Assembly (NCBI GenBank): GCA_028281785.1
Contig: JANQJG010000122.1
Location: 1-64,000, forward strand
Origin: Rhodospirillales bacterium
Lineage (GTDB): Bacteria > Pseudomonadota > Alphaproteobacteria > Rhodospirillales > Shumkoniaceae
Reading direction: 5' to 3'
Length of the DNA: 64,000 nt
Under the pieces are notes generated by a model. The model made no database searches. It was not told the origin of the DNA and was given only the letters and a program-made list of their open reading frames with translations. Made by a program: the position numbers and the translations under genes. Positions 1 through 64,000 of the stretch are shown piece after piece. Numbering within the stretch: the first letter of the stretch is position 1; every line of letters begins with the position of its first letter.

Positions 1-2
1 TC

Positions 3-500
3 TTCCTGGCCGATCTCGCGAGCTCGAAGGAGATCGTCCTGCCCGGAGGCCCGACGGTCGGCGGGCGCTCGGTGTCCGTGGCGGTGGGGATGGCGACCGA
101 ATTGCTCGACCCGAACGAGCCGCTGCACGTGCGGCTCGAGCAGCGGATCCGGGAGCTTGGGAGTGCACCCGGACGGCTCACCATGGCGTCCGTGGTACGG
201 GCTGGCGAGGGGCTGGGCGACGCGCTTTCGGGCAACCGCACGCTGGGGCGGGAGGACCGGACGGTGCTCGGTGTGCTCTCGCTCTCGGTGCTGGCGCTCG
301 GGGCGTTCGCCGCGATCTTCCCGGCGGCGATCGGGTGGGTCGTTGCCGTGACCGCGCTCTGGTTGGGGCTCGCGACCGGGCTCCGGGCGTTGGGGCAGGC
401 GGCGCGGGCGCGGGCCGAGGAGCGGGCCGCGCAGGAGCAGATCGAGGCCCAGGAGCGGATCGGGGCGGAGCTGAACGAATCGATGAGGACGGACGGGTGA
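3..500 (+). CDS. Unidentified membrane protein, C-terminal part (5' end outside window)
   Basis: The frame is open from the left edge of the window, so this is the 3' part of a longer gene. The visible 165 residues have a mixed region, then two adjacent hydrophobic helices (LGVLSLSVLALGAFAAIF and IGWVVAVTALWLGLATGL), then a charged Ala/Glu/Arg/Gln-rich tail that should form a coiled coil facing the cytoplasm. I do not recognise the family. The stop TGA overlaps the GTG start of ccdA (GTGA), so the two genes were probably translated together. Codon choice (many GCG, CGG, GAG) looks somewhat different from the genes after about 1350, which fits the junction proposed there. Confidence 0.55.
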   Translation, partial: FLADLASSKEIVLPGGPTVGGRSVSVAVGMATELLDPNEPLHVRLEQRIRELGSAPGRLTMASVVRAGEGLGDALSGNRTLGREDRTVLGVLSLSVLALGAFAAIFPAAIGWVVAVTALWLGLATGLRALGQAARARAEERAAQEQIEAQERIGAELNESMRTDG

Positions 501-1228
501 ACGAAGTCGAGATCGGGATCACGATCGCCTTCACGGCGGGGATCTTCTCCTTCCTATCACCGTGCGTGCTGCCCCTCGTGCCGAGCTATCTGACGTTCGT
601 CACCGGAATGAGCCTCGAGGACCTGCAGGAAGGGGTGAACCGCAAGGCGACCTTCACGCACTCGCTCCTCTTCGTCACCGGCTTCTCGGCGATCTTCATC
701 ATCCTCGGAGCGTCCGCGTCCTTCCTCGGGCAGTTCCTCCAGCTCTACGACGAGTGGATCGCCCGCATCGGTGGCGTGATCATCATCGTCCTGGGGCTTC
801 ATCTGGCCGGTGTCTTCCGGCTCACGCCGCTCATGCGCGAGAAGCGCGTCCACCTCGCCGACAAGCCCGCGGGCTACCTGGGAACGCTCGGCGTGGGGAT
901 GGCGTTCGGGGCCGGGTGGACGCCGTGCATCGGCCCCATCCTCGGGGCGATCCTCACCTACGGGATGACGCAGGAGACGATGTGGGCGGGGGTGGGGCTC
1001 CTCTCCGTCTACTCTCTGGGGCTCGCGGTCCCCTTCCTGATCGCGTCGCTCGCACTCGACGGGTTCCTGCAGACCTTCCAGCGCTTCCGTCGCTGGATCC
1101 CCGTCGTCGAGAAGGCGTCGGGTGTCCTGCTGATCCTGCTCGGCGTTCTGCTGCTCACGGGTCAATTCACGGTGCTCGCGGCCTGGCTCACCCGCTACAC
1201 GCCCGCGTTCATCCTCGAGCGGATCTAG
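497..1228 (+). CDS. ccdA: CcdA-family thiol:disulfide membrane transporter
   Basis: A 243-residue polytopic membrane protein of the CcdA/DsbD-beta family, which carries reducing equivalents from cytoplasmic thioredoxin across the membrane for cytochrome c maturation or periplasmic disulfide reduction. Six hydrophobic helices are visible. The paired redox cysteines sit in the family motifs SFLSPCVLPLVP (Cys23) and GWTPCIGPIL (Cys144). Start: GTG at 497, overlapping the upstream stop as GTGA. A longer in-frame extension upstream has no membrane-protein character and was rejected. The 3' end overlaps by 20 bases the end of the convergent reading frame that stops at 1209. No thioredoxin-like or cytochrome c maturation gene is visible nearby, so the substrate is unknown. 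Confidence 0.9.
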   Translation: MNEVEIGITIAFTAGIFSFLSPCVLPLVPSYLTFVTGMSLEDLQEGVNRKATFTHSLLFVTGFSAIFIILGASASFLGQFLQLYDEWIARIGGVIIIVLGLHLAGVFRLTPLMREKRVHLADKPAGYLGTLGVGMAFGAGWTPCIGPILGAILTYGMTQETMWAGVGLLSVYSLGLAVPFLIASLALDGFLQTFQRFRRWIPVVEKASGVLLILLGVLLLTGQFTVLAAWLTRYTPAFILERI

Positions 1229-1352
1229 CAGGCACCGCCGCGACGTCCTCCTCCAGCCCCTGCTCGAGGACCTGCCGCCGCAGGAGCCGGGCGTACGTGC
1301 CGTCCACCGCGATAAGCTCGTCGTGCGTGCCCTCCTGGACGATCCTGCCGTC
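1209..1352 (-). other. ABC exporter ATPase C-terminal fragment fused at a sequence junction
   Basis: The last 47 codons of the minus-strand frame encode the end of an ABC exporter nucleotide-binding domain: DGRIVQEGTHDEL, then YARLLRRQ. In exporters this follows the H-loop. No Walker A, signature or Walker B lies upstream in frame; instead the frame becomes a GltD-like oxidoreductase at about 1350. The reading frame stays open through the join, which may be chance in GC-rich DNA. Either the contig was joined wrongly here, or a rearrangement deleted the 3' part of one gene and the 5' part of another. Confidence 0.7.
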
Positions 1353-2603
1353 GAGCGATTCCAAACCTTCGAAGTTCGCGCTCTGGCCTGTGGCGACGAC
1401 GATCAGATCGCAGGGGATGTCGAACTCGGTCCCCTCCTGAACCACCATCTTTCCGGTGCTCCAATCGGTCCTGACCACACGCAGCGCCACCGCCCGGCTA
1501 TCCGCATCGCGCACGACCTCGATCGGCGCCAGCCCGTCATGGAGCGCCGCGCCCTCGCTCAGCGCCGCTTCGATCTCCTCCTCGAAGGCCGGGGCCATGG
1601 CGATCGGACGGCGGTAGACGATCCACACATCCGCGGGGGCCATGCGGTCGCTGGGCAATTCGTCCTGAACGGCCTGGCCGGCGATGACCGCGTCGGCGCG
1701 GGGCACATCCGTGCCGTCCGGCGCGCCGCCGAGGCGCAGGGCGACCGACGCGCAGTCCATGGCGGTGTCGCCGCCGCCGATCACCAGCATCCGTCCCGAT
1801 AGGTATTTGAGCCGCCCGGTGTTGGCGGCGCGCAGGAAGTCCAGCCCGCCGATGCAGTTGGGGGCGTCGCCGCCGGGAACGGGCAAGGGCTTCGCGGCCT
1901 GGGCCCCGATTCCCCAGAAGACGGCGTCGAACGCCTTCTCCAGCTCGGGCACCGTGATATCGGTGCCGACGCGGGTGTTCAGCCGCACCTGGACGCCCAT
2001 GTCGAGGATGCGCTGGATCTCGGCGTTGACGATGTCGCGCGGGCAGCGATGCCGCGACAGGCCGTATTGCAGCATGCCGCCCAGCGCCGCATGGGCCTCG
2101 AAGATCGTCGGCGCGTGCCCCATGCGGCGAAGCTGATAGGCACAGGCGAGCCCGGCAGGGCCGCCGCCCACGATCGCGATCTTCTTCCCCGTCTCGACCT
2201 CTGGCGGATCGAAGGCGAAGCCCTGCTCGACCGCATGGTCGCCGACATAGTGCTCGACCGAATTGATGCCGACATGCTCGTCGGCCGCGCCGCGGTTGCA
2301 GTTCGTCTGACACAGCGCCGGGCAGACGCGCCCCATGGTCGCGGGGAAGGGATTGGCCTCGGTCAAGCGCCGGAACGCCGCCTCCTGCCAGGACATCCCG
2401 CCCTTGGGCTTTTCCTGTCCCCGGGCGATGGCCAGCCACCCGCGTACGTCATGGCCCGAGGGGCAGGCCGCCTGACAGGGCGGCGTGCGCTTGACATAGG
2501 TCGGTCGGCCCGGCGACCGCACCGCTTGAAAGACGGGTCGGATGTTGCGACCCCGTGCCATGCCTGTTTCGCTTTGCCGGCTTTCTTGCGTTTCCTCGAT
2601 CAT
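1209..2603 (-). CDS. GltD/DsrL-like FAD-NAD(P) oxidoreductase, C-terminus replaced by foreign tail
   Basis: Residues 1-~415 are a glutamate-synthase-small-chain-type oxidoreductase. There is an N-terminal FeS region with cysteines in CQAACPSG and CPALCQTNCNRG, an FAD-binding GGGPAGLACAYQLRRMG, and an NAD(P)-binding VIGGGDTAMDCASVALRLG. Relatives (GltD, NfnB/NfnL, DsrL) pass electrons between NAD(P)H and partner flavin-FeS subunits. Here it is the last gene of the Hdr-like operon, so it is the likely pyridine-nucleotide module. Oddity: after VVATGQSANFEGLE the protein does not continue as this family. It runs into DGRIVQEGTHDEL and YARLLRRQ, the tail of an ABC exporter ATPase. The native C-terminus is therefore absent; see the junction entry. 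Start ATG 2603 is accepted; the gap to the upstream hdrD-like gene is 63 bases. Confidence 0.75.
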   Translation of the reverse strand: MIEETQESRQSETGMARGRNIRPVFQAVRSPGRPTYVKRTPPCQAACPSGHDVRGWLAIARGQEKPKGGMSWQEAAFRRLTEANPFPATMGRVCPALCQTNCNRGAADEHVGINSVEHYVGDHAVEQGFAFDPPEVETGKKIAIVGGGPAGLACAYQLRRMGHAPTIFEAHAALGGMLQYGLSRHRCPRDIVNAEIQRILDMGVQVRLNTRVGTDITVPELEKAFDAVFWGIGAQAAKPLPVPGGDAPNCIGGLDFLRAANTGRLKYLSGRMLVIGGGDTAMDCASVALRLGGAPDGTDVPRADAVIAGQAVQDELPSDRMAPADVWIVYRRPIAMAPAFEEEIEAALSEGAALHDGLAPIEVVRDADSRAVALRVVRTDWSTGKMVVQEGTEFDIPCDLIVVATGQSANFEGLESLDGRIVQEGTHDELIAVDGTYARLLRRQVLEQGLEEDVAAVPARSARG

Positions 2604-2666
2604 CGCCTTGTTCCCAAAACTCGGTTCATCCGGTTCCGGTCGCTCTCGCCTTATCTGCCGTTCTGT

Positions 2667-3812
2667 TCAGCCGACGGCTTCGGCGAGAACCTCCGAGAGG
2701 TCGAGCACCTGAAGCTGGTCCTCGAGGCCCTCCGTCTTTCGACTATCCTCCAGGAGGGTGATGCAATAGGGGCATCCCGTGGCCAGAACCTCTGCCCCGG
2801 CCTCCGCCGCCTCGCGCACCCTCAGCACGCTGAAGCGTTTTTCGTTGGACGTTTCCATCCACACCCGGCCGCCGCCGCCGCCGCAACAAAGGGAGAAGTT
2901 GCGCTCCCGCGGCATCTCGACCATCTCCGCTCCCGCGCCCTCCAGCACGCTGCGCGGCTCGTCGAAGACCTCGGAATGGCGGCCGAGATAGCAGGGGTCG
3001 TGATAGGCCACCTTCTTGCCGAAACCTTCCGTCACCTCCAGCCGCCCCTCGGCCACCAGCTGGGCGAGAAGCTGGCTGTGATGGATCACTTCCCACTCGC
3101 CGCCAAGCTCCGGATATTCGCGGGTATAGGTATGGTAGCAGTGGGGCGAGGTGGTGATGATCTTGTTCACCTTCTTGCCGTTGAACAGGCCGATATTGGC
3201 CTCGGCAAGCTTCATGAAGCCGCTCTCGTCGCCGGTCTTGCGCAGGCTTTCGCCGCAGCAGCTCTCCTCGGCGCCGATCACGCCGAAGGAAACGCCGGCC
3301 TTCTGAAGAAGCTTGACCAGGGAGCGGGCGATATTGCGGCTGCGCGCGTCATAGCAGGAGGTGCAGCAGACCGACAGCAGATACTCGGTGTCCTCGGTAT
3401 AGGCCGGCACGTCCAGGCCGTTCATCCAGTCGGTGCGCTTCTCGCGGGCCTCGCCCCAGGGATTGCCGTTGCTGTCGCAGCTGCCGATCACCGCGCGCAG
3501 GGTTTCCGGCGTCGCCCCCATCTCTGCGCCGATCGCGCGCATGGCGCGGACCACGCCGATGATGTCGACGCTGCGCGGGCAGTTGACCACGCATTTGTTG
3601 CAGGTCGTGCAGCCGTAGAGGATGTCCTCGAATTCGTTGCCTTCCAGGCCGAGCTGTCCGAGGCGGATCACCTTGCGAATGATGAACTCGCTCTCGACCT
3701 CGCGCCAGGGGCAGACGGCCGCGCACATGCCGCATTGCATGCAGGCGTTCAGATCCTCGCCGCCGGAGCAGACGATCGCTTCATTGACCTCGAAAAAAGG
3801 GGTATCGGGCAT
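2667..3812 (-). CDS. HdrD/DsrK-like iron-sulfur protein (ferredoxin plus two CCG domains)
   Basis: A 381-residue soluble protein. Residues 24-34 (CMQCGMCAAVC) and 68-78 (CTTCNKCVVNC) are two [4Fe-4S] ferredoxin motifs of the HdrC type. They are followed by two cysteine-rich CCG domains of the HdrB type: LLSVCCTSCYDA with ESCCGE, and YHDPCYLGRH with LCCGGGGG and TGCPYC. In heterodisulfide reductase such CCG domains hold the noncubane clusters that cleave or form disulfides; HdrD, DsrK, TmcB and GlpC share the layout. No membrane segment is present. It lies 3 bases after the winged-helix gene and before the GltD-like gene. I infer that it is the thiol/disulfide (or persulfide) active subunit of this operon's complex. 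The exact substrate cannot be read from the sequence. Confidence 0.85.
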   Translation of the reverse strand: MPDTPFFEVNEAIVCSGGEDLNACMQCGMCAAVCPWREVESEFIIRKVIRLGQLGLEGNEFEDILYGCTTCNKCVVNCPRSVDIIGVVRAMRAIGAEMGATPETLRAVIGSCDSNGNPWGEAREKRTDWMNGLDVPAYTEDTEYLLSVCCTSCYDARSRNIARSLVKLLQKAGVSFGVIGAEESCCGESLRKTGDESGFMKLAEANIGLFNGKKVNKIITTSPHCYHTYTREYPELGGEWEVIHHSQLLAQLVAEGRLEVTEGFGKKVAYHDPCYLGRHSEVFDEPRSVLEGAGAEMVEMPRERNFSLCCGGGGGRVWMETSNEKRFSVLRVREAAEAGAEVLATGCPYCITLLEDSRKTEGLEDQLQVLDLSEVLAEAVG

Positions 3813-3815
3813 CGG

Positions 3816-4148
3816 TCAGCTCCCTGCGGGCTCCTCTTCGTCATCGTCCAGCGTCGCGTTCTCTTCCAGGCCATAACGGAAATAGCCGTCGTCCTGCGTG
3901 CGTTCGCCGATGAGGCCGTACTTCTTCATCGCCGTCACGCACCACAGCACATGCGTGCTCTCCAGCCCGGTCGCGGTCGCGAGTTCGGGAACCGTCATCG
4001 GCTCGTCGGATTGGGTCAACGCGTTGCGGACCCGCTTGATGTCGCGCATGCGCCTGCGGCTGGCGTCGAAGGCGCTTCTGTTCACCTCGCGGCGCCGGCG
4101 GCGGATCTCCGCCAGCTCGGTTCTTTGTTCTTCGGTCAGTTGATACAT
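3816..4148 (-). CDS. Small winged-helix-like protein of the Hdr-like operon
   Basis: A 110-residue protein starting MYQLTEEQ. Residues 1-40 are very basic and helical (EIRRRRREVN, RRRMRDIKRVRN). Residues 45-92 read like a winged-helix domain (MTVPELATATGLESTHVLW as the helix-turn-helix, YGLIGERTQDDGYFRYGL as the wing), and the tail is acidic (DDDEEEP). It is sandwiched between the hdrA2-like gene (2-base gap) and the hdrD-like gene (3-base gap), so it is co-translated with the complex. The longer in-frame extension upstream lies inside hdrA2 and was rejected. Role unknown: it could regulate the operon or act as an assembly or linker subunit. I see no metal-binding cysteine cluster. Confidence 0.75.
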   Translation of the reverse strand: MYQLTEEQRTELAEIRRRRREVNRSAFDASRRRMRDIKRVRNALTQSDEPMTVPELATATGLESTHVLWCVTAMKKYGLIGERTQDDGYFRYGLEENATLDDDEEEPAGS

Positions 4149-4150
4149 GC

Positions 4151-6082
4151 TCACGCCTCGACCAGTTCCTTCGTCGCCGGAAGGGCGACGATGGCGTCGA
4201 CCATGGCCTCGTACTGGCGCAGGGTCCAGCCGTTGACCTCGATGGCGACGTTGGGGCAGACCGCGACGCACATGCCGCAGCCCGTGCACAGGGCGGGATT
4301 GATCTCCGCCTTCTTGCCCTTGCCTTCCGGGGCGTCCACCAGGGTCACGCAACCCGGATGCGGGCATTCCGCGACACAGGCGCCGGTCCCCTCGCAAAGC
4401 TCGGTGTTGACCGTCGCCACGTAGGGATCGAGCTCCACATGGCCCTTGGCCAGCAGCGCTGCGGCTTTGACAGCGGCGGCCGTCGCCCCTTCCGAGGCCT
4501 CCGTCGAGTCCATCGGCGCCTGGCAGGTGCCGGCCAGGAGGACGCCGGTATTCGCCAGCTCGACCGGCCTGAGCTTCGGATGCACCTCCAGCAAGAAGCG
4601 GTCGGCGCCGACGGGAAGCTTCATCTTGTCGATAAGGCCCGAGACGTCGGAGGGCACCATGCCGACGGACAGCACGACCAGATCGACCGGCACGTCCAGC
4701 TCCTGGCCGGACAGCAGCGTGTCCTTGGCCATGACGCTCAGCGCATAGTCGGGATCGCTGGCCGGACCGACCACCGGCGGGCCGTCGGGCTCGAAGCGCA
4801 GGAACAATACCCCGTCCTGCGAGGCCCCGACATAGAATTCCTCGTGGCCCCTGCCATAGGCACGGATGTCGCGGTAGAAGTCATAGATGACGGTCTCGGG
4901 ATACTTCTCCTTGATCTCCCGGTCGGCCTGAAGTGTCGCCGTGCAGCAGGCGCGCGAGCAGTGTTCGTTGAGATTGCCGTTCTCGTCGGGCTCGTGGATG
5001 CCGGGGATCTGCCGGCTGCCGACACAGCGGATCATGGCCATCGACTTGATCGGCCGGCCATTGACCTCCAGCATGCCGCCAGTGTCCTCCTTCTCCGCCA
5101 TCAGCCGGATCAGGTCGGGCAGGGTGATGACTTCCGGATGCTCGCCATAGCCGTAGAGACCCTTGGGCGGCGAATAGTGCCGGAAACCGGTGGCCAGCAC
5201 CACGGCCCCGGTCGAGATCTCTCGCGTCTCCTCCGTGGCCGGCACCGCCTCGGGGAGGATGCCGACAAAGGGGACGAACCGGCCCTCGCCGGCCCCGGCC
5301 GCCTCGACGGTCCGCAGCCTCTCGCATTCCTCCTCGCCGGTGGGCGGCGTGCGAGTCACCTTGAGGGTGAAATTGCCGACATAGCCCTCGGACTCGGTGA
5401 GTTCCGCGCAGGTCAGGACCTCGATTTCCGGGCGTGCCCGCACCTCGTCGACAACCTCCTGAAGCAGCTCCGCCGCGGGCTCGTTGGTCGGGAACAGGCG
5501 GTCGAGCTGGGCCACGTTGCCGCCGAGGAAGGGCGTCTTTTCGATCAGCGTGACCTTGAGACCGCGCATCGCCAGGTCGCGCGCCGATTTCAGCCCGGAG
5601 ATCCCGCCCCCGACCACGGTCACATGGTCCACCGCATCCATGCGGATGGATTCGAGGGGCTTGAGATGCCGGGCCTTGCCGACCGCCGCAGCGACCAGGC
5701 CCGCGGCCTTCCGCGTCGCCGCCTCGCCGTGGTGCACCCAGCTGCACTGCTCGCGGATATTGGCGTGCTCGTACATGTAGGGGTTCACGCCGGCCCGCAT
5801 CACGGCGTTGCGGAAGGTCGTCTCGTGCAGGCTGGGCGAGCAGGAGGCGATGACGACGCGGTCCGCCGCGCCGGATTTCAGATCCTCGATGATCTTGTTC
5901 TGCCCGGGGTCGGAGCACATGAACATGTCGCGGCGAGCAACGGTGACGCCCGGAAACTCCTTGGCCATGGCCTCGAGCTTCTCGACATCCACCTGGTCGG
6001 AGATGTTGCCGCCGCAGTGACAGATATAGACCGCGACCTTGGCTTCGCCTTCGGCTGTCTTGTCCTTGCCCTTCGCTGTCAT
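4151..6082 (-). CDS. HdrA/QmoB-like flavin-FeS subunit (long form)
   Basis: About 643 residues. The N-terminal HdrA domain is marked by VAVYICHCGGNI, MCSDPGQ and SCSPSLHETTFRNAV. An FAD Rossmann fold follows (VVGGGISGLKSARDLAMRGL, FLGGNVAQLDRLFPT). The HdrA hallmark HCSRACCTATLQADREIK comes next, and two C-terminal ferredoxin motifs end the protein (CEGTGACVAECPHPGC and CTGCGMCVAVCP). HdrA flavins are the sites of electron bifurcation or confurcation in heterodisulfide reductases; Qmo subunits link the same fold to quinone and APS reductase. Start: ATG 6082 has GAGGA about nine bases upstream. An alternative GTG at 6124 overlaps the hdrA1 stop as GTGA and cannot be excluded. It forms a pair with the shorter HdrA-like gene upstream. 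Confidence 0.85.
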   Translation of the reverse strand: MTAKGKDKTAEGEAKVAVYICHCGGNISDQVDVEKLEAMAKEFPGVTVARRDMFMCSDPGQNKIIEDLKSGAADRVVIASCSPSLHETTFRNAVMRAGVNPYMYEHANIREQCSWVHHGEAATRKAAGLVAAAVGKARHLKPLESIRMDAVDHVTVVGGGISGLKSARDLAMRGLKVTLIEKTPFLGGNVAQLDRLFPTNEPAAELLQEVVDEVRARPEIEVLTCAELTESEGYVGNFTLKVTRTPPTGEEECERLRTVEAAGAGEGRFVPFVGILPEAVPATEETREISTGAVVLATGFRHYSPPKGLYGYGEHPEVITLPDLIRLMAEKEDTGGMLEVNGRPIKSMAMIRCVGSRQIPGIHEPDENGNLNEHCSRACCTATLQADREIKEKYPETVIYDFYRDIRAYGRGHEEFYVGASQDGVLFLRFEPDGPPVVGPASDPDYALSVMAKDTLLSGQELDVPVDLVVLSVGMVPSDVSGLIDKMKLPVGADRFLLEVHPKLRPVELANTGVLLAGTCQAPMDSTEASEGATAAAVKAAALLAKGHVELDPYVATVNTELCEGTGACVAECPHPGCVTLVDAPEGKGKKAEINPALCTGCGMCVAVCPNVAIEVNGWTLRQYEAMVDAIVALPATKELVEA

Positions 6083-6120
6083 TCCTACGGGTCCTCTGCG
6101 CGTCTGGTGCGGGGCGGCGG

Positions 6121-7440
6121 TCACTCGGCCGCGACCAGCGCCTCCTGGTTCAGATAGTTGGAAACCTCCATCGCCGCGGCGCCGGCCTCGACGATGGTGT
6201 CGACGATGTCCTTGGGACCGGCGGCCACGCCGGCGGTGAACACGCCATCCATGTCGGTCAGGGTGGGCGCGATCTTCGGCTTGACCGATTTGATGAAGCC
6301 GTCCGTGGCGGTAGAGACGTCGACCACGCCCTCCGGGTTCCAGGCCGGCACCATGGCCAGCGCCTGTACCACCAGGTCGTGCTCCCGGGTCATGCCGCCG
6401 CCGCCGCCCTCCTGGTCCTCATAGCGGAGGCGCACGGCACCGTCCTCGGTGCCGCCAATCACCATCGGCTTGGCCTTGACGAACTCCACGCCCATGGCCT
6501 TGGCGTTCTGGAAGAACTGCTCGTAGTTCTTCCCGAAGGCGCGGATATCCATGTAGTAGATCGTGATGTCGGCCAGCGGCAAGGCGCCCGAAAGCAGCAT
6601 CGCCTGCTTGATCGAATACATGCAGCAGACGCGCGAACAGTAGGAAACCCCGAGGTTCAGATCGCGCGAGCCGGCGCACTGGATGAAGGCGATCGAGTCC
6701 GGCTCCTTGCCGTCCGATGGCCTGAGCGCCCGCATGTACGGGCCGTGCGGCGCCAGCAGCCGTTCCATCTGCAGCGAAGTGATCAGATTGGGGTGTTGGC
6801 TGGCGGGGCCGAATGCCTTCTCCGAATAGTCGGGGATCAGCTCGTATCCCGTGGCCAGGACCATCGACCGGGCCTCCAGCGTGAAGTCCTCGGGCTTGTC
6901 GAAATAGTTGATGGCGTCGGTGGCGCAGACCTGCACGCACTGGCCGCCGTCCTTGCCGCAGATCCAGCAGTTCTCGGGGTCCATGACCGCTTTTTGCGGA
7001 ACCGCGTTGGAGAACGGCACATAGATGGCCTTGCGGGAGGTGAAGCCGCCCTGCTCATGATCGGGGACGAAGGTCGGGCAGGCATACTCGCAGGAGCGGC
7101 AGCCCGTGCATTTGTCGGGATCGACATAGCGCGGCTTCTGCGTAACCGAGGCCTTGAGCCCGCTTCCCGTCCTCTCGACCCCGTTGAGCTCGCAATAGGT
7201 GAAGAGGGTGATGTTCGGGTGATGGGCCGCGGCCGCCATCTTCGGGGTCGTGATGCAGCTCGCGCAGTCGAGGGTCGGAAAGACCTTCGACAGCCGGATC
7301 ATCTTGCCGCCGATGGAGGGGTCGCGCTCGACGATCGCCACCTGAAACCCCTGTTCGGCGAGGTCGAGGGCGGTTTGCAGACCGGCGATTCCGGCACCGA
7401 GTACCAGGGTATCGAACTGTGGGTATTCTTGGGTCGTCAT
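6121..7440 (-). CDS. HdrA/QmoA-like flavin-FeS subunit (short form)
   Basis: A 439-residue FAD protein. It begins with the nucleotide fold LVLGAGIAGLQTALDLAEQG and the GGKM region, followed by the QmoA/HdrA cysteine motif TLDCASCITTPKM. A [4Fe-4S] motif (CTGCRSCEYACP) and a second, irregular one (CWICGKDGGQCVQVC) come next. The HdrA signature SYCSRVCCMYSIKQAM and a C-terminal FAD segment ending GVFTAGVAAGPKDI complete it. The short HdrA plus long HdrA pairing is that of QmoA and QmoB in sulfate reducers and some sulfur oxidisers, but no QmoC-type membrane subunit is present here. The upstream neighbour is an MvhD-like protein 18 bases away. The start ATG 7440 has a GAGG-rich leader. Confidence 0.85.
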   Translation of the reverse strand: MTTQEYPQFDTLVLGAGIAGLQTALDLAEQGFQVAIVERDPSIGGKMIRLSKVFPTLDCASCITTPKMAAAAHHPNITLFTYCELNGVERTGSGLKASVTQKPRYVDPDKCTGCRSCEYACPTFVPDHEQGGFTSRKAIYVPFSNAVPQKAVMDPENCWICGKDGGQCVQVCATDAINYFDKPEDFTLEARSMVLATGYELIPDYSEKAFGPASQHPNLITSLQMERLLAPHGPYMRALRPSDGKEPDSIAFIQCAGSRDLNLGVSYCSRVCCMYSIKQAMLLSGALPLADITIYYMDIRAFGKNYEQFFQNAKAMGVEFVKAKPMVIGGTEDGAVRLRYEDQEGGGGGMTREHDLVVQALAMVPAWNPEGVVDVSTATDGFIKSVKPKIAPTLTDMDGVFTAGVAAGPKDIVDTIVEAGAAAMEVSNYLNQEALVAAE

Positions 7441-7458
7441 TTGAGCCCTCTTCCCCTC

Positions 7459-7890
7459 TCAGGCGATGACCGCTTCGCGGATTTCCTCGCCGGGGAGCCC
7501 CAGCTCGGTCACGACCTGGTTCATGTTCTTGACCTCGTTCAGGAACGCCCGGTTGCAGACCGTGCAGATTGCGGTCAACCGCAGGCGGCGGATGTCCAGC
7601 CCCCGCTCCTTCATCTGTCTGTAGACCCCATCGACGCGCTTGGCCAGGGCGTCATAGGCGCCCTCGTAAGGGCATTCGACACCGCAGGACATGATGATGA
7701 TGCCGGCGATGCCCTTGTCGAAGCAGTCGAGGTAGAACCTCTCCGGAAACATCGCCGGCTCTCGGGTCCTCAGGATGTAGGTGTTCTCGCCATAGGACAG
7801 GTGGGCTTGACCCACCGAATTGGCGCCGGGATAGGCGCAATCCTCGGTCGCCAGGATCAGAATTTTGGGAGCGCTTTCCCGACGCTGCAT
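7459..7890 (-). CDS. MvhD-like (hydrogenase iron-sulfur subunit) electron-transfer protein
   Basis: A 143-residue protein of the MvhD/FrhD family, also found as the C-terminal domain of QmoB and some HdrA proteins. MvhD carries a [2Fe-2S] cluster that passes electrons into HdrA. Cysteines at 18 (EDCAYPGANS), 56 (YLDCFDKG), 69 and 73 (SCGVECPYEG), and 109 and 112 (CTVC) fit the family pattern. The second motif is VECPY rather than the GDCHY-type sequence usual in methanogens. It lies between tusA (12-base gap) and hdrA1. It may receive electrons from an unknown donor or from TusA-bound sulfur chemistry; no hydrogenase gene is present in the window. Confidence 0.8.
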   Translation of the reverse strand: MQRRESAPKILILATEDCAYPGANSVGQAHLSYGENTYILRTREPAMFPERFYLDCFDKGIAGIIIMSCGVECPYEGAYDALAKRVDGVYRQMKERGLDIRRLRLTAICTVCNRAFLNEVKNMNQVVTELGLPGEEIREAVIA

Positions 7891-7902
7891 CGTTCGAATA
7901 TC

Positions 7903-8157
7903 CTACTTTCCGCGGCGGACATAGAGACGGTCATAACCGTCCGCCTGCAAATGACCGATATAGTTGTGGCCGACCTTGCCAGCCCATTTCGGAATATCGT
8001 CCTTGGTGCCGGGGTCGTTGGACAGAATCTCCAGCACGTCGCCGACCTTCACCGACCCGATGGCCTTTTTGGCCTCGAGCAGGGGGCCGGGGCAGGCGCT
8101 GCCGCGGGCGTCTACCGTGTTCGCGCATTCAGGGGCATCAGGCAGCAGTTCGGACAT
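7903..8157 (-). CDS. tusA: TusA-family sulfur carrier protein
   Basis: An 84-residue TusA homologue. The active cysteine is Cys22 in ARGSACPGPLLEAKKA (family motif CPxP), and the rest matches the usual two-layer fold (VLEILSNDPGTKDDIPKW). TusA proteins carry sulfane sulfur as a persulfide, for tRNA thiolation and Moco synthesis or, when in dsr/hdr clusters, for sulfur oxidation. It is the first gene of the Hdr-like operon, which favours a dissimilatory or redox role. Start: ATG 8157 has AAGGAG closely upstream, whereas the ATG 24 bases earlier has no Shine-Dalgarno. Two cysteine desulfurases elsewhere in the window could load it. Confidence 0.88.
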   Translation of the reverse strand: MSELLPDAPECANTVDARGSACPGPLLEAKKAIGSVKVGDVLEILSNDPGTKDDIPKWAGKVGHNYIGHLQADGYDRLYVRRGK

Positions 8158-8327
8158 AGCTGTCTCCTTCACTCGATTCACTTGGACGGGATTTCCTCAA
8201 CGCCGGGTTCGCGTCTTGCTTTTTTGCTGGGGCGGCTCAGGGCCCGGCTCCAAAACTCAAGCCACACCAGATCCTTACATGAGAATTTGCAAAGGTTCAA
8301 GACAAAACCATAAGAAAAATGTGGACT

Positions 8328-8344
8328 TTGAGACACATTCTCAA
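8328..8344. promoter_or_regulatory. Perfect inverted repeat upstream of the tusA-hdr operon
   Basis: TTGAGACACATTCTCAA has 6-base perfect arms around a 5-base spacer, about 170 bases upstream of the tusA start and in an A/T-richer stretch. It resembles a dimeric-regulator operator. The arms share TTGA with FNR/CRP-type sites, but spacing and arm sequence do not match a standard FNR box. The whole 8158-8406 gap between tusA and the end of tdh otherwise shows no gene. Confidence 0.45.
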
Positions 8345-8406
8345 CTCGCTTGTGACGCGATCTCGATTCGTTCGATTTCCTCTCCTCGGGGAGGTCGGCC
8401 GGAGGC

Positions 8407-9435
8407 TTAATTCCAGTCGAGAATGACCTTCCCGGCCTGGCCTGATCGCATCACCTCGAAGGCCTTCTCATAGTCGTCGATTGGGAATCGATGGGTGATC
8501 ACCGGGCAGATGTCCAGGCCGCTCTGCAGCATGGTCATCATCTTATACCAGGTTTCGAACATCTCGCGACCGTATATGCCCTTGAGGGTCAGGCCCTTGA
8601 AGATCATGTCGTGCAGATTGACCGATGTCATCGGCTCCGGCGGAATGCCCAGTACGGCGACGCGTGCCCCGTAGTTCATGGTCCGCAGCATGTCGCCCAC
8701 GGCGGCTGGATTGCCCGACATTTCGAGTCCGACGTCGAACCCTTCCGCCATGCCCAGATCGTCCATGACGTCTTCGAGTCGGAGCCGGCTCACGTTCACG
8801 GTACGGGTGGCTCCCAGCTCTTCGGCCAGCTGCAACCGATAGTCGTTGACGTCGGTGATCACGATGAAGCGGGCGCCGACATGGCGGGCGATCGCCACCG
8901 CCATGACGCCGATCGGGCCGGCTCCGGTGATCAGCACGTCCTCGCCGACCATGTCGAAGGACAGCGCGGTATGCGTCGCGTTGCCGAAGGGATCCATGAT
9001 CGTGGCGATCTCGTCCGATATGTCGGCCGGCAGGCGGAACGCGTTGACGGCGGGAATCGACAGATATTCGGCGAAACAGCCGGGCCGGTTGACTCCGACG
9101 CCGATGGTGTTGCGGCACAGATGGCGGCGCCCTGCCCGGCAGTTGCGGCAATGCCCGCAGGTGATATGCCCCTCGCCGGAAACCCGGTCGCCGGGCTCGA
9201 TCCCCTGGACCTCGCTGCCGACCTCGGCGACCTCGCCGACGAACTCGTGACCGACGACCATGGGCACCGGAATCGTCTGCTGCGACCAGGCATCCCAGTT
9301 GAAGATGTGCACGTCCGTCCCGCAGATGGCCGTCTTGCGAATCTTGATCAGGATGTCGTTGGGGCCGGCTTGGGGCGGGGCAACGTCCTCCATCCAGATT
9401 CCCGCTTCGGCCTTGCTCTTGACCAACGCCTTCAT
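8407..9435 (-). CDS. tdh: L-threonine 3-dehydrogenase
   Basis: A 342-residue zinc-dependent medium-chain dehydrogenase that oxidises threonine to 2-amino-3-ketobutyrate with NAD+. Catalytic zinc residues are in [13 protein letters not shown] and GHEFVGEV, structural zinc cysteines in [15 protein letters not shown], and the NAD fold is [20 protein letters not shown]. The length equals that of typical Tdh. The start ATG 9435 overlaps the kbl stop (ATGA), so kbl and tdh are translationally coupled. The order kbl-tdh matches the classical threonine degradation operon. It may be controlled by the divergent XRE-cupin regulator at 10800. Confidence 0.95.
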
Positions 9436-10643
9436 GATCCCGCCCCCGATTCGGTTGTGATGATATCCAGTTCGCGCCCGACGGCGGCAAAGGCGGTAAT
9501 TGCCCGATCGAGCTGCGCGCGGGTGAGCGCCGCCGACATCTGGGTGCGGATTCTCGCCTGCCCCTTGGGCACGACGGGATAGGAGAAGCCGATCACATAG
9601 ATTCCCTGTGCCAGCAGGCGATCCGCCATCTCCGAGGCAAGGCGCGCGTCGCCGATCATGACGGGGATGATCGGATGGCCCTCGCCCGCGAGCTTGAAGC
9701 CGAGTCCCGCCAGGCTTTCCCGGAAATAGGCGCTGTTTTCGCGAAGCCGCCGGCGCAGCTCGTCGCTTTCCGAGATCAGGCCAAGCGCGGTCAGCGAAGT
9801 GGCGGCGATGACCGGTGCCAGGCTGTTGGAGAAAAGATAGGGGCGGGAGCGCTGCCTGAGCCACTCGACCACCTCGCCCCGGGCCGCCGTGTAGCCGCCG
9901 GAGGCGCCGCCAAGCGCCTTGCCCAGGGTCCCGGTCACGATGTCGATTCGGCCCGCGACCCCGCAATGTTCGGGTGTGCCTCGCCCGCCCGCGCCCAGAA
10001 AGCCGACGGCATGCGAATCGTCGACCATCACCATGGCGTCATGGCGTTCGGCCAGATCGCAGATCCCGGCCAAATCGGCGATGACGCCGTCCATCGAGAA
10101 CACTCCATCTGTGACGATCAACCGGAAGCGGCTGTCCCCCGCCGCCAGGAGCTGCCGCTCCAGATCTTCCATGTCGTTGTTGGCATAGCGCAGCCGGCGC
10201 GCCTTGCACAGGCGCACCCCGTCGATGATGCTGGCGTGGTTCAAGGCATCGCTGATGATCGCGTCGCGCTCGTCCAGCAATGTTTCGAACAGGCCGGTAT
10301 TGGCGTCGAAGCAGGAGGAATAGAGAATCGCGTCCTCGGTGCCCAGAAAGGCGGCCAGGCGTTGTTCCAACTCACGGTGCACCGTCTGCGTGCCGCAGAT
10401 GAACCGCACCGAAGACATGCCGTAGCCGTAGCGGTCGAGGGCCGCCTTCGCCGCCTCGACAAGCGTCGGGTGATTGGACAGGCCGAGATAGTTGTTGGCG
10501 CACAGATTGACGACCTCGCGCCCGCCCTCCAGGCGAATGGCCGCGTCCTGGGGCGAGGCGATGACCCGTTCCGCCTTGTACAATCCGCCATCGCGCAGGA
10601 CCCGGATCTCGCCTCTCAGATGTTCAAGCACCGTCTGGGACAT
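9432..10643 (-). CDS. kbl: Glycine C-acetyltransferase (2-amino-3-ketobutyrate CoA ligase)
   Basis: A 403-residue PLP enzyme of the alpha-oxoamine synthase family that cleaves 2-amino-3-ketobutyrate with CoA to glycine and acetyl-CoA. The PLP lysine is in [15 protein letters not shown], and other family segments are [10 protein letters not shown] and [15 protein letters not shown]. Start: ATG 10643 has GAGGAA upstream; the extra eight codons from an earlier GTG are not supported. First gene of the kbl-tdh pair, divergent from the regulator at 10800. Confidence 0.95.
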
Positions 10644-10745
10644 CGGATTCCTCACTTCCTGTTCCACGAAGACCTCGGGGGACGCGTTTCGCCCCCTGGG
10701 GATTCAGGGATCACCTGGGCCATTGAGGTCCTAGATGGTTTCCTG

Positions 10746-10770
10746 TATGTTGTACATATTCCGAGATAAT
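10746..10770. promoter_or_regulatory. Palindrome and -10-like element between kbl and the XRE-cupin regulator
   Basis: TATGTTGTACATA (10746-10758) has perfect 5-base arms and lies midway between the two divergent genes. GATAAT at 10765-10770 could serve as a -10 element for the regulator gene, about 30 bases before its GTG. I infer an autoregulatory operator that also controls kbl-tdh. Confidence 0.4.
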
Positions 10771-10799
10771 GGAATCAAGTTCAAAATAAAGGAAATGCT

Positions 10800-11375
10800 G
10801 TGCCTCCCGCAGCTCACTCGACGCCGCCCAATGTCGGCCAGTATGTCCGCAGCCAACGCCGCTCCCGCGGCCTGACCCTTGAGGAGCTGGCAAACCGCTC
10901 CGGCGTCTCGAAGTCGATGCTCTCGCAGATCGAGCGCGACCAGACCAACCCGACCCTGGCCACCGTCTGGCGGTTGTGCGACAGCCTGGGCGTTTCCGTC
11001 GAATCCTTCCTTGGTCAGGACGAGCGGGTGGAAGCAATCGAGGTGCTGACCGCGCACGCCACACCCTCTATCCGCAGCGCCGACGGCGGATGCGAACTGC
11101 GTATTCTGGGGCCGTTGAATCTTGGTGGGCAGATGGAATGGTACGACATGCGCGCGCAATGCGATGCCGAACTGGTCTCGCAGCCGCACGACGCTGGGAC
11201 CGTTGAACATTTGACGGTTCTCGACGGGGTGCTGGTGGTTGAAAGCGGCGGCGAGCGACGGACGCTGGAGGTCGGAGAAACGGCCCGTTACCGGGCCGAC
11301 CGGCCGCACGCCATCCGCAACGAAGGCGACCGGCCCGCCCGGGCCCTTCTGGTCGTCATCCTCGGCCGCTCCTAG
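10800..11375 (+). CDS. XRE-family transcriptional regulator with C-terminal cupin domain
   Basis: A 191-residue regulator. The N-terminal helix-turn-helix (residues 12-66) has LTLEELANRSGVSKSMLSQI and TNPTLATVWRLCDSLGVS. The C-terminal half is a small cupin beta-barrel (VEHLTVLDGVLVVESGG, RADRPHAIRNEGD) that usually binds a small ligand. This layout is common among repressors of amino-acid and polyamine catabolism (PuuR-like). Start GTG 10800, with AAAGGA about six bases upstream. Its divergent position suggests control of kbl-tdh; the ligand (threonine, glycine or another) is unknown. Confidence 0.88.
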   Translation: MPPAAHSTPPNVGQYVRSQRRSRGLTLEELANRSGVSKSMLSQIERDQTNPTLATVWRLCDSLGVSVESFLGQDERVEAIEVLTAHATPSIRSADGGCELRILGPLNLGGQMEWYDMRAQCDAELVSQPHDAGTVEHLTVLDGVLVVESGGERRTLEVGETARYRADRPHAIRNEGDRPARALLVVILGRS

Positions 11376-11416
11376 ATCAGATCGCGATCCGCTCTAGAAA
11401 TTCGTTCGCAGACGCT

Positions 11417-11785
11417 TCAGATGCCGCCGGGCTGCTCCGGGTCCTCGACCGAGCGGTGGGTGTACTGCAGGCCGATGGTCGCGCCCTTGATGGGGCGGAG
11501 GAGGGCGACCGAACCGACGAAGATCAGCGGAATCCAAAGCAGGAAATGCAGCCACAGCGGGGGTGCTGCGGTCAGTTCCAGGATCATCGCGCAGGCGACG
11601 ATCACCGTGCCGAGGATGAAGGTGACGGCGACGGCCGGGCCGTCGCCCGCGTCATGGCCGCGAAAGGAGAGCCCGCAGACCGCGCAGCGGTCGACAACTC
11701 TCAAGGCCCCCTCGAACAGGCGCCCCTCGCCGCAACGCGGACAGCGTCCCCGCAGGCCGCGGCCAACGGGTGAGGAGGTGTTCAT
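11417..11785 (-). CDS. DUF983 zinc-ribbon membrane protein of the cox operon
   Basis: A 122-residue DUF983 protein. An N-terminal zinc ribbon (CPRCGEGRLFEG and CAVCGLSF) is followed by two membrane helices and the conserved RPIKGATIGLQY. DUF983 proteins are found at the end of aa3-oxidase operons in Alphaproteobacteria and are thought to help oxidase biogenesis, though the biochemical role is not settled. It is the last gene of coxB-coxA-ctaG-coxC-DUF983, 24 bases after coxC. No SURF1 gene follows, although one often accompanies these genes. Confidence 0.88.
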   Translation of the reverse strand: MNTSSPVGRGLRGRCPRCGEGRLFEGALRVVDRCAVCGLSFRGHDAGDGPAVAVTFILGTVIVACAMILELTAAPPLWLHFLLWIPLIFVGSVALLRPIKGATIGLQYTHRSVEDPEQPGGI

Positions 11786-11809
11786 GGAAGGGGCTTCAGG
11801 GGTCGGATG

Positions 11810-12619
11810 TCAGCCCTGATAGCCGGCACTGCTCCACCAATAGATGGTGACGAACAGGAACAGCCAAACCACGTCGACGAAATGCCAGTACCAGGCGGCG
11901 GCCTCGAAACCCACATGCTTCTTCGCGGTGAAATGCCCGGCACGGGCGCGCAGCAGGCATACGACGAGGAAGCACACGCCGACGAACACGTGAAAACCGT
12001 GAAAGCCGGTCGCCATGTAAAAGGTCGAGGGATAGATCCCCTCGGTGAAGCCGAATGTGGCGATGCCGTACTCGTAGATCTGGAATCCGAGAAAGATAAT
12101 GCCGAGGATCACGGTGAGCACGAGTCCCCGCACGGTCTTCTTCTGGTCGCCCATGCGCAGGGCCTCATGGGCATAAGTTACGGTCGCGCCGGATGTCAGC
12201 AGAATCAGCGTGTTCAGGAAGGGGATCGTCCAGGCTTCGAGGGGGACGATTCCCTCGGGCGGCCAGGTCGGCGAGGCGACGGCGCTGATCCAAGGCACGC
12301 TGGCATGGAAATAGGCCCAGAAGAAGGCAAAGAAGAACATCACCTCGGAGGCGATGAAAAGGAGCATGCCCATCCGCAGGCCGTGGTTGACCGGCTCGGT
12401 ATGGGACTTCTGGATCACCGATTCGCGGACGACGTCGCGGCACCACCCAAAAAATGTCGCGAGGAGCAGAAGAAGGCCGGCCAGCAGCAGCCAGGGTACA
12501 TCCGCATGCATGTACCAGATTCCACCCACGGCGCAGACGAACGCGGAGATCGTGCCGACCAGCGGCCACGGGCTCGGGTCGACCATGTGCCAGGGATGAC
12601 TCTTCGTCTCGCTCACCAT
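11810..12619 (-). CDS. coxC: Cytochrome c oxidase subunit III
   Basis: A 269-residue seven-helix membrane protein of the COX3 family. It begins HPWHMVDPSPWPL, and contains FFAFFWAYFHAS, the substrate-channel glutamate region, and C-terminal ATGFHGFHVFVG and WYWHFVDVVWLFLF. Subunit III stabilises the catalytic core and the proton-uptake path. It sits between ctaG and DUF983 in the usual alphaproteobacterial order. Length and start are typical. Confidence 0.96.
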   Translation of the reverse strand: MVSETKSHPWHMVDPSPWPLVGTISAFVCAVGGIWYMHADVPWLLLAGLLLLLATFFGWCRDVVRESVIQKSHTEPVNHGLRMGMLLFIASEVMFFFAFFWAYFHASVPWISAVASPTWPPEGIVPLEAWTIPFLNTLILLTSGATVTYAHEALRMGDQKKTVRGLVLTVILGIIFLGFQIYEYGIATFGFTEGIYPSTFYMATGFHGFHVFVGVCFLVVCLLRARAGHFTAKKHVGFEAAAWYWHFVDVVWLFLFVTIYWWSSAGYQG

Positions 12620-12659
12620 CGCCTTGCCTTTCTCACACCATCACCCGCTTGGATAGGGT

Positions 12660-13313
12660 TCACCGCGCGCCGGGAGTCAGGGCTGCCGCTTGGATCTCGA
12701 CGGCCGGGTGTTCCCCGTCCATTGACGCCGCGTTTTCGATCGCGTCCCCGTTCTCATCGGCCGGGAAGAACGTATAGGAGAGCGTGATCGTCGTCACCTC
12801 CTGGGTGTTCGGATCTTCTAGGATCGCCGGATCGACGAAGAAGGCCACCGGCATCGACATCTCCTTGCCGGGCTCCAGGCGCTGCTCGGTAAAGCAGAAG
12901 CATTCGATCTTGGCGAAGTAAGGCGCCGCCTTGTACGGCGTCACGTTGAACGTGGCCGTGCCGACGACGGACGTCTCCGAGACGTTGCGCGCCGTATAGT
13001 GAGTAAGGGTCTGCTCGCCAAGCGGGACCGTGATCTCCCGCTGACCGGGGCGGAACCGCCAGGGCAGGGCCGCATTGACGTTGGCGTCGAAGCGAACTTT
13101 GATCTTCGGCGCGTTCTCCGTCGGCGCCGCCAGCGGCACCTCGGCGATCCGCGGCGTACCGCCGTACCCCGTGATCTGGCAGAACAGGCGGTAAAGAGGA
13201 ACCGAGGCGAAGGCGAGGCCGACCATCCCGCAAACGAAGCCCGTCAGCATCAGCGCCGTGAACCGGTTGCGCTTCGCCTTTTTGTCTTGTGTCCGTGCTG
13301 CCGCGTTGGCCAT
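12660..13313 (-). CDS. ctaG: Cytochrome c oxidase assembly protein CtaG/Cox11 (CuB insertion)
   Basis: A 217-residue Cox11 protein: a short cytoplasmic tail, one membrane helix (residues ~20-42), then a periplasmic copper-binding domain with the CxC motif in IECFCFTEQ and SVPLYRLFCQITGYGG just after the helix. It delivers copper to the CuB site of subunit I. Directly downstream of coxA (12-base gap). Its presence shows that the aa3 oxidase here needs normal CuB loading, in contrast to the CuB-less homologue at 16736. Confidence 0.95.
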   Translation of the reverse strand: MANAAARTQDKKAKRNRFTALMLTGFVCGMVGLAFASVPLYRLFCQITGYGGTPRIAEVPLAAPTENAPKIKVRFDANVNAALPWRFRPGQREITVPLGEQTLTHYTARNVSETSVVGTATFNVTPYKAAPYFAKIECFCFTEQRLEPGKEMSMPVAFFVDPAILEDPNTQEVTTITLSYTFFPADENGDAIENAASMDGEHPAVEIQAAALTPGAR

Positions 13314-13325
13314 TCGATCTCTCTC

Positions 13326-15811
<2,486 letters not shown>

Positions 15812-15898
15812 ATTCCTGACCTGAAATCGGGCCGGCGGGCTCGTTCGGCCCTTGGTTTCCTCCGATTCATTGGATCGGGCGTTTATAAGCCCCTTGCT

Positions 15899-15935
15899 AT
15901 ATTAGGGTCGAATTCTGATATTGCAATTCAGAATT
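15899..15935 (-). promoter_or_regulatory. Promoter of the cox operon with overlapping palindrome
   Basis: Reading the minus strand, TTGCAA (15926-15921) and TAATAT (15904-15899) are separated by 16 bases, a good sigma70-type pair about 90 bases before coxB. A perfect 8-base inverted repeat, AATTCTGA (15911-15918) with TCAGAATT (15928-15935), surrounds the -35 box, so a bound regulator would block the polymerase. The rest of the 15812-16158 gap holds no gene that I can support. Confidence 0.5.
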
Positions 15936-16158
15936 ATCTAATGAAAACGAACAAGGGTCCACCCCGTTTGAGGATCAAATCCCACCGCCCGGCTTCGGCA
16001 TGGAGAAGTTTGAATACACCCTGGCGACGCCGACACCCATCAAGTCTTGATTTTCGCGGATTCCATCATGATCATGCGCCAAACGGCGGGCCCAAGGACG
16101 GCTCTTGGAAAACCGTCTCCGGGGCAGATCACGAAGATCCACGGCGCGGATCACGCAT

Positions 16159-16254
16159 ATGAAGACAAAGGTGATGAACAAGTGGGTGTTGGCCGCCATT
16201 CTCTCCTCCGCGGCGATCTTTATGTATGTCGCCATCATTTACAAAATGTGGTGA
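16159..16254 (+). CDS. 31-residue single-helix membrane protein, candidate oxidase assembly factor
   Basis: A short frame starting MKTKVMNKWVLAAILS and ending YVAIIYKMW. A basic N-terminus, one hydrophobic helix (about 20 residues) and a Lys/Trp end give a clear inside-to-outside topology. It lies about 60 bases before the DUF420 gene and opposite the cox operon, where tiny oxidase assembly or accessory peptides occur in other bacteria. An alternative start is the ATG at 16174. The Shine-Dalgarno is weak, so expression is uncertain. I cannot assign a family by eye. Confidence 0.5.
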   Translation: MKTKVMNKWVLAAILSSAAIFMYVAIIYKMW

Positions 16255-16314
16255 GGCGGGGCGGGCGGTCGCCCGTTTCTCGACCAATCGTCGACTGCCG
16301 ACCGATTGTTGACC

Positions 16315-16749
16315 ATGCTTGAGGTCAGCGACCTTCCCCATGTGATCGCCGGGTTGAACGGGATCTCGACCCTGTGCTTGGCCGTGGGATACGTTTTCAT
16401 CCGTCTCGGCGACCGCTACCGCCATCGCGCGGCCATGCTCTCGGCGATGGCGGCGTCGGCGTTGTTCCTCGTGGTTTACGTGATCTACAAGGCCAATTCC
16501 GGCTTTGCCCAGTTCGGCGGCGAAGGGGTGATTCGGCCGATCTATTTCACCATCCTCATCGCCCACATCATCGGCGCCATCATCATCACGCCCATGGTGC
16601 CGGTCACGGTCCTCCGGGCGTTCAAGGGACGATTCGCGGCGCATCGGCGGCTGGCGCGCTGGACTTGGCCGCTATGGATGTATGTCGGGCTCTCTGGGGT
16701 GGTCGTCTATGTGATGGCCGTCCATCTATACCCCTATGGCCAAGTGTGA
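16315..16749 (+). CDS. DUF420 / CtaM-like membrane protein
   Basis: A 144-residue protein with four helices and conserved histidines near LPHVIAGLNGIS and ILIAHIIGAIII. Members of DUF420 (CtaM in Gram-positives) are required for maturation of heme-copper oxidases. Start ATG 16315 is preferred over a TTG nine bases earlier. The gene overlaps the start of the next one by 14 bases, so the two are probably coupled. Confidence 0.85.
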   Translation: MLEVSDLPHVIAGLNGISTLCLAVGYVFIRLGDRYRHRAAMLSAMAASALFLVVYVIYKANSGFAQFGGEGVIRPIYFTILIAHIIGAIIITPMVPVTVLRAFKGRFAAHRRLARWTWPLWMYVGLSGVVVYVMAVHLYPYGQV

Positions 16750-18163
16750 CGCCGTGAGCGAGGTCCTTCCGGCCTACCGCGACGCCATGCGCCATCCTTC
16801 GGCGCGTCGCGAGCTGTGGGGTTGGTGTGCGCTGGCCATCCTCTCCCTCGGCATCGCCGGCGCCTTCGCCGTGCTTCTGGCATGGTCGCGCACGCCCGGG
16901 CTGGGCGAGGCCGTGACCTGGCCGGCGGATTTCTTCCGCAAGGCGCTGGTCGTGCATGTCGTGTTCGCCTTCATCATCTGGTTTCTCGCGGTCTTCGGGG
17001 CGTTCCTGCAGCTGACCGCCTGGGCCGGCCGGGACGCCCCGCCACGGCTCAACGCCATCGGCGCTGCCGGCCTCCCCGTCGTCGCCGTCGCCTGCCTTCT
17101 GCTCTTGATTCCCGCGCTCCTCGACCGCGGCGTGCCGACCCTGAACAACTATGTCCCGGCCATCATCGACCCGCTCTTCTATCTGGGCTTGGCCCTGCTC
17201 GCGGGCGGGCTCTGTCTGCCGGTGCTGCGCCTGCTGCTGACCCCCGCCCCCCGGGGCGAACCTCACGAGCCCGTCTCCTTCGCCGTCTCCGGGGCCGCGG
17301 TCATCTTCCTCGTGGCGCTGATCTGCTTCGGCCTCGCCTTTCAGTTCCTTCGGCATCAGACGCCGTCCTTCCGGTTCAACGAGGAGCTGTTCTGGGGCGG
17401 CGGCCATATGATGCAGTTTCTCAGCACGACCCTGTTGATCGTGACCTGGGCGGTCCTGGCCCGAATCGCGCTGGGCCGCGAGATTGTCGGTCCCCGGTTG
17501 ATCAAGCTGGCGGCGGCGATTCTTATCCTCGCGGTTTTGCCGGCACCTTTCTTTTACTACCTTTTCCCGCCCTTCTCCGCGGACCAGATGAACGCCTTCA
17601 CCCGGCTGCAATGGATCCTGGGGGTGCCGACCCTGCTCGTCGTCCTTGCGGGAATCCGGGCGGTCGCGCGCCTTCCGGACACCCATCGCCCCCTGCCCTG
17701 GGGCCGGCCCGCCTTCCTTTGCCTCGTGCTCTCGATCGGCGTGTTCGGGCTCGGCGGCGTCCTCGGCCTGTTCATCGACGGCACCGATACGCGGACACCG
17801 GCTCACTATCACGGCGTTATCTCGGGCGTGACGCTGGCCTTCATGGGATTGTTCTACGAGGTCTTCCTGCCCTTGCTTCGGCGTGGTCTCGCCCGCGATC
17901 GGGTCGTTCGCGTTCAGCTTTGGCTGTTCGCCGTCGGGCAGTCGGTGGCCGTGCTCGGGCTGTTCTGGGCCGGCGGTTTCGGCGCCCCGCGAAAGACCGC
18001 CGGTGCCGAGCAGGGGCTCGAGGGCTTCGGCGCCATCGCCGGCATGGCCATGAACGGGTTGGGTGCCGCGGTGGCGGTGGCCGGGGGCGTGATGTTCATT
18101 TGGCTCGCGGGAAGGGCGATGTTCGGCCGCGCGTCCGAGGTGGCGTCGGCACTCTCGGAATGA
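16736..18163 (+). CDS. Heme-copper-oxidase subunit I-like protein lacking CuB histidines
   Basis: A 475-residue protein with about twelve helices. His74 (LVVHVVFAFIIW) aligns with the low-spin-heme ligand of subunit I. His224 (FWGGGHMMQFLSTT) aligns with the first CuB ligand. His357 and His359 (TPAHYHGVISG) align with the high- and low-spin heme ligands of CcoN/NorB-type proteins. Between residues 225 and 316 there is no histidine at all, so the HH pair of the CuB/FeB site is absent. It may bind two hemes but cannot form a normal binuclear centre. Context: DUF420 upstream (overlapping), a MoaD-like gene and heme A synthesis genes downstream. Possible roles are heme relay during oxidase assembly, a quinol/heme redox protein, or a sensor. 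Start ATG 16736; GTG 16754 is possible. Confidence 0.7.
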   Translation: MAKCDAVSEVLPAYRDAMRHPSARRELWGWCALAILSLGIAGAFAVLLAWSRTPGLGEAVTWPADFFRKALVVHVVFAFIIWFLAVFGAFLQLTAWAGRDAPPRLNAIGAAGLPVVAVACLLLLIPALLDRGVPTLNNYVPAIIDPLFYLGLALLAGGLCLPVLRLLLTPAPRGEPHEPVSFAVSGAAVIFLVALICFGLAFQFLRHQTPSFRFNEELFWGGGHMMQFLSTTLLIVTWAVLARIALGREIVGPRLIKLAAAILILAVLPAPFFYYLFPPFSADQMNAFTRLQWILGVPTLLVVLAGIRAVARLPDTHRPLPWGRPAFLCLVLSIGVFGLGGVLGLFIDGTDTRTPAHYHGVISGVTLAFMGLFYEVFLPLLRRGLARDRVVRVQLWLFAVGQSVAVLGLFWAGGFGAPRKTAGAEQGLEGFGAIAGMAMNGLGAAVAVAGGVMFIWLAGRAMFGRASEVASALSE

Positions 18164-18167
18164 GCCT

Positions 18168-18443
18168 TCAACCTCCCTCGATGGCGGCCATGATCTCCAG
18201 CTCGTCGCCGGGCGCGATGGTGTCATCGAGCTTGAGGATGTCGCCGCCCTTGAGAATGATCAGGCCGGAGCATGTGGCCGAGTCGGGCTTCATGCGGAAG
18301 AACTTCTGGAGACGCGGTTCTTCCGCCTGCAAGCGCAACAGGACCTCCCGGACCGGCGTCGCCGCCGCGAGATCCAGCTCCGTCGCGTCGCCCTTGATGG
18401 CGTCGAGCGGCGGATACCATTTAATGCGAGAAGATGTTGTCAT
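18168..18443 (-). CDS. MoaD/ThiS-like ubiquitin-fold sulfur carrier
   Basis: A 91-residue beta-grasp protein ending in AIEGG, the diglycine tail that is adenylated and thiocarboxylated in MoaD and ThiS. The body (ATPVREVLLRLQAEEPRLQKFF, IILKGGDILKLDDTIAPGDEL) fits MoaD. It stands alone on the minus strand between the oxidase-like gene (stop 4 bases away, convergent) and ctaA (divergent). No MoaE, MoaB or ThiF partner is adjacent, so it may serve Moco or W-pterin synthesis encoded elsewhere, or another sulfur-transfer pathway. Confidence 0.8.
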   Translation of the reverse strand: MTTSSRIKWYPPLDAIKGDATELDLAAATPVREVLLRLQAEEPRLQKFFRMKPDSATCSGLIILKGGDILKLDDTIAPGDELEIMAAIEGG

Positions 18444-18574
18444 GATGTTTCCTCACACTGCCCTCTGTTCTGATAGCGCAAATCACCGGCGGAGTCTTCT
18501 CCCCGCCGTCCCAGGTGGGATGCGCGCGGGGCGGCAAGTTATCTGGGCGGCCGGGCGCCGGGGACGGATCGTCC

Positions 18575-19717
18575 ATGGGCGCTGAGGTTGTCGAGACGCG
18601 CCATCGGCGGATCATCGCCGCCTGGCTCTTCGCGGTGGCGGCCATGGTGTTCGCCATGATCGTCTGGGGCGGCATTACCCGCCTGACCATCTCCGGCCTG
18701 TCGATGGTGGAGTGGCGCCCCTTGACGGGCTGGCTCCCGCCCTTGACGACGGTGGAGTGGGAGGTCGCCTTCGAGAAGTACAAGCAGTTCCCCGAGTTTC
18801 GCGAGCTCAACTTCAACATGACGCTCGCGGAGTTCAAGCAGATCTATTGGATCGAATATCTCCATCGCCTTTTGGGGCGCATTATCGGTGTCGTCTTCCT
18901 GCTGCCGGCCCTGTTTTTCCTGGCGAAGGGGTGGTTGGACAGGCCGATGCGGCGCCATGCCGTGATCCTCTTCGTGCTCGGCGGCCTTCAGGGCGCCCTC
19001 GGCTGGTACATGGTCAAGAGCGGCCTGGTCGACATCCCCGATGTCAGCCCTTACCGCCTGACCGCCCATCTCGCGCTTGCCTTCGTGATATACGGCTATC
19101 TGGTCTGGCTCGGCCTCCGTCTGTGGTGGCCCGCGCCTTTGGTGGCCAAGACGGCGAACCGGCCCTCGGACTTTCGGCGGTGCTGGCTCGGCCGGTATGC
19201 TTTCGCGCTGGTCTTTCTGGTCTTTCTCACCGCTATCTCGGGCGGTTTCGTGGCCGGCAACAACGCCGGTTTCGCCTACAACACCTTTCCGCTGATGGAC
19301 GGTCGGTGGATCCCGGAAGACCTGTATGGGCTGGAGCCGCCGATCCGCAGCGCCTTCGAGGAGGTGGCGACGGTGCAGTTCCATCATCGGGTATTGGCGA
19401 TGGTGGTCTTCCTCGCCGTCGCCGCGTTCTGGGCCGTCTCCGTCACCCTGCGCCTGACCCCACGGCAGCGGTTGGCGGTCCATGCGTTGGTCGCCATGAT
19501 GGTGATTCAGGTCGCCCTCGGCATCTCGACATTGCTCATGATCGTACCGATCTATCTGGCGGCCCCGCATCAGGCGGGGGCCGTTCTCCTGTTCACTTTC
19601 GCGTTGTGGGTGGCCTACGAGCTGCGATCCGGGGAAGAACACGGGGCAGCGCGTTCCCTTCCGGAGAAGGAGCGCGAGGACACGGTCGGCATCGCCGCTG
19701 TACAGCGACCCGGCTAG
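18575..19717 (+). CDS. ctaA: Heme A synthase
   Basis: A 380-residue COX15/CtaA membrane protein with eight helices that oxidises heme O to heme A for the aa3 oxidase. Heme-ligand histidines are in IEYLHRLLGR, VQFHHRVLAM and APHQAGAVLL, and WGGITRLTISGLSMVEW is the family N-terminal motif. Start ATG 18575 is preferred: the 20 extra codons from a GTG at 18515 lie before the first helix and look like a leader. Followed after 118 bases by ctaB. Confidence 0.93.
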   Translation: MGAEVVETRHRRIIAAWLFAVAAMVFAMIVWGGITRLTISGLSMVEWRPLTGWLPPLTTVEWEVAFEKYKQFPEFRELNFNMTLAEFKQIYWIEYLHRLLGRIIGVVFLLPALFFLAKGWLDRPMRRHAVILFVLGGLQGALGWYMVKSGLVDIPDVSPYRLTAHLALAFVIYGYLVWLGLRLWWPAPLVAKTANRPSDFRRCWLGRYAFALVFLVFLTAISGGFVAGNNAGFAYNTFPLMDGRWIPEDLYGLEPPIRSAFEEVATVQFHHRVLAMVVFLAVAAFWAVSVTLRLTPRQRLAVHALVAMMVIQVALGISTLLMIVPIYLAAPHQAGAVLLFTFALWVAYELRSGEEHGAARSLPEKEREDTVGIAAVQRPG

Positions 19718-19835
19718 GGCAGGGGAGGGCGTGGGAGCTTCTGCTCCTTGCCCACGCGCCGAACGACTATATATTGCCCGGCGGGACGGTGTTGGGAAAC
19801 CGCATGGATATGGTCTGAAGAAGGAAAGCAAACGC

Positions 19836-20783
19836 GTGTCGCGAACAACGTCCAAAATCCTCCCCGCGTTTCCCGCCAAATCCGCCCGTTCCCGGAAGGA
19901 CGCCCGCGAGGGGCCGCGTTTTCGGGCCGTCGACTACGCCATCATCCTCAAGCCCAACGTCATGTCGCTGGTGGTCTTCACGGCCCTGGTCGGGCTGCTG
20001 CTCGCGCCGGGGGAGATCGCGTGGTGGCGGGCGGTTGTGGCGGTCCTGTGCATCGCGCTGGGCGCCGGTGCGGCGGGGGCGATCAACATGTGGTACGACC
20101 GCGACATCGACTGCGAGATGCGCCGCACCCGCGAACGGCCGATCCCCGCCGGCCGCATGCCCCCCCGAATCGCCCTGTTCTACGGCACGGGACTCGCGCT
20201 CGTCTCGATCGCGGCGATGGCTGCCGTCGTCCACCCTCTGGCTGCGGCGCTCCTTGCGACGACGCTTCTCTACTACGTCGTGATCTACACGGTCTGGCTG
20301 AAACGCCGGACGCCCCAGAACATCGTCATCGGCGGCGCGTCCGGGGCGCTGCCGCCGGTCATCGGCTGGGCGTCGGTAACGGGCGATGTGGGGCCGGAAG
20401 CGCTGGCCCTGTTTCTCATCATCTTCCTGTGGACGCCGCCGCATTCCTGGGCCCTGGCCCTGTTTCGGCGGCAGGACTATCTCCGCGCCAAGGTGCCGAT
20501 GCTGCCCGTCGTCGCCGGCGAGCGGGCGACTCGCAACCAGATCCTGCTCTACACCCTGCTTCTGATCCCGGCGAGCCTTCTGCCGGTCGCCCTCGGTATG
20601 TCGGGCGCCGTTTACGCCGTGGCCGCCCTCGTTCTCGGAGGCCTGTTCCTGCGCCACGCGCTTCGCGTCTGGCGGGACGAAACCGATCGCTCCGCGCGGC
20701 CCATGTTCGGCTATTCGATCCTCTATCTGTTCCTGATCTTCGTCTTCCTGCTCGCCGATTCGCTGATCGTTCCCCTCATATAG
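19836..20783 (+). CDS. ctaB: Protoheme IX farnesyltransferase (heme O synthase)
   Basis: A 315-residue UbiA-family membrane prenyltransferase that adds the farnesyl group to heme b. The prenyl-diphosphate-binding motif is INMWYDRDID, and the second family motif is YTVWLKRRTPQNIVIGG; about eight helices follow. Start: GTG 19836 has AAGGAA upstream, while an earlier GTG at 19731 would add an unlikely leader. It ends 1 base before the convergent aldo/keto reductase. Together with ctaA it makes heme A for the coxA product. Confidence 0.93.
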   Translation: MSRTTSKILPAFPAKSARSRKDAREGPRFRAVDYAIILKPNVMSLVVFTALVGLLLAPGEIAWWRAVVAVLCIALGAGAAGAINMWYDRDIDCEMRRTRERPIPAGRMPPRIALFYGTGLALVSIAAMAAVVHPLAAALLATTLLYYVVIYTVWLKRRTPQNIVIGGASGALPPVIGWASVTGDVGPEALALFLIIFLWTPPHSWALALFRRQDYLRAKVPMLPVVAGERATRNQILLYTLLLIPASLLPVALGMSGAVYAVAALVLGGLFLRHALRVWRDETDRSARPMFGYSILYLFLIFVFLLADSLIVPLI

Positions 20784-20784
20784 C

Positions 20785-21786
20785 TCAGCTCGATCGGGCG
20801 CCCCCCGGGATGATCCCCAGCACGGGATGGGGAACGTAGGGCTCCTCCAGGGCAGCCATCTCCTCGGCGCTCAGTTTGACGTTCAGCGCCGCCGCGGTGT
20901 CGTCGAGATATTCGAGCTTGGTGGCGCCGATGATCGGCGAGGTGATCGCCGGCTTGCGGAGCATCCAGGCGAGCGCGATCTGCACGGGCTTGACATCGCG
21001 GCGCATGGCGAGTTCGCTGACCCGGTCGGCCACCGCGAAATCCGCCGCTTGAAAATACATGCGCTGCGCCATGGGATCGGCCTGTGAGCGCGTCGTCTCG
21101 CCGCCGCCCTCGCGGGCCCGGTTGCCGGCCAGGAAACCCCGGGCGAGGGGGCTCCACGGGATCACGCCGATCCCCTCCTCGGCGCAATAGGGGATCATTT
21201 CCCGCTCCTCCTCGCGGTAGATCAGGTTGTAGTGGTTCTGCATGGCGACGAAGCGGGTCCAGCCGTGGCGCTCGGCCACGAACTGCATCTTCGCGAACTG
21301 ATAGGCGAACATGCTGGAGGCACCGATATACCGCGCCTTGCCGGCCTTCACCACGTCGTGGAGCGCCTCCATCGTCTCCTCGATGGGCGTCTCGCGGTCG
21401 AAGCGATGAATCTGGTAGAGGTCGATGTGGTCGGTCCCAAGCCTCCGCAGGCTCGCGTCGATCGCGTCCATGATGTGCTTGCGGCTGAGGCCGCGGTCGT
21501 TGGGGCCTTTCCCCATGGGGTTGTAGACCTTGCTGGCGATGACGACCTGATCCCGCGGTGCGTATTCGAGCAGCGCCCGGCCGGTGATCTCCTCGCTCGC
21601 GCCCACGGAATACATATCGGCGGTGTCGAAGAAGTTGATGCCCAGATCCAGTGCCTTCTTGAAGAACGGCCGGCTCTCCGCCTCGTCCAGCACCCATTTG
21701 CGCCAGGATGAGCTGCCATAGCTCATGCATCCGAGGCAGAGGCGGCTGACCTTGAGTCCGGCCTTGCCGAGATTGACGTACTCCAT
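20785..21786 (-). CDS. Aldo/keto reductase (first of a tandem pair)
   Basis: A 333-residue NADPH-dependent (beta/alpha)8 oxidoreductase of the YajO/AKR-like group. The catalytic tetrad is visible: Asp and Tyr in FFDTADMYS, Lys in VIASKVYN, and His in YQIHRFDRET. It starts MEYVNLGKAGLKVSRL with AGGAGG upstream. It shares most segments with the next gene (GLKVSR, RKHIMDAIDASLRRLGTDH, EEREMIPYC), so the pair is a duplication. The substrate cannot be told. Confidence 0.92.
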   Translation of the reverse strand: MEYVNLGKAGLKVSRLCLGCMSYGSSSWRKWVLDEAESRPFFKKALDLGINFFDTADMYSVGASEEITGRALLEYAPRDQVVIASKVYNPMGKGPNDRGLSRKHIMDAIDASLRRLGTDHIDLYQIHRFDRETPIEETMEALHDVVKAGKARYIGASSMFAYQFAKMQFVAERHGWTRFVAMQNHYNLIYREEEREMIPYCAEEGIGVIPWSPLARGFLAGNRAREGGGETTRSQADPMAQRMYFQAADFAVADRVSELAMRRDVKPVQIALAWMLRKPAITSPIIGATKLEYLDDTAAALNVKLSAEEMAALEEPYVPHPVLGIIPGGARSS

Positions 21787-21864
21787 AACTGGCTCTTCCC
21801 CCTCCTGGTTGTCCGGAAACTTCGCTGGGCGGCAACGCCGCGCGAGACTCTCCGACGACTCCGC

Positions 21865-22863
21865 TCAAGCCCCGCGGCCCGCCATCTCGAAACCGAAGAC
21901 CGCGCGGGGCTGGTAGAGCTCTTCCAGCCGCGTCATGTCCTCCTCGTCGAGGGCAATGTCGACGGCCACGACCGCGTCCTCCAGATAAGCGTCCTTGACG
22001 GTGCCGACCACCGGCGAGGCCACGCCCGTTTTATGGAGGGTCCAGGCCAGGGCGATCTGGATGGGTTTGACTCCGTGCTTTTCGGCCACGGCGTCCGCCC
22101 GCTCGGCGATTTCGAAATCCAGCTCCCGATAGAACAGGTCCTGGGCCTTCTGATCGGTCTGCGCGCGCAGCGTTTCGCCGCCTCCCTCTCGGCGGCGGTT
22201 GCCGGCGAAGAAGCCCCGGGCCATCGGGCTCCAGGGGGTCAGCGCCACGCCTTCCTCGACGCAATAGGGAATCATCTCCCGTTCCTCCTCGCGGTAGAGG
22301 AGGTTGTAGAGGTTCTGCATCGACACGAAACTGGACCAGCCGTTCTTCTCGGCCGCGAAGCGCATTTTCGCGAATTGGAACGCGGCCATGCTGGAGGCGC
22401 CGAGATAGCGTGCCTTGCCGGCGCGGACGACGTCGTTGAGGGCCTCCATGGTTTCCTCGATGGGTGTCTGCCCGTCGAAACGGTGAATGACGTAGAGGTC
22501 GACATGGTCGGTGCCGAGCCGCCGCAGGCTGGCGTCGATGGCGTCCATGATATGCTTGCGGCCGAGCCCTTCGTCGTTGGGGGCGTCGCCCATACGGCCG
22601 CAGACCTTGGTGGCGATCATGACCTGGTCTCGCGGCGTCAGCTCGCCCAACAGCCTTCCGGTAATCTCCTCGCTCAGACCAGTGCTGTACATGTCGGCCG
22701 TATCGAAGAAATTGATGCCCAGGTCGAGCGCCTTCCGGAACAGAGGGCGGGCCTCGTCCTCGCCGATCGCCCATTGCTGAAACGCGGGGCTGCCGACCGC
22801 CGAGGTGCCGAAACAGACGCGGCTGACCTTCAGGCCGGACCGGCCGAGATTGACGTATTGCAT
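21865..22863 (-). CDS. Aldo/keto reductase (second of a tandem pair)
   Basis: A 332-residue paralogue of the preceding gene, with tetrad segments FFDTADMYST, MIATKVCG and YVIHRFDGQT. Start: ATG 22863 (MQYVNLGRSG) has GGGGGAAG upstream; an extension from 22911 is not supported. It lies upstream of the first copy with a 78-base gap, so the two are probably one transcript. The copies have clearly diverged, which suggests different substrates. Confidence 0.92.
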   Translation of the reverse strand: MQYVNLGRSGLKVSRVCFGTSAVGSPAFQQWAIGEDEARPLFRKALDLGINFFDTADMYSTGLSEEITGRLLGELTPRDQVMIATKVCGRMGDAPNDEGLGRKHIMDAIDASLRRLGTDHVDLYVIHRFDGQTPIEETMEALNDVVRAGKARYLGASSMAAFQFAKMRFAAEKNGWSSFVSMQNLYNLLYREEEREMIPYCVEEGVALTPWSPMARGFFAGNRRREGGGETLRAQTDQKAQDLFYRELDFEIAERADAVAEKHGVKPIQIALAWTLHKTGVASPVVGTVKDAYLEDAVVAVDIALDEEDMTRLEELYQPRAVFGFEMAGRGA

Positions 22864-22977
22864 GGGCACTTCCCCCTGGTTGGGCTCATCCTCGCCCATC
22901 TTCGTGGGCATGTTAGTGGCTTAGTCCGGGCAAGGCCAGTTGGGTGTCGGGAATTGATCGCGCGACTGAGGCTGATG

Positions 22978-25900
22978 TCAGGCGGCGGCGTCGAGGGTTT
23001 GCCGGATGACCCGGCCGAGTTCGCTGGGTTCGACGGGCTTGCGCACGATTTCGCTGAATCCCACCGCCTGTGTGGCCTGCTCCGAGACGGGCGGTGCGTA
23101 GCCCGTGCACAGGATGATCGGAATATCGGGCCGGATCTCCGACAGGTGCTGGGCCAGATCCTCGCCCGTCATGCCCGGCATGATCTGATCGGTGACCACC
23201 AGGTCGAACTCCTCCGGCATGGACTTGAACAGGGCGAGGGCGGCATTGGCACTGGTCAACGCTTCGATCCGATAGCCGAAATGCTCCAGATAGCTGCCCA
23301 TGGATTGCACGACCATGCGCTCGTCATCGACCAGCAGAATACGCTCGGTTCCCGAGAAGGAGGTTTTGTCTTTGGGGGCGGCCGGCTCCCGGGTCGGGCG
23401 TGCCGCAGGCAGGAGGATCGTGAAGGTGGATCCCTTGCCCGGCTCACTCTCGACCTGAAGCCCGCCGCCGTGGTCCTGGACGATCCCGTGGACGGCGGCA
23501 AGGCCGAGGCCGGTTCCCGAGCCCACGGGCTTGGTCGTGAAAAAGGGGTCGAAAACCCGGCTCAAGGTGTAGCTATCCATGCCACAGCCGGTATCCGAGA
23601 CGCGAAGGCGGACATACCGCCCGGGCGGAAGGTCATAGCCGGCGGCCGCGATTCCATTCCGGCTCTTCAACGAATCGACCGTGACGTCGATCACCCCCGC
23701 ATTGGTCCCGATGGCATCGACGGCGTTGGCGCAGAGATTCAGGAGCACTTGGTGAATCTGCGTGGCATCCGCCATGACCGCTCCCGATTTGGGCGGGGCG
23801 CTCCACCGCAGTCGAATGGTCGTCGGCGTGGAGGCGTGGACCAGCTTCATCGCCTCGTCGACGATCGTATGCATGTTGACGGGCTCGAGGACCGCCTCCT
23901 TGCGGCGGCTGAAGGCGAGCAGTTGCTGGACGAGATCCCGGGCACGATCCGAGGCGCCCATGATTTGATCGAGGTTGAAGCGCAGGTCGCTTTCCGCCGG
24001 CAGTTTCTCGATGGCGATTTGGCAGTGTCCGAGGATTCCAGTCAGGATGTTGTTGAAGTCGTGGGCGACGCCCCCGGCCAGGGTTCCCACGGCCTCGAGC
24101 TTCTGGGCGTGGCGCAGCTGGTCATTCACCAGCCGTTTACCCGTGGTGTCCTCGGCGATCGCCAGGAAATTGAGGATTCGTCCGCCGTCGTCACGAATCG
24201 GCGAGAGAGCCACCGACGACCAATAGAGCTCGCCGTTCTTGCGTCGATTTCGAAGCTCGCCATGCCATTCGCGGCCGGCGCGGACGGCCTTCCAGACCCT
24301 TTCGTGCTGGGTCGGGTCCGTTACCTCGCAATTGAGGAAGGCCGGGATCTGGCCCACCGCTTCGTCGAGGGCGTAGCCCGTTTTTTGCGCGTATTTCGTG
24401 TTCGCATATTCAATCCGGCCCCGGGGGTCCGTAATGACGATGGCGGCCGGGCTCTGTTCGACCGCTGTGGAGAGCTTGCGCAGGCTCTCCTCCGTTCGTT
24501 TCTGCTCCGTGATATTGTGGCAGACGATCAGCGTGCCGCCCTCGGGCGTTCCATGCTCATGAACCGCAATCCAGCCGCTGGATCTCCGAATCTCGAAGCC
24601 CTCTCCGGGGCTCCGGCGCCTTTCGAGTCGCTTGCGGAGCCAACCTTCCGGATCCGGCTCGGCTTCGGGAATGAAACCGGCCTCGATCTCCCGCCGAAGG
24701 AGATCCTCATATCTCAACCCCTGCTCAAGGCTTTTGCGGGTTTCCGGCGAAAGCAGCGCCCGGTACTGGCCGTTGCACACAACCAGGCGGTCCTCGGGAT
24801 CGAACAGGGCGAAGGCCACGGGCACGGTTTCAATGGCCTGCAGGAACCGCTGCTGGGTCAGGGTTTCACGTTCTTTCGCCTGGACCTCGGCCGTAACGTC
24901 CGATCCAGTGCCGCGATAGCCCATAAATCGCCCGTCGGCATCCTGCCTTGGCCTACCGCTCAACCGCAGGGCGCGAAGCTGTCCCTGGCAATCACGCCAT
25001 GCACATTGGGCATCCCGGAAGGGGCGCCGCGCGGCGAGATCTTCGGGCCGGCCGGCCCAGTCCGCGGGCAGTCCATGGCTGGACGCGATCTCTTCCGGCT
25101 TTCGGCCGAGCACGTCATTCGGGTCGAGGTTCAGCGCATCGAATAGGCGTTCGGATACATAGGTGAACCTATGCTGGGCATCGGTCTCCCACATCCAGTC
25201 GGAGCTTGCCTCCACGAGATCGCGGAAGCGCTCCTCGCTCTGTCGCAGGGCCTCCTCGCTTTCCACGTGCCGCGACATGTCGACGATGACACCCCTGAAT
25301 CCCATCAGCTTGCCGTCTCGAAGTATCGGAACCGAGGTGGTCAGCACGGGAAAGGTGCTGCCGTCCTTTCGCAGGGCCGTAAATGCCCTGTCGTCGGGTA
25401 TCATTCCCCTGGACAACTTGGCCATGTTTTCGCGGACATGCTCGCGATCTTCCGGAACGACGAGATCCGTTCCTCTCAGACCCCGCCGGAAGTCCTCCTC
25501 GCTGTAGCCGGTGAGCTCGCAGCCTTTATGGTTCACGAAGGTCAGCACGCCCTCGGCGTTCATCTCGTAGACGATCTCGGGGAGCAGCTCCGAAAGCTCC
25601 CGGAACCTGAATTCGCTCTCCCTGAGCGCTTCCTCGGCCCGTTTGCGCTCCGTGATGTCCAGAACCTGCGTGATCACAAGATCCGGCCGATCTTGGGACT
25701 TCCGCACCAGCGACGTGGTGATGGAGACCCAGATCGTGCGTCCGTCCTTGCGGACATACCGTTTCTCCGCTTGAACGTAGTCGACTTCGCCGGCCCTCAC
25801 CTTCTCGGCCCGCTTTCTTGTGGCCTCGCGGTCGTCCGGATGGGTGACGTCGTACATCGTCATCGAGAGGAGCTCGTCCTCGCTGTATCCCAGCATCTCC

Positions 25901-26817
25901 TGGAAAGCCGGGTTGACGATATGGAATCGGCCATTGCGACCGACGAGGACGGAGCCCACGGCGGTGCTTTCGAAGACTTTGCGGAAACGCTCCTCGCTTT
26001 CCCGGAGCTCCTGCTCACGAACCTTGAGGGACGTGATGTCCGTGGCGATCTGCGCCACGCCGCCCCCGGTCGTCCTGTGTTCGCTTAAACGCCACCAGGT
26101 GCCTCCGGGGAAGGGTCGATCGACGGGGCCCTCGCGTTGCCAGAACTTGTGCATGCGTTCCCGGACCCAGTCCTCGATCGCGCCCATGATGCCCGGGGTA
26201 AGACCTTGTTCGGCCCGTGACTTGAGCAGCTCCTCGAACTTGATTCCGGGGACCAGCAGGTCCGCCGATTCACGGTAGAGCTGTTCCCAGGCGCCGTTGA
26301 ACGTGACGAGCTGGCCGTTCTTGTCGAACAAGGCGAAAGGATCGTCGATGCTGTCCAACGCGTCCTTTAGAAGCGCCTCCGTCTTTTCGGCCCTTGACTT
26401 TGCTTCACGCAGATCATCCAGAACCTTCGTGCGCTGCCTCCGGATCCTCGCCTCGCGCAGGCCCCGTTCTAGGGTAGGCAGCAGCCACGACATATTGTGC
26501 TTTTGAACGAAACCGTTCGCCCCCGCCTTGACCAGGGAGGCGACCGTCGGCGCGTCTTCTGAATCACAAAGAAGAATGAACGGGATCTCGCGGCCGTCCT
26601 CCGCCATGATCCCGAGAGCCGCTTCAGCGCCGAAGCGTTTCAAACTGAGGTTGGAGATCACCGCGTCCCAGTCCTCGGCCAGCGCGTTGCGCATCCCGCG
26701 CCCGGAAGCGATGCGTTTGATCGAAGGCTTATATCCGCAGGCGTGCAATTCCTGGCGAAGGGCCGGAACGTCGTTTTCGGATTGGCCCACGAACAATATG
26801 CGGATCGGCTCCGCCAT
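22978..26817 (-). CDS. Hybrid sensor histidine kinase: pseudo-receiver, six PAS domains, kinase, receiver
   Basis: A 1279-residue soluble sensor with no membrane helix. Residues 1-~125 form a receiver-like domain in which the usual phospho-Asp is Asn56 (DAVISNLSL) and the acidic pair is lost (FVGQSEND), so it should not be phosphorylated. Six PAS domains follow, each opening with a segment such as SEERFRKVFESTAVG or SEERFRDLVEASSDW. The kinase core has the H-box GGVAHDFNNILTGI and ATP-lid motifs (LCANAVDAIG, VSDTGCGM, GTGLGLAAV). The C-terminal receiver keeps its Asp (LVVTDQIMPGMTG). It probably senses redox state, oxygen or small ligands in the cytoplasm. It stands alone between the reductases and cheW; the output partner is not visible. 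Confidence 0.9.
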   Translation of the reverse strand: MAEPIRILFVGQSENDVPALRQELHACGYKPSIKRIASGRGMRNALAEDWDAVISNLSLKRFGAEAALGIMAEDGREIPFILLCDSEDAPTVASLVKAGANGFVQKHNMSWLLPTLERGLREARIRRQRTKVLDDLREAKSRAEKTEALLKDALDSIDDPFALFDKNGQLVTFNGAWEQLYRESADLLVPGIKFEELLKSRAEQGLTPGIMGAIEDWVRERMHKFWQREGPVDRPFPGGTWWRLSEHRTTGGGVAQIATDITSLKVREQELRESEERFRKVFESTAVGSVLVGRNGRFHIVNPAFQEMLGYSEDELLSMTMYDVTHPDDREATRKRAEKVRAGEVDYVQAEKRYVRKDGRTIWVSITTSLVRKSQDRPDLVITQVLDITERKRAEEALRESEFRFRELSELLPEIVYEMNAEGVLTFVNHKGCELTGYSEEDFRRGLRGTDLVVPEDREHVRENMAKLSRGMIPDDRAFTALRKDGSTFPVLTTSVPILRDGKLMGFRGVIVDMSRHVESEEALRQSEERFRDLVEASSDWMWETDAQHRFTYVSERLFDALNLDPNDVLGRKPEEIASSHGLPADWAGRPEDLAARRPFRDAQCAWRDCQGQLRALRLSGRPRQDADGRFMGYRGTGSDVTAEVQAKERETLTQQRFLQAIETVPVAFALFDPEDRLVVCNGQYRALLSPETRKSLEQGLRYEDLLRREIEAGFIPEAEPDPEGWLRKRLERRRSPGEGFEIRRSSGWIAVHEHGTPEGGTLIVCHNITEQKRTEESLRKLSTAVEQSPAAIVITDPRGRIEYANTKYAQKTGYALDEAVGQIPAFLNCEVTDPTQHERVWKAVRAGREWHGELRNRRKNGELYWSSVALSPIRDDGGRILNFLAIAEDTTGKRLVNDQLRHAQKLEAVGTLAGGVAHDFNNILTGILGHCQIAIEKLPAESDLRFNLDQIMGASDRARDLVQQLLAFSRRKEAVLEPVNMHTIVDEAMKLVHASTPTTIRLRWSAPPKSGAVMADATQIHQVLLNLCANAVDAIGTNAGVIDVTVDSLKSRNGIAAAGYDLPPGRYVRLRVSDTGCGMDSYTLSRVFDPFFTTKPVGSGTGLGLAAVHGIVQDHGGGLQVESEPGKGSTFTILLPAARPTREPAAPKDKTSFSGTERILLVDDERMVVQSMGSYLEHFGYRIEALTSANAALALFKSMPEEFDLVVTDQIMPGMTGEDLAQHLSEIRPDIPIILCTGYAPPVSEQATQAVGFSEIVRKPVEPSELGRVIRQTLDAAA

Positions 26818-26942
26818 CAGGGCATCCCCTTGGCAGTCATGCGGATGGCGTCGGTCGCGGCCTGTCCGATCATGCGCCTTGGCCTGCGGTCAGAAGAGGT
26901 CGCCTTAGCTTCGCATGACAATTCTTGACCGATCGTTACGCC

Positions 26943-27025
26943 CAGGGCACTTCTGGCCCTGACCACATCAGCATGGGTCCACGAGAGCGAGAAATGCTCT
27001 GGAGCACTTCTCGCCCCTACGGGCG
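26943..27025. repeat. Cluster of three hairpins between cheW and the hybrid kinase gene
   Basis: In the 317-base gap (26818-27134) three inverted repeats follow each other: CAGGGC/GCCCTG (26943-26961), a 13-base-arm repeat with one mismatch (GCGAGAAATGCTC with GAGCACTTCTCGC, 26987-27014), and CGCCC/GGGCG (27012-27025). They could end the cheA-cheW transcript or regulate the kinase gene. No T-run follows, so a classical intrinsic terminator is not clear. No gene is visible in the gap. Confidence 0.45.
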
Positions 27026-27134
27026 CACACCGATATGGCTGCGGCGTCGTCATTCTCAGGCTCAAAAACCGACGGGTTGGGCAGGGCGGGTCGGCCTTCC
27101 CGGCGCCACGCAAGGCGGGGCCGGCCGGTTTCAG

Positions 27135-27629
27135 CTACTTCGCGATAGCGTTACCGCCAATTTCCAGCAGCTTCTCGATATTGAGCACGATCAGCAGCCG
27201 GTTTTCGAGGCGGTAGATGCCGTCGGAGAAATCACGCCAGAGTGGATCGACCGTGGCCGGATTCTTTTCGAACTTGTCTTCAGGGGCGCTCATGACCTCG
27301 CCGACCGCGTCGATCAGAAGGCTGCAGAGGTTGCCGCCATGGTCGACAACGACGTTCATGCCTTTCTCGTCATCCGGGCGCGGTGGTAACCCCAGCCGCT
27401 TGCGCATGTCGATGACGGTGACGATACGTCCCCGGAGATTGAGTGACCCGGCGACCACTCGGTCAGCGAGGGGGATTGGGGCGACGTCCCGTGGCCCCAA
27501 TACATCCTGAACCAACAGCACCGGGATTCCGAACCATTGCCCCGCGATGGTCAGGGTCACATAGTCGCGGGTCGCGGACGAGGCCTTGGCCGAGGGGTCT
27601 TCGGGATGGACGGAGGTCACCGTGTTCAT
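27135..27629 (-). CDS. cheW: Chemotaxis adaptor CheW
   Basis: A 164-residue CheW with an SH3-like double barrel: DYVTLTIAGQWFGIPVLLVQ, then GSLNLRGRIVTVIDMRKRLGLP and SLLIDAVGEVM. It couples chemoreceptors to CheA. The ATG overlaps the cheA stop by 4 bases (ATGA), so the two are translated together. Confidence 0.94.
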   Translation of the reverse strand: MNTVTSVHPEDPSAKASSATRDYVTLTIAGQWFGIPVLLVQDVLGPRDVAPIPLADRVVAGSLNLRGRIVTVIDMRKRLGLPPRPDDEKGMNVVVDHGGNLCSLLIDAVGEVMSAPEDKFEKNPATVDPLWRDFSDGIYRLENRLLIVLNIEKLLEIGGNAIAK

Positions 27630-30496
27630 GCCACACCTTCCTCGCTTTTCTCGTTGAGCGCGCGCTCGATGGTGTCGATCAGTGCGTCTCGATTAAACTT
27701 GGCCACGTAGTCGTTGAAACCGACCGTCAGCCCGCGATGAACATCTTGATCGCCTGCCAAGGACGACAACGCGATCATCGGCGTTTCGGACCACTGGCCG
27801 CTGGAGCGGATGTTCTCCGCCAATTCGAAACCACTCATGCCGGGCATCTCGATGTCGCTGATGATGGCGTCGAAGGAGTCGCCGGCCTCGCGCAGCTTCA
27901 ACGCGGTGTCGGCGTCTTCGACCGCCACCACGTCATATCCCGCGATCGAAAGCTGCGGTTTCATCAGGTTGCGGAAGAAGGGGCTGTCATCGATCAGAAG
28001 CAGCCGCCGGCCCTTGCGCTGGGTTTTGGCGGACGCGGCATCCCCGGTCTGCGTGCCGAACCAGTCACTGAACGCCTGGGTCAGATAGTAGCTCACATCA
28101 ATAACGTCGGTCGCCTTGCCGGCGATGACGGCGGTTCCGATCAGGCCTGATTGATCGGTGGTCAGCTCGACGTTCACATTGTCCTCGACGATATCGATGA
28201 TCTCATCGACGACCAGCCCCATGGAGCGCTCGCCCTCGGTGAACACGATGGTCGGCTGCCGGCCTTCGGTCGCCCATTCATGCGTCGGATTGAAGGGGAC
28301 CAGAGGCATGATGTGGCCGCGATACTGGACCATGGGCACGCCATGCGAGTGTTCGACCTCATCGAGGTCAATTTCCTCCAGGCGTGCGACAAGCACGAGA
28401 GGCACGGCCTTCAACTCGTCGTTTCCGGCCCTGAAGACCAGGAAGGATGCACGGTCGTCCCGGCCAGCGGCAGCCAGGTCGTCGGCCGCGGTGCCATCCT
28501 CGGACGCCACCGTCACCTCGCTGGTCGTCGCGGCGATCCCGTTCGGATCCAGGATCATGATGACGCTGCCGTCGCCGAGAATGGTGTTGCCCGAGAAGAT
28601 CGAGATGTCGCGCAGGATCGGGGTCACCGGCTTCACGACGATTTCCTCGGTGTCGAACACCCGATCGACGATCACGCCGAAGCGGTAGGTGCCGACTTGG
28701 CAGACGACGACGAAGCGCTCCTCCTGGACCAGCCGCTTCCCGCTCCACTCCGCTGAATTTCCCAGTCCCAGCAACTGACCGAGGACGACCAGCGGCAGCA
28801 AGCGGTCGCGAAGCCTCAATACCGGCGCCTCGTTGATCATCTCGATGGTGCTCTCCGAGTTAGCCGACGCGCGCACCAGCTCGAGAACACTGATCTGGGG
28901 AATGGCGAAGCGTTCGCCCCCACACTCGACGATGAGGGCGGAGACGATCGCCAGGGTGAGCGGGATCTTGATGGTGAAGGTCGACCCCTTCCCCTCCTTC
29001 GAGGAGAACTCGATGGTGCCGCCGATTTTCTCGATGTTCGTGCGCACCACGTCCATGCCCACGCCGCGGCCCGACACGCTGGTGATCTTCTCGGCGGTCG
29101 AGAAGCCGGGCTTGAGAATGAACTGCTGGATCTGTTGGTCGCTCATCCCTTCGATGTCGGCCTCGGTGGCGAGGCCGTTGGCGATGGCCTTGGTTTTGAT
29201 CTTCTCCATATTGAGACCCCGGCCGTCGTCCAGGATCTCGATGATGATATGGCCGCCCTCATGGTACGCGTTGAGGCGGATGACCCCGGTTTCGGGCTTG
29301 CCCGTGGCGATCCGCTGCTCTGGCGACTCGAGACCGTGGTCGGCCGAATTGCGCACCATATGGGTGAGCGGATCCTTGATCAGCTCCAGGACTTGGCGGT
29401 CGAGTTCGGTGTCGGCGCCGAGCATCTGGAGGTCGATCTTCTTGCCCGATTCCACCGCCAGATCGCGGACGATCCGCGGGAGCTTGGACCACGCATTGCC
29501 GATCGGCTGCATGCGTGTCTTCATGACACCTTCCTGAAGGTCGGTGGTGATGAGGCTCAGACTCTGCAGGGGAACCTTGAATTCGCTGTCGTCCTGGCCG
29601 CGCACCATCTGCAGCAGTTGGTTGCGCGTCAGGACCAGCTCGCTGACCAACGTCATAAGGTTTTCGAGGAGGCCGACATTGACGCGGATGGACTGTGAGG
29701 CGATCGAGGATTCCTTCGGCCCCTCCGAACCTTCCTTCTTCCCGGAATTGCCGCCTGGCGGAGCCGGAGGCTTGGCCTCGGCCACGGGCGCTTGTGGGCT
29801 GGATGCGGCGGCCGGAGCGGGTGTATCTTCGGGGGTCTCGGCGCTCTGGGCTGCCTCTTCGGCGGGCGCGCTGGCGTCGGCCGCCTCAACCTCGGCTTCC
29901 TTGACCATCTCGGTTTCCGTCTCTTCCTCGGCCGTGTCTTCCTCCGCTATCTCCGCAAGCATCTGCTCGTCGGTGGCGGCGACCGTTCCCTGTGCCTCGG
30001 CCGCGGCGACTTCCTCGAGCAACTCCTGGGCCACTGGGAAGCCGGCCTCGTCAGCGGCGGCCTCGGTCTCGGCCTCTGGGTTCGGATCGGCCACGGGCGC
30101 TTCTTCCTCGGCGCCGGCCCGGCCCTCCGCTGTCGCGTTCAGCTGTTCGATCAGATCCTTGTCTTCACCTTCCGGCTCGGCGCCCGTCTCCTCCAGGACT
30201 CCGAGGAGTTCCTTGATCCGATCGATAGAGGATAGAATGAGGGTCACCGAATCAGGTGTGACCTGCAGCTCACCATCCCGAAATTTGCCGAGCACGTTCT
30301 CAGCCGAATGGGCGACGGTCTCCAGCCGCGGAAGGCCCAGAAATCCGCAGGTTCCCTTGATGGTGTGAACGAGGCGGAAGATGTCCTGCAGAATCTCCTT
30401 GTCGGTCGGATTCTGCTCGAACTGCACCAGCTCAACGTCCAATACCGACAGGCTTTCCGAGGTCTCGGTTAGGAAATCCGTCAATAGCTCGTCCAT
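27626..30496 (-). CDS. cheA: Hybrid chemotaxis kinase CheA with C-terminal receiver
   Basis: A 956-residue CheA. The Hpt domain has phospho-His44 in FRLVHTIKGTCGFLG. A long Ala/Glu/Pro-rich linker (about residues 120-265) lacks a clear P2 domain. The dimerisation and ATPase core carries MVRNSADHG, LDDGRGLN and GRGVGMDVVR. A CheW-like domain, a second CheW-like segment (SFLVFRAGNDELKAVPL) and a C-terminal receiver (LLLIDDSPFFRNLM, with Asp in ISDIEMPGMSG) end the protein. Such CheA-receiver hybrids occur in non-flagellar and alternative chemosensory systems. With cheW and a receptor it forms a minimal set; no cheR, cheB or cheY is seen here. Confidence 0.93.
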   Translation of the reverse strand: MDELLTDFLTETSESLSVLDVELVQFEQNPTDKEILQDIFRLVHTIKGTCGFLGLPRLETVAHSAENVLGKFRDGELQVTPDSVTLILSSIDRIKELLGVLEETGAEPEGEDKDLIEQLNATAEGRAGAEEEAPVADPNPEAETEAAADEAGFPVAQELLEEVAAAEAQGTVAATDEQMLAEIAEEDTAEEETETEMVKEAEVEAADASAPAEEAAQSAETPEDTPAPAAASSPQAPVAEAKPPAPPGGNSGKKEGSEGPKESSIASQSIRVNVGLLENLMTLVSELVLTRNQLLQMVRGQDDSEFKVPLQSLSLITTDLQEGVMKTRMQPIGNAWSKLPRIVRDLAVESGKKIDLQMLGADTELDRQVLELIKDPLTHMVRNSADHGLESPEQRIATGKPETGVIRLNAYHEGGHIIIEILDDGRGLNMEKIKTKAIANGLATEADIEGMSDQQIQQFILKPGFSTAEKITSVSGRGVGMDVVRTNIEKIGGTIEFSSKEGKGSTFTIKIPLTLAIVSALIVECGGERFAIPQISVLELVRASANSESTIEMINEAPVLRLRDRLLPLVVLGQLLGLGNSAEWSGKRLVQEERFVVVCQVGTYRFGVIVDRVFDTEEIVVKPVTPILRDISIFSGNTILGDGSVIMILDPNGIAATTSEVTVASEDGTAADDLAAAGRDDRASFLVFRAGNDELKAVPLVLVARLEEIDLDEVEHSHGVPMVQYRGHIMPLVPFNPTHEWATEGRQPTIVFTEGERSMGLVVDEIIDIVEDNVNVELTTDQSGLIGTAVIAGKATDVIDVSYYLTQAFSDWFGTQTGDAASAKTQRKGRRLLLIDDSPFFRNLMKPQLSIAGYDVVAVEDADTALKLREAGDSFDAIISDIEMPGMSGFELAENIRSSGQWSETPMIALSSLAGDQDVHRGLTVGFNDYVAKFNRDALIDTIERALNEKSEEGVA

Positions 30497-30757
30497 AGGT
30501 ATTCTCCGCTTTCTGGGTCGGAAGGCGACCCCGGCCGGCTCGGCCGGCTCGGCGCGGCCGGGCTATACAGGCGCAACCGCCCGTAGGCCCGACCGTCTGA
30601 TCATAGCGTCGCCGCGGTATCGCGATGATGACAAGGCCCCACCACTTTGTATCAGTGGGTTGCCTTTGTGTGACATTTGAAACAAATCGGTTATCGTCGG
30701 CGGCCGCATCCGAACATCGCGGGTGACGCGGCGCGGCAGCGGCCGCCGGCGACTTGC

Positions 30758-32731
30758 TTAGGCCGCGCGGACCTGTTCGAGGAACCTGTCGACCTCGCCG
30801 CGCAGGCGCTCCGACTGCTCGGACAGGGCCGAGGAGGCGTCGCGGATCTGGGTCGCCGCCGCGCCCGTGTCGTTGGCCGCCTGGCTGACCTCGGCGATCG
30901 AGCCCGTTACCTCCCGGGTCCCGGTCGATGCCTGCTCCACATTGCGGGCGATCTCCTGGGTTGCCGCGCCCTGCTCCTCCACCGCCGAGGCGATCCCGGT
31001 CGAGATCTCGTCGATCTCCCCGATGGTCTTGCCGATCGCCTCGATGGCGGCAACGGCCTCCTGAGTGGAGGCTTGGACGCCCGATATCTGGGTGCCGATC
31101 TCGTCGGTGGCCTTGGCCGTCTGATTGGCCAGGTTCTTGACCTCCGAGGCGACGACGGCGAAGCCCTTGCCAGCGTCGCCGGCCCGGGCCGCCTCGATAG
31201 TGGCGTTGAGCGCCAGGAGGTTCGTCTGCTCGGCGATGTCGGTGATGAGCTCGACGACCTCGCCGATTTTCTGGGCGGCCTCGGCGAGGCCCTGGATCTT
31301 GGCGTTGGTGTCGCTGGCTTGTTGAACCGCGCCCGAGGCGATATCCGAAGCCTGGCCGACCTGGCGGCTGATCTCGGCGATCGAGCCCGAGAGCTCCTCG
31401 GCGGCGGTTGCGACGGTCTGGACGTTGGCCGAGGCCTGCTCGGAGGCTGCGGCCATGGATGTCGAGCGTTGCCTGGTCTCCTCGGCGGTTGAAGACATCG
31501 CCTCCGACGAGGATCGCATCTGTGAAGCTGCGGAGGACACCTGCTGGACGACACCGCCGACCGAGGCTTCGAAATCATCGGCAAGCGCGGTCAACATGGC
31601 GCGCTTTTCTTCCACGGCCTTGCGTTCGTCTTCGGCTCTCTCGACCTCGAGTTGTGTCTTCTCGATCGCATTGACCTTGAACACCTCGACCGCCTTCGCC
31701 ATCTTGCCGATCTCGTCCTTGCGCGCCGTCCAGCCGATGTCGACATCCGTTTGTCCTTGAGCCAGATGACTCATGACCCGTGTCAGGCCGGAGATGGGGC
31801 GCACGATCCGGGAAACGACAAAAAAGATGGCGAGGCCTAGAATGGCAAGGGTCGCCAGCGAGACGACAATCGTGATCAGTCCGACGCGAACCGCCGGCGC
31901 GGCGATTTCCTTGGATGTCGCGTCGATGATGACTGTCCAGCCCAACCCGCTTATCTCTTGCAGGACGGCGCGGCGGGCAACGCCCGTTTCCTCGTAGTCG
32001 GTGACTCCGTCCGCCTCCTGCACGGCGGCGATGTCGGGCACGAGGCTCGAGAGAGGAAGGTCCAATCCGAACGCAAACTCGGTATGAATGAAGTTCTCGC
32101 CCGCGGCGTTGAACATGAGAACGCGGCTGGTCTCTCCAATCCGCACCGGAGAGATGAACCGCTCCCGGAAATAGCCGAGGGAAATCGCGCCGATCAGAAC
32201 GCCCGCGATCTCCGTTTTTTTCTTGGGATCGTTCACGGGCGCGGACACGATAACCACGGATTCTCCCGTGAGCGGGCTCGGAACAACGTCGGAGATGTGA
32301 ACCTGACCGGCGAACGCCGCAGCGAAATAAGGCTCGTTGACATCCATTGGGAAGCCAACGGAAGTTTCGTCCGACGAGGCCAGAACGGCGCCTTCGGGGC
32401 CCACAAGACTGAGAAACTCGTAATAGCGGTAACCTTCCTTGGCCTTGAGCAGCTTCTCATTGGCTCCGCGCCGGGCCGTCTTGCCGACGAATGAGGACTC
32501 GGTCGCCTTGCGGTAGCCTGGAAGGTCGGCCCAGCCCGCGATATCCATCTTGCGGTCTTCGAACCAGGCGGCGGCGGCGGTAACGAGTCCCACCGCCGCC
32601 TGCCGCATCTGCTTGGTGACCGCCTGCTCGACAGCTTGGTAGGAGTTGAAATAGGCAGCCGACGTGAGAATGGATAACCCGAGCAGCACGAGAACCAAGC
32701 TGGGTATCAGAAACTGCCATCTCAGGGACAT
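30758..32731 (-). CDS. Methyl-accepting chemotaxis protein with periplasmic cache domain
   Basis: A 657-residue receptor. Helix 1 ([20 protein letters not shown]) and helix 2 (about residues 280-305) flank a periplasmic double-cache-like sensor ([32 protein letters not shown]). A HAMP domain ([15 protein letters not shown]) and the signalling hairpin with the conserved tip ([35 protein letters not shown]) follow. It lies upstream of cheA in the same direction, 261 bases apart. A secreted binding protein gene lies immediately upstream, a probable ligand partner. Confidence 0.94.
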
Positions 32732-32785
32732 TTTTCCTCTCCTCGGTCGATCAGGCGTTAGGTGGTTTTTCTTAAGTTTTGGCTG

Positions 32786-33754
32786 TTACTCGATGATCGT
32801 ATCGGCGGCGTCCAGGAGGTCGGGCGGCAGCTCGACCTGCAGAAGCTCGGCGATGCGGGCGTTGATGAACAGCTTGCCTTCCTTGTTACGGGTGATCGGG
32901 ATGTCCTTGGGCGAGGTCCCGTCAAGGATCTTGAGAGCAGCCTCCCCCGACCATCTTCCCTGCTCCTCGGCCAGCTTGGCGTAGGCGATCAGGGCGAACG
33001 GCGCCATGAAGTCATGTGCCGAGCCGCTGGGGATCTTCGCATTGGCTTCCACGAACTTCGCCGCTTCCTCGTCGTTCCAGTCGTTGATGCCGGAGTTGTT
33101 GGGGAGAAGTAGGATGTCCGCCTGGCCTTGGAGGTCGACGAAGGCCCGTTTCCACTCCTCGAAGGTCGAGACATGAACCGCGGCCGTGTAGTCCATGTCG
33201 AAGACCCTCTTCGTGTGCTCGAATTCCCGGTGCTCGCTCATCGTATCCGGTCCAAGCACGGCGATCCGATCACCGTTCGCGACGCCCCTCAGCAGCTCGA
33301 CAAGCTCGCCAAACGACGTCACTTCGACCATCCCCGTGACGTTGTCGAACGGGAAGCCGTAGGGGGAGGCGTCCCAATTGACGCCACAGAAAACGAAGGG
33401 GAGCTCGGCGTTCTTGTAAAAGGGCACGATCAAATACTTCGAGGCGTTGTCGTCCGAAGCGATGACGACGTCTGGCTGATACTGCTCAATCACGGCCTTC
33501 GCCTTGAGCGCGGCCTCTTTCTTGAACTCGTCCGATTTGTTGCGCTTGGTATCCATGCGGATGATTTTGAGCTCGGCGCCGCTGGCCCCGATCACTTCCT
33601 GGACGCCGGCGGTGATGCCATCGCTCCAGGCGTAGCCTTCGTGATAGGAATCGATGTACAGGATTTTTTTCCCGGAATAGTCAGCCGCGGGAGCGATGGC
33701 GGACCAGGAGACGAGCGCGCCAGCCACTGCGGCGACCACGAGACCCTTTCTCAT
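32786..33754 (-). CDS. Secreted ABC-type substrate-binding protein, probable receptor partner
   Basis: A 322-residue protein with a signal peptide (MRKGLVVAAVAGALVS, cleaved near APAADYSG). It has the two-lobed fold of the PF04392-like binding-protein group: KKILYIDSYHEGYAWSDG, ADILLLPNNSGINDW. Start: ATG 33754 has GGAGGT upstream; a TTG five codons earlier would put that site inside the gene. No ABC permease or ATPase adjoins it. The next gene (54 bases on) is a chemoreceptor, so I infer it presents a ligand to that receptor's cache domain. The ligand is unknown. Confidence 0.8.
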   Translation of the reverse strand: MRKGLVVAAVAGALVSWSAIAPAADYSGKKILYIDSYHEGYAWSDGITAGVQEVIGASGAELKIIRMDTKRNKSDEFKKEAALKAKAVIEQYQPDVVIASDDNASKYLIVPFYKNAELPFVFCGVNWDASPYGFPFDNVTGMVEVTSFGELVELLRGVANGDRIAVLGPDTMSEHREFEHTKRVFDMDYTAAVHVSTFEEWKRAFVDLQGQADILLLPNNSGINDWNDEEAAKFVEANAKIPSGSAHDFMAPFALIAYAKLAEEQGRWSGEAALKILDGTSPKDIPITRNKEGKLFINARIAELLQVELPPDLLDAADTIIE

Positions 33755-33849
33755 TTGGGGCACCTCCAAAGTGTTAGGGTGAAGCGTCTAAATATGTGGC
33801 AGAACTGTGTTTCGCGTAACCTGAGAAATGGTTGCAGTATTGCCATATT

Positions 33850-33855
33850 ATTCTA
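33850..33855 (-). promoter_or_regulatory. -10-like element for the binding-protein/receptor genes
   Basis: On the minus strand TAGAAT (33855-33850) lies about 95 bases before the binding-protein ATG in an AT-rich stretch (33780-33960) that stands out from its surroundings. A weak -35-like TTATGA lies 17 bases upstream of it. The 33755-34023 gap holds no gene. Confidence 0.35.
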
Positions 33856-33976
33856 AATTTGTTTCTTTTGTTTCATAACTGACACAATTAGTAACATTTG
33901 TTATTAGGGGCCTATGTGGAATTATTGAGTTTTACCCGCCCCAAAACGTTCCGAATTTATTCCAACGAGCGTTTTG

Positions 33977-34000
33977 AGCATGACGTCATGACATCATGCT
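33977..34000. repeat. Nested palindrome in the AT-rich gap
   Basis: AGCATGA (33977-33983) and TCATGCT (33994-34000) form a 7-base inverted repeat that also contains the perfect 12-base palindrome CATGACGTCATG (33979-33990). It lies 24 bases after the end of the spermidine-synthase-like gene and about 220 bases before the binding-protein start. It could be an operator or part of a terminator. Confidence 0.45.
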
Positions 34001-34023
34001 TAAGACGGGCGGAGTGATCGAAG

Positions 34024-36438
34024 TCAGCGGGAAAGACAGAGGGCGGCCATCGCGTAGAGGCCGAGGGCCAGAAGCAGGACGACCGCGAACCCGAAATGGA
34101 GGGCCAGCATGGTCGCCAGCACGGCGCTGATCACCGAGGCGCAGCCATTGATGCCCCAGGCCCAGGGTATGAGGGCGGGGGCGCGGTCGGCGGTTTGTGC
34201 GAGTCCCAGCGGGAAGGGCATTCCCATGAAGAACGCCATGGGACCAATGAAGCCAAGCGCCACGGCGACCTTGGCCGGCTGCGGCCAGGAATGCAGAGCT
34301 TCGAACAAGCCTGGCGCGATCACGAGGTTGAGTGTCGCGAGAACGCCGATGCACATCGTCGCCAGCCGGACGGCCGACCGCCGGGAGATGCCGATACGTC
34401 GGCCAAGGATCGAGGCGGCTCCGCTCCCGAGGCCGGCGAAGACCAGAAAACCGGCGAGCACGACGGCCACGGCGTAAATCGGGTGGCCGAGCAACAGCAC
34501 AAAACGCTGGATGAAGGCAATCTCGACAAAAAGGAAGGCGAGGCCGATGGCCAGGAAGTAGATCGAGATCCGCGTTCGGAAGAGTGGCGGGAAGCTTTCC
34601 GCCGCCGCGGGGCCTCGCCGGAGCGCGGTCAGGGGCAGCAGTATCAGCACCGTGCCCAGCAGCGCGGCTTGTAGAAGCGTGGCGGCCAGCATCAATGATC
34701 CCGCTTCGAGAAGGTGCAGGCCACCGCTTCCCATCCCCAGCAGTTCTCCGACCGTCTGCCATTTGAGGAATTGAAAGAAGTACGGCCGATCGTCCGTTGT
34801 CGGGGCGACATTGAACTTGTAGCGCTCGAGAAAAGCCTCGCGATCCGGGCCCAGGAGAGCGGTCGCGCCCTCGAAGAAATGGGGGCGGTCCAAAAAATTG
34901 AAGCGATTGGCCTCGTCGGCCGTCATGCCCGGCAAAAAGGCGATATCGAAGGAGCGGTCCGCGCAGAAAGATCGGATCGCCTTGAGGTCCGGGGCCGTCA
35001 GCGGGCCGTTCTTGACGATCAGCGTCGTCGTCTTCCAGCTTCGTATCAGCGCCAGGCGCCTGCCCGGTTCCTCCACGCCGATGGATCGGAGCGCCTGCGC
35101 GGCGGTCGCGAACAGTCTCAAGCCGTCCCGAGGGGGGACCGAGAGCCAGCGTGTGATGGCCAGCATGCCGCCCGGGGACAGCCGGGAGACGTAGCTGCGA
35201 AAAGCCTCCACGGTGTAGAGCGTGCTTTCGTTGAGGGCGTGCAGGCCCGACGCCGCAGCGGAGAAGGAGTCGAGCAGGGCGATCTGGATCAGATCGAAAC
35301 GCCGCTGCTCCGCCGCCACGAAGCCGCGGGCGTCGGCGACGTGGACGGTGATGTTGGGCGTTTGGTAGAGGTTCCCCGCGAATCCGGCGAAGCGGGAACC
35401 CACCAGATCAACCATATCCCCGTTGACTTCGACGGCATCGATCTTGGCCGCGTCATGATACCGCGCGAGGAGGAGATCGCTGCCCCCGCCGGCGCCCAGA
35501 ACGAGCACGCGTGGCTGTCGTAGAAGGTGATAGGGGAGGGCCGCCGTGGCCGCGTCCAGATAGGCGGCCGCCTTCAGGTCGCCATCGAAACGGTTGATGG
35601 CCGTCATCGCACCGCCATCCGCGAACACGCCGAGCTGGGGCGGCGGTTCCGATCCCCTGGCGAGGCTCAACCCGGGCGCGTGGCGGAAGGGTGTGGCCCC
35701 GCTGTCGACGACGGCGAGCCAGGCGAGCGGGCTGTGCCGCTCGGCGACGATGTGGCGGCCCGGCACCCGGAGGGCGGCGCTCAGTTCCTTGTACGGGGAG
35801 GGGTTTGGGGTGCCCCAGTCTGCCGGCCACAAAACGGCCCCCGCGATCGCCGGGACCATAAGCGCAAATCCCCAGTTTCGGCGGTGAGGCGTGGAGATCA
35901 GGGCCAGCGCGGCGGCGGCGAAACCCAGCCCGGCAATCAGCCCGAGGCAGTCTCCTGTGGGGATGAGGAAAAGGGCACCGACAATCGCCAGGGCGCCGGC
36001 GCCGGCGCCGAGCAGATCCGCGCAATAGATCCTTCCGATCGACTTGGGGCGTTGCGTCAGCGCCAGCCCGATAGCTCCGGCGGCACAGAAGAAGGGAAAA
36101 GCCAGTGCCACGTAAACGACCAGCAGATAGAGCGGCTGATACGGATCCCAAAGGATCTCGAGGGCGTTCAAGGGTAAGGCGCGCACGGCCATGTATCCGG
36201 CCGGCGCCGTGATGCCGAAAAGCACCGCGCCCAGCGCGAACCCCGGGATCAGCCTTCCGGCGAAGCGATCGCGGACGAAGACGAGGAACGTGCCGCTGGC
36301 CCCATAGCCGAGCAGCGCGACACTGATGATCATGTAAGCGAAGTGGTGCCACTGGGCGATGGCGAAGGCCCGGACCAGCCAAACCTCGTAGGCCAAGGCC
36401 GCGGCCGACAGAGCGGCCACGGAGAGCAGAAACGGCAT
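34024..36438 (-). CDS. Spermidine-synthase-like multi-pass membrane protein
   Basis: An 804-residue protein: about six N-terminal helices, a central SpeE/methyltransferase-like domain (VLVLGAGGGSDLLLARYHDA, IDAVEVNGDMVDLV, RFDLIQIALLDSFSAA), and about six further C-terminal helices. Such proteins are usually annotated as membrane-bound spermidine synthase-like; whether they make polyamines is unknown. The start ATG 36438 fits the first helix, but no Shine-Dalgarno is visible because a large inverted repeat begins six bases upstream. Expression may therefore be altered by that insertion. Confidence 0.82.
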   Translation of the reverse strand: MPFLLSVAALSAAALAYEVWLVRAFAIAQWHHFAYMIISVALLGYGASGTFLVFVRDRFAGRLIPGFALGAVLFGITAPAGYMAVRALPLNALEILWDPYQPLYLLVVYVALAFPFFCAAGAIGLALTQRPKSIGRIYCADLLGAGAGALAIVGALFLIPTGDCLGLIAGLGFAAAALALISTPHRRNWGFALMVPAIAGAVLWPADWGTPNPSPYKELSAALRVPGRHIVAERHSPLAWLAVVDSGATPFRHAPGLSLARGSEPPPQLGVFADGGAMTAINRFDGDLKAAAYLDAATAALPYHLLRQPRVLVLGAGGGSDLLLARYHDAAKIDAVEVNGDMVDLVGSRFAGFAGNLYQTPNITVHVADARGFVAAEQRRFDLIQIALLDSFSAAASGLHALNESTLYTVEAFRSYVSRLSPGGMLAITRWLSVPPRDGLRLFATAAQALRSIGVEEPGRRLALIRSWKTTTLIVKNGPLTAPDLKAIRSFCADRSFDIAFLPGMTADEANRFNFLDRPHFFEGATALLGPDREAFLERYKFNVAPTTDDRPYFFQFLKWQTVGELLGMGSGGLHLLEAGSLMLAATLLQAALLGTVLILLPLTALRRGPAAAESFPPLFRTRISIYFLAIGLAFLFVEIAFIQRFVLLLGHPIYAVAVVLAGFLVFAGLGSGAASILGRRIGISRRSAVRLATMCIGVLATLNLVIAPGLFEALHSWPQPAKVAVALGFIGPMAFFMGMPFPLGLAQTADRAPALIPWAWGINGCASVISAVLATMLALHFGFAVVLLLALGLYAMAALCLSR

Positions 36439-36442
36439 GTCT

Positions 36443-36525
36443 TAGGGCCTGTGGACAGTTAGCACATCGATCTGGCTGGTGTCGAAAACCCGCCAGATCG
36501 ATGTGCTAACTGTCCACAGGCCCTA
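36443..36525. mobile_element. MITE-like perfect 32-base inverted repeat flanked by TA
   Basis: GGGCCTGTGGACAGTTAGCA... (36445-36476) is matched exactly in reverse complement by 36492-36523, leaving a 15-base loop. Both ends are flanked by TA (36443-36444 and 36524-36525), the target duplication typical of Tc1/IS630-like elements. At about 79 bases and without an open frame, it looks like a miniature element. It supplies the stop codon (TAG) of the pcm gene and displaces the ribosome-binding region of the downstream gene. It would also be a strong transcription terminator. I see no second copy in the window. Confidence 0.6.
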
Positions 36526-37278
36526 GTGCCCACCCGTAAGCGGCACGAATCGAACCGGAAGGAGTTGGCGCGTCCTCACCGGCCCGTCTGCTTCCTTTTC
36601 GACCAGCAGCAGATGCTGAACCGAGAACCGAGTGCCGACGGGGATGATCATGCGGCCCCCCGGCTTGAGTTGCTGGACGAGCGGCGGCGGGACGTGACTG
36701 GCGGCCGCGGTGACGATGATGGCGTCAAACGGGGCGTGCTCGGGCCAGCCATAGTAGCCGTCGCCCTCGCGGACGGCGATGTTCTCATAGCCCAGCTGCG
36801 CGAGCCGGGCGGCAGCCTGTTCAGCCAGTCCAGGCACGATTTCGATGGTAAAGGCCCGGCTCACGAGTTCACCCAGAACGGCCGCTTGGTAGCCGGAGCC
36901 GGTGCCGAGCTCAAGGACAACATCTCCAGACTCGAGGTCCAGAAGGTCCGTCATCAAGGCGACGATGTAGGGCTGTGAAATGGTCTGACTGTACCCGATG
37001 GGTAGAGGCCGGTCGGCATAGGCGAGGCCGGTCAATTCGTCGGGCACGAACAAATGCCTCGGCACCCGCCGCATCGCCGCCAGCACTTCCCCGTCAATAC
37101 GGTCCCGGCCGTCGACCGGCCCGACAGCGCCCGCGATATCCTCGATCTTATCGACCATGCTGGCCCGGGCATCCGCGAAAGCATCATTCGCCCCGGCCTT
37201 CGGCACGGCGAAGGCAATCGTAGCGGTCAAGGTTACAAACGCCGCAATCAGGCGAAAGGAGACCGATGCCCTTCCCAT
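36523..37278 (-). CDS. pcm: Exported protein-L-isoaspartate O-methyltransferase
   Basis: A 251-residue Pcm: repair methyltransferase for isoaspartyl residues, with SAM-binding VLELGTGSGYQAAVLGEL, the family segment GYSQTISQPYIVALMT and C-terminal LPVRFVPLTG. Unusually it begins with a signal peptide or anchor (FRLIAAFVTLTATIAFAVPKAGA), so it probably acts in the periplasm. The stop codon TAG is formed at the edge of the MITE-like repeat, so the last few residues may differ from the ancestral protein. Confidence 0.9.
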   Translation of the reverse strand: MGRASVSFRLIAAFVTLTATIAFAVPKAGANDAFADARASMVDKIEDIAGAVGPVDGRDRIDGEVLAAMRRVPRHLFVPDELTGLAYADRPLPIGYSQTISQPYIVALMTDLLDLESGDVVLELGTGSGYQAAVLGELVSRAFTIEIVPGLAEQAAARLAQLGYENIAVREGDGYYGWPEHAPFDAIIVTAAASHVPPPLVQQLKPGGRMIIPVGTRFSVQHLLLVEKEADGPVRTRQLLPVRFVPLTGGH

Positions 37279-37371
37279 TCTGGTCTCACTCCCACGGGCT
37301 ACCGAATGCCCGCGAAGCTTATCACAGTCGGGAAGGGCCGGTCACCGGCCGGCCGGAGTGCGGCTTGACGT

Positions 37372-37836
37372 TTACGCCGTACGGGCGGCTTCGATCACCG
37401 CTTCCGCGTGGCCCGGCACCTTCACCTTTCGCCAGATCTCGCGAATCACGCCCTCTTCGTCGATCACGAAAGTGGCGCGCTCGATGCCCATGTACTTCTT
37501 GCCGTACATGCTTTTTTCGACCCAGACACCGTAGTCTTCGCAGACCTTGCCGTCGGTATCGGATGCCAGCGTGAAGGGCAGGCCGTGTTTGGCCTTGAAC
37601 TTGTCATGGCTGGCGACGCTGTCCTTGGAAACGCCGATGATGATCGCGTTGGCCGCATCGAATTCCGGCGCCAAGTCGCGAAAAGCACAGGCTTCCTTTG
37701 TGCAGCCCGAGGTATCGTCCTTGGGGTAGAAGTAGAGGACGATCTTCTTTCCCTTAAGCTGCGAAAGTGTCACCGAATCACCGCCATCCGTGGCCATTGC
37801 AAATTCGGGTGCAGGATCTCCAACCTTCAGCGTCAT
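37372..37836 (-). CDS. bcp: Thioredoxin-dependent peroxiredoxin, Bcp/PrxQ type
   Basis: A 154-residue peroxiredoxin with peroxidatic cysteine in YPKDDTSGCTKEACAFRD, including the nearby resolving cysteine of the PrxQ type. It reduces hydroperoxides using thioredoxin. Start: ATG 37836 (MTLKVGDPAPEF) has GGAAGG upstream; a longer version to 37884 is unlikely. Downstream of glnE on the same strand with a 60-base gap. Confidence 0.94.
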   Translation of the reverse strand: MTLKVGDPAPEFAMATDGGDSVTLSQLKGKKIVLYFYPKDDTSGCTKEACAFRDLAPEFDAANAIIIGVSKDSVASHDKFKAKHGLPFTLASDTDGKVCEDYGVWVEKSMYGKKYMGIERATFVIDEEGVIREIWRKVKVPGHAEAVIEAARTA

Positions 37837-37896
37837 CACTATGCCTTCCTTCATCACCAGCGGGCGCAGCCTGTACGGATTCAACAGCGGGCTGGA

Positions 37897-40890
37897 TCAG
37901 CCCATGGTCTGAACCTTCGACTGTTTCGCCGGTTGCTCGATCAGGTTCTGGAAATGCGCGTAGCTTCGATCGGCTACGCTTCGTATCTTGTCCTTGAGGG
38001 CGACGACGCTCGTCTCCCCCCCGACCTGTGCCAAGCGGACCAGCAGCGTATCCGTGATCTCGTCCTCCCGCTCCTTTCTGAACTGTCCTTCGATAGTCAG
38101 CCTCAGCATGCCCTGAAGCGCCTGCCAGAAACCAAGCGCCTCCAACAGGTCCTCGGCGACGTCGCTTGCCAATCCACCGACGTCGCGCAGAATCTCGATC
38201 GCCTCCTTCGTGTTGGGTGAAAGCACCTCGGGATGCGCGTGGGCATGGCATAGCTGGAGATACTGAGCAATGAATTCAATGTCGACGAGGCCACCGCGCA
38301 GGTACTTCGCGTCCCAGATGAAGTCGGTGTGATGCTCGGCGTCCTGGCGCGCGCGCATGTCGGCGACATCGAATACCAGGGTGCCGGGGTCCCTGTTCCG
38401 CGTCAGCGTATCCCTGATAACGCCCTCGACGCGGCGGCGCAGCGGCTCGGGCCCCGAGACGATGCGTGCCCTGGTCAACGCCATGTGCTCCCAGGTCCAG
38501 GCCGATTTTTCGTGATAGGCCGCAAAGGCCTCGAACGAGGAGGCTATGGGTCCCGCGGCGCCAGAGGGTCTTAGCCGCATGTCGACCTCGAAGAGGCGGC
38601 CTTCGGACGTTTGGGCGGTCATGGCGTTTATCAGGCGTTGACTCAAGCGGGCGAAGTACTGGCTCGTCGGCAGCGGGCGCGGGCCGTCCGACGCGCTCGC
38701 GCTTGGTGGCGCCTCGTAGACGAAAATCAGATCCAGGTCCGACGCGGCCGTCATCTCGCGCCCCCCGAGCTTGCCCAGGGCCAGGGTGACCATACCCGAG
38801 CCCGGTATCTCGCCGTGCTGGCGGGCGAACTCCGCCTCGACGGGCCGGGAGAGGACGATCAACGCGGTTTCCGCGATATGGCTGAGGGCCAGGGACGCCT
38901 CGCCGGGCGACAGCATCCCGCGGAGCATCTGCACCCCGACTTGAAACTGGCGGTCCTGGGCCCATCGGCGGCTTGCGTCCAGGGCCTCCTCGACAACGGC
39001 TATCGGCGTCAGCAGCCGCGCGAGCTCTTCCCTGAGCTCGGCGGCCGATGGCGGCGGCGCGAAGAAATCGCCGGCGAGGACGTTGTCCAGGATCGACGGC
39101 TTGCGACTCAGATGCTCGGCCAGGCGCGGCGCGTCTCCCAGGATCTCGGCGACCAGATCGAGCAGATGGGGGTTGGAGTAGAACATCGAAAACAACTGCA
39201 CGCCCGCGGGCAACCGGGAGAGAAAACGGTCGAAATTGAGGAGGGCGGAGTCTGGATCCGGCCGGCGGCCGAGCGCCGACAAAAGGACCGGCATCAGCTC
39301 CGTGAGAAGCTCGCGCGCCCGTGCGCTGCGCATGGCTCGGTAGCGGCCGTGGTGCCACCCGCGCACGGCGGCATCGACCTTCTCCGGCTGCCGGAATCCC
39401 ATGCGTTGAAGGGAGTCCAGCGTGTCGGGGTCCGCATCTGTTCCGGTGAAGACGAGATTTCCCGCGCCGCCGCTTTCGCTGAGGGGCACGGCGTGCTCGA
39501 ACAGCCGGGCGTAATGGCTTTCGACCGCCCGGAGATGCTGAAGCACATCCGCGGAAAAGCTATCGCGGTTTTCATAGCCCATGAACACGGCGATCTCGGA
39601 GAGCCCCTCGGCATCCCGCGGGAGGCTGTGAGTTTGCTCGTCATGGACCATCTGTAGCCGATGCTCCAGTTTGCGCAGGAATCGGTAGGCGTCCGTCAGG
39701 TCCTGGGCCACCTTTTTCGAGGTATGGCCGAGTTCGGCGAGCATCCGAATGGCCGCGATTGTTCCGGACAGGCGCAGTTCGGGTTTCCGTCCGCCCCAGA
39801 TGAGCTGCTGGGTCTGGGCGAAGAACTCGATCTCCCGAATGCCGCCCCGTCCGAGCTTGATGTTGTGTCCGGCGACGGCGATTTCGCCACCGCCCCGATG
39901 GGCATGGATCTGGCGTTTGATCGAATGAATGTCCTCGATCGCCGCGAAATCGAGGTTCTTGCGCCAGACGTAGGGCCGCAAGCGATCGAGGAAAGCCGTG
40001 CCCGACGCAATGTCCCCTGCGACCGGGCGGGCCCGGATCATCGCCGCGCGCTCCCAGTTCTGCCCCAGCCCCTCATAGTACACTTCCGCCGCCAGAACCG
40101 ACATCACCGGCGGCGTCGAGCCCGGGTCCGGTCGCAGACGGAGGTCCGTACGGAACACGTAACCCTCCGCCGTACGTTGTTCCAGCAGCGCCGTGAATTG
40201 GCGCGCCAGCCTCAGAAAAGCTTTTTGAAGGGACTCCGGCCGTTCGGTGCGAACTTTTTCCAGGTCAAACAGGAGAATCAGATCGATATCGCTGGAATAG
40301 TTGAGTTCTCCCGCGCCCAGTTTGCCCATGGCCAATACGATGAATCCCGACCCTGCCTCGGGTTCCGTTTCGCTTTGCAGGGCCAAGGCCCCCGAAGCCG
40401 CCATCGTTCGAAGCACGCAGGCGGTCACGCATCTCAGGGCGCCTTCGGCAAAGTCCGACAGCGCCGTCATTACGTTATCGACGGTCCACTCCCCTGTGAT
40501 GTCTGCAAGTCCCGTGACGAGGGCGAGGCGCCGCTTCGCCGCCCGAAGGTGGCGGCCAAGATCCGCATCGGCCGGAGGCGTGCGCCGCAGCGACCGTAAT
40601 TCGGCCAAGGTTTCGTTGTACACGAAATCGAAACCTCGGCTGACTATCTGTAAGACGATACCGGGGTCCTTGACCGCGCAATGAGCGAGAAACGGACTAC
40701 CTCCAAAGGTCGCCTCAAGCAGGCGCCGGCCATCCCCGCTGCGGCAGAGTTCGTCGGCAAACGTCGCGAGAACGGGGTCCTCCGACTGGGTGGCGGCGTC
40801 GCGCCACCTTTCGAGACCGAGGGCGGCACGGTCGGCATTCGCGGCTTGCGGAAGCGAGCCGAGTCTGGACAAGGCGCCAAAATCGTGCAT
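37897..40890 (-). CDS. glnE: Glutamine synthetase adenylyltransferase/adenylyl-removing enzyme
   Basis: A 997-residue bifunctional enzyme that adenylylates and deadenylylates glutamine synthetase in response to PII and glutamine. Each half has a nucleotidyltransferase motif: NYSSDIDLILLFD in the N-terminal (deadenylylase) half and AASDLDLIFVYE in the C-terminal half. The helical segments between them are well conserved (GRGGIREIEFFAQTQQL, YLRGGLVDIEFIAQYLQL). Full length. Divergent from the YhdP-like gene. Confidence 0.95.
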   Translation of the reverse strand: MHDFGALSRLGSLPQAANADRAALGLERWRDAATQSEDPVLATFADELCRSGDGRRLLEATFGGSPFLAHCAVKDPGIVLQIVSRGFDFVYNETLAELRSLRRTPPADADLGRHLRAAKRRLALVTGLADITGEWTVDNVMTALSDFAEGALRCVTACVLRTMAASGALALQSETEPEAGSGFIVLAMGKLGAGELNYSSDIDLILLFDLEKVRTERPESLQKAFLRLARQFTALLEQRTAEGYVFRTDLRLRPDPGSTPPVMSVLAAEVYYEGLGQNWERAAMIRARPVAGDIASGTAFLDRLRPYVWRKNLDFAAIEDIHSIKRQIHAHRGGGEIAVAGHNIKLGRGGIREIEFFAQTQQLIWGGRKPELRLSGTIAAIRMLAELGHTSKKVAQDLTDAYRFLRKLEHRLQMVHDEQTHSLPRDAEGLSEIAVFMGYENRDSFSADVLQHLRAVESHYARLFEHAVPLSESGGAGNLVFTGTDADPDTLDSLQRMGFRQPEKVDAAVRGWHHGRYRAMRSARARELLTELMPVLLSALGRRPDPDSALLNFDRFLSRLPAGVQLFSMFYSNPHLLDLVAEILGDAPRLAEHLSRKPSILDNVLAGDFFAPPPSAAELREELARLLTPIAVVEEALDASRRWAQDRQFQVGVQMLRGMLSPGEASLALSHIAETALIVLSRPVEAEFARQHGEIPGSGMVTLALGKLGGREMTAASDLDLIFVYEAPPSASASDGPRPLPTSQYFARLSQRLINAMTAQTSEGRLFEVDMRLRPSGAAGPIASSFEAFAAYHEKSAWTWEHMALTRARIVSGPEPLRRRVEGVIRDTLTRNRDPGTLVFDVADMRARQDAEHHTDFIWDAKYLRGGLVDIEFIAQYLQLCHAHAHPEVLSPNTKEAIEILRDVGGLASDVAEDLLEALGFWQALQGMLRLTIEGQFRKEREDEITDTLLVRLAQVGGETSVVALKDKIRSVADRSYAHFQNLIEQPAKQSKVQTMG

Positions 40891-40972
40891 ATCCCACTAC
40901 TCCATTGTGGTACACAGTGTTGGATGAAGTAGGCGGGGTCAAGATGGCGGTGGCGATAAGGGAATACGCCGA

Positions 40973-43900
40973 GTGATCACGCGCACCTTCCGGGGCCTTA
41001 TTCGGCTTTTCGGCGGCCTTGGCGCCGGTCTGGCCATCCTGCTGGTCCTGTTGGCTTGGCGGTTGTCGACCGGGCCTATTTCATTGACCTTTCTCAGCCC
41101 CCACGTCGAAAGGGCTCTAAGCGCCGGGGACGGTAGCTTCGGTGTCCGTCTGGACGAAACCATCCTTACCTGGGCGGGTTGGGAACGCGCCCTCGACGTG
41201 CGGGTTCTCAACGTGCGTGCCGTCGACGCGGGCGGCGCGGCCGTCGCCGTCGTCCCCGAGCTCTCGCTTTCGCTGAGTGTGCGGGGTCTGCTGGAGGGCA
41301 AGCTGGCGCTGAAGAGCGTCGAGTTCCATCGGCCTGCGATTCAAGTTCTCCGGCGGGAGGACGGCAGCTTCCAGATCGGGTTTGGAGAGGGCGGGGGCGG
41401 TTCGGACGTTCTGTCCACCCGCTCGCTGGACAGTTTGCTCGCACGGGGTGAATCCGATGAGAGAGTCCGATATCTGTCCCGGGTCGATATTCACGACGCG
41501 GAATTGATGATCGTCGACCGCAAGCTGAACGGCTTCTGGCGGGCTCCCGCGTCCGAAATCGAATTGAGACGCAACGATTTCGGGTGGGAGGGCGAGGTCT
41601 CCCTCGGTCTTGAGATTGACGGCCGCACGGCTGGCTTGACGGTGCTCGGCGTTTATCAGGCGGATGGGCGGCATCTCGATCTTGGCATCGAGGTGGATCA
41701 GGTCGTGCCCGCCTCCCTAGCCGGACTGGAGGGCGGGTTGTCGCCTTTGGCGGCGCTTGATCTGCCCTTCGCGGGCAAGCTGGTGATGAGCGTTTCCCTC
41801 GACGGCGATGTGGAGGCGCTTGATTTCGATTTCAGCGGCGGCAGGGGGCATCTCCGGCCGGAGGGGGAGTTCGAACAGTCGATTCCCGTTACCTCCGCTC
41901 AGATTTCGGGGCAGTACGACGGATCCGCGCGGCAGGCCGAGTTCGAACGCATCGAGTTCGAATTCGAGGATGACGCGACCCTTCTGTTGCCGAAGGCGGG
42001 AGGTCATCGGCTCCCTCTGCGATCGATGGCCGCGACGGCCATCGTTTCGGTTGGCGACCGGCGGGTTCAGGTCTCGACCCTGGAGGCGGATCTCGGCGGG
42101 CCCAGTATCCTCTCCCAGGTCACGTTGACCGGATGGGGGGACGACCTCGATATCGAGTTTCAAGGGGCCCTGCAAAACCTGTCCGTGGACGAGATCGAGC
42201 GTTACTGGCCGCGTGCCTGGGGCGATGATCCCCATGATTGGGTCGTCGCAAATCTATCCGACGGGGCCATCCGCGAGGCGCGGGTCGACCTCCGCATGCG
42301 CGCGAACTCCGGCGAGTACGTCATCGATCGTCTGACCGGGACCATGGATCTCCGGGGCTTCACGGTCGACTACCTGTCGCCGATGCCGAAGGTACGCAAC
42401 GCCGACGGGCAGGTCACCTTTGATCAGGAGACCTTCAAGATCGAGATCGCCCGTGGCAAATCCAAGGGTTTGTCGATCCGCGAAGGGACCCTTTTGTTTA
42501 CCGATCTCGACAAGCACGATCAATGGCTGACCGTCGACATGGTCATTGATGGGCCGTTTCGCGACGCGCTTGAGCTGGTCGATCACGAGCCGCTCGGTTT
42601 CGCCTCGGCGATCGGTGTGCGTCCCGATCACGCCGACGGTACATCCGCCACCCGCCTGTATCTTCACTTCATCCTTATCGACGAACTGACGTTCGAGAAG
42701 GTGGATGTCGCCGCCAGCGCCCGCATTCAGAACGCCTCATTGACCGGTGCCTTGTTCGGCCGGGATATTCGGGAGGGCGATCTGGAGCTACGTGTCGACA
42801 AGAACGCCATGGAGGTGAGGGGCGATGTGACGCTGGCGACGATCCCCGGGATTCTCGAATGGCAGGAGTACTTCGACGAAGGCGGCCCCTATCGTAGCCG
42901 ATATGTGCTCAAGGGCACCATCAATGACGAGCAGCTGATGACGCAACTCGGCGTCGACTTCCCGCCCTTCTCCCCTGAATTCATGGCCGGCGATATCGAC
43001 GCGGAACTCGTGTGGACGGTTCAGCGCGATGGAAACGGCGTAATGGAGGCTGAGCTCGACCTGTCCCGCGCCTCCCTGTCGTTCCCGACCCTGGGCTGGC
43101 AAAAGGACCCCGGGGTGGCGGGTCAAGCGACCGTCAAGATAGGACTCGACGGCAAACAGGTCCTCGACATCCCTGGGTTTGCCGTCGCCGCGGGCGATCT
43201 TTCGGTCCTCGGATCGGCCGCGTTTCAGCATGATGGAAGCGGGCTCGCGCGTATTGATTTCGAACGCCTCGCCTTCGGCCGGACGAGGGTGCAGGGAGCC
43301 GTCATCCCCGGCGGTGACGGCGGGTGGACGGTAACGCTCCATGGCCGCAGCCTGGACCTTTCGCCCATCTTCGAGGAGATGTCGGAAACCGCGTCTTCGG
43401 ACCAGGAGGACTCGGGGAGCGCCGGCCCCGATGTCAGCTTTTCAGTGGATCTGGACGAGGTTTGGGTTGCCCCCGATCAGTCGATCCGCGGGGTCGAGGG
43501 GTCTCTCGTGCGGGGGAACGGGGAGTGGCGGACCGTCAACCTCGAAGGCCTGGTCGGCGACGAAAAGACGATAACCGTCCGGATGGAGCCGGTCGCGGAC
43601 GAGCGCCGGGAGCTCTCGGTACTGGCCGAGGATGCCGGAGCGTCCTTGCGCACCTTCGGCTATTACGAGAATATGGTGGGTGGGCGTCTCGAACTGAGCG
43701 GTACGATCGACGATCGTGCCGAGGGTTCACCCCTTGACGGCCATCTGAGGATCAGCGACTTCCGGGTCGTCAACGCACCCATACTCGCCCATGTGGTCGG
43801 CGTCTTGGCCCTGACCGGCATCGGCGACGCGTTGCAGGGCCAGGGGCTAAGCTTCTCCTTGTTCGAAATGCCGTTCACCCGCCATGAAGGGGTTCTCACG

Positions 43901-44263
43901 GTTACCGACGCGCGCGCCGGCGGCGCGTCCTTGGGGTTCACGGCCAGCGGGACGATCGACGCGCATAAGGACGTGTTGGAGATCGAGGGGACGCTGGTTC
44001 CGGCCTACGCGATCAACTCCGCGCTGGGCAGACTTCCCGTGGTCGGACAGATCTTCAGCGGCGGCGAAAAGGGCGGCGGCATCTTCGCGGCAAGCTACCG
44101 GATTTCGGGCCCCTCCGAGGCGCCGCGCATGGTCGTCAACCCCCTCGCCGCCTTGGCGCCGGGGATCCTGCGCAAACTGTTCGGTTTCCTGGGCCCGGGC
44201 CAGCCGACCGAAGAGCTTTCCGGCGCGCCGGAAAGCCCCGTCGACAGAGCCGACGCGCCGTAA
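40973..44263 (+). CDS. YhdP/AsmA-like membrane-anchored protein (DUF3971)
   Basis: A 1096-residue protein with a single N-terminal membrane helix (residues ~9-31: LIRLFGGLGAGLAILLVLLA) and a very long beta-rich periplasmic part ending in an AsmA-like C-terminal domain. This layout matches YhdP/TamB-type proteins, which are thought to bridge inner and outer membranes and move phospholipids. Start GTG 40973, with AAGGGA about 10 bases upstream. The C-terminal tail is Pro/Glu-rich. Ends 8 bases from the convergent tyrS. Confidence 0.85.
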   Translation: MITRTFRGLIRLFGGLGAGLAILLVLLAWRLSTGPISLTFLSPHVERALSAGDGSFGVRLDETILTWAGWERALDVRVLNVRAVDAGGAAVAVVPELSLSLSVRGLLEGKLALKSVEFHRPAIQVLRREDGSFQIGFGEGGGGSDVLSTRSLDSLLARGESDERVRYLSRVDIHDAELMIVDRKLNGFWRAPASEIELRRNDFGWEGEVSLGLEIDGRTAGLTVLGVYQADGRHLDLGIEVDQVVPASLAGLEGGLSPLAALDLPFAGKLVMSVSLDGDVEALDFDFSGGRGHLRPEGEFEQSIPVTSAQISGQYDGSARQAEFERIEFEFEDDATLLLPKAGGHRLPLRSMAATAIVSVGDRRVQVSTLEADLGGPSILSQVTLTGWGDDLDIEFQGALQNLSVDEIERYWPRAWGDDPHDWVVANLSDGAIREARVDLRMRANSGEYVIDRLTGTMDLRGFTVDYLSPMPKVRNADGQVTFDQETFKIEIARGKSKGLSIREGTLLFTDLDKHDQWLTVDMVIDGPFRDALELVDHEPLGFASAIGVRPDHADGTSATRLYLHFILIDELTFEKVDVAASARIQNASLTGALFGRDIREGDLELRVDKNAMEVRGDVTLATIPGILEWQEYFDEGGPYRSRYVLKGTINDEQLMTQLGVDFPPFSPEFMAGDIDAELVWTVQRDGNGVMEAELDLSRASLSFPTLGWQKDPGVAGQATVKIGLDGKQVLDIPGFAVAAGDLSVLGSAAFQHDGSGLARIDFERLAFGRTRVQGAVIPGGDGGWTVTLHGRSLDLSPIFEEMSETASSDQEDSGSAGPDVSFSVDLDEVWVAPDQSIRGVEGSLVRGNGEWRTVNLEGLVGDEKTITVRMEPVADERRELSVLAEDAGASLRTFGYYENMVGGRLELSGTIDDRAEGSPLDGHLRISDFRVVNAPILAHVVGVLALTGIGDALQGQGLSFSLFEMPFTRHEGVLTVTDARAGGASLGFTASGTIDAHKDVLEIEGTLVPAYAINSALGRLPVVGQIFSGGEKGGGIFAASYRISGPSEAPRMVVNPLAALAPGILRKLFGFLGPGQPTEELSGAPESPVDRADAP

Positions 44264-44271
44264 CCCGGCCG

Positions 44272-45525
44272 TCAGATCACCCGAACGAGGGCGTGGCGTT
44301 TCTTGCCGGCCGAGAGCTTGATCACGCGATCGCCGGTCAGATCGGCCGCCGAGACCATTCTGGCCTCGCTTTCGATGACCGCGTCGTTGATGCGGCCGCC
44401 GCCGCCTTTGATAAGCCGGCGGGCCTCGCCGTTGCTGGTAGCCAGGCCGGCCCGCTTGAACAGCTCGAAGACGGGGATGCCCGTGTCCAGCTCCGCGACG
44501 GGCAGCTCGAGGGTCGGAAGCTCGTCCCCAAGCGCTCCTTCCTCGAACGTCCGCCGTGCCGTCTCGGCAGCGGCCTCCGACGCGTCCGCGCCACGGCAGA
44601 GACGCGTCGCCTCGTTGGCCAGGATCTTCTTGGCTTCGTTGATCTCGGCGTCCTTGAGAGCTTCGAGCCGGGCGATTTCGTCCAGCGGCAGTTCGGTGAA
44701 GAGGCGAAGGAAACGCCCGACGTCGGCATCCTCCGTGTTGCGCCAGAATTGCCAGTAGTCATAGGCCGGGAGCAAGCTGTCGCTCAGCCAAATGGCCCCC
44801 TCCGCCGTCTTTCCCATCTTGGCCCCGGACGCGGTCTCCAGCAGAGGCGTCGTCAGTCCATGCAGCGTGCGCCCGTCGACGCGCCGGCCCAATTCAACGC
44901 CGTTGACGATATTGCCCCATTGATCGGAGCCGCCCATCTGCAGCACGCAGTTCCGCGAGCGGCTGAGCTCCAGGAAGTCGAATGCCTGGAGGATCATGTA
45001 GTTGAACTCAAGGAATGTCAGCGGCTGCTCGCGGTCGAGCCGCATGCGCACGCTGTCGAATGTCAGCATGCGGTTGACCGAGAAATGGCGGCCGTAGTCC
45101 CGCAGGAAAGGGATGTATTCCAGGCCATCGAGCCAGTCGGCGTTGTTGACCATCGCGGCATCGGTCGGCCCGTCGCCGAAGACCAGGAAATGCGAGAAGA
45201 TCTCGCGAATCCCTTCCATGTTGGCGGCGATCTGTTCGGTCGAGAGCAACTGGCGGCTCGCATCCTTGCCGGATGGGTCGCCGACCTTGGTGGTTCCCCC
45301 GCCCATGAGGACGATCGGCTTGTGCCCGGTCTGCTGCAGCCATCGGAGGGCCATGATCTGGACCAGGCTGCCCGCGTGCAGGCTGGGCGCCGTACAGTCG
45401 AACCCGATATAGGCGGCAATGGTCTCGCCGGCCGCCAGCGCGTCCAATTCCTCCAAATTGGTGCCTTGGTGAATGAAATCTCGCGCGGCTAGGGTTCGGA
45501 TGAACTCCGATCGAAAGCTGGTCAT
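44272..45525 (-). CDS. tyrS: Tyrosyl-tRNA synthetase
   Basis: A 417-residue class I synthetase of the TyrS type. The HIGH-like motif is in [11 protein letters not shown], the KMSKS-like loop reads [11 protein letters not shown], and there is a C-terminal S4 RNA-binding domain ([20 protein letters not shown]). The tyrosine site is visible in [11 protein letters not shown] and [11 protein letters not shown]. Full length. Divergent from anmK across a 255-base gap in which I see no gene. Confidence 0.96.
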
Positions 45526-45780
45526 CGCCGTCCGGTGGGCTTGAGGGGGTTATGGCCCGGCTCTGGCCGGGGGCGGCTAAGTACCACATAACAGACCCAT
45601 AGACAACGACGGCGGGGTGGCGGCACGGCAAGCGAACGCCGTTGCCGTTCGAATCCGCTTCGCCTTATGATGTTCGGCTGTGATCGGAGCCGCCTCGCTC
45701 GGCAATCGAATTCCCGGGGCTCCGGCGAGTCGTTCGGCAGGTGGCTTGGCGGCCAAAGTTGATTGACAGAGGCGTCGGGG

Positions 45781-46911
45781 GTGGTCGGCATCACACGCTC
45801 TGAACAGGGCTTGGCGCATGACAGGGAGCTTGCGTCGGTTACCGCGCTTGGGTTGATGAGCGGAACCTCCCTCGATGGAATCGACGCCGCCGTGATCCGA
45901 ACAGACGGCGAGCGTGTCGAGGAACTCGGGCCGGCGCTGACGGTTCCCTATGACGGGGCGTTTCGGGAGCGTTTGCGCGACGTTCTTAAAGATGTGGCAG
46001 ACGATCGGATTCCCGCCGTCTCGCGCGAGTTGACGCTCCTCCATGCCGAGGCGGTTCGGCGCCTTCTCGGACTTGCGGGATGGTCGGCGAGCCGTGTCGA
46101 CGTGATCGGATTCCACGGCCACACGGTCTTCCATCGTCCCGAGGACGGGACGACCCGCCAGATTGGCGATGGCGCCCTTCTCGCGCGGGAGACGGGTTTG
46201 CCGGTTGTTGTCGACTTCAGAGGGCAGGATATGGCCTTGGGCGGCCAAGGCGCGCCGCTTGCGCCGCTCTATCACGCGGCGCTCGCGGCATCGTTGGAGA
46301 AACCGGTCGCGGTTCTGAATATTGGAAGGGTGGCCAACGTCACCTGGATCGGGCGCGGCGGTGAGATCCTCGCCTTCGACACCGGTCCGGGAAATGCGCT
46401 CATCGACGACTGGACCCGGACAACGATCGGCCAGGGGATGGATCAAGGCGGCCGCCTGGCGGCATCCGGCAGGGTTGACGAGCGTTGCCTGAACCGGTTG
46501 CTCGAACATGCATACTTTCTCGAGCGGCCCCCGAAATCCCTGGACCGCGATGACTTTCGCTCCGACCTCTTGGATCACCTCTCCCCCGCCGATGGTGCCG
46601 CAACGCTCGTGGCCTTCACGGCTGGCGCGGTCGTGGCCGCGCTCGAATTTCTCCCGGAGCGGCCTCGGCGCTGGTTGGTGTGTGGTGGCGGCCGCCACAA
46701 CCCAGCCTTGATGCGGGCCCTGAAACAGTACTTGGAAACTCCGGTCGAGTCGGTCGAGGCCGTTGGATGGCAAGGCGACGCCCTGGAGGCGCAGGCCTTC
46801 GGTTTCCTGGCGGTACGCTCGCTCCGAGGGCTACCTCTCAGTTTGCCGACGACCACCGGTGTCGCAGCGGCAACAACAGGAGGGACGCTTCACCTGCCCA
46901 GCGCCAAGTGA
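45781..46911 (+). CDS. anmK: Anhydro-N-acetylmuramic acid kinase
   Basis: A 376-residue kinase that recycles cell-wall anhydro-MurNAc to MurNAc-6-phosphate. The phosphate-binding motif is LGLMSGTSLDGIDAAV, followed by GFHGHTVFHRPE, FDTGPGNALIDDW and VCGGGRHNPALM. Start: GTG 45781 has GAGG eight bases upstream; the TTG at 45763 has none. Stop adjoins the convergent hydrolase gene. Confidence 0.92.
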   Translation: MVGITRSEQGLAHDRELASVTALGLMSGTSLDGIDAAVIRTDGERVEELGPALTVPYDGAFRERLRDVLKDVADDRIPAVSRELTLLHAEAVRRLLGLAGWSASRVDVIGFHGHTVFHRPEDGTTRQIGDGALLARETGLPVVVDFRGQDMALGGQGAPLAPLYHAALAASLEKPVAVLNIGRVANVTWIGRGGEILAFDTGPGNALIDDWTRTTIGQGMDQGGRLAASGRVDERCLNRLLEHAYFLERPPKSLDRDDFRSDLLDHLSPADGAATLVAFTAGAVVAALEFLPERPRRWLVCGGGRHNPALMRALKQYLETPVESVEAVGWQGDALEAQAFGFLAVRSLRGLPLSLPTTTGVAAATTGGTLHLPSAK

Positions 46912-47565
46912 TCATTTAGCCTCGGCCTCAGGCAGCGCCTTGTCGAGATAGTCTTCGACATGCGCGCAAAGCTCATCCATATGGCTGGAGAAGAAGTGGT
47001 CGGCGCCGGCGATAACGCGATAGTCGATTTCGATGTTCTTCTGGCTCGAGAGCTTGTTGGCGAGCTTCTCCGCCGCCGCGACCGGGACGACCTTGTCGTC
47101 GTCTCCATGCACGATCATACCGGAGGAAGGGCAGGGGGCGAGAAATGAGAAATCGTGAATGCTCGCCGGTGGCGCGACGGCGATGAATCCCGTGATTTCC
47201 GGGCGCCGCATCATCAGCTGCATGCCGATCCAGGCGCCGAAGGAATAGCCCCCGATCCAACAGCCCGAGGCGTTCTGATTGTGGCCCTGCATCCAGTCCA
47301 GCGCGGCCGCCGCGTCGCTGAGCTCGCCCTGGCCATTGTCGAACTCGGCCTGAGACCGGCCCACGCCCCGGAAATTGAAGCGGAGGGCCGAAAACCCCCG
47401 CTTCACGAATGCCTGATACATGGCGTACACGAGCCGATTGTTCATCGTCCCGCCATGCTGAGGATGCGGATGCAGCAGCAGCGCAATGGGAGCATTGGCT
47501 TGCTTGGAGTGATGGTAACGGCCTTCAAGGCGGCCGTCGGGGCCGTTAAGCGTGACTTCGGGCAT
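46912..47565 (-). CDS. Alpha/beta hydrolase (COG2945-like)
   Basis: A 217-residue alpha/beta-fold hydrolase. It has the oxyanion region LLLHPHPQHGGTMNN, the nucleophile elbow GGYSFGAW (Ser), a catalytic Asp region in VHGDDDKVVP, and His in GADHFFSSH. This small family is widespread in Proteobacteria with no fixed substrate. Divergent from cysE; its 5' region is A/T-rich and shared with the cysE promoter. Confidence 0.88.
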   Translation of the reverse strand: MPEVTLNGPDGRLEGRYHHSKQANAPIALLLHPHPQHGGTMNNRLVYAMYQAFVKRGFSALRFNFRGVGRSQAEFDNGQGELSDAAAALDWMQGHNQNASGCWIGGYSFGAWIGMQLMMRRPEITGFIAVAPPASIHDFSFLAPCPSSGMIVHGDDDKVVPVAAAEKLANKLSSQKNIEIDYRVIAGADHFFSSHMDELCAHVEDYLDKALPEAEAK

Positions 47566-47665
47566 CGTTCAAAAGGCATAATCCCGCTGCTCGCGGGCAC
47601 TGCCAATCCTGACTGCTTGACTCAGTAATAAAGCATTGAATGGTTTGTTCTGACCCAGCGAAATC

Positions 47666-47694
47666 TTGATAGGTTTGGTCGGGTTTCCTATATT
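47666..47694 (+). promoter_or_regulatory. Sigma70-type promoter for the cysE-isc genes
   Basis: TTGATA (47666-47671) and TATATT (47689-47694) are separated by exactly 17 bases, the best promoter match in the window. Transcription would begin near 47701, leaving about 80 bases before the cysE GTG. IscR encoded downstream is a candidate regulator, but no clear IscR palindrome is seen. Confidence 0.6.
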
Positions 47695-47783
47695 CCACTT
47701 TCGTTTTGGGGGATATGGGCGCCCGATGTTCGGCTGAAACAAGCCATCCATCACGAGATTGTTGAATGGGCGCGTAGGATATA

Positions 47784-48557
47784 GTGGCGTTGAGCTTTTT
47801 CAAGAGACTTCAACTCGATATCGACGGCTACATGACGCGCGACCCCGCGGCGCGGTCGCGAATCGAGGTTGCGCTCTGCTATCCGGGCTTCCACGCGTTG
47901 CTGGTTTATCGTTTGTCCAACTGGCTTTGGCGGCATGGCTGGCGGCTGGCGGCCCGTTTCCTGTCACATCTGGGCCGAATGGTGACCGATATCGAGATCC
48001 ATCCCGGTGCGCACATCGGAGGGGGGTTGGTCATCGATCACGGGCATGGCGTGGTTGTCGGCGAAACCTCGATTATTGGCGATGACGTCACGCTTTACCA
48101 GGGGGTCACGCTGGGAGGCATCGCGCCGTCGGTGAACTCCCGCGAGCAGGTCGATCAGAAGCGGCATCCGACACTGAGCGACGGTGTGATCGTCGGATCG
48201 GGCGCCCAGGTCCTCGGCCCCATCACGATCGGCGAGGGTGCCCGTGTCGGGGCCAACGCGGTGGTCACGCGGGATGTTCCGCCGGGTGTGACGGCGGCGG
48301 GGATTCCAGCCCGCGTCATCATGCCGCGCGACAAGGCAAAGGCGCGGGAGTTTGTCGCGTACGGCACGCCGGCAGACGAGCTGTTCGACCCCGTACTTCG
48401 GCATATTGACAGCCTGCGCGGCCAGCTCACGCTTTTGGCCGAGCGGGTGGAGGAGCTGGAATCGCGCCTTGGTGAAGAGGCGCCCGCGGACAGTGATCAA
48501 GTCGGCGACAGGGTAGGGGACACCCGCTCCTTGGGCGACAAACGAGGGGTTGCCTGA
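47784..48557 (+). CDS. cysE: Serine O-acetyltransferase
   Basis: A 257-residue CysE: helical N-terminal region, then a left-handed parallel beta-helix of hexapeptide repeats ([38 protein letters not shown]) ending at AAGIPARVI. It makes O-acetylserine for cysteine synthesis. The tail after residue 215 is longer than usual and acidic. Start GTG 47784 with AGGA upstream. First of a group with iscR and two desulfurases, so cysteine supply and sulfur mobilisation are linked. Confidence 0.94.
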
Positions 48558-48592
48558 GCGATAGCATTTCTTCAAGGGAAGGAGGTAGGGAG

Positions 48593-49063
48593 GTGAGACT
48601 TAGCACGAAAGGACGGTATGCGGTGATGGCGATGGTAGACCTTGCCAGTCACAGCAATGGCAAGCCGGTGGCACTCGCGGACATTGCCGAACGGCAGGAG
48701 ATATCGCTCTCCTACCTCGAACAGTTGTTCGGCAAGCTTCGCAAGGGTGGGCTTGTGAAGAGTGTCAGAGGGCCCGGGGGCGGTTATCTGCTTGCCAGGG
48801 ATTCCGGCGAGACCCGCGTTTCTGACATCATCATGGCCGTGGATGAGCTGATCAAGGCGACCCGTTGCACACCCGGTTCGCCGACGGGATGCCATCTCAA
48901 CAAAAGTCGATGCATGACGCATGACCTTTGGGAAGAACTGGGCAACCAGATCTACCTCTATCTCAGCTCCGTGACACTCGAGGACATCTGCGAACGGCGT
49001 GTCCTGGGAACCAGCGGTCTGATCTACGGCGAAGAATCCGACAGGAGAGTGGCGGCGCAATAG
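48593..49063 (+). CDS. iscR: IscR, Rrf2-family FeS-sensing regulator
   Basis: A 156-residue Rrf2 regulator. The winged helix is MRLSTKGRYAVMAMVDLA through EQLFGKLRKGGLVKSVRGPG. The three cluster cysteines are Cys92, Cys100 and Cys107 (CTPGSPTGC, SRCMTHDLW). The first spacing is two residues longer than in E. coli IscR. It senses FeS cluster supply and normally represses its own operon. Start GTG 48593 follows a strong AAGGAGG. Confidence 0.93.
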   Translation: MRLSTKGRYAVMAMVDLASHSNGKPVALADIAERQEISLSYLEQLFGKLRKGGLVKSVRGPGGGYLLARDSGETRVSDIIMAVDELIKATRCTPGSPTGCHLNKSRCMTHDLWEELGNQIYLYLSSVTLEDICERRVLGTSGLIYGEESDRRVAAQ

Positions 49064-49086
49064 CCGGCGTCTCGCGATCACCGATC

Positions 49087-50214
49087 ATGGCACGGGTCGC
49101 TTATCTCGATCACAACGCGACAACGCCCGTGCGGCCTGAGGTCGCCCGGGTGATGGCTGATGCGTTGGCGGTGATCGGCAACCCGTCGTCCGTCCACGCT
49201 TATGGGCGGACGGCGCGCCGCTGGATCGAAGAGGCGCGCGAGAGGGCCGCCCGTCTGGTCGGCGCCCTTCCCGAACAGGTCGTGTTCACGAGCGGCGGGA
49301 CCGAGGCGAACAACCTTGCGATCAGGGGCTGCGGACGGGAGCGCATTCTTGTCTCGGCGGTCGAGCATGATTCGGTGCTGGGGGCCGTCGATGGGGCGGA
49401 GCGTATTCCGGTTGACGGCGACGGCGTCGTCGACCTCGATGCCTTGGAACGAATGCTGGGCGGGGACGGATCCGGGACGCTTGTCTGCATGATGCTCGCC
49501 AACAACGAGACCGGCGCCATCCAGCCCCTGCGGAACGTCGTCGAGCGCGCGCACGGGGTCGGGGCGCTGGTGCACTGCGATGCCGTTCAGGCTGCCGGCA
49601 AGATCGCGGTGGACGTGACCGCGCTGGGGGTTGACCTGCTTAGCCTATCGGCTCACAAGATGGGTGGGCCTCAAGGCGTTGGGGCGCTGGTTGTCGGTGA
49701 TGGCGTGCCGTTGACGGCTTTTCTGCGCGGCGGCGGGCAAGAGCGGCGCCGGCGTTCGGGCACCGAGAATCTGCCGGGAATCACCGGCTTTGGCCGGGCG
49801 GCCGAATCGGCTTTCCATGGATTCGAGGCCTGGTCCGAAATCGAAGAACTTCGGGATTGGTTAGAGCGTGAAGTTAGGGGGACCGTCCCCGAGGCTCGAA
49901 TCTTCGGGGAAAGGGCGCCAAGGCTGCCAACCACGACCTGTCTTTCGATGCCCGGTGTCCCCGGTGAAACGCAGGTCATGGCCCTGGACTTGGCCGGGGT
50001 GGCGGTCAGCGCCGGGTCGGCCTGTTCCTCGGGAAAGGTCGCTGAGAGTCACGTCCTTTCCGCGATGGGGGCGGGGTCCGACGCGGGCTGTGCCATTCGG
50101 GTGAGCCTGGGATGGACGACACGGGCCGAGGACGTGGATCGGTTTCTGGAGGCCTGGGTAGGTTTGCGCGACCGGTTGCGCGCGCGGAAAAGAGCGGCGG
50201 CGACAGCCGCCTGA
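49087..50214 (+). CDS. Cysteine desulfurase (first of two, NifS/IscS type)
   Basis: A 375-residue PLP desulfurase: VAYLDHNATTPVRPEV at the N-terminus, PLP lysine in SLSAHKMGGPQG, catalytic cysteine in SAGSACSSGKVAESHVL. It releases sulfur from cysteine as a persulfide. Start ATG 49087, 24 bases after iscR. It differs from the next gene in many positions, so the two are ancient paralogues rather than a recent copy. Confidence 0.93.
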   Translation: MARVAYLDHNATTPVRPEVARVMADALAVIGNPSSVHAYGRTARRWIEEARERAARLVGALPEQVVFTSGGTEANNLAIRGCGRERILVSAVEHDSVLGAVDGAERIPVDGDGVVDLDALERMLGGDGSGTLVCMMLANNETGAIQPLRNVVERAHGVGALVHCDAVQAAGKIAVDVTALGVDLLSLSAHKMGGPQGVGALVVGDGVPLTAFLRGGGQERRRRSGTENLPGITGFGRAAESAFHGFEAWSEIEELRDWLEREVRGTVPEARIFGERAPRLPTTTCLSMPGVPGETQVMALDLAGVAVSAGSACSSGKVAESHVLSAMGAGSDAGCAIRVSLGWTTRAEDVDRFLEAWVGLRDRLRARKRAAATAA

Positions 50215-51453
50215 ATGTGTCCGGAAAGAAAGGGCAAGGCCGTGACAGGCGCCAGTGGGCAGTCGCCAAACGAACAGCCGATCTATCTCGATTTCCAGGC
50301 CACCACGCCGACGGATCCCCATGTCGTCGAGGCGATGCTCCCCTACTTCACCGAGCGCTTCGGCAATCCGCATTCGCGCAGCCATGCCATTGGCGGACGG
50401 GCCGAGGAAGCCGTGGAGCAGGCGCGCGCTCGGATCGCCGGCGTCATCGGCGCCGACCCTCGGGAAATCATCTTCACCTCCGGGGCCACCGAGTCGAACA
50501 ATCTCGCGCTGAAGGGCGTGGCGCATTTCTACCAGGATCGAAAGAACCACGTTGTCACCTGCGTCACCGAGCACAAATGCGTGCTTGAGGCGGCGGGCCG
50601 GTTGGAACGGGATGGCTTCCGCGTCTCTTATCTGGGCGTGCGCGACGACGGCCTCGTCGACCTGGATGAGTTGGCCGACGCCATCACCGAGGATACGGTC
50701 CTGGTTTCGATCATGGCGGCCCACAACGAAATCGGCATCCTTCAACCGATCGCCGAGATCGGTGCCCTGTGCCGTGAGCATGGCGTGTTCTTCCACACGG
50801 ACGCGGCCCAGGCGGTCGGGAAGATCCCTCTCGACGTGGCGGAGATGGGCATCGATCTGATGAGCATTTCCGGCCACAAGGTCTATGGGCCGATGGGGAT
50901 CGGGGCGCTGTATGTCCGGCGGCGCCCGCGGGTCCGGTTGGCCGCGCAGATCGACGGTGGCGGTCAGGAGCGGGGCATGCGGTCCGGTACGTTGCCTACG
51001 CCCCTCTGCATCGGTCTCGGCCAGGCCTGCGCACTCGCGGCGCGGGAAATGGGATCGGAGGCGCCGCGCCTGCGCGCGTTGCGGGATCGGTTTCTCGACC
51101 GCGTCCGGCAGCGCCTGCCCGATGTCCGGACGAATGGCGACATGACACGGCGACTGCCCGGCAGTCTCAATCTGACGTTTCCGGGCATCGATGCAGAGGC
51201 GCTGATGACCGCGCTACCCGGCGTGGCATTCTCTTCCGGCTCTGCCTGCACCTCGGCGTCCCTGGAGCCCTCCTATGTCTTACGGGCCCTTGGCGTCGAC
51301 GAGGAAGCGGCCCGTGCCAGCGTCCGGTTCGGATTCGGGCGGACCACGACCGAGGAGGAAGTGGACCGGGCCGTGGACCAGGTGGTCGAGGGGGTCGAAC
51401 GCCTGCGCAGCGGGAGCCGGGCCTGGGCGAATGCCTCTCAGATCGCCGGGTAG
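50215..51453 (+). CDS. iscS: Cysteine desulfurase (second of two, IscS type)
   Basis: A 412-residue (or 403, if GTG 50242 is used) desulfurase: [23 protein letters not shown] lysine in [12 protein letters not shown], catalytic loop [17 protein letters not shown]. The loop and the [10 protein letters not shown] start are closer to housekeeping IscS than the first copy is. ATG 50215 follows directly on the upstream stop without a Shine-Dalgarno; GTG 50242 has AAAGGG upstream. Likely donor for FeS assembly and possibly for TusA. Confidence 0.93.
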
Positions 51454-51583
51454 CGCTCTGGCCGCCTCGCCGATCGGGACTTGCGATTTTGTCTCAGAAA
51501 CGCCATTAGAGGGTCGCGATGCCCCGGAGCGAGGGTGGACATGTCAGTCGTCACCCTCTCCCAAAAACGCAGGAGAAAGCTTA

Positions 51584-51922
51584 ATGCCTAAAATGACCTT
51601 CATCTATCCCGATGGGAGCAAGCGGGATGTGGAGGCGCCGTTGGGGCTGTCCCTGCTGGAGATCGCTCGCCTCCACGACATCGACATCGAGGGGGCCTGC
51701 GACGGATCGCTCGCCTGCTCGACCTGTCACGTGATCGTCGATCCCGACTGGTACGACGATTTGGAGGAGACGACGGAAGAAGAGGAGGACATGCTGGACC
51801 TCGCCTTCGACCTCACCCACACGTCCCGCCTGGGCTGTCAGATCCGGATGACGGAGAAGCTCGACGGCTTGGTCGTGAAGCTGCCCAACACGACCCGAAA
51901 CATACTCCTCGAGGACGCCTGA
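51584..51922 (+). CDS. fdx: [2Fe-2S] ferredoxin of the ISC type
   Basis: A 112-residue adrenodoxin-type ferredoxin with cluster cysteines 39, 45, 48 and 85 ([14 protein letters not shown] and RLGCQIRM). It supplies electrons for FeS assembly. Start: ATG 51584 with AGGAG upstream; a longer frame back to 51275 lies over iscS and was rejected. No iscU, iscA, hscA or hscB separates it from iscS, so the scaffold must be elsewhere (for instance SUF). Confidence 0.93.
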
Positions 51923-51927
51923 GCGCG

Positions 51928-52668
51928 TCAGCCCCGCCGCGCTACCACCTTCTGGTACAGCCCGCCGAAATAGGTCCGCTTGGACCATGTGAAGTCGCCC
52001 GGGCGGCTTGCGAACTCGGCGATATCATGCCGCCAGAGCGCCTTGGCAAAGGGCTCAAGACACGCGTTGACGGTGCCCAGGACGGGCCGGAGGGGATGCC
52101 ACCAGTGGGGCCTGTGGTAGTCGACGAACACCGCCTTGCCGCGGGGCTCGAGCGACCCGAGCAGGCCGTCGATGATGGCCCGCTTCTTGCCGTCCGGCAC
52201 CTCGTGCAGAAGGAAAAAGCATGTCACGGCGTCATAGGGCCCGCCGCCTGGGTCGGCCGCGTCGGCGAGGCGCACGGTGACCTGCGGCAGGCCGGTCACC
52301 TTGCGGCGGCACCGGGCGACCTGGACGGGCGCCACGTCGATGACGTCAAGCTCGCCCGAGGGGCCGAGATAGGCGGCGAGTTTGTTGACGAAGTTCCCGT
52401 AGACATGGGCCGGCAGCAAAACCCGGTCGCCGCGGCCGATCTCGGCCATGACGGCGCGCGTGAGCCGTCGCGCATTGCCGAACAGCAGCCCGTTGACCAC
52501 CGACGGCCGGTCGAGGAGGGCCACGTTTCGCGGGTTGAGGTAGGCCCAGGTATACACCTCCTCCAGATATCGCGGGACCGCGACTGGGGCCGTCTCGGCG
52601 GAGCTGGCTGTGGATACATCGTCAAGCGGGACGGGCGGGAGCTTCTCAACAACACCCGGGAAATTCAA
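51928..52668 (-). CDS. rquA: Rhodoquinone biosynthesis methyltransferase-like protein RquA
   Basis: A 246-residue methyltransferase-like protein matching RquA throughout as I know it: PRYLEEVYTWAYLNPRNV, the helix FGNARRLTRAVM, LDVIDVAPVQVARCRRK, CFFLLHEVPDGKKRAIID, VDYHRPHWWHPLRPVL, and KRTYFGGLYQKVV. RquA replaces the methoxy group of ubiquinone by an amino group to give rhodoquinone, the low-potential quinone used for fumarate reduction. Start TTG 52668 with GAGGAG upstream; no in-frame ATG is near. Convergent with fdx. Confidence 0.88.
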   Translation of the reverse strand: MNFPGVVEKLPPVPLDDVSTASSAETAPVAVPRYLEEVYTWAYLNPRNVALLDRPSVVNGLLFGNARRLTRAVMAEIGRGDRVLLPAHVYGNFVNKLAAYLGPSGELDVIDVAPVQVARCRRKVTGLPQVTVRLADAADPGGGPYDAVTCFFLLHEVPDGKKRAIIDGLLGSLEPRGKAVFVDYHRPHWWHPLRPVLGTVNACLEPFAKALWRHDIAEFASRPGDFTWSKRTYFGGLYQKVVARRG

Positions 52669-52971
52669 TTCCTCATCTCCTCGTTGTGTCTTTGCTTCAT
52701 CGCTCCGTCATTAGACTGCGGAGCGTCGCGTTTTACGCGGGCCGACTCCAGCCGTCAGATCCCCGAAGGGAACGAGGGCCAACCACCGGTGGGAGAACCG
52801 ACGGCGGTCGTCCCCGCGTCACTGGTGTCATCGTTCGGATTCCGGAGTCCGCGCGACGATCTTCGCCAAATAACATGAAGTGAGGTCGCGGAAAACCATA
52901 AAGCGCGGGGCTTGCCGGCCGTTCACCATGGATTTTCGCGATACGGCCCGACCGCCCCGGTTTAGCGGCGG
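52669..52971. other. 303-base gap between rquA and the importer ATPase
   Basis: No gene is supported. It holds an inverted repeat, CGCTCCG (52701-52707) with CGGAGCG (52719-52725), a small CGCG hairpin at 52727-52739, and on the plus strand (about 52768-52850) a stretch loosely resembling a cobalamin riboswitch core. The gap carries the rquA promoter region and the end of the importer transcript. Confidence 0.4.
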
Positions 52972-53760
52972 TCAGGCGGCCTGCGACCGTCGGCGCAGGG
53001 ATCTCAGCGGAGTCACCGTGGGCAGGCCATCATCAGCGAGTCGGACATCTGCAACGACTCCATAGACCTCGCGAATCATCTCGGCGTTCAGAACTTCCGC
53101 CGGCGCGCCCGCCGCGCGGACGCTCCCGCTTTGGAGAACGACCATCTCATCCGCGAATTTCGCGGCGAGATTGAGGTCATGCATGGCCAGCAGGGTCGCG
53201 ATTCGCCGCTCACTGGTCACACGCCGAATCGTCTCGAGCATATCGAGCTGATTCTGCAGATCCAGGTTGCTGATGGGTTCGTCGAGAAGCAGGACCCGAG
53301 GCTCCTCGGCCAGGGCCTGGGTGACGAAGACCATCTGCCGTTCGCCGCCGCTCAGCTCGTCGAGATAGCGGCTCCCGAACTCGTCCAGGCCCATCTCCTC
53401 CAAAATCGCCAGGGTTGCCTGAAGATCCGATTCGCCGACCCTGAGGGCGAGCGAATGAAGGCGGCCCAGGAGCACGGTCTCGAAGACCGTCAGCGCGGCC
53501 CGCGCGGGGGCTGTCTGCGGCAGATACCGGATCACGCGGCTGCGCTCGGGGCCAGCTAGCCCGCGAAGGGGCCGGCCGTCCAGGAGGACCTCGCCCTTGG
53601 CCTCCTCGAGGCCGAGGATACACCGCAGCAGCGTTGTCTTGCCGGCACCGTTCGGCCCCACCAGCGCCGCCATGCGCCCGGGGCGAAGGGTCAGGCCGAC
53701 ATCCCGCAGGACGGCCGATCCGTTATAGCCGAAAGCCAGATTTCGGACATCCAGGGTCAC
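52972..53760 (-). CDS. FecE/BtuD-type ABC importer ATPase
   Basis: A 262-residue ATPase: Walker A VGPNGAGKTTLL, Q-loop RYLPQTAP, signature ELSGGERQMVF, Walker B VLLLDEPISNLD, H-loop AMHDLN. It powers import of iron-siderophore, heme, cobalamin or a similar metal complex. The GTG start overlaps the permease stop (GTGA). Last gene of the three-gene importer. Confidence 0.92.
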   Translation of the reverse strand: MTLDVRNLAFGYNGSAVLRDVGLTLRPGRMAALVGPNGAGKTTLLRCILGLEEAKGEVLLDGRPLRGLAGPERSRVIRYLPQTAPARAALTVFETVLLGRLHSLALRVGESDLQATLAILEEMGLDEFGSRYLDELSGGERQMVFVTQALAEEPRVLLLDEPISNLDLQNQLDMLETIRRVTSERRIATLLAMHDLNLAAKFADEMVVLQSGSVRAAGAPAEVLNAEMIREVYGVVADVRLADDGLPTVTPLRSLRRRSQAA

Positions 53761-54857
53761 CAGTATCGCCTCCGCCCGCGAATCACCAGGTAGAGGAAAA
53801 ACGGAATGCCCATCAGCGAGGTGAGAATCCCGATCGGAAACAGCGCGCCGGGGATCACCAGCTTGCTTGCAGTCGATGCGGTGGACAGGATCAGGGCGCC
53901 GCAAAGGGCGGCCACGGGTAGAAAGTGCCTCTGGTCCTCGCCGACGAGCATGCGCGCGATATGCGGCGCGATCAGTCCCACGAAACCGATGGTCCCGACG
54001 AAGCATACGGCTGCTGCGGTAAGCACGGAGACGGTGAGGAAGACCCGCAGGCGCAGGCGCTCCACATGCACGCCCAGGCTGCGCGCCCGCTCGTCGCCGA
54101 GCTTGAGCGCGGTGAGCTTCCAGCAGTCGCGGAGCAGCAGGGGGAGGACGACGGCGACAACGGCCGCGACCATGCCGACCTTGGGCCAAGTCGCCTTGGC
54201 GAGGCTGCCAAACAGCCAGAAGACGATGGCCTGCAAGGCCTCTTCCGAGGCGAGGTATTGCAAGAAGGCGAGAAGGGAATGAAACAGGAAGAGCAGGGCG
54301 ATGCCCGCGAGGATCATGGTCTCCGAGCTCACGCCCCGAATGGTGCCCAGGAAATAGATCGCCAAGCAGGTGAGCAGCGCGAAGGCGAAGGCGTTGACCG
54401 GGACCAGATACTCGCCTGCAAAGGGCAGCACCCCGACACCCAGCACGATCGCCAGCGCCGCGCCGAAGCCCGCGCCGGCCGAGACGCCCAGGGTGTACGG
54501 GCTGGCCAGCGGGTTGGCGAGAATCGTCTGCATCTCGGCCCCGGCGATCCCCAGGGCGGCGCCGACGGCCAGCGCCAGCAGGGCGGTCGGCAGGCGCAGA
54601 TCCCACAGGATCACCTGGGCGGCTGGGCTGGCGTCGGCGGGGGCGAAAAGGGCCTCCACGATCTCTCCGAGCGTCAGCCCGGACGGGCCGACCGAAATGT
54701 CGATGATCGTCGTGAGGACACAGGCCGCCGCGAGCAGCAAAAGCGTCCGCGTCCTGTGGGCGACGATCGAGCGGTAAAGCGATCGGGCCCGCTCCGAACC
54801 GTCCGGGTCGACGGGCCGGTCGAAGGGGAGGGCGGACGACGTGTCGGGCGGGTTCAC
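53757..54857 (-). CDS. FecCD-type ABC importer permease
   Basis: A 366-residue permease with about ten helices, family segment LRLPTALLALAVGAALGIAGAEMQ split by LANPLASPYTLGVSAGAGFG, and the ATPase-coupling loop SLGVHVERLRLRV with GFVGLIAPHIARMLVG. The GTG start overlaps the binding-protein stop (GTGA), so all three importer genes are coupled. A longer frame upstream overlaps the binding protein and is not real. Confidence 0.9.
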   Translation of the reverse strand: MNPPDTSSALPFDRPVDPDGSERARSLYRSIVAHRTRTLLLLAAACVLTTIIDISVGPSGLTLGEIVEALFAPADASPAAQVILWDLRLPTALLALAVGAALGIAGAEMQTILANPLASPYTLGVSAGAGFGAALAIVLGVGVLPFAGEYLVPVNAFAFALLTCLAIYFLGTIRGVSSETMILAGIALLFLFHSLLAFLQYLASEEALQAIVFWLFGSLAKATWPKVGMVAAVVAVVLPLLLRDCWKLTALKLGDERARSLGVHVERLRLRVFLTVSVLTAAAVCFVGTIGFVGLIAPHIARMLVGEDQRHFLPVAALCGALILSTASTASKLVIPGALFPIGILTSLMGIPFFLYLVIRGRRRYW

Positions 54858-55993
54858 CGGATCGGCGCCTCCTCCGTCGCCAGCTTCATCATCCACAGCC
54901 CGCCGAACTCGACGGGCAGATAGGCGTCGTGGAAATCGCGGAAGCTGCGCTCGGGGTCGAGATCCTCGAAACGGTCGGGGTGGAAGATCTTGGCGAAGAA
55001 TTCGAGTGCCACGAAATCGTAGATGTGGCGCGACAGCCCATGATGGATGGCGTAGACGCGGCCGTTGCGCACGGCCTTCAGCCGATCCCAACCGGGCCGT
55101 TTCGTAAAGGCGGCCAGGCTTTCCTGCGACTCCAGGGCATCCGCGTAGTAGCCGAGCTTCATCGATGTGGGGTTCTTCGGCCAGTAGGAGCCGGTGATGA
55201 TTATGATGTCGGGATCCTCGGCGATCACCAGCTCGGGGCTGATCGGCCCCCAGCGTTCGATCACGCCCTCCGCGATGTTGTGCCCCCCGGCTTGCTTGAT
55301 GAGCGCACCCCACATGATGTCGCCATAGCTGTTGCCGAATTCGCCGGGGCCCTTGAAGCCCCCTTCGACATACACCTTGGGCCTTTCACGGGGATCGATC
55401 TCGGCCACCCGTTCGGTGATGGCCGCAACCCGCGAGCGGTAGAGATCGGCCAGTTCCCGGGCCCGGGCCTCCTTCCCCAGCACGCGGCCGAGGAGGAGGG
55501 TGCTGGCGACATGGCTTTCCACTGTGCCGGTGTGGTAGTCGACGAAGATTACCGGGATCCCAGCGGCCTCGAACCGTTTGACCTCGGTGTCGGCCTGGCG
55601 CACATAGTCGCGGTACATGATCACCAGGTCGGGCGCCAGCGAGATAACCTTCTCCGCGCTGAAGGTCTTCTTGGCGACATAGCCGACATCGGCCAAATCC
55701 TCGACCTCCGGCAGCGACTCCAGATATCTTTTCCAGATCCATTCGCGCCGCCCCTGCCAGTAGTTCCGGCTCCATCCCACGAGCCGGGGCAGGGCCTCGG
55801 GCCCGGCGACGGCGAGGTATTCCTCGACGTTGAAGGTGACGACGACGCGTTCCGCGGGGGCCGAAACGGTAACGTTTCGGCCTACGAGATCCGTAACCGT
55901 GATCGTCTCCTTGGCCGAGGCGCTGGCCGTTCCGGTCAGGATCAACAGGACCGCGATACTGGCATTCCGTATGACGTTTTTCATTTTCTTCAT
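54854..55993 (-). CDS. FecB/BtuF-type periplasmic binding protein
   Basis: About 379 residues with a signal peptide (NASIAVLLILTGTASASA) and the helical-backbone two-lobe fold: TVTDLVGRNVTVSAPAERVV, LVIMYRDYVRQADTEVKRF, IPVIFVDYHTG, EDPDIIIITGSYW. Longer than most members. Ligand unknown: iron chelate, heme, corrinoid or oxyanion are all possible. Start ATG 55993 is chosen; GTG 56008 is possible. The upstream 56009-56193 region has no clear riboswitch or Fur box. Confidence 0.85.
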   Translation of the reverse strand: MKKMKNVIRNASIAVLLILTGTASASAKETITVTDLVGRNVTVSAPAERVVVTFNVEEYLAVAGPEALPRLVGWSRNYWQGRREWIWKRYLESLPEVEDLADVGYVAKKTFSAEKVISLAPDLVIMYRDYVRQADTEVKRFEAAGIPVIFVDYHTGTVESHVASTLLLGRVLGKEARARELADLYRSRVAAITERVAEIDPRERPKVYVEGGFKGPGEFGNSYGDIMWGALIKQAGGHNIAEGVIERWGPISPELVIAEDPDIIIITGSYWPKNPTSMKLGYYADALESQESLAAFTKRPGWDRLKAVRNGRVYAIHHGLSRHIYDFVALEFFAKIFHPDRFEDLDPERSFRDFHDAYLPVEFGGLWMMKLATEEAPIR

Positions 55994-56132
55994 ACCGTTC
56001 CGGTGCACTTTTGCGTTTAGGGCCGAGGTTCGGCCGCCTTGCTCTTCTCACCTCGTTTGCGGAATGACGCCGTCCGTCATCTCAAGACGCCGGCGCGAGG
56101 CGGGATATACCCACTCCTTATCTTCGCGTCTT

Positions 56133-56169
56133 TCTAGAGCATTACAGGGCCAAATGGAATCAATTCTGA
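56133..56169. repeat. Candidate dispersed intergenic repeat
   Basis: This stretch opens with TCTAGAGCATTACAGGG and continues to GGAATCAATTCTGA with an internal short palindrome. It resembles the TCTAGAGCA...TGGAATCA elements I recall from alphaproteobacterial intergenic regions. Only one copy is seen here, so the assignment rests on memory. Confidence 0.3.
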
Positions 56170-56193
56170 TGGCGCCGCGGACGCCCGCCCCGT

Positions 56194-56901
56194 TCAGAAA
56201 CCGTTCGCGGTCAACCAGGTCTCCAGGCAGGCGGCGCCGATGGCCTGGGTCCGCTCGGCATGGCGCACGGTGTCGGACCTCAGCTCGGCGACGGAAATAC
56301 CGGGGGTCGCCGCGATCTCGCAGGTATGGCCGACGAACCAGGATTCGAGTCCCGAGGCCGTCGCTTCGAGATGGAACTGCAGGGCCAGTGCCTCGGGGCC
56401 GAAGCTGAAGGCTTGGTTTTCGCAGAAATCAGTGGAGGCTAGGCGAGTGGCGCCTTCGGGCAGGTCGAAGGTATCGCCGTGCCAGTGCAGGACGGCGACG
56501 CCATCCTCCGCCAGGGGGGCTAGGCAGGAGGCGCGGCCGGCATCGGTCAGGCGCACCGGCGCCCATCCGATCTCCTTGCCGCCCGTCGGGTAGACCCGGG
56601 CACCCAGGGCCCGCGCCATGAGCTGTGCGCCCAGGCAAAGGCCCAGGGTCGGCAGTCGCTGACTCAAGCGCCCTTCGAGCAGCCGGATTTCCTCGGCAAG
56701 GAATGGATAGTCCCCGGTGTCGTACACGCCGATCGGACCGCCGAGCACCACCAACAGATCCGGCGGAGTCCGCGAGAGCGCCGAGAGATCGTCCTGCGGC
56801 GCTTCCAGATACGCCACGTCGAAGCCGCGGTTCGCGAGAACCTGTTCGAAGCAGCCGAGGTCCTCGAACGGGACATGGCGGAGGGCAAGCGCCCGTTTCA
56901 C
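56194..56901 (-). CDS. Class I glutamine amidotransferase-like protein
   Basis: A 235-residue stand-alone amidotransferase domain with nucleophile Cys89 (LGLCLGAQLMA) and the catalytic His177/Glu179 pair (LQFHLEAT). It is of the GuaA-like type often annotated as glutamine amidotransferase, and may act on gamma-glutamyl compounds. The ATG overlaps the ProC-like stop by 4 bases, so these two are coupled. Substrate unknown. Confidence 0.88.
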   Translation of the reverse strand: MKRALALRHVPFEDLGCFEQVLANRGFDVAYLEAPQDDLSALSRTPPDLLVVLGGPIGVYDTGDYPFLAEEIRLLEGRLSQRLPTLGLCLGAQLMARALGARVYPTGGKEIGWAPVRLTDAGRASCLAPLAEDGVAVLHWHGDTFDLPEGATRLASTDFCENQAFSFGPEALALQFHLEATASGLESWFVGHTCEIAATPGISVAELRSDTVRHAERTQAIGAACLETWLTANGF

Positions 56902-57671
56902 GCCTTGCCCTCATGCCGATCGAGAATGGCTTCCAGCGCCGGCTCCAGGGGCTCGAACCAGCCGGCTTCGCGGAACGTCTTCAGGATCTGCTCGTTCATG
57001 CCGCCCGGCGTCGAGACCTCGTCGATCAGGACGTCGAAGCCGTGATCGATCTTGGCCGCCGCATCTGCGGCCAGAGCCTGGCCCATGGCGGCCAGATATC
57101 GCGCGGCATCCTGCCCGTCCACGCCTTTCGCGGCCAGCCAGTCGGCCATGCGGCCGAGAAGCGCGTATTGCGCGGCAGCGGTTGCCGTGACCGCGCACAG
57201 CGCGTTGTACCGATACTCGTCGTCCACCGCGACGGCCACGCCGATGCGATTGAACAGGGCCTCGACCTCGGCATGGGCTGGGAAGATCGCGGTCGGCCCG
57301 ACATGGTTGGCGACGGCGGGCAGCGGCACCGCGCGGATGATGGTGTCGGCCGGCGCCACCAGGGCCTTCAACTCGTCCAGGGAGACCGCGGCGATCAGGC
57401 TGACGATGGTTTGCCCCGGTCGGAAGCGGAGTGCGGAGAGCACCTCCTGGGCGACCGGCGGGCGCACCGCCAGCATCACCCAGTCGCAGGCGTCCACCAC
57501 CCCTTGGTTGTCGGTCGCGACCTCGGCCTCGGTGAATTGGGCAGCCAAGGCAGCTGCCTTCTCCGCGTTGCGCGGTGACAGCACGATACGCTCGGGCCTG
57601 GGCTCGGCCGTGCACAGGCCCTCGACCACCGCGCTGGCGATGTTTCCGGTGCCGATGAATCCGATCTTCAA
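56898..57671 (-). CDS. Pyrroline-5-carboxylate reductase-like oxidoreductase
   Basis: A 257-residue ProC-family reductase: N-terminal NADPH fold MKIGFIGTGNIASAVVEGL and C-terminal dimerisation helices with DEVSTPGGMNEQIL. True ProC makes proline. The C-terminal motif TPGGMNEQ differs from the usual TSPGGTT, and the partner is an amidotransferase, so it may act on a related imine or amine substrate rather than being the cell's main proline enzyme. Confidence 0.82.
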   Translation of the reverse strand: MKIGFIGTGNIASAVVEGLCTAEPRPERIVLSPRNAEKAAALAAQFTEAEVATDNQGVVDACDWVMLAVRPPVAQEVLSALRFRPGQTIVSLIAAVSLDELKALVAPADTIIRAVPLPAVANHVGPTAIFPAHAEVEALFNRIGVAVAVDDEYRYNALCAVTATAAAQYALLGRMADWLAAKGVDGQDAARYLAAMGQALAADAAAKIDHGFDVLIDEVSTPGGMNEQILKTFREAGWFEPLEPALEAILDRHEGKA

Positions 57672-57777
57672 GCCCCGAATCCTCCATTCAGCTTTGGCGG
57701 GCGCCGCAGACTACGCGAGCCGGGCGCCCGTTGCCAAGTGGAAGACCCTGGTGACCAGAGACTGTGGCGGCGCGGTA

Positions 57778-58608
57778 TCAGGCGCCGCCTTTGCTGGCGT
57801 TGGGCGTGAACAGCTGCTCGCCGTTGATCTTGAAGGCACCAATCGCCTTCTGGCCTTCGGCCGAGATCACCCAGTCAATGAACTTCTGGCCGAGCTCGGC
57901 CTTCACATGCGGGTGCTTCTCGGGATTGACCAGGATCACGCCGTACTGGTTGAACAGGACCGGGTCGCCCTCGACCAGCACCTTGTGGTCGCCGCGATTC
58001 TTGAAGCTCAGCCAGGTCCCGCGATCGGTGAGGATATAGGCGTCCATGCCGATCCCGGTGTTGAGCGTCGCGCCCATGCCGGAGCCGGTCTCGCGATACC
58101 ATGTGCCGGACTGGGCGGTGACATCGACCCCGGCGGTCTTCCAGAGACCCAGCTCCTTCTTATGCGTTCCGCTGTCGTCGCCGCGCGAGGCGAACGGCGC
58201 CTGGGCGCCGGCGACTTTCTCAAGCGCCGCGGCGGCCTCCCTCATGCCGGCGACGCCCGCGGGATCCGCCATCGGGCCGACGATCACGAAATCATTGTAC
58301 ATCACGTCGAACCGTTCGATCCCGAAGCCGTCGGCGACGAAGGCCTCCTCCGACGGTTTGTGGTGCACGAACAGGACGTCGGCGTCGCCGTTGCGGGCCA
58401 GCTTGAGCGCCTGACCGGTGCCGACGGCCACGACCCGCACCTCGATCCCGGTTTTCTTCTGGAATAGCGGGAGAACGTCGTCGAACAGGCCGGAATTGGC
58501 GGTCGAGGTGGTCGACGCCACGGTGATGAAAGAATCGGCGGCCAAGCTCGAGCCGGCGCTTATTACGAACGCCGCGGCGACAACCATACGAGTCAGTGCT
58601 TTCAACAT
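57778..58608 (-). CDS. tupA: Tungstate ABC transporter binding protein
   Basis: A 276-residue secreted protein with a signal peptide (TRMVVAAAFVISAGSSLAA) and the TupA oxyanion motif VASTTSTANSGLFDDVL plus AVGTGQALKLARNGDADVLF and YNDFVIVGP. TupA binds tungstate with very high selectivity over molybdate. Start: ATG 58608 has GGAGG at good spacing; TTG 58614 would be too close. Last gene of the tupB-tupC-tupA order on this strand. Confidence 0.92.
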   Translation of the reverse strand: MLKALTRMVVAAAFVISAGSSLAADSFITVASTTSTANSGLFDDVLPLFQKKTGIEVRVVAVGTGQALKLARNGDADVLFVHHKPSEEAFVADGFGIERFDVMYNDFVIVGPMADPAGVAGMREAAAALEKVAGAQAPFASRGDDSGTHKKELGLWKTAGVDVTAQSGTWYRETGSGMGATLNTGIGMDAYILTDRGTWLSFKNRGDHKVLVEGDPVLFNQYGVILVNPEKHPHVKAELGQKFIDWVISAEGQKAIGAFKINGEQLFTPNASKGGA

Positions 58609-58652
58609 CTTCAATACCCTCCCTTGGTTCGTGGCGATTTAACGAAGACCCC

Positions 58653-59420
58653 TCACCACAGCAGTTCGCCGCTGATGAAGGCGCGGGCGGCGGCCGTTTC
58701 GGGGGCGGTAAAGAAACGCTCGGCGGGGCCGCGCTCGATGAGCCGGCCCTTGTGCAGGAACAGGATTTCGTCGGCGAGCCGTCGCGCCTGGCCGAGATCG
58801 TGGGTGGTCATGATGATCTTGGTGCCGGCCGCGTGAATGGCGGCGACGATTTGCTCGACCGCTCGGGTCGCCGCCGGGTCCAGGCTCGCCGTCGGCTCGT
58901 CCAGGAACAGAACCTGGGGCTTGAGCGCCCAGGCCCGGGCCAAAGCCAGCTTTTGTTGCTCGCCGAAAGAGAGCGTGCGCGCGGCCTGGCCGGCGAACCG
59001 CGCCAATCCGGTTTGGTCAAGAACCTCGCGGACGATGTCTCCACGCTCGCTGCGGGGGATTTTGCGAAGTGCCAGGGCGTAGTCCACATTGGCCGCCGCC
59101 GAGCGCCGCAGCATGACCGGGCGCTGAAAGACCATGGCTTGGCAGCGCGTGGGGTCGAGGCCGTCGGCGCCGCGCCAGAAAACCTCGCCGCTGCTGGGTT
59201 GAAGCAGCCCGTGGCAGAGTCTGAGCAACAAGCTTTTCCCGGCGCCGTTCGGACCGAGGATGACGGTACGGGTGCCGGACTCCAGCCGGCAGAAGATCTC
59301 GCCGATGAGCCGTTCGCCCGCCACCGAAAAAGAGACGCCCTTGAGCTCAAGGGGCAGGATGGAGGCCTTGGCGCTGCGGGCGCGGGGGGCGGTGCCAACG
59401 AAGTTCACACCGACCTCCAT
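58653..59420 (-). CDS. tupC: Tungstate ABC transporter ATPase
   Basis: A 255-residue ATPase: Walker A LGPNGAGKSLLL, Q-loop MVFQRPVML, an atypical signature LSFGEQQKLALA, Walker B VLFLDEPTASLD, H-loop TTHDLGQ. Start ATG 59420 overlaps the tupB stop by 16 bases. It energises TupB. Confidence 0.92.
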   Translation of the reverse strand: MEVGVNFVGTAPRARSAKASILPLELKGVSFSVAGERLIGEIFCRLESGTRTVILGPNGAGKSLLLRLCHGLLQPSSGEVFWRGADGLDPTRCQAMVFQRPVMLRRSAAANVDYALALRKIPRSERGDIVREVLDQTGLARFAGQAARTLSFGEQQKLALARAWALKPQVLFLDEPTASLDPAATRAVEQIVAAIHAAGTKIIMTTHDLGQARRLADEILFLHKGRLIERGPAERFFTAPETAAARAFISGELLW

Positions 59421-60109
59421 TGCGCGGCTCCCTTGAGGACATAGGCGGTGCCGTTGATCCCCAGGGAGAGCGCGATGAGAATGAGGCCGAGCCCAAGTGC
59501 CAGGGCAAGATCGCCCTTGCTGACCTCGAGCGCGATCGCCGTGGTCATCACCCGGGTGACGTGGTCGATGTTGCCGCCGACGATCATTACCGCGCCGACC
59601 TCGGCGCTGGCCCGCCCGAAACCCGCAAGCACCGCGATCAGCAGCGTGAACCGCCCGTCCCAAAGAAGGGTGGGCAGCGCCTGGGCGGGGCCGGCGCCGA
59701 GCGAGCGCAACTGCTCGGCATACTCGCCCCAAAGGTCGTCGATGACTTGGCGGGTGAGCGCGGCGATGATCGGCGTCACCAGAATCACCTGGGCAATGAC
59801 CATCGCAGTCGGCGTGAACAAAAGCCCGAGCACGCCCAACGGCCCGGCGCGCGAAAGCAGCAGATAGACGATCAGACCGACGACGACGGGAGGGAGTCCC
59901 ATCAGTGCGTTGAGCACCACCACGGCACCGGTCCGGCCGGGAAAACGGAAAAGGGCGACGATGGCGCCCAGCGGCATGCCGATCAGCGTCGCGATGGCCA
60001 CGGCACCGAGGCTTACCCGCAGGGAGAGCAGCACGATCTCGACGAGATTCGCGTCAAGGGTCACGACAAGCCGGAAGGCGGCCGCGAACGCGGCTCCGAA
60101 ATCGGTCAT
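59405..60109 (-). CDS. tupB: Tungstate ABC transporter permease
   Basis: A 234-residue permease with about five helices and the coupling segment EYAEQLRSLGAGPAQALPTLLWD followed by GFGRASAEVGAVMIVGGNI, as in TupB. Start ATG 60109; the 46 codons before it, open to 60247, lie in the promoter region and are not coding. First gene of the tup operon. Confidence 0.92.
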   Translation of the reverse strand: MTDFGAAFAAAFRLVVTLDANLVEIVLLSLRVSLGAVAIATLIGMPLGAIVALFRFPGRTGAVVVLNALMGLPPVVVGLIVYLLLSRAGPLGVLGLLFTPTAMVIAQVILVTPIIAALTRQVIDDLWGEYAEQLRSLGAGPAQALPTLLWDGRFTLLIAVLAGFGRASAEVGAVMIVGGNIDHVTRVMTTAIALEVSKGDLALALGLGLILIALSLGINGTAYVLKGAAQWRSV

Positions 60110-60174
60110 GGTCGATGATCCCGCAGGCTCTTCCCTGTCGTCATCGGGCTGTCTTGTCCAGATTTCCCGAATCG

Positions 60175-60192
60175 ACACATATTCACACATAT
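60175..60192. promoter_or_regulatory. Tandem ACACATAT repeat upstream of tupB
   Basis: ACACATAT occurs twice (60175-60182 and 60185-60192) with a 10-base period, one helical turn, about 65-85 bases before the tupB start and in the gap shared with mobA. Such phased repeats are typical of a regulator binding two adjacent sites. It does not look like the E. coli ModE palindrome. Confidence 0.45.
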
Positions 60193-60316
60193 CTATGCAG
60201 GTTTTTGCAAGATGCCATTTGGTGATCAACGTCTCCGCCTGCAACAAAGGCGATCCGTCCAGGACTTGCCCCCAGGCGGCGCGCCCTGGATATTGAGCGC
60301 CGAGGAGGGTTGAACC

Positions 60317-60979
60317 GTGAACGGTGACAAGCCGACGGGTAGGGAAAAGTCCCGCCTCGTCGCCCTGCTTCTGGCGGGCGGCCAGGGGCGGCGCATGGGC
60401 GGCGTCGAGAAATCCCTGCTTGCGCTTGGCGGCCGACCCTTACTGGCGCATGTGATCGACAGGGTGCGGCCGCAGGTCGGGACATTGGTGCTGAACGCGG
60501 GTGGGGACACGAGCCGGTTTGCCATCTTCGGCCTGCCGGTGGTCGGCGACGATACGGGCGGCGGCGGCATCGAACCCTTCGCGGGGCCTCTGGCGGGGCT
60601 TTTGTCGGGATTGGATTGGGTGGCCGAGCGTCATCCGGCGGCCGACGGGGTTGTATCCGTTCCGACGGACACGCCTTTCCTGCCCTCGGATCTCGTCAAG
60701 CGGCTTGGCGCGGCCCTTGAGGACGCCGGGGCGGAGGTCGCCTGCGCCGCATCGGGCGGCCGCGTTCATCCCGTCATCGCTCTCTGGCCGGTGGCGGCAC
60801 GCTTTTCGTTGCGCAAGTCGATGGTCGAGGAGGGCCTGCGCCGGGCCGATCGGTGGCTGGCTCGATTCCGCGTCGCGACCGTTGAGTATCCAAGCGAACC
60901 GGTGGACCCCTTCTTCAACGTCAATCGCCCGGAGGATCTGGCGGAGGCGGAAAGACTAGTGAAATCCGGCCTGAAATAG
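60317..60979 (+). CDS. mobA: Molybdenum cofactor guanylyltransferase
   Basis: A 220-residue MobA: GTP-binding LLLAGGQGRRMGGVEKSLL, the VPTDTPFLP segment, HPVIALWP, and the C-terminal FFNVNRPEDL. It attaches GMP to Mo- or W-pterin to make the bis-MGD cofactor of formate dehydrogenase and DMSO-reductase-family enzymes. Start GTG 60317 with AGGAGG upstream. Divergent from tupBCA, tying tungsten uptake to cofactor synthesis. Confidence 0.93.
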   Translation: MNGDKPTGREKSRLVALLLAGGQGRRMGGVEKSLLALGGRPLLAHVIDRVRPQVGTLVLNAGGDTSRFAIFGLPVVGDDTGGGGIEPFAGPLAGLLSGLDWVAERHPAADGVVSVPTDTPFLPSDLVKRLGAALEDAGAEVACAASGGRVHPVIALWPVAARFSLRKSMVEEGLRRADRWLARFRVATVEYPSEPVDPFFNVNRPEDLAEAERLVKSGLK

Positions 60980-61098
60980 GACGGTGACAGAGTAGCACTC
61001 GGCCTTCCGGGGCGAGTTTCGGTGAAATCGGCTCCTATCCGCCTCCACGAACATGCAAGGGGGCATGCCACCAGTTTGAACGGTCACGGTTCTGGCTG

Positions 61099-62331
61099 TC
61101 AGACGGCCGTCAGCGTCACCATGCGGGCATGGGGCTTGAGCCCCCCGACCGCGCCGCCCTCCGCCACCGCGCGCGCCGCGCCCTCGACGTCCTCGACAAT
61201 CATGCCCGCCAGGAGGTCGATGCCATAATCATGCAGCCGGGGCGTCAGCGGCGTGCTCGGCCCGACCATGGCGAGATCGCCCTCGCGGCGCGCGGCGAGC
61301 AGGCCGGGCAGACTGTGGTCGATCATGGCCGAGGCCGTGACGACGGTCCGCTCGCTCTCGGGCAGCAGCCAATCGGCGGCGGTGGCGGGAAACTCGTCCT
61401 CGCCAGGTTCGCGTTCGATGACCCGGACGTCGGCGAACCGCTTGGCGAGCCCGGGAAAGCGGCCGATCACGGTGACCGGGCCGGGCTCGCGGGCGAAGGC
61501 GTCCAGGCCGTTGCCCGGGTCGGCCTCGAGATCAAATCGATTGTAATGGGCGTTGAGGGCGGCGAGCCCGATCGCCGCCTCCACCGGGTTCCAGGAATGA
61601 ACCCGTCGGGCGAGCTCCGCGAGGGACCGTCCGGCAAGCCTGTCGGCATCGGGGATGTCCCGACAGCCGGCCGCGCCGCGGCTGGGGGTTTGGGCCAGCC
61701 CGCAGCCCTCCGGGCCCTCCACGAGCACGAAATTGAAGCCGATCACCACGCGGTGGGCCGTTCCTTCCCCTACGCCGAGCACGAGGTCCTGGTAGAGTCT
61801 GTGGGGGCCCCACCATCGCCAGAGCGCCGGCAGTTCGGGCGGGAGCAGAACGCTCAACCCGCCGGTGAAACGCGTCCAATCCTCGACCGCGCTTCCGGCG
61901 ACCGCGGTCACGGTGGGGATGCCCTCGGCCATCGCGCTCAGGATCTCGTCGAACAGGCCCTGGCCCTCGCGCTCCCGGCGGCTGAACTTCTCGATGAGGA
62001 TAATGTCCGCTTTCTCGGCAACGGCCCGCCTTACGGCTCCCGTGGCCTCGGCCAGGGCGGCGTCGTCGAAGCCGCATTCGGCTTCGACCCGCCGGTCGCC
62101 CCGATACTTGGCGAGGCGCAGGCGTCGGCCGGTGTCGAGCTCGACACCGACGATTTCCTGCTTATAGCCCTCGGCGTCGCGATGGATCTCCTGCACCAAC
62201 CCGCCGACCCGCCAGCCGCGCCCTTGGAGATCCCGGGCGAAACGGGCGAGCAACGCGCCGGGCGACCCGCCCAGCGCGTAGACGAGTGCTGCCGGACGCA
62301 GGCGCGGAGGGGATGGATGAGAACGGGTCAT
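61099..62331 (-). CDS. DUF2478 NTPase-like domain fused to DUF4213/DUF364 metal-chelation domains
   Basis: A 410-residue fusion. Residues ~12-180 match DUF2478 (ALVYALGGSPGALLARFARD, RVGGLVQEIH, IILIEKFSRREREGQGLF, GIPTVTAVAG), a family usually encoded with molybdate or tungstate transport genes. Residues ~185-408 match DUF4213 plus DUF364 (RVVIGFNFVLVEGPEGCGLA, SWNPVEAAIGLAALNAHYNR, VTVIGRFPGLAKRF, VVTASAMIDHSLPGLL, MVGPSTPLTPRL), proposed to chelate heavy metals. No membrane segment. Convergent with mobA and near tup genes, so I infer a cytoplasmic W/Mo-handling or storage protein. Confidence 0.8.
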   Translation of the reverse strand: MTRSHPSPPRLRPAALVYALGGSPGALLARFARDLQGRGWRVGGLVQEIHRDAEGYKQEIVGVELDTGRRLRLAKYRGDRRVEAECGFDDAALAEATGAVRRAVAEKADIILIEKFSRREREGQGLFDEILSAMAEGIPTVTAVAGSAVEDWTRFTGGLSVLLPPELPALWRWWGPHRLYQDLVLGVGEGTAHRVVIGFNFVLVEGPEGCGLAQTPSRGAAGCRDIPDADRLAGRSLAELARRVHSWNPVEAAIGLAALNAHYNRFDLEADPGNGLDAFAREPGPVTVIGRFPGLAKRFADVRVIEREPGEDEFPATAADWLLPESERTVVTASAMIDHSLPGLLAARREGDLAMVGPSTPLTPRLHDYGIDLLAGMIVEDVEGAARAVAEGGAVGGLKPHARMVTLTAV

Positions 62332-62618
62332 GGACCTTTCTTCGCGCTTCCAACCCGGAAAGGCAAGGGCTCAGCATGGCTTTCGGCTGCCGCGGACGGT
62401 TCGACGGGCATGACACCAGCAGCCGCGAACGGTATGTTGAGTTGCATGACCGGCTTCTGCTATTGGCTCCCCGAAACAACTCGACCCATCCCCGGCCGTC
62501 TCTCCGAGGGCTCTTCCTGGGAGGCGTGGATTGTGTGGTCGGGTGCTGAAAGGCACCCGGCCATGGGCTTGAAGAGCCGCTGCTGGGATCGGGGTCTTCT
62601 ACCCGGAGGAAAGACGAC

Positions 62619-63260
62619 ATGTTAGTGGACCTCAGGGTCGCGCAGCTTTTGTGCTCCCGATTGTGTCATGACCTGATCGGGCCTGTGGGCGCCATTAACA
62701 CGGGTTTCGAGTTGCTGGAGGAAGAAGCCGGATTGCCGGAGGATGCGATGGGCCTGGTGGCGCGGAGCGCGCGCGAGGTGTCGCGGCGCCTGGCTTTCTA
62801 CCGCATCGCTTTTGGGCTCGGCGGTGGGGGCGCTCTCAAGCCCGAAACCGCTCGAAGCGTTCTCGCCGACTTCCTCGTCGATAGCAGGCTGGAACTCGAC
62901 TGGCCGCTGGATCCGGAGTCCGAGGCGCGGCTGCCGGCGACGGGCTTCAAGCTCATTCTCAACCTCGCGATCGTGGTGCGCGAGTCCCTGCCGCGGGGCG
63001 GGCTGCTGACCATCCGCTTGAAGACGGAGACCGATGGTGTAGCGGTTTCGGTTCGTGGTGCCGGTCAAGGGGCAAAGTTGAGGGACGAAATCGAGGCGGT
63101 CTTGACCTCCCACGTCGAATGGGACGACCTCTCGGCGCGAAGCGCGCCCGCCTATCTTGCCGTGTGCCTGGCGACCGGCCTTGGAGCCGCCATCAAAGTC
63201 GGTGCGGTCGACGGTGACGAGGTGACAATGGCGTCATTGATCCCCGCTGTGGCGATCTAG
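62619..63260 (+). CDS. chpT: Histidine phosphotransferase ChpT
   Basis: A 213-residue ChpT-like protein: phospho-His17 in LCSRLCHDLIGPVGAINTGF, then a degenerate kinase-type C-terminal domain without ATP motifs. In Caulobacter ChpT relays phosphate from CckA to CtrA and CpdR. Start ATG 62619 with GGAGGAA upstream. The 287-base gap before it (62332-62618) shows no gene. Followed 18 bases later by a CheA-like gene, so both may act in one phosphorelay. Confidence 0.85.
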   Translation: MLVDLRVAQLLCSRLCHDLIGPVGAINTGFELLEEEAGLPEDAMGLVARSAREVSRRLAFYRIAFGLGGGGALKPETARSVLADFLVDSRLELDWPLDPESEARLPATGFKLILNLAIVVRESLPRGGLLTIRLKTETDGVAVSVRGAGQGAKLRDEIEAVLTSHVEWDDLSARSAPAYLAVCLATGLGAAIKVGAVDGDEVTMASLIPAVAI

Positions 63261-63278
63261 ACGAGAAGGAACGCTGGA

Positions 63279-64000
63279 ATGGACGATCCTGTCGAGTTGG
63301 ACGACCTGCTCAAGGAATTCGTCGAGAAAGCTTCCTCCGACCTTGAGGCGATGGAGAGCTTGCGGCGCGATCTGCGCAGAGATCCATCAAATCCGGAAAG
63401 CCTGGGAAAGCTTCTCGACCTCGTGCGCACGACCAAAGGAGCCTGCGCGTTCCTGAGCCTTCCGCGGATCGCCTCGGTGGTTACATCCTTGGCCACTCTG
63501 CTTGAGTCCATTCAGGAAGGCCGCGTCGCGCCGAACCCCGGCACCACGACCCTGGTTCTCGGGACCTTGTCCCGCCTGCGCCAGCTGGTCAACGGCGTTG
63601 CCCAAAACGGCGTCGAGCCGGAGGGAGAGGACTCAGTGCTTTTGGACGCCGTGGATCGGCTCCTCAATGCCCAGGGCGACGGCGAGGCCGAGCCGCCGGG
63701 CGAGCCGGTTTCGGCCGGCATGGGCACGGAGGGTTGGGCGTCCGTGCGGGACGTCCCGCCCCCGGACGCCGGGGAGACGGCGCCGGACGCGACGACCGTG
63801 GCGTCACCATCGGCTTCTTCGGCGGCCCCGATCGAGAATCCCGAGCACCGCCTCTCGACGGAACCGCAAACAAAAGTGCCGGAGAGCGCCTCGCGATCCA
63901 GCCGATATCTTCTGTTTCGGGTTGCGCCCGAGGGTCTCAAGGCCGTGCCGGTTGGATCGGTCGCTTGGCTGGATCTGGTGGACATGGCCGCGGTGGACCG
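63279..64000 (+). CDS. CheA-like protein with histidine-less Hpt domain, cut by window end
   Basis: The frame starts ATG 63279 with AAGGA upstream and runs to the edge (240 residues visible). Residues 1-~105 resemble an Hpt/CheA P1 domain, but the phospho-His position in the usual VHTIKG motif is Arg50 (LVRTTKGACAFLSL), so it cannot accept phosphate. A Pro/Glu/Ala-rich linker follows. From about residue 208 a CheW-like domain begins (RYLLFRVAPEGLKAVPVGSV), similar to the second CheW-like segment of the hybrid CheA at 27626. The rest is not visible, so kinase or receiver domains may follow. Confidence 0.72.
   Translation, partial: MDDPVELDDLLKEFVEKASSDLEAMESLRRDLRRDPSNPESLGKLLDLVRTTKGACAFLSLPRIASVVTSLATLLESIQEGRVAPNPGTTTLVLGTLSRLRQLVNGVAQNGVEPEGEDSVLLDAVDRLLNAQGDGEAEPPGEPVSAGMGTEGWASVRDVPPPDAGETAPDATTVASPSASSAAPIENPEHRLSTEPQTKVPESASRSSRYLLFRVAPEGLKAVPVGSVAWLDLVDMAAVD

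Follow-up and report, generated by a model that had tools for sequence, protein, structure and literature searches.

It is still an open question by which route subunit I of heme-copper oxidases (HCOs) receives heme a, heme a3 and CuB, and SURF1 is absent from many bacteria. This heme A insertion factor takes part in subunit I maturation, the same process that we propose for the protein described here, but it belongs to a different protein family. Active aa3 and caa3 oxidases also need CtaM; its absence does not stop heme a and heme a3 from forming, and a role in copper handling or related to CuB has recently been proposed (PMC4958251, PMC9145763, PMC13344008). One of these reports places CtaM at a step after heme insertion (PMC9145763). 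CtaM of Bacillus and Staphylococcus belongs to the DUF420 family, as does the partner gene of the protein studied here. In the accessible accounts from Firmicutes it is described alone and an HCO-like partner is not mentioned, whereas the DUF420 gene in our window is paired with a gene encoding an HCO subunit I homologue (HCO-like).

We compared HCO-like to the oxidases and NO reductases that it most resembles. Its best match by both profile and fold is subunit I of the Thermus thermophilus ba3 oxidase (CbaA; PDB 1XME/4G71), with which it shares a 12-TM fold, the heme ligand positions, one CuB histidine and the heme-propionate residues. HCO-like is ~90 residues shorter and lies outside the ba3 clade. 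The best single-sequence paralogues in the genomes analyzed are eNOR-like CuA nitric oxide reductases (loci L020-L023, L048, L068 and L103). They have in common with HCO-like the helix VI His, a Gln at H+3 and an Asn at H+6, and here, too, genes for a CuA subunit and for heme O/A synthases lie nearby. Unlike HCO-like, the eNOR-like proteins keep a His-His pair and a Gln at H+4, are ~570 aa long, and form a separate clade (98/97) from that of HCO-like (100/100). The A1-type CoxA encoded in the window belongs to the same superfamily and has the same heme ligands (18.5% identity), but its CuB site is complete.

The window, by which we mean the whole stretch of 64,000 nucleotides analyzed (Rhodospirillales bacterium, contig JANQJG010000122.1, positions 1 to 64,000), encodes HCO-like on the forward strand at 16736-18163 (475 aa; ATG at 16736, stop codon ending at 18163). 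Its start is overlapped by 14 bp by the end of the gene for a DUF420/CtaM homologue (16306-16749, +; 147 aa, four TM helices), a coupling that had been pointed out in an earlier note on this DNA. The same note had placed the gene beside ctaA and ctaB, and both indeed follow on the forward strand after one small intervening minus-strand gene. The longest ORF of ctaA (heme A synthase; PF02628, E=3.4e-108) spans 18515-19717, with a true start maybe slightly downstream, and that of ctaB (heme O synthase; PF01040, E=2.3e-66) spans 19731-20783. The intervening gene (18168-18443, -) encodes a ThiS/MoaD-like small protein (PF02597, E=3.1e-05) and is not part of the conserved cluster. The opposite strand carries a complete A1-type cox operon, with coxB (subunit II, 14966-15811, -; assigned by homologues and the CuA motif in its translation), coxA (complete subunit I with a His-His pair by alignment, 13326-14936, -; PF00115, E=8.2e-164), ctaG/cox11 (CuB assembly, 12660-13313, -; PF04442, E=6.7e-58) and coxC (subunit III, 11810-12619, -; PF00510, E=1e-92). 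A SURF1 gene, usual in A1 operons, was found neither at this operon nor in the whole genome. By eye, we also noted a small Cys-rich, DUF983-like membrane protein gene after coxC (11417-11785, -).

HCO-like matches PF00115 (COX1) with an E-value of 1.3e-24 and a bit score well above the cut-off, though far below that of CoxA from the window. It misses the CtaD/CoxA family TIGR02891, reaching 20.1 bits at a cut-off of 670.75 bits, and no better family name was found for it in NCBIfam. A search of the single sequence against solved structures gave no match, and a profile was required: when built from 75 family members and compared with Thermus ba3 subunit I, it matched the latter over its full length (E~1e-17). 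PF00115 was matched by 74 of these 75 members, and none of the 75 matched any other Pfam family, including NnrS. The AlphaFold2 model of HCO-like (pLDDT 94.2, pTM 0.94) contains 12 long helices, and ba3 is its best fold match in the PDB (TMq 0.77, E=6e-9).

The retained and lost ligands can be read from the profile alignment with ba3, for which we use the conventional T. thermophilus (Tth) residue numbers of the structure. The earlier note had stated that both heme positions and one CuB ligand are kept, and their register is confirmed. H74 (codon 16955-16957, +) aligns with the low-spin heme ligand Tth H72, H224 (17405-17407, +) with the CuB ligand H233, and within the H357-Y358-H359 segment (17804-17812, +) the two histidines align with the high-spin heme ligand H384 and the second low-spin ligand H386, respectively. 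R419-K420 (17990-17995, +) takes the place of the heme-propionate pair Tth R449-R450. The CuB pair Tth H282-H283, in contrast, aligns with F273-Y274 (17552-17557, +), and the cross-linked Tth Y237 with F228. The same two columns are His-His in CoxA from the window and in three eNOR-like paralogues. Since the only histidines of HCO-like are at positions 20, 74, 177, 207, 224, 317, 357 and 359, the claim that residues 225-316 are free of histidine is exact. At position 273, all 75 family members have F/L/I/V/Y; at position 274, 51 of the 75 have Y and the others mostly F/T/S. No His was counted at either position. Position 228 is F in 62 of 75 members.

HCO-like thus keeps only H224 of the three CuB histidines of A, B or C oxygen reductases, and it lacks two of the three non-heme-metal histidines of cNOR, qNOR, eNOR and CuANOR. 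The active-site Tyr that in A and B oxygen reductases follows the first CuB His by four residues is missing in the window protein. An HH pair displaced along the sequence, or metal ligands of another kind, are ruled out by the profile alignment to A-type, ba3 and eNOR-like subunits together with the residue counts, so that the binuclear center lacks its CuB pair as the earlier note had concluded. The assignment of HCO-like as a 12-helix HCO subunit I homologue without a binuclear center is fully supported. The ligands that are kept lead us to expect a bis-His low-spin heme in the protein, along with a second heme held by H357. To our knowledge, every known CuB or FeB center requires three histidines. 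No CuB or FeB is expected in HCO-like, because it has lost two of these ligands without any substitute. The protein belongs to the HCO superfamily, and no described family agrees with it in every respect tested. Our literature search, which covered few subscription papers and no bioRxiv preprints, returned neither a CuB-less HCO family nor a DUF420-linked subunit I.

We next consider how far these features extend. Of the 99 rows in our alignment, 77 come from contigs of named genomes, a few of which are included twice, and 22 from relatives with whole genomes. Every row has H74, H224, H357, H359, W30, G223, P355 and Y358. R419 and K420 are found in 98 of 98 rows and Q227 in 97 of 99, and no row contains an aligned HH pair. 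A sequencing, frameshift or assembly artefact is ruled out by these homologues. The named genome collection holds at least 576 HCO-like relatives, mainly from Rhodospirillales-like MAGs, and the fetched records include Hyphomicrobium, Bradyrhizobium, Methylocystaceae, Nitrospinota and Deltaproteobacteria. In an IQ-TREE phylogeny the family forms one side of a 100/100 branch, with A-type subunits, Thermus ba3 and the eNOR-like paralogues outside. Loss of the CuB pair is therefore a trait of a widespread, conserved family and not a single oddity, and the family, judged by its alignment and tree, is monophyletic and under clear constraint.

Gene order was compared in 80 fetched HCO-like loci, many of them on short contigs. 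DUF420 lies immediately upstream in 68 of 80, so that the synteny proposed for survey in the earlier note holds widely, and in 67 of these 68 cases the DUF420 frame ends within ~120 bp of the start of the HCO-like domain. ctaB is directly downstream in 56 of 80 loci, and an A1- or A2-type cox subunit I gene is present on the fetched stretch in 49 of 80. The operons that the cluster adjoins are of the A1 type, which is the case in the window, of the A2 type or, at a few loci (L048, L068, L103), eNOR-like. We also observed a single 636-codon open frame that covers both DUF420 and HCO-like in Defluviicoccus sp. SSA4 (L065:8446-10353). This fusion is a hint only and maybe an assembly error, because the sequence holds four undetermined residues.

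The DUF420 protein of the window (PF04238, E=1.9e-40) was modeled with four helices at a pLDDT of 94.7, and its best PDB matches are COX3 chains (TMq ~0.63). The E-value of this fold match is weak (0.09), and its TM-scores are well above those of the next group of hits. A profile comparison with hhalign aligned DUF420 to the four C-terminal COX3 helices over 125 columns (score 35.4, E=1e-4, probability 56%); 30 block-shuffled profiles scored at most 20.3, and other targets, CtaA included, or reversed profiles at most 20.7. A likeness to CtaA was considered as well, and hhalign against CtaA gave nothing. The modeled fold and the profile match together suggest that DUF420/CtaM is distantly related to oxidase subunit III and not to CtaA. 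This result runs counter to a published proposal in which CtaA descends from DUF420 (PMC8239418) and is in line with a doubt that has been raised about that ancestry (PMC12808453). Such a relation would give CtaM a possible structural origin and would argue against DUF420 as the ancestor of heme A synthase. H12, H87 and H113 of DUF420 are invariant in the alignment of the loci.

We determined the co-occurrence of these genes in 40 relatives from the order of the window (31 families) and in a second sample of 241 genomes drawn from the class. Of the 40 relatives, 4 have SURF1 and 35 have CtaA, while DUF420 and HCO-like are each found in 29; the corresponding numbers in the class sample, in the order SURF1, CtaA, DUF420 and HCO-like, are 187, 199, 3 (over the cut-off) and 4. 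DUF420 is present in 28 of the 29 HCO-like carriers among the 40 relatives, and the only sampled HCO-like carrier without CtaA is an 81%-complete genome. SURF1 is rare where HCO-like is common: among genomes with CtaA, it is found in 4 of 31 HCO-like carriers versus 184 of 201 non-carriers. This anticorrelation, strong overall, is not significant within the order alone (Fisher p=0.17). It was rejected as proof of a replacement and is kept only as support, because it is confounded by phylogeny. One family outside the order (f107) contains both arrangements and fits the pattern, with the cluster and no SURF1 in G196, and SURF1 and no cluster in G115 and G261. Exceptions are G008 and G016, in which SURF1 accompanies the cluster, and G080 and G120, in which HCO-like and SURF1 occur together and DUF420 is missing.

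Taken together, we propose with a probability of about one half that HCO-like is a CuB-less diheme "pseudo-oxidase" that works with CtaM to mature heme-A oxidases. This role is favored because HCO-like is coupled to CtaM and embedded with ctaB, ctaA and cox genes, and because SURF1 is scarce. The earlier note had suggested either an assembly protein or a diheme redox protein; a redox-competent assembly factor is now the preferred, still tentative, combination of the two. Heme occupancy, a physical complex with CtaM and the assembly role itself are inferred, and electron transfer would be the likeliest chemistry of HCO-like in subunit I maturation. In the mechanism that we envisage, HCO-like would pair with the subunit-III-like CtaM in the inner membrane, with a bis-His low-spin heme at H74/H359 and a second heme on H357, whose distal pocket would be lined by H224, Q227 and Y274 and contain no copper. 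HCO-like may take heme O/A from CtaB/CtaA or pass electrons through its hemes. In this way it may supply nascent CoxA with heme or with reduced copper, and CtaM would contact CoxA in a subunit-III-like manner. The clients would be CuB-containing heme-A oxidases of the A1 and A2 types and probably eNOR-like enzymes; CoxA from the window is a likely one. A conserved CuB-less subunit I look-alike tied to CtaM and heme A synthesis is a candidate for oxidase maturation.

Further genomes speak against an assembly role. G003, which belongs to the family of the window, has DUF420-ctaA-ctaB beside an A1 cox operon (L116), with neither HCO-like nor SURF1; HCO-like is therefore not essential for an A1 oxidase. 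We note this genome as a natural deletion of the HCO-like gene. G012 and G036, judged 98-100% complete, carry the HCO-like cluster, and no A-type oxidase was detected in them when enzymes were classed from the length and score of the match and from frame size. In these two genomes the client may be the eNOR-like enzyme. Carriage of HCO-like and of the eNOR-like enzyme is weakly associated among the 40 relatives (p=0.03).

A third gene bears on the function of the cluster. In ten loci (L015-L018, L064, L070, L100, L102, L106, L108) the HCO-like gene is directly followed by a gene for a small, subunit-II-like CuA protein, consisting of an N-terminal hydrophobic segment that would serve as a membrane anchor and a cupredoxin domain (L015:6295-6768, L016:6200-6820, L017:4523-4984, L018:5342-6823, L064:5624-6115, L070:10301-10906, L100:7511-7969, L102:10265-10825, L108:10310-10831). 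Its CuA motif is intact (C-x3-C-x3-H-x2-M plus an upstream His), as in CSEYCGxxHxxM or CTQYCGIEHNKM. The loci of this kind that were placed in the tree fall in deep branches of the HCO-like family, and the gene was not found after HCO-like in the cluster of the window or in most other clusters. The ancestral set was presumably a subunit-III-like, a CuB-less subunit-I-like and a CuA-containing subunit-II-like protein. It resembles an oxidase without CuB, because DUF420 is subunit-III-like and the CuA gene is found in deep branches. The CuA gene suggests that an electron-transfer role of HCO-like is at least ancestral, and in lineages that have it electrons could enter from cytochrome c.

These deep-branching clusters suit a redox enzyme no less well than an assembly factor. 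The main rival reading, which we hold to be possible and less probable than the maturation role, is that HCO-like is the catalytic subunit of an independent complex with the subunit-II-like CuA protein and DUF420, in which electrons pass from CuA over the low-spin heme to a copper-free heme that reduces NO, O2 or peroxide or hands them on to a membrane partner. The anchored CuA protein, the likeness of DUF420 to subunit III, the conserved H224, Q227 and usually Y274 lining the would-be active site, and the clusters in G012 and G036 without an A-type oxidase all point this way. On the other hand, the window cluster and most others, having no CuA gene, have no known donor site, an independent enzyme would not usually be linked so tightly to ctaB, ctaA and cox, as HCO-like is beside A1 and A2 oxidases alike, and the catalysis would have to proceed with two of the three histidines of every known CuB or FeB center missing. 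If HCO-like did work in a redox complex of this kind, the heme-copper superfamily would have a member that operates with neither a CuB nor an FeB site.

The maturation role and the CuA partner can be joined in a further and still more tentative reading, against which we see the odds as standing clearly. DUF420, HCO-like and, ancestrally, the CuA protein would then form a three-subunit CuB-less complex, a new functional class of HCO whose copper-free diheme core feeds electrons (e.g. for Cu(II) reduction) into the metallation of other oxidases. If this were true, an oxidase paralogue would have turned into a machine that builds oxidases.

An unlikely alternative is that HCO-like only holds or transfers heme A (or O), as a subunit I mimic that moves it from CtaA/CtaB to CoxA and replaces SURF1, with no redox function. 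Retention of the heme ligands and propionate contacts at a lost catalytic copper site would suit such a carrier, as would the near-complete co-occurrence with CtaA and the rarity of SURF1 among carriers. A transient carrier is, however, unlikely to be an integral 12-TM protein that buries two hemes, a CuA partner as found in deep branches is unnecessary for carrying heme, and the CtaM phenotype lies after heme insertion (PMC9145763). That HCO-like is a vestige, or an oxidase in decay that no longer has a function, is hardly credible, since the loss of the catalytic copper ligands is accompanied by heme ligands and an R-K pair that are invariant down to 37% identity, and by intact ORFs that have retained their operon position in many families, a conservation pattern that contradicts decay.

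Two minor observations concern other genes. Many relatives encode an eNOR-like subunit I of ~570 aa with a GHSSQQ motif and a Gln at the Tyr position (L020:3896-5602, L021:3833-5611, L022:3908-5611, L023:3776-5530, L117:4170-5867). ctaB, and in some genomes ctaA too, is located near these genes, and by its sequence features the enzyme is possibly a heme O/A-type NO reductase in the order of the window. In the window itself, we noted by eye a very large multi-PAS hybrid sensor kinase of 1279 aa (22978-26817, -).
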